A stretch of 23,658 bases of DNA, taken from assembly GCA_938084195.1 (NCBI GenBank), contig CALKDJ010000130.1, positions 1-23,658 of the forward strand. The letters are read 5' to 3'. A program made the position numbers and the translations under genes. This DNA comes from an uncultured Methylophilaceae bacterium. Its GTDB lineage: Bacteria; Pseudomonadota; Gammaproteobacteria; Burkholderiales; Methylophilaceae. Shown here in pieces: positions 1-23,658 of this stretch (positions within the stretch are counted from its first letter, which is position 1; each line of letters begins with the position of its first letter). The notes under the pieces are model-generated. The model saw only the letters and a list, made by a program, of their open reading frames with translations. It was not told the DNA's origin and ran no database searches.

Positions 1-415
1 GATAAGCCTTGTTACTCTCTGCAATTTTTTCTTTGTTAGCTTCGTAGTAAATCTTGTCTCTTTTTGAAATTTTAGCTTTGTTGGCTTCACGATAAGCCTT
101 TTGGTAATCTTCGATTTTCTCTTTGTTGGCTTCACGATAAGCCTTGACTTGCTGTATGATTTTATCTTTGTTAGCTTCGTAATAATTCTTTTTAGCCTCT
201 GAAATTTTTTCTTTGTTGGTTTCACGATAAACCTTGCTTTGCTTTGCGAGTTTCTCTTTATTGGCTTCACGATAAGCCTTGTTACTCTCTGCAATTTTCT
301 CTTTATTAGCTTTACGATAAGCCTTGTTAGCTAATGCAACTCTCTCTCTATTAGCTTCACAATAAGCCTTGCGTTTTGCTAAAATTTTAGCTTTGTTGGC
401 TTTATAATAAGCCTT
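1..415 (-). repeat. 45-bp tandem coding repeat
   Basis: About 9.2 copies of a 45-bp direct repeat lie in frame inside the left-edge gene. The core visible on the plus strand is TTGGCTTCACGATAAGCCTT with variations. Units differ mostly at third codon positions and in the last five codons. This indicates an old, selected protein repeat rather than a fresh slippage product. There are no unique spacers, so it is not a CRISPR array. Confidence 0.85.
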
Positions 416-448
416 TCGGTACGCTTTTTGTTTTTCTTTATCCATCAT
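1..448 (-). CDS. 15-residue-repeat protein, N-terminal part (runs off left edge)
   Basis: Reading leftward from ATG at 448 (or the adjacent ATG at 445) the frame stays open to the window edge, so the C-terminus is not visible. After a short basic start (MMDKEKQ) the protein is a tandem array of a 15-residue unit, consensus KAYREANKEKIAESN, about nine copies, strongly charged and predicted helical. Constant positions are K-x-Y, the E/K-A-N-K block and K-I. I recall such arrays as linkers in front of HNH or endonuclease VII-like domains in phage proteins, but nothing here shows such a domain. The start overlaps the end of the macro-domain gene by 8-11 bases, implying translational coupling. It could equally be a structural coiled-coil protein. 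Confidence 0.75.
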   Translation of the reverse strand, partial: MMDKEKQKAYRKAYYKANKAKILAKRKAYCEANRERVALANKAYRKANKEKIAESNKAYREANKEKLAKQSKVYRETNKEKISEAKKNYYEANKDKIIQQVKAYREANKEKIEDYQKAYREANKAKISKRDKIYYEANKEKIAESNKAY

Positions 449-938
449 ACTTAACTATATATGTTTTGAATGGTCTGTCAACTAAAATTTCGTGGATCAT
501 TGAATTAATTATTCTTGGACTACCCCCTGCAAGACCACAGGAAATGCCATAAGGCAAACCAAAAACAGAGGTTTTACCATCGTGCTTGTCTTGCCATTCA
601 ATGTTATTTGCGACTTTAGTTAATGCTACATAAAATGCTTCGTAATTAACTGCTCTTTCGCCCCCAATCTTGTCTTGAGTATACATATTATATATACCTT
701 TACTTTGAGTAGCATCAGTCCATGCGAAACTATAATCACCTAAAACATTTTCGCCTTCCATCATTGCATGGCAATCAACCGCGTATGCTTCGGGATAAGT
801 GTGTTTTATATCGAGGGCAATACCTGCTCCCATCACATTATGTGTGTTGCAAGAATGAGCAATGTAATCCAACCCATGAAAGTGCATCTTGAGTAAGTTG
901 CCTTCAATGATTTCTATATTATCTGTTAATGTGTCCAT
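438..938 (-). CDS. Macro-domain (ADP-ribose-1''-phosphatase-like) protein
   Basis: A 166-residue protein when started at ATG 938; a TTG lies two codons upstream at 944, but the ATG fits better. Seen: the first macro-domain loop NTHNVMGAGIA at residues 31-41, followed by helix residues and P-E-A-Y, and the second loop GLPYGISCGLAGG at residues 127-139. These two glycine-rich loops hold the ribose and diphosphate of ADP-ribose in the Appr-1''-p processing family. The protein is a stand-alone domain of near-normal length. It starts 11 bases after the UvdE stop and overlaps the repeat protein, so it is in the uvdE operon. Likely roles, by family only, are removal of ADP-ribose-1''-phosphate or binding of ADP-ribosyl metabolites and proteins. 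A counter-defence role is possible but not shown. Confidence 0.8.
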   Translation of the reverse strand: MDTLTDNIEIIEGNLLKMHFHGLDYIAHSCNTHNVMGAGIALDIKHTYPEAYAVDCHAMMEGENVLGDYSFAWTDATQSKGIYNMYTQDKIGGERAVNYEAFYVALTKVANNIEWQDKHDGKTSVFGLPYGISCGLAGGSPRIINSMIHEILVDRPFKTYIVKYDG

Positions 939-949
939 AATCAAACAAC

Positions 950-1969
950 TTAAACTAAGGATTCTGATTTGTCAAATATATTTTTGCGCAACAATGCAAT
1001 AGCTTTGTCTTTACCCTTTACTTCGCATTCCCACTTGGCAGGTTTATCTGTTTCAATAGCAATATGAGGTGGAAAGTTTCCAAGAGCAAAATAATCTGCA
1101 TGAGCGCGAGGTTTTTCGGGTTTGCCTTCTGACCAATGAAAGACAGGAGCAAGGAAATGTCCTTCGCTATTACCTTGAGCTATCCATGTATGCGCACAAC
1201 GTTCTGCTTGAAATGCGACATTGCGATCTTCTGATGGGTTGCAAAAATCATGGAGATTGTCGTAGCAAACAGGAATATTAACACCATGAACTGCAAACAA
1301 ATATTCGCTAAATTTAATACAATTATCTACATTAAAGAAACCTTTGTCTTCATTCTCGATAGTAAGACGATTGTAAACACCACTATTGCACATCGCAAGA
1401 TTACGAAAGAATCTAGTAGCAACAATCTCTAAAGTTTCATCCATCTTAGGAGTATAATTGACATGAATATTCATAGGCGCAGTATGGTCTTGAGGTAAAC
1501 CCATTTTGTCAAGCACACTTGCTTGCATATTTAGTTCACTAATAGTTCTGTTTACGGCTTCTTTATTTGAAGAAGCAAGAACATTGAATTGGTCGGGATG
1601 AGAACCCATACTTACGCCAAGAGTTTTGGCGATTATACCTACTTGTCGTAATGTTTGGTCGATTTCTTCAATATCGGGCAATTCTTGAAGATCAATTTCC
1701 AAAGTTTCATCGGTAACGAGAGGGAAAAGAGCAGAACTAACACGATAATGCCCAATGCTTGACTTACCGCAATGAGCGACAATATGTGCAGTAACAACAA
1801 CATTATGCAAAATTCTATCAGATAATTCTTTAATTGCTTCATCTCTACCTTCATAATTACACAAATCATTAAAACGTTTACGAGTCATCGTGCGAAACGA
1901 ATATGCTTTCTTGTCTTGATCTTTAAGTTGCTCGCTAATGCAAGTTAAGCCTAGTATTGTATCAGTCAT
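950..1969 (-). CDS. uvdE: UV damage endonuclease UvdE/UvsE
   Basis: A 339-residue TIM-barrel endonuclease of the UvdE family, which nicks DNA 5' of UV photoproducts and some abasic sites using a cluster of metal ions. Family landmarks are present in order: HYRVSS (74-79), HPDQF (His124, Gln127, Phe128), NIHVN (His169), LTIENED (Glu205), YDNLHD (Asp237, His240), FHWSE (His278), HADY (His290) and ECEVKGKDKA (Glu316). All the acidic and histidine metal ligands I can align are intact; the position equivalent to the carbamoylated lysine of the Thermus enzyme appears to be Val. Start ATG 1969 sits 6 bases after a promoter -10 box, so the message is probably leaderless. It heads an operon with the macro-domain and repeat proteins. 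A second, degenerate copy is at 15571-16683. Confidence 0.93.
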   Translation of the reverse strand: MTDTILGLTCISEQLKDQDKKAYSFRTMTRKRFNDLCNYEGRDEAIKELSDRILHNVVVTAHIVAHCGKSSIGHYRVSSALFPLVTDETLEIDLQELPDIEEIDQTLRQVGIIAKTLGVSMGSHPDQFNVLASSNKEAVNRTISELNMQASVLDKMGLPQDHTAPMNIHVNYTPKMDETLEIVATRFFRNLAMCNSGVYNRLTIENEDKGFFNVDNCIKFSEYLFAVHGVNIPVCYDNLHDFCNPSEDRNVAFQAERCAHTWIAQGNSEGHFLAPVFHWSEGKPEKPRAHADYFALGNFPPHIAIETDKPAKWECEVKGKDKAIALLRKNIFDKSESLV

Positions 1970-1975
1970 GGTTGT

Positions 1976-2004
1976 AAACTATATCAAGTTATTCGTTTTG
2001 TCAA
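1976..2004 (-). promoter_or_regulatory. Promoter of uvdE operon
   Basis: Minus-strand TTGACA (2004-1999), 17-bp spacer, TAGTTT (1981-1976). The -10 ends 6 bases before the uvdE ATG, so initiation would fall at or next to the start codon. A TATAGT at 15-bp spacing is an alternative -10. Confidence 0.6.
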
Positions 2005-2025
2005 GCCTTTTGTGTAATCTTTCGC

Positions 2026-2268
2026 ATGGAGATCAAAGAAATAATTATGGCGGTGATCGGGGCGATGGTTTCTATTGTAGCTTTTTACTTAAAGAAAGAA
2101 AGCAGTAAGATAGAAAGACTTGGCAACGATTTGAGGGAGATGCAAATAGATTTAGCTAAAAATAATGCTAGAGACTCCGAAAGGTGGAATCAAACAAAAA
2201 AACTTTTAGAGGATCGAAGGCTAGATTCGGTTACAATATACGAAAAACTAAATGACTTAAAAAAATAA
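2026..2268 (+). CDS. Small membrane protein with coiled coil
   Basis: One of the few plus-strand genes, 80 residues, divergent from uvdE. Residues 5-22 are hydrophobic (IIMAVIGAMVSIVAFYL) and form one likely transmembrane segment; the remainder is charged and heptad-like (KIERLGNDLREMQIDL and onwards), ending in basic residues. This one-TM plus soluble-helix layout resembles phage lysis accessory proteins (XhlA/holin-partner or inner-membrane spanin types), but no family signature is recognised. It is coupled by TAATG to a second tiny membrane ORF. No convincing sigma-70 promoter precedes it on the plus strand. It shares an upstream block, TGTCAAGC(N)TTTT..GTGTAA, with the other independent plus-strand gene at 5120. 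Confidence 0.65.
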   Translation: MEIKEIIMAVIGAMVSIVAFYLKKESSKIERLGNDLREMQIDLAKNNARDSERWNQTKKLLEDRRLDSVTIYEKLNDLKK

Positions 2269-2375
2269 TGGAAAAAGATTGGTATTGGGTTATTACCCTT
2301 GGCTTGTTTTTTTTGGAAAGAGAAGCTATAATGGAAATATGTTTTATGTTAATTAAATTAATTATTATTCTTTAA
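2268..2375 (+). CDS. Putative 35-residue membrane peptide
   Basis: A short ORF whose ATG overlaps the preceding stop as TAATG, the junction style used repeatedly in this genome. The product begins MEKDWYWVITLGLFFLE and ends in a second hydrophobic stretch (CFMLIKLIIIL), so most of it is membrane-seeking. It ends 11 bases before the converging minus-strand gene. No homologue is recognised. The coupling and hydrophobicity support it, but an ORF this short could arise by chance. Confidence 0.4.
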   Translation: MEKDWYWVITLGLFFLEREAIMEICFMLIKLIIIL

Positions 2376-2386
2376 TCCTATATAAC

Positions 2387-2545
2387 TCAATTATTTGACA
2401 ACTCTTCGTTTATAAATTGTTTCGCTAGCTCTATAATATCGGGTCTATTCGATTCAATCCAATCTAATAATATTTTATTCAAATAAAAATTAAATAAATC
2501 TTCTTTAGATAAGTCTACTTTGATATTTTCGCCCACATTACTCAT
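2387..2545 (-). CDS. Hypothetical 52-residue protein
   Basis: ATG 2545 overlaps the end of the upstream 59-residue gene by 8 bases (ATGAGTAA), a typical coupled junction. The product (MSNVGENIKVDLSKEDLF...) is acidic with an amphipathic helical centre (FYLNKILLDWIESNRPDIIEL) and no TM or known motif. It occupies the stretch between the plus-strand membrane peptides and the next minus-strand gene. Function unknown. Confidence 0.55.
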   Translation of the reverse strand: MSNVGENIKVDLSKEDLFNFYLNKILLDWIESNRPDIIELAKQFINEELSNN

Positions 2546-2717
2546 CTAATTTAATATATCGTTTCGTAGTATTATTTAATGCGAAACCTTGGTTTCTAGC
2601 ATGAGCCTCATCGCTAGTCATCTCTATGGGTTTAGGTTCTAAGATCGGATGAGGTGCAGGTTTGCTATAATCAATAAGTTGATATTTGAATAACTCGGAA
2701 TTGTAATTTAGTCTCAT
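2538..2717 (-). CDS. Hypothetical 59-residue protein
   Basis: ATG 2717 to TAA 2538. The product (MRLNYNSELFKYQLIDYSKP...) is hydrophilic with a proline-rich middle (PAPHPILEPKP) and a basic end (TTKRYIKLDE). There is no clear Shine-Dalgarno, only an A/T-rich leader. It is coupled to the 52-residue gene by overlap and lies 60 bases downstream of the DUF6899-like gene, so it is probably in the same transcript. No family is recognised; it may be a small regulatory or host-interaction protein. Confidence 0.5.
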   Translation of the reverse strand: MRLNYNSELFKYQLIDYSKPAPHPILEPKPIEMTSDEAHARNQGFALNNTTKRYIKLDE

Positions 2718-2777
2718 TTTTTATATAGGATTATAAATAATATAATTAAGCATATAAGTATTATGCCCCAATTATTT

Positions 2778-3029
2778 TTATGCATAAGGCTTCACATCCC
2801 CATTTTGTAAAATCTTCTTGTCTTCATAAGGGGCGACAAGCCTACGATATAACTCCATCTTGGCACACTCCATTGCTCCTATGATGTCGTTGCAAGTCTG
2901 ATAATTAAAATCATTTTGATCAATATAAATTGAAATCACTTGGTTTAAGGCATAATTAAACTGCCCCGCATTTGTGATTAAATTATCTAAGTCAACTTTG
3001 TTTTTTTCTGATTTGGGTATGTATGGCAT
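2778..3029 (-). CDS. DUF6899-like phage protein
   Basis: An 83-residue protein beginning MPYIPKSEKNKVDLD with the conserved block IIGAMECAKMELYRR (residues about 49-63) followed by PYEDKKILQNGDVKPY. This start-to-end pattern (MPYI, LNY, G.LE.AK.E.YRR, PYED.KI..NGDV) matches a small conserved phage family that I know as DUF6899; its biochemical role is unknown. Length is normal. It has its own strong promoter (TTGACA-17-TATTAT) whose -10 ends 9 bases before the ATG, giving a very short leader and suggesting early, high expression. Confidence 0.75.
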   Translation of the reverse strand: MPYIPKSEKNKVDLDNLITNAGQFNYALNQVISIYIDQNDFNYQTCNDIIGAMECAKMELYRRLVAPYEDKKILQNGDVKPYA

Positions 3030-3038
3030 AGCAAAGCT

Positions 3039-3067
3039 ATAATACTATATTAATTTAGTAGTGTCAA
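3039..3067 (-). promoter_or_regulatory. Sigma-70-type promoter
   Basis: CTTGACA with the -35 hexamer at 3067-3062, spacer exactly 17 bp, -10 TATTAT at 3044-3039. ATG at 3029 is only 9 bases from the -10. It drives the DUF6899-like gene leftward. Confidence 0.75.
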
Positions 3068-3102
3068 GGAAAATGTGTTTGCGACTTTGATATTGCATTA
3101 AT

Positions 3103-3279
3103 TTAAATTGGGTCTTTATTTAATTCTGATACCATATCTCTAAATTTGCCCTCTAAGTATTTAACCCTATTGGCTAAATCAAGAATTGCATTATAGTATC
3201 TTTGTCTATCTTCTTCGTGATGCAAAGATGCTTCAATCAATGTTTGTTTGATAATATAATCTATTTCTGTATGTTTCAT
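3103..3279 (-). CDS. Hypothetical 58-residue helical protein
   Basis: Start taken at ATG 3279, one base after the ATPase stop (TAA-C-ATG); an earlier in-frame start at 3333 would overlap the ATPase by more than 50 bases and is less likely. The product starts MKHTEIDYIIKQTLIEASLH, is strongly charged and looks fully helical, with a short leucine-spaced C-terminal heptad (ILDLANRVKYLEGKF). No known motif. Tight coupling to the RuvB-like ATPase makes an accessory role to that protein reasonable but unproved. Confidence 0.6.
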   Translation of the reverse strand: MKHTEIDYIIKQTLIEASLHHEEDRQRYYNAILDLANRVKYLEGKFRDMVSELNKDPI

Positions 3280-3280
3280 G

Positions 3281-4207
3281 TTATAATGCCTCGCATAATT
3301 TTCTGCCAAAACGAGTAATTTTTCGCTTGCCATCTATTTCTATTAAGTTTTTATTTAGTAAATAAAGTTCGTGATCTCTTTGTAGTGCGGTTTTGCTTAA
3401 ACCAATTTTAGCTGATATACCTGTTAGTGTAGCTTCATGTACTTTTTGTAAAAATTGTAATATTTGTTTTTCTGTATGAGTTAATCCATGTGGCAAGATG
3501 CCTACTTTGTCGGATAAATCTGCAAAGTGTTCTGAATTAAAATCATAGCTTTCTTTAGAGCCACAATACAGGGTGATTTCTTTTGCTCTTTTAACTGCAC
3601 TTCTAGCATTCCCTCTGATAGTAGTAGCTACCTCCGCCAAGCAATCATCTGAAAACAAGACTTCGGGTGCACAAATTTTAACAATTTCAGAAAGCTCATC
3701 TTTGTTATATGCCTCGAAATCAATAGTTGTTAGCCTGTCCTTTAGGGGTGGAAAGATTTTGTCAGTTTCAGTAGTGGCGAAAATAAAAGTTTGTTGTTTG
3801 AAGTTGAATTCGAAATTCATACCATTCCACTCAAAATTTTTGCGAGAATTTGTTTCCGCATTAAATATAGTTAAAAAAGCCATAGTTAAATCTTTTGGTA
3901 AGGCATGGCATTCATCAAACAATATAGTTACTTCGTTATCAGCTATAATTGGTAAAAATATTTGCTCGAAAAATTGCTCGTTATTTTTAATTGTAGAGCA
4001 ATTTAATTCAAGAAAAGTGCGTTTTTCTCCATCTTCGTTGTGAAGATTTTTAGCAAATGCTTTCGCAAATTCAGTCTTGCCTAGACCTTTTGCTCCCGCC
4101 ATAAGCAAAAATGGAGCTTGAGATGTTTTATTAAAGGCATCAATATAAAATGATAATTTTTTCTTAACGGCGTTTTGACCGATAAGTTCGGGGAAATAAT
4201 TACTCAT
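3281..4207 (-). CDS. RuvB-like AAA+ ATPase with winged helix
   Basis: 308 residues. Visible AAA+ landmarks: Walker A GAKGLGKT (38-45), Walker B ILFDECHAL (Asp98, Glu99), sensor 1 FIFATTE (about 141-147), arginine finger in LKDRL (Arg158), then a helical lid and a C-terminal winged-helix stretch (TEKQILQFLQ, LSKTALQRD, ITRFGR). The order and the ATT-E..I.PPLKDR motif match RuvB, the Holliday-junction branch-migration motor, more than DnaA or clamp loaders. It is shorter than cellular RuvB and the lid is divergent. Its cytoplasmic role would be branch migration or recombination-coupled replication. No RuvA or RuvC partner is visible in the window. It starts two bases after an AT-hook-like protein gene, in one operon. 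Confidence 0.75.
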   Translation of the reverse strand: MSNYFPELIGQNAVKKKLSFYIDAFNKTSQAPFLLMAGAKGLGKTEFAKAFAKNLHNEDGEKRTFLELNCSTIKNNEQFFEQIFLPIIADNEVTILFDECHALPKDLTMAFLTIFNAETNSRKNFEWNGMNFEFNFKQQTFIFATTETDKIFPPLKDRLTTIDFEAYNKDELSEIVKICAPEVLFSDDCLAEVATTIRGNARSAVKRAKEITLYCGSKESYDFNSEHFADLSDKVGILPHGLTHTEKQILQFLQKVHEATLTGISAKIGLSKTALQRDHELYLLNKNLIEIDGKRKITRFGRKLCEAL

Positions 4208-4209
4208 AA

Positions 4210-4458
4210 TTAAAACTTTGTAAGTGTGTATTCAATTTTTGGTTGTTCAACTTCTGTTACTTTTGAAGACTCGTCTTGATCAACGTTGGCAACCGACTCG
4301 TACTCGGCTTCTTCTGAATCTTGTGGAGCTTCGTAACCAAGACTAGCTAACCACTTCTTGCATACAACTACATAGGCTTTCTTGCCTACCCAATCGCTGA
4401 GTTCTTCGTAACTAATACTATAATATGGGCTATACCCTTTTGGTCTACCTTTAGTCAT
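4210..4458 (-). CDS. Small phage protein with AT-hook-like N-terminus
   Basis: 82 residues. The start MTKGRPKGYSP contains GRP between basic residues, like an AT-hook, followed by the compact segment ISYEELSDWVGKKAYVVVCKKWL (residues about 15-37) and a very acidic tail. The ISYEEL..WVG....V.VCKKWL pattern is one I associate with short phage proteins of unknown role. Minor-groove DNA binding is an inference from the N-terminus only. It has its own promoter at 4468-4496 and is followed after two bases by the RuvB-like gene. Confidence 0.6.
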   Translation of the reverse strand: MTKGRPKGYSPYYSISYEELSDWVGKKAYVVVCKKWLASLGYEAPQDSEEAEYESVANVDQDESSKVTEVEQPKIEYTLTKF

Positions 4459-4467
4459 AATAAGTAA

Positions 4468-4496
4468 ACCCTAAACGAATAAAGTCATTTTGTCAA
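4468..4496 (-). promoter_or_regulatory. Promoter of the RuvB-like operon
   Basis: TTGACA (4496-4491), 17-bp spacer, TAGGGT (4473-4468); ATG 4458 follows after 9 bases. The -35 overlaps the stop codon of the upstream gene. The -10 is a weak match. Confidence 0.45.
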
Positions 4497-4861
4497 TTCA
4501 AATATTTTAAATATTCAGACCTAGACTGAGACATCTCTTCCAAAAGAGTTGCGGTGACATTCTTCAATGTAAAAAACATCTGAGTGTCTATCTCTTTTTC
4601 GGGGGGTATGTCAATATAATCTTCGTTTAGGGCTATTAGGTCGTCTATCGCATTTAATTGTTTTTTATATAAAACTAATAAACAATCTAAATTTTTATTA
4701 AATTTATTTTTAAGTCTTTTTCTTTGGTATTTATAAGAATCTGCATGGTTTTCAACTAAATTAGATATTTCATTAACTATATTTAGGTGTTTAGCTTCAT
4801 AATCTGCTATCTCTAAAATGTAGAAATCAAGTGTGTCCCATGCTAAGTCAAGTTTGTCCAT
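4493..4861 (-). CDS. Hypothetical coiled-coil protein
   Basis: 122 residues, start ATG 4861 overlapping the stop of the 56-residue upstream gene as TAATG. The sequence (MDKLDLAWDTLDFYILEIAD...) is almost entirely helical and charged, with a basic patch KYQRKRLKNKF (about 44-54), no TM segment and no catalytic motif. The family is not recognised. It could be a scaffold or a host-protein inhibitor; nothing in the sequence decides this. Confidence 0.65.
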   Translation of the reverse strand: MDKLDLAWDTLDFYILEIADYEAKHLNIVNEISNLVENHADSYKYQRKRLKNKFNKNLDCLLVLYKKQLNAIDDLIALNEDYIDIPPEKEIDTQMFFTLKNVTATLLEEMSQSRSEYLKYLN

Positions 4862-5031
4862 TAAAGTAGTTTACACAAAACTTCAAGTTCCTCTCTTCCT
4901 AAATATTTAGAGAAATATGCACAAAAATGAGCCAATCTAGGTCTGCCCCAATTTTCTTGGTTAATTATGTCGGCAACAGATTGGTATTCTCGGTCTTGCC
5001 AAAGTTCAGTTAATGTAATATATTCAGTCAT
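4861..5031 (-). CDS. Hypothetical 56-residue protein
   Basis: ATG 5031 to TAA 4861. The product begins MTEYITLTELWQDREYQSVA and contains NWGRPRLAHFCAYFSKYLG, a plausible small helical domain with two Cys and one His. It is coupled to the next gene by TAATG and is the first gene of this minus-strand unit, divergent from the plus-strand tail-fibre gene. No family is recognised. Confidence 0.6.
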   Translation of the reverse strand: MTEYITLTELWQDREYQSVADIINQENWGRPRLAHFCAYFSKYLGREELEVLCKLL

Positions 5032-5067
5032 GTTATTTATTTGGGTTATATTTGTAATACGAATACC

Positions 5068-5096
5068 AAACTGACAGATTTTAAGTAGAATGTCAA
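5068..5096 (-). promoter_or_regulatory. Possible promoter, divergent from tail-fibre gene
   Basis: GCTTGACA (-35 hexamer 5096-5091), 17-bp spacer ending in TGT (extended -10-like), CAGTTT (5073-5068). The -35 context fits the other promoters, but the -10 is poor, so this is tentative. Confidence 0.35.
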
Positions 5097-5119
5097 GCTT
5101 TTAGGTGTAAATATAATGT

Positions 5120-5863
5120 ATGGACTTAAATAGTGCGAATGTAAAAATAAGAAACTTGCCTCATATGTTGGCAGGGGAGACAACAAGCGGCAACTATGTG
5201 CCTGTGGCACTAAACCCCGATGAGGGTGTTGGGTTAGGTCAATTAAACCCAATAGAAACAAGGAAGGCTACATTGGCTCAAATTGTTTCGGGTGGAGCAG
5301 TTAGCGCTAACTTTTCAGAAGAACTAATGATTAGTGGGGTGTCTGTATCAACAGGAGCAGATGCGGATGGAGTAATTAAACTTCCACCGCATCAATACTC
5401 CGATAGATTTGCAGATACAATAGTAGTTGGGGATCAAAATCAAAACTTTCTAACCCCAATTACATTTAGAATTGGTGAAAAACAAATGATGAGGATCGAC
5501 TCTAATGGGGTTGCCATAGGTGAAGATAGTATATATTTCTCGGATGCTAGTATTTCCGATAAAAACTTAAAAGACGAAATTTTTAAGATAAATAATTCAG
5601 TAGAGATATTGAAATCCTTGAATGGAGTCAACTTTATTTGGAATGAAAATGCTCCAGATCACAAAAAAGGTCAAAGAGATGTGGGTTTAATAGCTCAAGA
5701 AGTTGAAAAAATTATCCCAAGTGCAGTACAAGAAAATGCTGAAGGAAACTTGACAGTCAGTTATGGCAGAATTATCCCTGTTCTAGTAGAAGCAGTCAAG
5801 AAACAACAAAAAGTAATAGATAACTTAGAGCAAAGAATTAAATCTTTAGAGCGAAATAAATAG
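5120..5863 (+). CDS. Tail-fibre/spike-like protein with S74 chaperone domain
   Basis: 247 residues on the plus strand. The N-terminal half (MLAGETTSGNYVPVALNPDEG and a glycine/serine-rich beta region) resembles a short fibre shaft or connector. Residues about 141-247 form an intramolecular chaperone auto-processing domain (Peptidase S74): SDKNLKDEI (Ser146-Asp147, Lys151), then LNGVNFIWNENA, RDVGLIAQEVEKIIPSAV, and a closing trimeric coiled coil (LVEAVKKQQKVIDNLEQRIKSL). In this family the domain trimerises the fibre and cuts itself off at the conserved Ser. The protein is short for a fibre, so it may be an accessory fibre or tip. TATAAT lies just 3 bases before the ATG. It runs against the surrounding gene orientation. 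Confidence 0.85.
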   Translation: MDLNSANVKIRNLPHMLAGETTSGNYVPVALNPDEGVGLGQLNPIETRKATLAQIVSGGAVSANFSEELMISGVSVSTGADADGVIKLPPHQYSDRFADTIVVGDQNQNFLTPITFRIGEKQMMRIDSNGVAIGEDSIYFSDASISDKNLKDEIFKINNSVEILKSLNGVNFIWNENAPDHKKGQRDVGLIAQEVEKIIPSAVQENAEGNLTVSYGRIIPVLVEAVKKQQKVIDNLEQRIKSLERNK

Positions 5864-5939
5864 TGGAGCCACCTGTCAGGGTCGAACTGACGACATCCTC
5901 ATTACAAGTGAGGTGCTCTACCATCTGAGCTAAGGTGGC
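5864..5939 (-). tRNA. tRNA-Thr (anticodon UGU)
   Basis: On the minus strand the 76-nt sequence folds as a full cloverleaf: acceptor GCCACCT paired with AGGTGGC, D-arm with AGCTCAGATGGTAGAGC, anticodon stem CCTCA/TGAGG with loop CTTGTAA (anticodon TGT), and T-loop GTTCGACC. T is the discriminator base and CCA is encoded. It begins on the very base after the stop codon of the converging tail-fibre gene. It would read ACA and other ACN codons, useful in an AT-rich genome. Confidence 0.95.
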
Positions 5940-5959
5940 AACAATTAATAATAAATAAA

Positions 5960-6199
5960 TTATTTAGATTTTTCAAGTTTCTTTAATTTATTTTCGTATC
6001 TAGCCTCTAAATAATAAGGCCAAAAAAAATAAAAAGCTGCGTCATCTTCGTTGTCTAGGGCATTCTTGAGTTCAATAGCATATAAATGCTCCCAATTTCT
6101 TTTTTCTTCTAGGTGTTGAGTGTCTGATGGTTGTGGCTTTAGCGGGTGTTGTTGACTTTGGCAACCAATTAATAATAATATAATATATAAAAGCCTCAC
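5960..6199 (-). CDS. Small lipoprotein
   Basis: 79 residues starting MRLLYIILLLIGCQSQQH. The first twelve residues are hydrophobic and end in the lipobox L-I-G-C, so cleavage before Cys13 and lipid attachment are expected. Gln at +2 favours transfer to the outer membrane. The mature part is hydrophilic and aromatic (YFFWPYYLEARYE) with a basic tail. Phage lipoproteins of this size include outer-membrane spanins (Rz1) and superinfection-exclusion proteins. No overlapping Rz-like reading frame is evident, so neither is assigned. It precedes the tRNA in transcription order. Confidence 0.7.
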   Translation of the reverse strand: MRLLYIILLLIGCQSQQHPLKPQPSDTQHLEEKRNWEHLYAIELKNALDNEDDAAFYFFWPYYLEARYENKLKKLEKSK

Positions 6200-6214
6200 A
6201 TAGTATGTTACACA

Positions 6215-6697
6215 CTATTCTAACCAAAAATTATTGATACTATTTAGATTGCACGACTCAGACATCTTGTAGATTCTGAATGTAGAGTCGGATGGGTCTT
6301 CTAAATCCCTAAAACCTTCTGTCATATAAAAACCCTCTGTATCTTCTTTATTATTTAAATAATAAATAGAGCAAATATTATTTGACCATTTAGCGTTTGA
6401 GTGCCTGATGTAAACTAATGGCTTGCAGTTTACTAATTCAGAGAAAACTAATGCCAAAAATTCTCCATCATATTCTTCGTTACTAGAAATATCAAAATTA
6501 CCTAAGTTTAATAAATCCAAATAACTCCCCGAAACTAATAGATCTTTTATGAAAAACTTATGAAAAGATTGTATCTTATCAAGAAAGCTGAAACAAACTT
6601 CGTCTAAGCCTTCTGAGATGAAGAGATATTTTTCAGTCGTCAAATTTTGGTCGCTTTGATTTGATGGAAGCAATGATACGTTTTGCCCCTCTTTCAT
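6215..6697 (-). CDS. Hypothetical protein, start uncertain
   Basis: Up to 160 residues from ATG 6697, but that start overlaps the upstream 67-residue gene by 65 bases. A TTG at 6643 (reading TTEKYLFISEGLDEV) overlaps by only 11 bases and would give 142 residues, which fits the packing seen elsewhere. The rest is a soluble acidic alpha/beta sequence with aromatic strands (PLVYIRHSNAKW, ICSIYYLNN) and C-terminal NNFWLE. No family or catalytic motif is recognised. It lies between the sigma-factor operon and the lipoprotein. Confidence 0.6.
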   Translation of the reverse strand: MKEGQNVSLLPSNQSDQNLTTEKYLFISEGLDEVCFSFLDKIQSFHKFFIKDLLVSGSYLDLLNLGNFDISSNEEYDGEFLALVFSELVNCKPLVYIRHSNAKWSNNICSIYYLNNKEDTEGFYMTEGFRDLEDPSDSTFRIYKMSESCNLNSINNFWLE

Positions 6698-6836
6698 TCT
6701 GTGTCATTAATGCTTCTCCGTTGGTCATCATAATTTTATACATTTGCTTGCCCATGTGAACTCTTTCTTTCACATAAACAACTTGCTTTGGGTTGATGTG
6801 GTAAATTTCGTTATTTGCATCTTCTATACTTATCAT
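6633..6836 (-). CDS. Small FlbD-like hypothetical protein
   Basis: 67 residues: MISIEDANNEIYHINPKQV, then VVYVKERVHMGKQMYKIMMTNGE, ending in AKRIIASIKSKRP. The pattern of a first strand, INP-x-x-I/V, a strand, NGE and a terminal helix is like the small FlbD-type beta-alpha fold seen in many phage proteins; the match is by pattern only. It starts 7 bases after the sigma-factor stop and is likely cotranscribed with it, making a regulatory role conceivable. A TTGACA next to its start is formed by the sigma gene's stop region and has no matching -10. Confidence 0.55.
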   Translation of the reverse strand: MISIEDANNEIYHINPKQVVYVKERVHMGKQMYKIMMTNGEALMTQNERGAKRIIASIKSKRPKFDD

Positions 6837-6843
6837 TTATTTG

Positions 6844-7416
6844 TCAATAATTGCTTGGTAATTTTTCATTTTCAGCCTCAATCATATTGTATCTTTCGTG
6901 AATTGAGCGATGAATGTGATCTCTGATTCTATTTAATGTGGCACTAACAGAACCGACCGGTCTAGACACTATTTTAGAAATTTGCTTCAACTGAAGCGAC
7001 CTTCTAAACCTTAGAAAAGCTATAGTTTTCATATGTGGTGGCATATTTTGTATGCAATGAATTAATGCTTTCCGTTGCATCTCTTCAGTTTTAAAATCTT
7101 TCGGTTCTTCGCTAGATGCAGTATCAGTTATTTCATTGCATAGGAGTACTTTATTTCTGTTGTATTTTGTTTGGTAGCCCATTATTTGAAACTTAGCGAT
7201 TGTCAATGCCCAATTATAAAAACTTTTGTTTGGGTTATATTTGTCTCTTTGCTGATGAAGTTTTAAGAAAGTCTCTTGCAGCACATCTTTAGAATCACTC
7301 TCATTAAAAACTCTAGCGGATATAAAAGCTAGTAAATAAGGTTGTATTTTTTCAAGCTTGCAATCGTAATTTTTGCAACTATTTACTTCGTGTGCTGGAG
7401 TTGTTATAATAGCCAT
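6844..7416 (-). CDS. ECF-type RNA polymerase sigma factor
   Basis: 190 residues. Region 2 covers about residues 23-80: YLLAFISARVFNESDSKDVLQETFLKLH, then FYNWALTIAKFQIM, the ECF form of the core-binding and -10-reading helices. Region 4 covers about 117-170: CIQNMPPHMKTIAFLRFRRSL, then the helix-turn-helix with RPVGSVSATLNRIRDHI. There is no region 1 or 3, as in ECF factors. RPVGSVSATLxRIR is a signature I associate with Planctomycetes/Verrucomicrobia ECF factors. It would redirect host polymerase to phage genes, probably later ones. It has its own promoter of host type (TTGACA-16-TATAGT), consistent with early expression. No anti-sigma gene is visible. Confidence 0.85.
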   Translation of the reverse strand: MAIITTPAHEVNSCKNYDCKLEKIQPYLLAFISARVFNESDSKDVLQETFLKLHQQRDKYNPNKSFYNWALTIAKFQIMGYQTKYNRNKVLLCNEITDTASSEEPKDFKTEEMQRKALIHCIQNMPPHMKTIAFLRFRRSLQLKQISKIVSRPVGSVSATLNRIRDHIHRSIHERYNMIEAENEKLPSNY

Positions 7417-7424
7417 AATGATTT

Positions 7425-7452
7425 ACTATACATCATTACGAAATTTTGTCAA
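7425..7452 (-). promoter_or_regulatory. Promoter of the sigma-factor gene
   Basis: TTGACA (7452-7447), 16-bp spacer, TATAGT (7430-7425), ATG at 7416 after 8 bases. It lies inside the 3' end of the upstream gene. Confidence 0.6.
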
Positions 7453-7651
7453 CAATTAAATTCAATGAATTATTTGGTTTTTTTTCGATTATAAGATGAA
7501 GTGACTTGTTGTCGTGATTATTGTAAAGCATTTCGTAGACACAATCGACAACTTTAGCTATGTTACAATTTTCGTGATAAGAACCTGGGTAATACTCTGG
7601 GTCGTTAAAAACGACATCCGTTAATCTTTTAAAATTTTTATCTAAACTCAT
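7436..7651 (-). CDS. Hypothetical 71-residue protein
   Basis: Starts MSLDKNFKRLTDVVFNDPEY and overlaps its upstream neighbour by 4 bases (ATGA). It has a soluble mixed alpha/beta sequence with two Cys (NCNIAKVVDC) and a C-terminal strand repeat (SLHLIIEKK / SLNLIVDKI). No family is recognised. Its last codons contain the -35 box of the sigma-factor promoter. Confidence 0.6.
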   Translation of the reverse strand: MSLDKNFKRLTDVVFNDPEYYPGSYHENCNIAKVVDCVYEMLYNNHDNKSLHLIIEKKPNNSLNLIVDKIS

Positions 7652-7896
7652 ATAATAATTCTATCTATGTCATTTTCTAATTCGAAATTATCCCAATATT
7701 GGTGGTCGTATTTGCTATATTTAATATCATCAAATAAAAATAATGTCTCTTTGTTGTTGCTTTCATCTATGTAGCAAGATTTAACATAACCAATGGCATT
7801 GCCGTCGGGAACACGTCCAGAACCATTTTTATACTCAAAACACTCATCAAGGCCGTGCTCCGAATAAACTATTTCAGATGATAATATATTAATCAT
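7648..7896 (-). CDS. Hypothetical 82-residue protein
   Basis: ATG 7896 is preferred: it overlaps the upstream gene by 8 bases (ATGATTAA), whereas the in-frame TTG at 7902 is a poorer start. The product (MINILSSEIVYSEHGLDECF...) is acidic and aromatic, with KNGSGRVPDGNAIGYVKSCY in the middle and no TM. The segment DGNAIGYV resembles SEGNLVGFDLQ in the 8115-8297 product, so the two small proteins may be distant relatives. Function unknown. Confidence 0.6.
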   Translation of the reverse strand: MINILSSEIVYSEHGLDECFEYKNGSGRVPDGNAIGYVKSCYIDESNNKETLFLFDDIKYSKYDHQYWDNFELENDIDRIII

Positions 7897-8128
7897 GATC
7901 AATAATCAAATGAGGACTTTCATCAATCCATATCATTGCATATGGATCGAATCGTTCTACAGAAATATCCTGAGCGATAATTCCATTTTTTTGAAGAGCA
8001 TTGATGTGGAACTCATATGCTTGAGTGGCTGATGTAGCTAAATAATAATGATAATTATTTAAGGCCGAGCACTCTGAGCCATAATTATATAATATGCGAT
8101 ACTCCCAAAGTCTTTCAGTGCTCACCAT
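7889..8128 (-). CDS. Hypothetical 79-residue protein
   Basis: Begins MVSTERLWEYRILYNYGSE; ATG 8128 overlaps the previous gene by 14 bases. It has central segments YYLATSATQAYEFHINALQ and SVERFDPYAMIWID, which look like a small alpha/beta fold in which a helix follows an aromatic strand. No known motif. It is part of the coupled chain of small genes 8581-7436, all apparently expressed from the promoter at 8615-8643. Confidence 0.6.
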   Translation of the reverse strand: MVSTERLWEYRILYNYGSECSALNNYHYYLATSATQAYEFHINALQKNGIIAQDISVERFDPYAMIWIDESPHLIIDHD

Positions 8129-8297
8129 AAACTGCGCTAGGATTCCAATATACGTCTTTTGTTAATAAGAAACGTGTTTCTGAGCCTTCTTGCAGGTCAA
8201 AGCCAACTAAATTACCTTCAGAAACAGGGGAATCATCTTCTGTGTAAAAAAATTCTTCCTCTGGCCCCGCATAAACAGCTTCAACTAAGGGGGGCAT
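8115..8297 (-). CDS. Hypothetical 60-residue protein
   Basis: Starts MPPLVEAVYAGPEEEFFYTE two bases after the preceding stop. Acidic and aromatic, with SEGNLVGFDLQEGSETRFLL and a C-terminal YWNP. It resembles the 7648-7896 product around G-N-L/A-V/I-G-F/Y. No known family; probably an ancient tandem duplication among small phage proteins. Confidence 0.55.
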   Translation of the reverse strand: MPPLVEAVYAGPEEEFFYTEDDSPVSEGNLVGFDLQEGSETRFLLTKDVYWNPSAVYGEH

Positions 8298-8299
8298 AC

Positions 8300-8581
8300 T
8301 TAACCAATAGTTGCCCCAGATTCGGGGTTGGGTGTTTCTTCAGAAGATTGTTGTGACTCAAAGTCTAAAACTTTTTTAAGAATCTCTTCTTTTTCGGTAT
8401 CGGGCATAGTCTTCTCAACATGCTCAGAAGCCCAAGTGAAAGCCTTTTCTTTAACTAATTCAAATGCTTGAAACAAGTTAGTTGTTTTTACAATATCGCT
8501 TGCAACTGCATTTACAATTTTTTGAGTTTCCTCATCGGTGAGTGATACTTCTTTATTTTCTTCTGAATTATTTTCAGTCAT
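8300..8581 (-). CDS. Hypothetical acidic 93-residue protein
   Basis: Starts MTENNSEENKEVSLTDEETQ and ends in a Ser/Glu/Pro-rich tail (SSEETPNPESGATIG). The middle (IVNAVASDIVKTTNLFQAFELVKEKAFTWASEHV) is helical. There is no TM, Cys or catalytic motif. It is the first gene behind a consensus promoter (TTGACT-17-TATAAT) with a leader of about 30 bases, so it may be strongly expressed early. Acidic small early phage proteins often bind host proteins, but nothing specific can be said. Confidence 0.65.
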   Translation of the reverse strand: MTENNSEENKEVSLTDEETQKIVNAVASDIVKTTNLFQAFELVKEKAFTWASEHVEKTMPDTEKEEILKKVLDFESQQSSEETPNPESGATIG

Positions 8582-8614
8582 AATTTAGTGGTTTTGGGTT
8601 AAAATTAATTATAT

Positions 8615-8643
8615 ATTATATATGATATATTAGGTTAAGTCAA
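8615..8643 (-). promoter_or_regulatory. Consensus sigma-70 promoter
   Basis: CTTGACT with the -35 hexamer at 8643-8638, spacer 17 bp, TATAAT (8620-8615). The -35 overlaps the stop of the upstream 48-residue gene. It drives 8300-8581 and the small-gene chain to its left. Confidence 0.8.
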
Positions 8644-8786
8644 GTCTTTTTCTTTGTCCAATTGATTTTATCATAATTACTTTTAAATTTATTGGAGTGA
8701 TTATTGCGAGGTGCGTCACCCTTTCCGTTTTGGGATGATTTAGTGCTCTGTGTTTTAGGTTTGGATTTAGGTTTTGATTCACTCAT
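8640..8786 (-). CDS. Small conserved phage protein (GDxPR...NYDxIxW type)
   Basis: 48 residues from ATG 8786; an in-frame ATG at 8792 adds two. After a basic Ser/Lys/Pro-rich start (MSESKPKSKPKTQSTK) it has GKGDAPRNN and KFKSNYDKINW. The GD-x-PR ... F..NYD.I.W pattern recurs in very short phage proteins that I recognise, whose role is unknown. The start overlaps the end of the neighbouring 56-residue gene. Together these two small genes fill the apparent 370-base gap. Confidence 0.65.
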   Translation of the reverse strand: MSESKPKSKPKTQSTKSSQNGKGDAPRNNHSNKFKSNYDKINWTKKKT

Positions 8787-8953
8787 TTCCATTTACAATA
8801 ATTTGGGTTTTCGGAGCGCTTACGTCGCATATATTCTCGTTTTTGAAGCCTGCGTTTTTCAAGGTTTTCTTCGTCGTACTTTTGTTGAGCTTTTTTGACC
8901 GCTTTTTTCCCTTTTTCGGATTTTTGATATTTTTTTTGTGAATGATAACTCAT
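8783..8953 (-). CDS. Small, highly basic protein
   Basis: 56 residues from ATG 8953, two bases after the dNMP-kinase stop. The composition is extreme: nearly half Lys/Arg/Gln, with KYQKSEKGKKAVKKAQQKY followed by EKRRLQKREYMRRKR and ending NPNYCKWK. It is probably a continuous basic helix, suited to binding nucleic acid. No family is recognised. It is coupled at both ends within the kinase operon. Confidence 0.55.
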   Translation of the reverse strand: MSYHSQKKYQKSEKGKKAVKKAQQKYDEENLEKRRLQKREYMRRKRSENPNYCKWK

Positions 8954-8955
8954 AA

Positions 8956-9558
8956 CTAAGATTTCATGCTGATAAATTCTTTATTTTTTGGAAAAAAATT
9001 AAAACCAACACTTGGGTCTGAGAATAATTTAATAATATAATCATCGCAAGATGCTATGTCAGTCTCACTGAAGCTTGGCCAAGATATAGTATAATCTATA
9101 TACTTTTTAAAAAATTTATGTTGCTCGGACTCGTCTTTATTTGCGGCTAGTACTCCCGCCCTTTTAATATTAAATAAATAACCATCTAGAGACTTAACCC
9201 ATTCAGCTTCATTTAAAAAACGGACATCTGCGATAAAAACATACTTACCTCTCAGTAAGTCGAATTTAATAGAATCTTGAATACTCTCTATCCAGCAATC
9301 AAGATTAAGCTTTCTACGGATATCAGTTCCGTATGTCACTAAAAGAGGGCGGATTAGCTCTTTTTCTTCATCTTTTTCTGTAAAAGCAGAGATCCCAGTG
9401 TGCTTTAATAATAATTCGTCAAGTTCTGATTTTAATGCATCAGCAAACGAATATATGGAGCAAGTTTCTCCATGAAAATTTAAAAAATTACAAGCTCTGT
9501 TACAGAAAGTATCTTTCCCGGAGCGAGCAAAACCAGAAACACCAATTAATTTATTCAT
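8956..9558 (-). CDS. Deoxynucleoside monophosphate kinase
   Basis: 200 residues from ATG 9558; the in-frame TTG at 9564 is less likely, and the ATG overlaps the upstream stop by 8 bases. Visible motifs: P-loop GFARSGKDT (about 9-17), SFADALK, RPLLVTYGTDIRR followed by CWI, and DVRFLNEAEWV. These match phage dNMP kinases (T4 gp1 type), which phosphorylate dNMPs to dNDPs for phage DNA synthesis in the cytoplasm. The length is a little short compared with T4 gp1. With dUTPase and the deoxyribosyltransferase-like protein elsewhere in the window, it indicates active control of the nucleotide pool. Confidence 0.85.
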   Translation of the reverse strand: MNKLIGVSGFARSGKDTFCNRACNFLNFHGETCSIYSFADALKSELDELLLKHTGISAFTEKDEEKELIRPLLVTYGTDIRRKLNLDCWIESIQDSIKFDLLRGKYVFIADVRFLNEAEWVKSLDGYLFNIKRAGVLAANKDESEQHKFFKKYIDYTISWPSFSETDIASCDDYIIKLFSDPSVGFNFFPKNKEFISMKS

Positions 9559-9766
9559 CGTCAAGATCTATTTCACTTTCAAATTCTACGTCACCCTCTC
9601 TGCAGAGCTCTTCTATTTTTTCCTGCAAGGCTCCGATCATGGTAATTGTATTAATGTTATATTCATCTATATATCTATATACTAAATTATCTAAGTCCAT
9701 ACGAAACGAATCAGTTTCTTCATCGTAATCTTTGGGGCCACTTATATAGAAATCATCGTCGTCCAT
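9551..9766 (-). CDS. Hypothetical acidic 71-residue protein
   Basis: Starts MDDDDFYISGPKDYDEETDS and ends in VEFESEIDLDDE; nearly one third Asp/Glu. The centre (DNLVYRYIDEYNINTITMIGALQEKIEELC) is helical. Such an acidic protein could mimic DNA, but no fold is recognised. It is first in the operon with dNMP kinase, behind a promoter whose -10 ends 8 bases before the ATG. Confidence 0.6.
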   Translation of the reverse strand: MDDDDFYISGPKDYDEETDSFRMDLDNLVYRYIDEYNINTITMIGALQEKIEELCREGDVEFESEIDLDDE

Positions 9767-9774
9767 AATATATT

Positions 9775-9803
9775 ATATTACTCTATAGTCCACTGTTTTT
9801 CAA
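9775..9803 (-). promoter_or_regulatory. Probable promoter of the dNMP-kinase operon
   Basis: TTGAAA (9803-9798), spacer 17 bp, TAATAT (9780-9775). ATG 9766 lies 8 bases downstream. A TATAAT three bases further on would have a 20-bp spacer. Confidence 0.5.
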
Positions 9804-9821
9804 CTTACTTATTTCAAAATT

Positions 9822-10592
9822 TTAAAATTCTATTTGTTGCCCAAGTATATAACCAAATGATCTTTCAAGGTTTTTTGTATTTAAATCAAATGATTCCAAG
9901 TTTTTCCAACCTTTAAACTCTGTGCCGCCAACTTTTCGATACTTGCTAAATGCTTTGATTTCATCAACCGAATAAATGTTTAACTTTTCGGCATACACAT
10001 AAGCATGGTATAGGTAATACTGCATGTGATTAGGGCATAGAATAAATAAAAACATTTCATCTTCAAGGATTCTATCCCATTTGCCATATCTTAAGTGGAA
10101 AACATCTTTATCAATGGAAAGTCCAAGATTATCAACCGCAAGCTCTATCAACGAGCTGCCTAGAACAAAATCAGCCCCAGAATTGATTGACTTTCCTTTT
10201 TCTAGCATGTAGTCATAGTCGCAGCCCGACTTCTTGAGGTTAAAATTTTTAAAAATAATTAATTCAAAAAGCCAGCCAATAATCAAATCAAAAGCGAAAT
10301 CTCTTTTATTTCTGCCCTGTAAATTCCTGTTTGATTGAAATAGATTATTTAAATATTCAGTTGACTCTTCTGTGTGACAATTAAAAAAAATTGAAGCAAA
10401 AAGATAGGGCACGATTTTTGAGTCACCCTCCCTGCACAGGAAACCTTTAAAAGATTGCTCGGAGTTAAAAGCATCCACCAATTTCCAAACAGAGTGAAAT
10501 TTTTTAATACTTGTCTTGTTGGTCAGTCTTGATGATCGAGTGAGAAAAAGATCGCTCAATGTAGTTTTTAGATTATTTGACTCTACTATCAT
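9822..10592 (-). CDS. Putative restriction-endonuclease-like partner of the methyltransferase
   Basis: 256 residues. The start (MIVESNNLKTT) overlaps the methyltransferase stop by four bases (ATGA), so the two are translationally coupled. Residues 138-152 read SGADFVLGSSLIELA: Asp141 followed after nine residues by Glu150 in a predicted strand. This is like the D...ExK core of PD-(D/E)xK nucleases, with a possible upstream Glu110 in WLFELI. The usual Lys is replaced by Ala152, so the active site is uncertain. The N-terminal helical half could recognise DNA. The assignment rests on gene context plus a partial motif. An alternative is a methyltransferase accessory protein or a dead nuclease. 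Confidence 0.5.
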   Translation of the reverse strand: MIVESNNLKTTLSDLFLTRSSRLTNKTSIKKFHSVWKLVDAFNSEQSFKGFLCREGDSKIVPYLFASIFFNCHTEESTEYLNNLFQSNRNLQGRNKRDFAFDLIIGWLFELIIFKNFNLKKSGCDYDYMLEKGKSINSGADFVLGSSLIELAVDNLGLSIDKDVFHLRYGKWDRILEDEMFLFILCPNHMQYYLYHAYVYAEKLNIYSVDEIKAFSKYRKVGGTEFKGWKNLESFDLNTKNLERSFGYILGQQIEF

Positions 10593-11725
10593 ACAAAATT
10601 AAATTCAAGTTGAAAATCATCTAATTTCTTGGGCGGGTTATAAGGTATAGACATAACCATAGCCAATGCCATCTTAGGTAAGAATAGCTCCCCTAGAACA
10701 TGTCTCAAAAAAGTTGGTGCATAACTATATTTAAATGTTCCGTCTGCATTAATAGAACAAAATTGATCAAGGCAGTCTATTGGTAGACCGCAAATAGCTA
10801 AGACCTCCCTGATAGAAAGCACTCTTGCATCAGATTGAGTGCCATCAGATAATTTGTGGCCGGGATGAACATTGTTTTGGCTAGAGATCGAACCATTAGC
10901 CATGGTGACTGTAGGAGCAGGTTCGTTCCAGTTCATCCTCTTGTATGCAGTTTTGAAGCCTTTGATTGCTCTGCCGTCTTTCTTGGGGTAATGCACTGAA
11001 TTATTAAATGCAGTTTGACCCTCTGGAGTGTGTTTCATCCAAGCAATATGATTGTCGTTATGTTTACTTGCGAAATGCCAAGGTATATTTGATGTATCAC
11101 CGCTTTCCAATGATGGAAAAAGATTTTTATCTCCAATGACATCTTGTAATGTCAGCACATCATCTGTTGGGGATGGGTGCTCCCACTCTCCGTTTTCAGA
11201 AATAAGACAAATAGACCTGCTTCTAGACTGTGCTGTACCAAAATGCTTACCATTTAAAACCTTAGTGTTACATTTATAATTATTTGGTAATTTTTCATTT
11301 ATAAAATCAATAATCCTGACGGCTTGGTTATTGTGATTGATATGGGTATTAATCATACCTGGGACATTTTCGATAAGCATGTATTTAGGACTAACTCGCT
11401 CAAAAATATCCATTGCATAAACAATTAAAGTATTCCTAATGTCGTCAGGCTCCTTGAGGGCATTTGCGACACTCATGCCTTGGCAGGGAGGAGTTGCTAT
11501 AATTAAATCTATTGGCCCGCATTTCTCACAAGCCTCAGTTATAGATTCCCTTGTCTCGACCTCGCAAATATCTCCACAGATAATATGAGGAGTATTGGGG
11601 TGAAGCTTTTTATAGAAGTCTACACGATCCTCCAGTAATTCATTAGCTACAACTACATTGAAACCATGATCTCTGAAGTAGAACTCACCGAAGCCTACAT
11701 TAGCAAATAAAGACAAAACTTTCAT
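10589..11725 (-). CDS. DNA (cytosine-C5) methyltransferase
   Basis: 378 residues from ATG 11725 (MKVLSLFANVGFGEF). The longer frame starting at TTG 11779 is rejected because that TTG is the -35 box of the gene's own promoter. C5-methyltransferase motifs in order: I LSLFANVGFGEF, IV ATPPCQGMS with catalytic Cys81, VI LIENVPG with Glu118, VIII GTAQSRSRSI, then the target-recognition region, and X FLRHVLGELFLPKMALAM. It transfers methyl from SAM to cytosine in a specific DNA site, which protects phage DNA or acts in a restriction-modification pair with the overlapping downstream gene. All catalytic motifs appear intact. Confidence 0.92.
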   Translation of the reverse strand: MKVLSLFANVGFGEFYFRDHGFNVVVANELLEDRVDFYKKLHPNTPHIICGDICEVETRESITEACEKCGPIDLIIATPPCQGMSVANALKEPDDIRNTLIVYAMDIFERVSPKYMLIENVPGMINTHINHNNQAVRIIDFINEKLPNNYKCNTKVLNGKHFGTAQSRSRSICLISENGEWEHPSPTDDVLTLQDVIGDKNLFPSLESGDTSNIPWHFASKHNDNHIAWMKHTPEGQTAFNNSVHYPKKDGRAIKGFKTAYKRMNWNEPAPTVTMANGSISSQNNVHPGHKLSDGTQSDARVLSIREVLAICGLPIDCLDQFCSINADGTFKYSYAPTFLRHVLGELFLPKMALAMVMSIPYNPPKKLDDFQLEFNFV

Positions 11726-11731
11726 ATATAC

Positions 11732-11767
11732 AAAAAAAAGAGGGACAGCCATTATAGCTATCCCCCT
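11732..11767 (-). terminator. Rho-independent terminator of the membrane cassette
   Basis: Minus-strand arms AGGGGGATAGC (11767-11757) and GCTGTCCCTCT (11749-11739) can pair over 11 bp with two G-U pairs. The 7-base loop is TATAATG, and the 3' arm runs into a T tract (to 11732). The loop contains the -10 box of the next promoter. Confidence 0.85.
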
Positions 11768-11779
11768 TTTAAAAGTCAA
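11751..11779 (-). promoter_or_regulatory. Promoter of the methyltransferase gene, nested in the terminator
   Basis: CTTGACT with the -35 hexamer at 11779-11774, 17-bp spacer, TATAAT (11756-11751). The -10 lies in the terminator's loop, so transcripts starting near 11744 lack the 5' arm and escape termination. Confidence 0.8.
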
Positions 11780-11792
11780 GAATAAAATCTAA

Positions 11793-12053
11793 TTATTTAT
11801 CCTTGGAGCATTGGTCTCCGTCGCAACTAAGCTTACCGATTAAAGCCACAACAAGCACTAGAGTCACAAAAGATGTGAAATCAGCACCAACACCGATGAA
11901 TCCGCCAAGGAGACCTTGTAGATTACCGATAACGTTTACTGGAGCAGAAGCTCCAAAGACGGCTTGAACTACGATGAGAAGCCCAAGAACACTGAGTAAT
12001 GTAGCAGCAATACCTTTTACTGCACATGTGATTTTTTGTAATGTATCCTTCAT
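11793..12053 (-). CDS. Small two-TM membrane protein
   Basis: 86 residues. Two hydrophobic segments (GIAATLLSVLGLLIVVQAVF at about 14-33 and FTSFVTLVLVVALIGKL at about 59-75) flank a Gly-rich loop (NLQGLLGGFIGVGADF). The tail has Cys-x4-Cys and ends KDK. A basic N-terminus (MKDTLQKITCAVK) suggests it lies inside. The profile fits a holin-like or other pore-forming small protein, or a coat-type membrane peptide; no family signature decides. It is the last gene of the cassette before the terminator, and GC looks higher here than in the flanking genes. Confidence 0.65.
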   Translation of the reverse strand: MKDTLQKITCAVKGIAATLLSVLGLLIVVQAVFGASAPVNVIGNLQGLLGGFIGVGADFTSFVTLVLVVALIGKLSCDGDQCSKDK

Positions 12054-12077
12054 AATGAATTATAATTAGGGTTTAGG

Positions 12078-12725
12078 TTAGAATTCGAAAGCTAATGCGC
12101 CACCGAAAACAAATTCACGCTCGATATCGTCGGAATCAACGAGATCAACAGAGAAACCAAGATCTACACCTGCTCCAACTTGTCGAGAAAGTCCTGCACC
12201 AACAGAATAATAGGTGCGATCATCTGACTCAGTGACCTCAGTATTTCCAATCGAAGCATCTAAGTCAAGAGAGGCAAGTTTAAGATCAAAGCTGTGAGCA
12301 ACTCCGCCTTCATAGGTGAAGAGTTCATTATCTACATTCCTGTAAATAGTTACAGAAGGATTGAAGATAATGTTAGAGTTAGCTTTTATAAAAACTTCAG
12401 ACAAAGCTTCTCCGGGGACATCTTCGTAATGGCTAAAGCCACCGTACAAAGCAATAAGTCCATCAGAAAAAGACTTTCCAGCTGCGGCAGAAAAGCCATA
12501 GCTATCAACACCTTGGTCTACAGACTGATTGGTGCATGCATGAAGCAAGGTATCTAGTCCTAAAACATTTGTGTCAAAATCAACTTTAGACTGAAATGAC
12601 TCAAGTGCTTTTTGCTCTCCCCGATAAAAGAAATCGGAGGCATAACCGATGCTTGCTGAACTAGCTAAGGCGGCGTTAGTAATAAGCCCGAAGGCTGCGA
12701 ATAATGATAACAATTTAGTCTTCAT
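12078..12725 (-). CDS. Outer-membrane beta-barrel protein (TorF/Gcw_chp porin-like)
   Basis: 215 residues from ATG 12725; an upstream in-frame start at 12776 is rejected because it overlaps the holin-like gene and precedes the signal peptide. Residues 1-21 (MKTKLLSLFAAFGLITNAALA) are a classical signal peptide ending A-L-A. The mature protein starts SSASIGYASDFFYRGEQ, the S-x-G-x-x-S-D-Y/F-x-x-R-G opening of TorF-family putative porins. It continues as alternating short strands (LIALYGGFSHY, SVGAGLSRQV, LGFSVDLV) and ends FGGALAFEF, a C-terminal aromatic beta-signal for BAM. It would sit in the host outer membrane, possibly altering permeability or blocking superinfection. It starts one base after the holin-like stop. 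GC looks higher than in neighbours, suggesting acquisition. Confidence 0.8.
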   Translation of the reverse strand: MKTKLLSLFAAFGLITNAALASSASIGYASDFFYRGEQKALESFQSKVDFDTNVLGLDTLLHACTNQSVDQGVDSYGFSAAAGKSFSDGLIALYGGFSHYEDVPGEALSEVFIKANSNIIFNPSVTIYRNVDNELFTYEGGVAHSFDLKLASLDLDASIGNTEVTESDDRTYYSVGAGLSRQVGAGVDLGFSVDLVDSDDIEREFVFGGALAFEF

Positions 12726-12726
12726 A

Positions 12727-12909
12727 TTATTTTTTAGGGTTAATTGTGCTAGAGAGATGCTCTCCAACATTTCCAAGGGAATAAATTCCGAAAATCCACA
12801 TGGCGAAATCGCTCCATGCGGAAAATTCAGCTTTTCCCAGGAAAAGTGCTACTGTTGCAAGGCCGAAGCAAAGTCCGGCGAAAATTAATTTTCTACTTTT
12901 AAGGTTCAT
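12727..12909 (-). CDS. Holin-like small membrane protein
   Basis: 60 residues. Basic start MNLKSRK, TM1 LIFAGLCFGLATVALFL (about 8-24), short loop GKAEFSAWSDF, TM2 AMWIFGIYSLGNVGEHL (about 36-52), basic tail NPKK. The ...G.Y..GNV.EH end is common in very small phage holin-type proteins, so timing of lysis is a reasonable inference. ATGA overlap couples it to the nuclease gene upstream, and TAA-T-ATG couples it to the outer-membrane protein downstream. No endolysin is visible nearby, which weakens a lysis-only reading. Confidence 0.65.
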   Translation of the reverse strand: MNLKSRKLIFAGLCFGLATVALFLGKAEFSAWSDFAMWIFGIYSLGNVGEHLSSTINPKK

Positions 12910-13442
12910 TTTATTCTTATTTCTTTCCAGTTTACTTGTTTATTTTTAACTTGATCCCGAATTGTTCTTTGTTTACTATTTAATTGGCTATTGCCGCTTT
13001 TAACTTCAATGAATGTTATTTCGTCGTCGCCAAAAGACACGTAGTCAATTGGTTTGCCAAGAAAGCTACATTGTTCGGGTTCAAAATCAAATTGATCTAA
13101 GAAAGGAGCTAGTGTTTCGGCTATATGTCCGAGTCTGACTTCACTACTCTTCTTTTGATTAACTATTTTTTTAAGTTTTTCAGTTTCTTCAGCGAGTTGT
13201 TCTTCTAGTTTTTTATTCGTTTCAGTTAGGAAACATTCTTTATATTCTAGTTCTTTTTTGTAATCTTCTAAGGATTGTTGCTGTTTACTGAGATATTTTT
13301 GAAAGTCGGTTAGTTGATTTTTTAGAAATATGTTTTCTTTCTCTAAAGAATCGGCGTTAGTTTGTTGCTTTTTTAAAAAATATAATTTATATATTAAATA
13401 TATAATACACCCAGAAAGCAAGATTTCTAATAAAAAATTCAA
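12906..13442 (-). CDS. Membrane-anchored PD-(D/E)xK nuclease (Holliday-resolvase-like, PF10107 type)
   Basis: 178 residues. One TM helix (about 3-22, FLLEILLSGCIIYLIYKLYF) is followed by KK, predicting a cytoplasmic C-terminus. Next comes a long coiled coil (about 30-98), then the nuclease domain: LGHIAETLAPFL with Glu109, FLGKPIDYV with Asp133, and FIEVKSGNSQLNSKQR with Glu146 and Lys148. This is the COG4741 pattern of endonucleases distantly related to archaeal Holliday-junction resolvases, with all core residues present. No ATG is available near the N-terminus; TTG 13442 is the likely start (ATT or ATA just upstream are alternatives). It would cut branched or incoming DNA at the inner membrane. 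Confidence 0.8.
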   Translation of the reverse strand: MNFLLEILLSGCIIYLIYKLYFLKKQQTNADSLEKENIFLKNQLTDFQKYLSKQQQSLEDYKKELEYKECFLTETNKKLEEQLAEETEKLKKIVNQKKSSEVRLGHIAETLAPFLDQFDFEPEQCSFLGKPIDYVSFGDDEITFIEVKSGNSQLNSKQRTIRDQVKNKQVNWKEIRIK

Positions 13443-13463
13443 AATAATTATTCAATTAATTGG

Positions 13464-14042
13464 TTATTTCGATTTATTAAATACCATTATGGTGTTTTTA
13501 AACCATGGTGCTGTAGCTGATTTTCTAAGCAAATTTTCGTTAGCTAGATCATTTGTGTAGCCCATGTCAGAAAATTTTGATTTTATATAATTATTATTCC
13601 TGCAATTTACATGTCCATCTCCAGCCTGGCCTTCAACTGCCCAACTTAATATAATGCCTTTTGAGCAATTAATATTTAAATTATTAATATAAGTATCTTC
13701 ATAATCAGAGGGTATATGCTCGCCAACCTCTAACGATAATACCCAATCGAAAGGCTGTGGGAACTCAAAATGATTAGAAAGATCTAATACAGAGCCAACT
13801 CCATCACTGATTTCAAAAGTATCTGGATTCCCGTCGTATGCAAAACTATTCAAGCCAGACTGATTGAATAACTTGGTGTAAAACCCTGTTCCGCAGCCAA
13901 GGTCGCCTATAGATTGAACTTTTTGAGAATAAAAAAAGTCTTTTAAGGCCGAAGCTAAGGTGTGGTCATGAACGTGATGCAACATCATGTCAAATTTACT
14001 TAAACCAGACCAGATGCCGGTTTGGGTACTTATATTAAGCAT
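13464..14042 (-). CDS. SAM-dependent methyltransferase
   Basis: 192 residues with class I methyltransferase features: motif I SIGDLGCGTGFYTKLF (about 44-59), acidic end of strand 2 in FAYDGNPDT, strand 4 FDWVLSLEVGEHIP, and the later segment ILSWAVEGQAGDGHVNCRNNNYI. The substrate is not evident. The SLEVGEHIP...GQ.G.GHVN pattern is one I associate with phage and environmental methyltransferases of the Methyltransf_11/FkbM-like group, which act on small molecules, sugars or DNA. It starts three bases after the WYL-like gene and ends 20 bases before the nuclease start. Confidence 0.75.
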   Translation of the reverse strand: MLNISTQTGIWSGLSKFDMMLHHVHDHTLASALKDFFYSQKVQSIGDLGCGTGFYTKLFNQSGLNSFAYDGNPDTFEISDGVGSVLDLSNHFEFPQPFDWVLSLEVGEHIPSDYEDTYINNLNINCSKGIILSWAVEGQAGDGHVNCRNNNYIKSKFSDMGYTNDLANENLLRKSATAPWFKNTIMVFNKSK

Positions 14043-14045
14043 ATA

Positions 14046-14282
14046 TTATTTTTTAGCTATAGAAATGATTCTGTCATGCCTAAAAGACCTAACGGAGTTT
14101 CTAGCAAAGCAATAGGCTCTGAAGCCAGCATTATCTCTTTGTTCTCCTTTATTACCGAAAGATTTATACAAATTAATATTACCTATTAAATAAGTTTTAA
14201 TCTTGTTATGATGTCCCCTATAAACTATGTAATATTTGGGGCTAAACTTGTTTGCGATATATTTTTTTAATCTATTAATCAT
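14046..14282 (-). CDS. Stand-alone WYL-like domain protein
   Basis: 78 residues. After a basic amphipathic start (MINRLKKYIANKFSPK) come a strand YYIVYRGHHNKIKTYLIGN and the diagnostic-looking end AGFRAYCFARNSVRSFRHDRI. The latter matches the AYC..R...R.FR.DRI part of WYL domains, which bind ligands or nucleic acid and regulate defence or DNA-repair genes. There is no helix-turn-helix attached, so it is a minimal domain. Its start overlaps the upstream membrane peptide by 8 bases. Confidence 0.6.
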   Translation of the reverse strand: MINRLKKYIANKFSPKYYIVYRGHHNKIKTYLIGNINLYKSFGNKGEQRDNAGFRAYCFARNSVRSFRHDRIISIAKK

Positions 14283-14475
14283 CTAATTTAATGTTGTTTT
14301 TTCTGCAATATGCATAACTGTATCCAGCTTTAAATGCAAACTTATCTACAAAGACACAAGCAGCAATAATTATTAAGCCTCTAATAGGGTCAATGCCTGA
14401 GTTATAAAATAAAACAAATAAAATTATAACATATGGGCAGAATTTATTTAAAGAATAATTTATTATGGCATTCAT
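14275..14475 (-). CDS. Small membrane protein
   Basis: 66 residues from ATG 14475, which sits one base after the dUTPase stop (TAA-C-ATG); a start at 14502 would overlap dut and is rejected. Two hydrophobic stretches: YVIILFVLFYN (about 15-25) and GLIIIAACVFVDKFAF (about 33-48), followed by a soluble tail YSYAYCRKNNIKLDD. It resembles short phage membrane proteins of unknown role, and no family is recognised. Coupled to dut and the WYL-like gene. Confidence 0.6.
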   Translation of the reverse strand: MNAIINYSLNKFCPYVIILFVLFYNSGIDPIRGLIIIAACVFVDKFAFKAGYSYAYCRKNNIKLDD

Positions 14476-14476
14476 G

Positions 14477-14908
14477 TTATTTTCCTGTGCTCCCGAATCC
14501 ACCAGAAGATCGATCTGATTCAGAGAGCTTATCTACTTCTACTAGGTTAATTTTAGGCAATCTAATAAATACTATTTGGCCAATTTTATCTCCAGTTTTA
14601 TATTTTTTGTCGCTATCGTCAATTGAGAAACGTAGTTTGATTTCTCCTCTGTAGCCGCTATCAATAACACCAACAGAGTTTCTTAGCATATGTTTGGTAT
14701 TTGATATACTAGATCTTGGGAATATTAAGCCAACATAGCCTTCAGGTATTTGGACAGCGATATCAGTTTTAGCTTCAACAAAAAGGATACTGTCAATGCT
14801 TGGCGGATAATCAAAACCAGTGCAAAACAAATCGAAACCTGCATCAGAATCGTGTGCTCGCTCTGGAGCTTTTGCATTGGAGCTTAACTTTTTAAATTTT
14901 ACGTCCAT
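14477..14908 (-). CDS. dut: dUTP diphosphatase (dUTPase)
   Basis: 143 residues, normal for the trimeric all-beta family that converts dUTP to dUMP and pyrophosphate. All five motifs are visible: 1 PERAHDSDAGFDLF (15-28), 2 FPRSSISN (63-70), 3 NSVGVIDSGYRGEI (77-90) with catalytic Asp83, 4 GDKIGQIVFIRL (106-117) and 5 RSSGGFGSTGK at the C-terminus, which closes over the active site. Motif 2 has PRSS rather than PRSG. It limits uracil in phage DNA and supplies dUMP for dTMP. It overlaps the preceding small gene by one base (TAATG) and is the second gene behind a consensus promoter. Confidence 0.95.
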   Translation of the reverse strand: MDVKFKKLSSNAKAPERAHDSDAGFDLFCTGFDYPPSIDSILFVEAKTDIAVQIPEGYVGLIFPRSSISNTKHMLRNSVGVIDSGYRGEIKLRFSIDDSDKKYKTGDKIGQIVFIRLPKINLVEVDKLSESDRSSGGFGSTGK

Positions 14909-15120
14909 TATCTAATTTTCTCTGGAATAGATGTGAAAACAATGTGCACACTGTCTTTTTCGTGAGGGCTATACTTTTTAACCATGTCGATTAAAATATC
15001 AGCCCTGTATGTGGCATCGTTTTGTGTGTGATAGTTGACTTCTTCGACTCTTCTACCCCCTCGTGTTACGACATAAACAGGGTTTGGAGTTTTTAATACA
15101 TTTTTACGGATAATTCTCAT
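14908..15120 (-). CDS. Hypothetical 70-residue protein upstream of dut
   Basis: Starts MRIIRKNVLKTPNPVYVVTR. Basic N-terminal half with a strand-like VYVVTRGGRRVEEVNY, then a helical segment DATYRADILIDMVKKY and a final strand SVHIVFTSIPEKIR. No known motif. It is the first gene behind the consensus promoter at 15138-15166 and is coupled to dut by TAATG. It may be an early protein. Confidence 0.6.
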   Translation of the reverse strand: MRIIRKNVLKTPNPVYVVTRGGRRVEEVNYHTQNDATYRADILIDMVKKYSPHEKDSVHIVFTSIPEKIR

Positions 15121-15137
15121 AATTAATTAAAAAATAA

Positions 15138-15166
15138 ATTATAGCATAATACAATTAATAAGTCAA
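15138..15166 (-). promoter_or_regulatory. Consensus promoter of the dut operon
   Basis: CTTGACT with the -35 hexamer at 15166-15161, 17-bp spacer ending in TGC, TATAAT (15143-15138). It lies immediately downstream of the tmRNA 3' end and drives the leftward operon from 15120. Confidence 0.85.
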
Positions 15167-15184
15167 GACTTTTAATAAACAAAA

Positions 15185-15549
15185 TGGTGGACGTGGCGGG
15201 AGTTGAACCCGCGTCTTTAAGTTTTCAAGCATACACTTCTACAAGCTTAGTTTATTTTTTTTAAAGTTATGATATAAACATCCAACTAATTGTTTTAATT
15301 ATTTACAGTTTATAAAACAAATAAAAATGTATCTGTTTTACAGATAGATGACCCGCATGAATTTATCTGCGTCAACACATGCGAGTTGGCGGGTGTTAAA
15401 CTGCCATTTCGAGACCCAACTCGACAGAGTCAAGGTCTACAACACACTCGTAAGATTCGGCATGTATAAATTTGCGTCTTATTAAGGAGCCGGACGCTCT
15501 CCTGCTTGCCGTGAATGAATCCAAATTAAATCAAATCCAGAACACGCCC
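15185..15549 (-). ncRNA. ssrA: tmRNA (transfer-messenger RNA)
   Basis: 365 nt, single-piece form. The 5' end GGGCGTG (from 15549) pairs over seven bases with CACGTCC before the discriminator A and encoded CCA (3' end 15185). The T-arm GCGGGTTCAACTCCCGC is intact, and the 5' side has the TGGATTTGA block typical of the tmRNA D-loop region. The tag stop codon lies in the loop of hairpin CGAGTTGG/CCAACTCG, like helix 5 of E. coli tmRNA. With SmpB it would free stalled ribosomes and tag their products. A possible weak -10 (TAATAT) lies just upstream of the 5' end; otherwise it is processed from the upstream transcript. Confidence 0.95.
15396..15461 (-). other. tmRNA tag reading frame
   Basis: Predicted resume codon GCC (15461-15459), 21 residues, TAA stop (15398-15396). 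The peptide begins AESYECVVDL and ends LGLEMAV. Support: U at -5 and A at -4 before the resume codon as in E. coli, stop placed in a hairpin loop, and a small hydrophobic end. An alternative GCA resume frame starting ANLYMPN lacks the -5 U and the hairpin-loop stop. Confidence 0.65.
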
Positions 15550-15570
15550 ATAAAATATTAAAGAACAAAA

Positions 15571-16683
15571 TTATTTTTGAAATTTCACATCACTATCCTG
15601 AGCTGCCAGATTACTTCTTCTGGCAGATTCGTATAGTGCATTGTAAATATCAGATACTTTTTTATACTTCTTTTGAGCCATTGCAATCAACTGTTCTGCA
15701 GTCATTCTTGCGGGATCTTCTGGATCAAACAATTTAAGTATAGCGATATCTCGATCTGTTACATCAACTTCCCATTTAATTTGATAACCAAAGTCTGGTA
15801 TTGGTGCTGATAGTTCTTTGGCATGCCTTGATGAACCAGCCTCTTTAGGCTCTGACCAAGTAAATACAGGTACTACCCCATTCCATGTTTCGTGAAAAGC
15901 TCCAATATTTACTTGAGGATCAATAGTTCCGTTTTCAATCGTTGAGGGATTAAGTTGATCGTAAAGATTATTGAATGCCAAAGGAAAACCAAAATCATGC
16001 TCTTCATAACAGTAAACGTGAAGGTATTTAAATAAATTAAATGCACTCCAAGAGCCTGAGTCAGCATTCTTTAGCACCAGTCTCCTTTGTGTATTTGAGG
16101 ATAATTCTTTAAAGTTTTTGTAAAAATTATCAACAAAGTCACAATAATGATCGTGGTCATCTTTCTCTGGTTGAGAATTTAACTGAAGTAAAATGGGTGC
16201 TGATATATTTTCTTGTGCACCAAGTGAATCCAAAAACCAAGAATAAAAATCCAACTCTTTGATTGACCTTTGAATCGTAAGTTCATCACTGTCTATTAGC
16301 TTGCAAAACTTATCAGGTTGTATGGAGACAGAGACACCTTTAGTTATGGATGTTCTGCCGATGTCCCTAATAGCTTCTAGAAGAATTTCTTGTTTTGGTA
16401 AATCTTCAAAAGAAATATCAAAAGAAGGATCTGCAAGCAGCCCGAAAAGTGACAAATTTAATCTATAATGATCAATCCCTTTGTCTCTGCAGAAATGAAT
16501 TACCTTAGATGTGAGCTCAAGGTTATGAATAAGGTCTGCCACCAACTGATTGATAGCAGCCTTATCCCCTTGCTCTCGTGATAAATCTGAGAATTGTTTC
16601 TTGCTAAGACCTCTGAAGGCATTAGAAGAATCTTCTTCCTGTAGAATTTTAGAGATGCAAATTAATCCATATTTTGTATTCAT
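15571..16683 (-). CDS. UvdE paralogue, predicted catalytically inactive
   Basis: 370 residues that align along the whole barrel with the intact UvdE at 950-1969: shared GLICIS, DHYRLNLSLF, IQRSIKEL, RLVLKNAD, NNLYDQLNPS, VFTWSE, RHAKE and KWE. Yet the active-site positions are changed: His124 to Gln122, Gln127 to Lys125, His169 to Gln167, Glu205 to Lys205, Asp237 to Asn238, His240 to Tyr241, His278 to Thr275, and Glu316 to Asp307. There is no frameshift or stop, and the C-terminus is longer (MTAEQLIAMAQKKYKK and onwards). This is a maintained pseudoenzyme, perhaps a lesion binder, DNA-binding regulator or interaction partner. It ends 22 bases before the tmRNA and follows a DUF736-like gene by 16 bases. 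Confidence 0.85.
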   Translation of the reverse strand: MNTKYGLICISKILQEEDSSNAFRGLSKKQFSDLSREQGDKAAINQLVADLIHNLELTSKVIHFCRDKGIDHYRLNLSLFGLLADPSFDISFEDLPKQEILLEAIRDIGRTSITKGVSVSIQPDKFCKLIDSDELTIQRSIKELDFYSWFLDSLGAQENISAPILLQLNSQPEKDDHDHYCDFVDNFYKNFKELSSNTQRRLVLKNADSGSWSAFNLFKYLHVYCYEEHDFGFPLAFNNLYDQLNPSTIENGTIDPQVNIGAFHETWNGVVPVFTWSEPKEAGSSRHAKELSAPIPDFGYQIKWEVDVTDRDIAILKLFDPEDPARMTAEQLIAMAQKKYKKVSDIYNALYESARRSNLAAQDSDVKFQK

Positions 16684-16699
16684 ATGGAAATATTACACA

Positions 16700-16954
16700 T
16701 TAAATAAGATCTGGCTCTTCAACTTGCTTCTTTTCTGGAGCAGAAGTCGCCATCTCTTCCTTAGCTTGATGCTTGTAAACTCTGAAGTATGGAGCTTTGT
16801 CGTTCTCTTCGTGAGACTTATTCTTGAAGACGACTACCTTTTCACCGTTTATAGAACCTGTTAGGTATTTACTCCCGTCAGATTGTTTGACATTAATCCA
16901 AAGTGCTCCGATTTCTCTATCGGTCCATTCATTTTTTTCTTTATTATCAGTCAT
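16700..16954 (-). CDS. DUF736-like small protein
   Basis: 84 residues. The core EIGALWINVKQSDGSKYLTGSINGEKVVVFKN and then APYFRVYKH matches the pattern IG.LW....G.KYLTG.I......VVF.N......P.FRVY of DUF736-type single-domain beta proteins common in phages and mobile elements. The biochemical role is unknown; a nucleic-acid-associated beta-barrel is plausible. The C-terminus is a charged disordered tail (EEMATSAPEKKQVEEPDLI). No Shine-Dalgarno; start context AATTATTATG. Confidence 0.7.
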   Translation of the reverse strand: MTDNKEKNEWTDREIGALWINVKQSDGSKYLTGSINGEKVVVFKNKSHEENDKAPYFRVYKHQAKEEMATSAPEKKQVEEPDLI

Positions 16955-16959
16955 AATAA

Positions 16960-17034
16960 TTATTGATTGTGGTTAACTACAAGTATGATACCTGTTAGTA
17001 TCATTAAAGTAAAGTAAAATATATTAGCATCCAT
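16960..17034 (-). CDS. Possible 24-residue single-TM peptide
   Basis: ATG overlaps the upstream stop as TAATG (17034), and TAA ends it at 16960. The product is MDANIFYFTLMILTGII followed by LVVNHNQ, one clean transmembrane segment with polar ends. It fills an otherwise empty 79-base gap. Very short, so only the coupling and hydrophobicity support it. Confidence 0.4.
   Translation of the reverse strand: MDANIFYFTLMILTGIILVVNHNQ
16985..17004. repeat. Perfect 7-bp inverted repeat
   Basis: ATGATAC - CTGTTA - GTATCAT, a perfect palindrome with a 6-base centre lying inside the putative 24-residue ORF, upstream of the DUF736-like gene. It could be an operator or an RNA hairpin; no T-run follows, so it is not a terminator. 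Confidence 0.4.
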
Positions 17035-17570
17035 TATCTGTATTCTTTTCTTAATAATCTCCATCTATCTGAGTCAATTGGTTTTGTGCCATCATCTATA
17101 CTATACAACATTTCTAGTATTTCGTCAAGACTATTATAAATATATTTATGAGGCAACATTCCAAGCATCCACAAGGGGGTTTTTGTTTTACCGCCTTCCA
17201 TGCTTACGAAAATTGGTTTTTTTTCCCTGACCGCTGTAACTATTTCTTCAGCACTTCCCCAGCTTGCTACATCTGGAACAAGGTGGGCGATAATAAAATC
17301 GCTACGATCAACTAAATTTAAATCATAAGCTCGAACCATTTTCATTTTATCTGCAACTCGGTCATATTGCTCCGTTTCCAGCCAAAATTCCATTTCGCGC
17401 CTAGACCCTTCATCTTCTTCAACATCTTTCATGAATGGTTTTTCGTAAGGGTTGAAACAAGTAATAGATAGTTTGCTCAATTTCTCTGTTACCTCGTGCC
17501 GCCAATCACGACCACTGAGATATTGCATGTGGCCTACAAGATATGTTTTGGTTTTGTATAACAAATTCAT
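17034..17570 (-). CDS. Nucleoside 2-deoxyribosyltransferase-like protein
   Basis: 178 residues. Starts MNLLYKTKTYLVGHMQYL, then WRHEVTEKLSKLSITCFNP, DLNLVDRSDFIIAHLVPDV, SWGSAEEIVTAVREKKPIF and PLWMLGMLPHKYIY. The Rossmann-like order with D-x-x-L-x-D-x-S-D-F and GS-x-EE fits the nucleoside 2-deoxyribosyltransferase-like family (PF15891 type), which exchanges or hydrolyses the deoxyribose-base bond. The Glu of SAEE would be the nucleophile by family analogy. It is probably in nucleotide salvage or base modification. A promoter ends 6 bases before the ATG. Confidence 0.75.
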   Translation of the reverse strand: MNLLYKTKTYLVGHMQYLSGRDWRHEVTEKLSKLSITCFNPYEKPFMKDVEEDEGSRREMEFWLETEQYDRVADKMKMVRAYDLNLVDRSDFIIAHLVPDVASWGSAEEIVTAVREKKPIFVSMEGGKTKTPLWMLGMLPHKYIYNSLDEILEMLYSIDDGTKPIDSDRWRLLRKEYR

Positions 17571-17576
17571 GCCAAT

Positions 17577-17605
17577 ACACTAGCATGAACAAAAACAAAA
17601 GTCAA
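17577..17605 (-). promoter_or_regulatory. Promoter with extended -10
   Basis: CTTGACT with the -35 hexamer at 17605-17600, 17-bp spacer ending TGC, TAGTGT (17582-17577). ATG 17570 follows after 6 bases, so the transcript is nearly leaderless. Confidence 0.65.
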
Positions 17606-17614
17606 GAAAAAAAA

Positions 17615-17953
17615 TTAAGAAACTATAATTTTGCCGCCAAATTCTTTGTGGTGTGGACAGCTATACTTGTATTCACCTTTTTCGAGTAACTGTAATACTT
17701 TAACATTGTCGTCAGTATCTTTGCCGATGCTCTTAAAAACTACTTTGGCATCTTTATCTTCTACAAAAAAATTATGGTTAGAGCAATTATAAATTATTAA
17801 TTCATCATTGATTTTTAAGTTGATGACGGGGTCTAAGCCATTAAAGTCTCCTTTGAGTAAGAAATCTTTATCAGAATTGCACAATGAAACACGATATGTG
17901 TTATTAGGAGGTGTCCATGAATTTGGTAATGGTATAGAATTTGGTTTACTCAT
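17615..17953 (-). CDS. Cupredoxin/plastocyanin-fold protein
   Basis: 112 residues. After a Pro/Asn-rich start (MSKPNSIPLPNSWTPPN), the beta core includes NLKINDELIIYNCSNHNFFVE with His60, and the C-terminal loop YKYSCPHHKEFGGKIIVS with Cys99 and His101/His102. This matches the plastocyanin-type H ... C-x-x-H copper site, but the usual axial Met position is Gly107, and there is no signal peptide or lipobox. It could be a copper-binding variant or a fold reused structurally. It begins 6 bases after the giant tail-protein gene, suggesting it is expressed with, and may decorate, the virion. Confidence 0.7.
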   Translation of the reverse strand: MSKPNSIPLPNSWTPPNNTYRVSLCNSDKDFLLKGDFNGLDPVINLKINDELIIYNCSNHNFFVEDKDAKVVFKSIGKDTDDNVKVLQLLEKGEYKYSCPHHKEFGGKIIVS

Positions 17954-17959
17954 AATATT

Positions 17960-20623
17960 TTAACTGTCAGAACTGTCGCCTGGCTCACGATACCAGTTAT
18001 TGTTACTGGAATTAAAGGAACTTTGTGGTGGGCCGATTCGGCCAATATCCGGATAACTGACAAAATAATCACGACTAGCTAGTTTAACATTTTGACCCGG
18101 CATCATTGTGAAACTTTCACCAATACTGATTTGAGCAAATTGATCTGCCCATACCGAAATAATTGTGTTACTACTAGCATTCCAAGCAGTGCCAACATGA
18201 GTACTACTGAAGCTACCGATACCATTTGCACTTGTGGAGGCACTTTTCAGTAAGGAATCATAAAACGAACCACTGTTCATGTGCCCATTAGTTTGGCCAG
18301 ATCCATCTGCAAGCCCTCTTGTGTTTGAAAAAGTAATGTTTGCATAGCTAAAGGCAGCATTACCTGTTTCGAATTTAGAGGCATTATAAACTTTAAATAT
18401 CACTGGAGCTTTAAAGCTAGACCCCCAATGAAATCGAGAATTATCATGAAGGCCGTCTTTCTGCATGTGAGCCCAATATTCGTTGCCCAGCATTAACCAT
18501 CCATCTTCAATATCAAAAATAGTAAAGAAATAAACATTGTCGTCGCAATAAAAAGCCATGCCATGCTTGCGTTTGCCAGTATTGTAGGGATCATGTATGG
18601 TTGCTCCCCAGGTGCTGTCAAATACCCTGACCCAACAATCGCCAACAAGCTCAAATGCTGAAAATGCCTCTTTGTGTCGGTTGCTTTCAGGTAGGGCTTT
18701 GTAGTGAACATCAACATAATTTATGTTGCACTCAAACGGAGTTACTCCTCCAAAACGTAAAAAACCTGCTTGATACCCTTCTCCATTTGTTTTGCTGCCC
18801 AAAGTTAGAACAAATTTAATACCAATAATATTTAAAATCTTTTCAACACTGATCCAGCAGTGAAAAGCATTATAATAATATGGATCATCGCTGACTGGCA
18901 TTGTGCATCTTACCACACATCTGTTGGTGGCATTTAACCCTCCCCAACTTCTATTATGGTTGAAGCGCTCGCTGCTATATTGCTTGCTCCATAGAGACCC
19001 TGCGTTCCATGGACTGTCTACACCAAAAGGATCAAGTCTTATGCTTGTACCGTTTCCTTGGACAGAATTTATTAACCAAAGCCCAGTGCTGTCGACCGAA
19101 AAAGCTAAGTGAGAATTATGAGGAGTAAGTCTAACCCAATTTGAGAGGTCAGCATTAGGGCGAGTAGAAGAAGTATGACTACGTATGCATCTATAAACCT
19201 CATGATCTTCAGGGCCAGATTGATTGTCATAATCTTTGTTGTAAACACAATTTCCCGCAACATAAGAATAACCTGATCGCCAAATTTTATCACCATGTCC
19301 TCCTGAAGCATTTAATTCAAGCATCATACAAAAGAAATTGTAATCGATTATGGTAAGGTCTTCAATTCCGCCATACACCCCAAATGAATCGGTGTGCGCT
19401 ACATCCCCCTTAATTAAGACGTAGGCATTTCCTCCTGCAGGTACATCGTTTTGTAAAGAACGTAGTGCTGCCCTTACGTTGTTAAATTCATTGTTATAGG
19501 TTTTTCCTATCGTTATTGATTTTCTGCCAGCCGTGCTACCTCCTAATGCAGTATAGTCTACTTTAAAGTCAATAATGGATCGATTAGTCCAATTGTATTC
19601 TCCTGCAGCCAGGCTATATGCACTGCTATTTGAGCTAACAATTGCATAGTAATTTTTAGCATTGTCACTTTTTGCGATTGACAACTGTTTGGTCTTATAC
19701 TGGACCTCAGGATTTACATTACCATTTATTTCACAATCAACTTCTTGATAACCTGAGTTGTAACATGTTTCCAGGATTTCTAAACCACTATCTGGCGATA
19801 TTAATGCATCAAGATTTTCTGCGGTAACAGGGGTGGTTTCATTATAAACAGGTGTTTCCTTTGTGCCATCTCCATCTAAATCTTGCCACTCTATTTCACT
19901 GTGTATTTGTTTTTTTGGGTTGGCCACTTCTTGGCCGTCGGAACCCACTACCGTGTCAGCCGTTTCCTCTTGTTCGGCGGCTTTTTCTATGTGGTATTTT
20001 TCAATCAAAGATTTGACAGAAACTTTTTTATTTGAGCTTGAAGAAACATCCACAACACCAATCATATCGTCAAGGGCGACAGAATCAGATGATCCGAAGA
20101 CAGGAAGTGTTGCTAGATCAAATTTATTGTCCCAAAAAAGGCCGGCGCTATTAACAGAAAGCACTTTACCGATTTGTGCGGAGCTAAAAGCTGGCCCGCC
20201 TACATCAGTCCAAGTTACCAGGGGTTTATGCCAAATTAAATTATTACCTTCAACTTTTAAATATTTTCCAGAATCGTCCTGGGCATTGGTAGTGTCGTAT
20301 AATGGAGCTTCTTTGATTGCGGCCCAGTTGAGCAATCGATTCTCGGATTGTCTTTCCGAAAACTCAGTTTCGGTACCTGTGAGAACAGCATTTTCTCCCC
20401 AGTATAGAACACCCTGAACATTATAAAGCTTATCTGTAAGTAATGTATTGAGAGCTGTGTTATCAGGCATTCTTCCCAGGGTAATATTCTGATCGAAAAT
20501 AGCATACTCCTTGAATCTGCCTCTGTAAAAATACCCTTCTGCCCAAGAATATTGAGAAGTACCGATGAAGCCTGATTTGTCAGAATTTGGTTGAAACCTA
20601 CTTAAATGTATATTATCTGCCAT
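17960..20623 (-). CDS. Large tail-fibre/adhesin-like structural protein
   Basis: 887 residues. N-terminal MADNIHLSRFQPNSDKSGFIGTS resembles virion-attachment ends of fibres, followed by repeated YLKVEGNNLIWHKPL / VLSVNSAGLFWDNK modules (about 121-167). A short DLDGDGTKE (about 248-256) looks like a calcium loop. Residues about 446-499 (KIWRSGYSYVAGNCVYNKD, EVYRCIRSHTSSTRPN, NWVRL) match a CBM5/12-like carbohydrate-binding module. The C-terminal half is aromatic and beta-rich. There is no enzymatic motif that I can name. It starts two bases after the next giant gene's stop and is followed by the cupredoxin gene; the three form a late structural operon. Function in host-surface binding is inferred. 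Confidence 0.7.
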   Translation of the reverse strand: MADNIHLSRFQPNSDKSGFIGTSQYSWAEGYFYRGRFKEYAIFDQNITLGRMPDNTALNTLLTDKLYNVQGVLYWGENAVLTGTETEFSERQSENRLLNWAAIKEAPLYDTTNAQDDSGKYLKVEGNNLIWHKPLVTWTDVGGPAFSSAQIGKVLSVNSAGLFWDNKFDLATLPVFGSSDSVALDDMIGVVDVSSSSNKKVSVKSLIEKYHIEKAAEQEETADTVVGSDGQEVANPKKQIHSEIEWQDLDGDGTKETPVYNETTPVTAENLDALISPDSGLEILETCYNSGYQEVDCEINGNVNPEVQYKTKQLSIAKSDNAKNYYAIVSSNSSAYSLAAGEYNWTNRSIIDFKVDYTALGGSTAGRKSITIGKTYNNEFNNVRAALRSLQNDVPAGGNAYVLIKGDVAHTDSFGVYGGIEDLTIIDYNFFCMMLELNASGGHGDKIWRSGYSYVAGNCVYNKDYDNQSGPEDHEVYRCIRSHTSSTRPNADLSNWVRLTPHNSHLAFSVDSTGLWLINSVQGNGTSIRLDPFGVDSPWNAGSLWSKQYSSERFNHNRSWGGLNATNRCVVRCTMPVSDDPYYYNAFHCWISVEKILNIIGIKFVLTLGSKTNGEGYQAGFLRFGGVTPFECNINYVDVHYKALPESNRHKEAFSAFELVGDCWVRVFDSTWGATIHDPYNTGKRKHGMAFYCDDNVYFFTIFDIEDGWLMLGNEYWAHMQKDGLHDNSRFHWGSSFKAPVIFKVYNASKFETGNAAFSYANITFSNTRGLADGSGQTNGHMNSGSFYDSLLKSASTSANGIGSFSSTHVGTAWNASSNTIISVWADQFAQISIGESFTMMPGQNVKLASRDYFVSYPDIGRIGPPQSSFNSSNNNWYREPGDSSDS

Positions 20624-20625
20624 TT

Positions 20626-23600
20626 TTAAATATAATAAGCTGTTATTTTAAAAGTTCCATCAACTGATATTAAATTATTAATTAAACAATTAATAGTTAG
20701 TTGGGTGTGTGTTGTACTTGTGTCACCAATAATAAAAGAAATACTTGGGTTAAGGTAGAAAATATTGTTAACATCAGTCCCTGTGAGGTCTATAAATGCA
20801 GTAGATGCTAGTGCTTCTAAATTTGATGAAACCTTAAACTCTCCAGAAGTATCAAAATTTAATTGATCAATATAGCCATTAAAATGTAATAAAATAAAAA
20901 CAGATCTTCCGGCCTCCACATCTAGAACAACATCTTCATTTACGTTAGCATCTTCACTTAATAAAACTCTTTGACCTGAACTAATGAGGTCTCCAGACCA
21001 AAACAAGCTGCCATTTTCATTATAAAGAACATTGTCTGTAGTTATTTCTTCTGGATTAGAGCTTTTGATTGATAGCGACTTGCAAGAAGCCCCAGATGCT
21101 GTTGCTGATAGGAGAATATCTCCATCTCTAACCATATGAAGATTGTGAGATAAATCTTTATATAATCCAGTCTGGTTTTGTGTAGCAAAAGAATATTGAG
21201 GTTTGAAATCTATACCCCAGTTATTAGTACCAGAATAACTCTTGCAATATAAACCGTTATCGCTTAATAAATAAAAAGATTCTGATCCCGCATGGTAGCC
21301 TACACCACTCACAGAAGATAAAAGTGTTTCTTCTGTTGTTATTTCTGTCCATGTTGGTATAATAGTACTGCTTGTAGCTGCATTAAATGATATTTCATCT
21401 GAGTCAATATACCAAACTCGACCTTCTGAAATAAAGTAAGTAACATTATTGGCCGAAAAACTTTTTACATTTGTATTAGAGGTTGCCACATTGCTTGGGT
21501 CGAAAACTTCTCTCACACTTACAACGGAGCCTTGTCCGTCTGTTTCTATGTAGCCTAAGAAGTATTGTCCACCAGTCTTCATTCGCGCTAATACAGCATT
21601 GTCATTTATAGCGCAAAGAATTGTGTCTGGGTAAGCTTGTTGAGGTTTATTTGGTCCATTTATTAGGTCAACTGTATATATTGGCCCATTTATATTATTC
21701 GTTATATTGTGAGCAAAGTTTGGACTATCAATATAATCCCCACCTGAAACAAAATTATTAATTGAAGATACATACCAGTCATTTCCGTAAACAAAAATTA
21801 CATCTTGATTAGGCATTTGGAAAGAGCTACATTGACTAATATCTTCACCAAATATAAAACCAAAATTCCCAAAAGACTTAATGTTTTGCTTATTTTCCCA
21901 CGGTAAGGGTTCGTCTTTCCAGGCGGTAAGAGATGAATCTCGCATTCTAATCATTTTCTTGTACTGCTGAACATAATCACCTGATGCATTAATTTCGACA
22001 GCAGAAATCCAGAGCTCTACCTCTCTTATATTATTAGTTGTGTCTACAATAGTGGTGCATGCATCAATTTCTTCAGTTGTGAGCCCTATGGCGATTAAAT
22101 AATCTGATATTTGACCATAAGAAGAATCTGGTAAGGAAAAACTTAATGCAAATTTAGTTTCATCTATATTCTTGGTGAATGTTATATTCTGTGGGCTTAT
22201 AAAATTCTTTTTAGTATTTAAATTTTTAATTTCCAGTAAAAAGCTCCATCTGCCATCTTCGGGGTTTAACCCATTATAGTCAGAGAATATAGCGTTACAT
22301 TGTTCTGATGCATAAAAAACCCCAAAATTTCGAGAAAAACTAGTGCCATCAAACCATTTTGTTTCTGAATCTTCAGGAAGAGATTCTATATCTATAACTC
22401 CTGGCAGTAAGTCAATAGTTGGGGAATAGGGGTGAGTATTAAAATCGGTGCGAAAAACATTTGTGGTTAAATTATTATTTAATGTAAATGCCGACTTTCC
22501 GTAAGAATAGAAATGCCCATTACTATATCCGTTATAAGAAATAACACGACTTTGCAATAAGTTTTCAAAAGAATCATCTTCGAATCTATAAAGAGTCAAA
22601 TGGTTATGGCCATGCCATGCATTTCTGTTTGGGTTGTCGCTATTGGTGATCCCGTGTGTTGTGTATAATACTGATGCATCGGGCATGCGTATGAAATTTT
22701 GAGTTAAGCCTTGTCCAAAACCAGTAGAAATTGAAAATTCATGACCCGGAAGGCTTTTCGCATAACCAATGGGATGAGCATAATGATCTTGAGTTAATTT
22801 ATTAGAAGCCTGTCTTAGGTTGATAGAATATTTATCACACAAAGATTTGTTGGTAATTGCATTCCAGCCACTATGAGTTGTGCCGTGTAGGCCTTTAGAG
22901 TTCTCATTTGAGAAACTGAAAAATTTGGTAACGGTGTCATCGTACCTAAAGTCTCTAAGGTAATCAAAAGCTTGATTGGTGAATCTGCCAGAATCCCATG
23001 TGTTGTCAATTGATGCCGAAACGGATGGTAGATTGAAATTTAATACCCCAGAAAAACCACATGTTAGAGTGTCAGAAGCGGAATGATAAGCAGAAAAGCT
23101 TGAGAAGCTAGGGGGACTGAAACCATTTGATGTGGTGTTTTCCCACACATCTGAAAGAGAATTATATTTATCTAGTGATAAGTTTCTTAAAGATGCCCAG
23201 CCTTTATTTCCTATGCCAACTATACTTCCAATACTACTGTCGTGGAGGTAATAGTCTATTTCATTTACGCCAAATGCATTTGTGTTAGCTTCTTCACCAG
23301 AAGGCAAATCAGTAGACAAGCCGTTAACAATAACAGTGTTTTTATATTTCTCAAAAGCAGAAAAGAAAGAGGCTCTTTTGGAAGTTGCCCAATCGCTACC
23401 GTCAAGCTCCTCTAGTAGTAATGATGCGGAAGCTAAAGCTGTATTTAGTAAATAAATTTCCCCAGTCTTTATGTTAACACATGACCATGTTGAGTCGTTA
23501 ACATATTTGAAGTCTCGAAGATTGCTGTAATCAAATCCAAATTGAGCAAAATCATTACAATTAAAAGATTTACTACCAGGAGTGGAGAAATCATTTGCAT

Positions 23601-23658
23601 GACTAATTTCTATAAAACTCTCCTCGAATAAAGAAGTGGGAATAAAATGGTGACCAAT
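20626..23658 (-). CDS. Giant structural/adhesin-like protein (C-terminal part, 5' end off window)
   Basis: The frame is open from the right window edge to TAA at 20626: at least 1010 residues. A TTG at 23319 could be mistaken for a start, but the reading frame continues upstream (FIPTSLFEESF, SKSFNCNDFAQFGFDY, GEIYLLNTALA) without a stop, so the true start lies outside. The visible part is Ser/Asn/Thr/aromatic-rich, with repeated strand-and-turn segments such as NVTYFISEGRVWYIDSD, ESFYLLSDNGLYCKSYSG and TGLYKDLSHNLHMVRDG. These look like propeller-type or beta-repeat blades, each displaying a value-reading motif. No catalytic signature. Probably a tail fibre, receptor-binding or baseplate-associated protein. 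Confidence 0.7.
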   Translation of the reverse strand: MGHHFIPTSLFEESFIEISHANDFSTPGSKSFNCNDFAQFGFDYSNLRDFKYVNDSTWSCVNIKTGEIYLLNTALASASLLLEELDGSDWATSKRASFFSAFEKYKNTVIVNGLSTDLPSGEEANTNAFGVNEIDYYLHDSSIGSIVGIGNKGWASLRNLSLDKYNSLSDVWENTTSNGFSPPSFSSFSAYHSASDTLTCGFSGVLNFNLPSVSASIDNTWDSGRFTNQAFDYLRDFRYDDTVTKFFSFSNENSKGLHGTTHSGWNAITNKSLCDKYSINLRQASNKLTQDHYAHPIGYAKSLPGHEFSISTGFGQGLTQNFIRMPDASVLYTTHGITNSDNPNRNAWHGHNHLTLYRFEDDSFENLLQSRVISYNGYSNGHFYSYGKSAFTLNNNLTTNVFRTDFNTHPYSPTIDLLPGVIDIESLPEDSETKWFDGTSFSRNFGVFYASEQCNAIFSDYNGLNPEDGRWSFLLEIKNLNTKKNFISPQNITFTKNIDETKFALSFSLPDSSYGQISDYLIAIGLTTEEIDACTTIVDTTNNIREVELWISAVEINASGDYVQQYKKMIRMRDSSLTAWKDEPLPWENKQNIKSFGNFGFIFGEDISQCSSFQMPNQDVIFVYGNDWYVSSINNFVSGGDYIDSPNFAHNITNNINGPIYTVDLINGPNKPQQAYPDTILCAINDNAVLARMKTGGQYFLGYIETDGQGSVVSVREVFDPSNVATSNTNVKSFSANNVTYFISEGRVWYIDSDEISFNAATSSTIIPTWTEITTEETLLSSVSGVGYHAGSESFYLLSDNGLYCKSYSGTNNWGIDFKPQYSFATQNQTGLYKDLSHNLHMVRDGDILLSATASGASCKSLSIKSSNPEEITTDNVLYNENGSLFWSGDLISSGQRVLLSEDANVNEDVVLDVEAGRSVFILLHFNGYIDQLNFDTSGEFKVSSNLEALASTAFIDLTGTDVNNIFYLNPSISFIIGDTSTTHTQLTINCLINNLISVDGTFKITAYYI

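Follow-up and report, generated by a model that had tools for sequence, protein, structure and literature searches.

A conserved UvdE-fold protein without a complete metal site in a lineage of large marine phages, a candidate for protein docking

The stretch of DNA analysed in this work (23,658 nt, hereafter the window) encodes two UvdE proteins: a catalytically complete one of 339 aa, which has neither the helix motifs nor the tail described below (950–1969, reverse strand, as are all features of the window given here; hereafter the active copy), and a metal-less protein of 370 aa, recognized by its ORF, profile match, alignment and predicted fold (15571–16683; hereafter the dead copy). The dead copy most likely belongs to a lineage of large marine phages in which it is retained as a core gene. 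Our favored reading, held with moderate confidence, is that it is a UvdE-fold pseudonuclease that would derive from a tail-bearing UvdE and would now serve as a docking or scaffold protein by means of its outer helices and C-terminal tail.

The dead-copy frame extends over 370 codons with no internal stops, and the UVDE TIM-barrel fold is predicted for its product. It matches the Pfam family UvdE (PF03851) with an E value of 3.4e-16 and 59.7 bits, above the gathering cut-off of 24, and stays below the equivalog cut-off of NCBIfam TIGR00629 (67.8 against 124.45 bits), which is missed by the active copy too (96 bits). An alignment of the two proteins covers 330 columns, with 29% identity and an E value of 4e-49. 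Eight of the nine active-site positions are replaced, namely, in active-copy numbering followed by the residue of the dead copy, H124Q (Q122), Q127K (K125), H169Q (Q167), E205K (K205), D237N (N238), H240Y (Y241), H278T (T275), and E316D (D307), with H290 as the sole residue retained. All nine are present in the active copy and, as a yardstick, in 118 of its 120 closest listed relatives. Among the altered codons, 122 (16318–16320) has Gln in place of a ligand His, 125 (16309–16311) Lys in place of the lesion-wedge Gln, 205 (16069–16071) Lys for the ligand Glu, 238 (15970–15972) Asn for the ligand Asp, 241 (15961–15963) Tyr for a ligand His, and 275 (15859–15861) Thr for another. The positions that we take to bind metal or to form the wedge (His101, Gln104, Glu175, etc.) follow the Thermus and Sulfolobus UVDE structures, and both PDB titles (E175A, K229L, 3 metals) and the alignment agree with these roles. 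A complete set of metal ligands is absent from the aligned dead copy, for which DNA nicking through the UVDE mechanism is most unlikely. The preliminary description of this DNA, which had listed the same eight replacements and proposed a full-length pseudoenzyme next to a catalytically complete UvdE, was right on both counts.

A search of 5.8 billion proteins with the dead copy yielded 85 proteins, the one in the window included, and a full active site is found in only two of them (P0082 and P0083), eight of the 85 being fragments in which only part of the site is visible. Several genes of this dead family are named UV endonucleases by JGI. Scans of IMG/VR located the dead copy on 16 contigs of 24–200 kb. 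Among 50,697 records of isolated phages there was no match to the dead protein at E 1e-5, and the isolate relatives of the terminase of the longest contig (G001) are remote, with about 22–23% identity in the best rows. The patterns of the site vary by subclade: mostly QK.KN[FY]T.D in the group of the window, YSKQ.AL.D, HGEDDHRHD, or F.RQDNVRD in others, while one further subclade has kept D237 and H240 and lost E205 and H278. H169Q is shared in the window's subclade by the window copy and P0003 alone, and His is kept by the rest. The Lem17 chain 9va7 gave a weak match to residues 175–228 of the dead copy (E 0.002, or 0.0029 with a profile), which was taken as chance.

The constraint acting on the protein appears displaced from its catalytic face. 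In 89 dead sequences the nine site columns have a mean entropy of 1.67 bits vs. 0.65 for 25 control columns (other columns at least 95% conserved in the actives). A diversity-matched comparison (mean identity 0.56 in the dead set and 0.60 in 60 tail-bearing actives) gave increases in the loops after strands 3, 5, and 8, which we assigned to the catalytic face from the DSSP string of the predicted model, from 0.58, 0.35, and 0.76 bits in the actives to 1.21, 1.31, and 1.71 in the dead sequences. The opposite was found for two outer helices of low entropy in the dead clade alignment, residues 214–229 (LFKYLHVY..E; 15997–16044) and 256–267 (with the following loop, GAFHETWNGVVP; 15868–15918), which went from 1.07 and 1.16 to 0.79 and 0.66 bits, and for the loop 268–272 and the C-terminal motif (from 1.86 and 1.17 to 0.69 and 0.74). 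The actives in these entropy comparisons are those with the exact pattern HQHEDHHHE, their perfect conservation at the site being due to selection of the set, and four near-active rows were left out, together with seven independently inactivated or atypical sequences (P0087, P0088, P0154, P0123, P0132, P0137, and P0141). Ranked among windows along the protein, the three loop losses stand at the 89th, 97th, and 92nd percentiles and the two helix gains only at the 12th and 7th, so that the gain by itself is suggestive and not proven. From TIM-barrel topology the two helices would lie side by side on the outer surface of the barrel, at a distance from the DNA groove; conserved His and Glu residues of the dead clade are located on outer helices (H177, H222, E227, and E265). 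The model of a second dead lineage (A3, 17 sequences) has a pLDDT of 62.5, too poor for judging the C-terminal part.

These data bear on the alternative that the dead copy, like an alkyltransferase-like protein, holds damaged or distorted DNA in the UVDE groove without cutting it and either protects it or brings in the repair of the host or of the phage. Lesion binding or protection had been among the roles first suggested for it, and we now consider it unlikely. The face that we take to contact the lesion does keep some conserved residues in the dead clade (W212, N239, D242, and N245), but constraint has dropped in its loops, and another residue mostly stands in place of the wedge Gln. The Gln is still present in P0006, P0007, and P0040, three proteins of the window's subclade, and across subclades the position is occupied by K, Q, S, I, G, L, A, or Y, the aromatic residue that follows being absent from the YSKQ subclade. 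The mean net charge of the dead copies (−16) is also unfavorable, although it is not decisive as a test of DNA binding, as the partner actives are acidic as well (−3 to −15).

The docking reading draws also on the C-terminal tail. The dead copy has the motif YNALY at codons 347–351 (15631–15645), and dead proteins in general end with [FY]N.[LI]Y preceded by a helical or disordered stretch. Many active phage UvdEs end in the same way, often behind a long polar linker; such tail-bearing proteins (e.g., P0082, P0089, and P0090) share the motif with the dead copy and some carry also its helix motifs LFK[YW].H.Y and AF..TW, differing from it in their full active site and in the linker. In counts made on the best matches to three queries, which describe the sample and not family-wide rates, the motif is present in 96 of 96 broken-pattern vs. 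61 of 151 active proteins of a 247-protein set (at least 290 aa, with cellular loci L111–L186 thinned to every sixth), while a set of 314 (those of at least 290 aa among 323 retrieved, partly as the best 120 of 537 and the best 120 of 1131 matches) divides into 170 intact without tail, 61 intact with tail, 82 broken with tail, and a single broken protein without it (P0270, one His to Leu). For the latter set, intact means all eight metal positions (Q127 excluded) and a tail is a motif that starts after residue 290.

Outside the main dead clade the site has been lost separately in P0087/P0088 (64–65% identical to the active P0082), P0154, P0123/P0132/P0137, and P0141, all of which keep the tail. 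In P0154 and P0123/P0132/P0137 the loss came partly through loop deletion, and representatives of these two groups and of P0087/P0088 appear in different places of the tree described below; a topology that unites all dead rows in a single clade is rejected by the AU test (p 5e-47). The tail has been retained through at least four separate inactivations. P0123, P0132, and P0137 lack the loop of His290, have Asp237 changed to Asn, and keep the other site residues, and it is possible that they represent early stages of inactivation. An ancestral slot shared by the tail-bearing actives was considered and abandoned, as in L194–L196 the neighborhoods differ.

The search for other phages with both copies, advised in the preliminary description, found the active gene on nine of the 16 dead-copy contigs besides the window, always downstream and on the same strand; it lies 22–44 kb from the dead gene on these contigs, compared with about 14 kb in the window. 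It is located between the same two families in six of ten regions, elsewhere in G031 and G014/G015, and at the contig end in G010. In nine of ten locus pairs, which were of our choice, no other gene differs as little at synonymous sites as the active copy, which ties for the lowest value in L001/L021. Between the window and G009, for example, pS is 0.41 for the active copy and 0.72 for the dead one (87 and 41% protein identity, respectively), with 0.53–0.90 for 11 other syntenic genes. Lateral exchange of the active copy between phages fits these values. In a tree of 81 rows, thinned at 72% identity and built with the nine active-site columns removed, one clade unites 21 dead rows (SH-aLRT 99) and another the nine active partners (SH-aLRT 100), and forcing the dead copies and their active partners together is rejected (AU p 1e-4, the groups having been named after the tree was seen). 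The idea of a duplicate pair within the phage lineage is not supported. Taken together, this rejection and the apparent exchange of the active copy indicate that the dead gene is, as far as sequences can tell, the older resident of the lineage and not a decayed duplicate beside its parent.

Another possibility is a prozyme-like role, in which binding of the dead copy would activate or inhibit the active UvdE of the phage or the host UvsE; this seems to us quite improbable. UVDE acts as a monomer, which speaks against such a partnership, and the apparent exchange of the active copy among phages with dead copies only 41% identical implies that the two are not tightly co-adapted, so that regulation is disfavored. 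In its favor, the active gene is present wherever a contig continues downstream of the dead gene for 34 kb or more (seven of seven), and the seven contigs where it is missing have at most 32.6 kb of downstream sequence. Precedents are also reported for the activation of an enzyme by its dead paralogue and for the pairing of a viral kinase with a pseudokinase (PMC3663545, PMC6395007).

A new, metal-independent activity gained by the TIM-barrel pocket is very unlikely. Most substituted residues are nearly fixed in the window's subclade (Q/K/H/K/N/F or Y/T/D), and TIM barrels of the superfamily, among them the fold neighbors, serve many reactions, but the pocket differs between the YSKQ.AL.D, HGEDDHRHD, and F.RQDNVRD subclades and, unlike a conserved catalytic site, its columns are more variable than the controls.

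Other genes accompany the active copy. A cluster that includes a protein of the window (438–944) with a weak match to the DarG antitoxin, a DNA ADP-ribosyl glycohydrolase (27.5 bits, cut-off 250), is present in nine of the ten active-copy regions, directly beside the active UvdE in four, and might possibly counter a defense by DNA ADP-ribosylation. Equally found in nine of the ten regions is the cluster of an AAA ATPase (3281–4207) with RuvB N- and C-terminal matches, a clamp loader by PHROGs. The window also encodes an ECF-type sigma factor (6844–7416; TIGR02937, 68.5 bits, above the cut-off of 42.9), the best match of which is the Rhodopirellula/Verrucomicrobium subfamily TIGR02989 (101 bits, below the cut-off of 124.55), and this may hint at a Planctomycetes- or Verrucomicrobia-like host.

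The dead gene holds a fixed place, as seen in 16 loci (15 of the 16 IMG/VR contigs and the window). Upstream, every one of the 16 loci has a nucleoside deoxyribosyltransferase (NDT)-like cluster (17034–17570 in the window), separated by at most six ORFs from the dead copy, and an 84-aa protein directly precedes the latter (16700–16954; cluster in 12 of 16 loci, window included). Downstream, amid variable inserts, there are a dUTPase cluster (14477–14908 in the window) in nine loci, or a cluster of similar length in four others, then small proteins, and a Holliday-resolvase-like protein in all 16; the dUTPase and resolvase names come from profile matches.

The dead copy is also under strong purifying selection, as had been anticipated. 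Its frame is open on all 16 contigs, and no disrupted sister copies were seen among them. Most pairs are at or near saturation at synonymous sites, and dN/dS (Nei–Gojobori) is given only for pairs above 68% amino-acid identity: it is 0.032, far from 1, in both pairs with a JC-corrected dS below 1 (G003/G004, dS 0.39, and G014/G015, dS 0.48), and 0.033–0.082 in five pairs with dS of 2.6–4.6. The active copies of G014/G015 have a dN/dS of 0.108. The dead copies of G003 and G006 are still 88% identical in amino acids despite a pS of 0.80. That the gene is a decaying remnant, kept by chance or recombination, is already contradicted by these values, the open frames and the fixed place, even with eight of nine active-site residues gone, and we give this reading practically no credence.

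The tmRNA that had been noticed next to the dead copy is there (15185–15549), but the proposed link does not hold beyond this locality, because ARAGORN detected tmRNA genes in seven of 15 related loci and in none of the other eight, and besides the window only L001 and L008 have one directly after the dead gene. The suggestion of a different operon with separate timing is likewise unsupported, as promoter-like sites in 14400–18000 are at chance level (15 found vs. 14.7 expected). The tag of the window's tmRNA has the unusual ending EMAV, and those of related loci differ widely (AE/AR..EMAA or EMVA, others GNK or GAK..ALAA). In some related phages the tmRNA gene lies elsewhere (L024, 7976–8338; L025, 3502–3886), as if mobile among them. 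A 112-aa protein at 17615–17953, with no Pfam or NCBIfam match, ends in SCPHHKEFGGKIIVS, which may resemble the ending of a cupredoxin.

We propose a docking or scaffold role because the metal site is lost, the constraint is strong, and it is concentrated on the outer helices and the C-terminal motif. The ancestor would have been a tail-bearing phage UvdE; a single early loss of the metal centre would have occurred in the lineage of large marine phages, where the gene was presumably retained as a core gene thereafter. The [FY]N.[LI]Y motif and the outer face of the protein, made up of helices 214–229 and 256–267 and the loop that runs to residue 272, would bind one or several protein partners, perhaps of the phage replication or repair machinery. 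A broader version can be offered only tentatively: in tailed UvdEs a second, non-enzymatic job, probably docking to a phage complex, would outweigh nicking; on four or more occasions such proteins would have turned into pure adaptors; and one lineage would have made the adaptor a core gene and left UV repair to an exchangeable second UvdE.

Scans of ORF C-termini did not point to a partner. Among ORFs of at least 60 aa in G001 (225) and G003 (191) only the dead copy has the tail motif in the last 30 residues, and a looser aromatic motif is slightly above chance (15 vs. 10.2 expected and 14 vs. 11.2 expected), with no partner emerging. Of the 402 ORFs of another 12 phage loci, a number that includes the UvdEs, none apart from UvdEs has the motif in its last 25 residues. 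A shared sliding-clamp docking motif is unsupported by these scans. G001 encodes a small SSB-like protein (L092, 16038–16445) with the C-terminus EDEMPF, which we take to resemble the bacterial SSB tip.

Repair-nuclease pseudoenzymes are already known, and what is new here is a recurrent, tail-linked one derived from UvdE; among the papers listed by searches of the open-licence literature, none describes a catalytically dead UvdE. Phage UvdE is mentioned as an endonuclease in passages of a jumbo-phage survey (PMC10152775) and a vibriophage paper (PMC7824862). The recurrent loss of the site with a persisting C-terminal motif points to an unrecognized protein interaction in large marine phages, for which the tail or the helix patch provides a handle to find partners. 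It also cautions against annotating such genes as UV endonucleases, and the family, whose members range from active through partly broken to dead, offers a test case for the change from enzyme to scaffold.

With UvdE/UvsE itself (PF03851; SacUVDE 3tc3/4gle, TtUVDE 2j6v) the dead copy has in common the fold and scaffold motifs. Unlike them, its metal centre is gone, its wedge is mostly replaced, and its constraint is strongest on the outer helices and tail. Alkyltransferase-like proteins retain their lesion pocket, whereas the catalytic-face loops of the dead copy have lost constraint. Both are relatives of a repair enzyme that lack catalytic residues (for the former, PMC10779285). The nearest precedent, by analogy, would be the inactivated archaeal RecJ/CDC45 proteins, repair nucleases that lost catalysis more than once within a conserved neighborhood and for which a structural part in replication complexes is proposed (PMC3307487). 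The dead copy resembles them in the loss of catalytic residues, the kept gene place, and the selection acting on it; the folds are unrelated, and its own role in replication is a proposal only.
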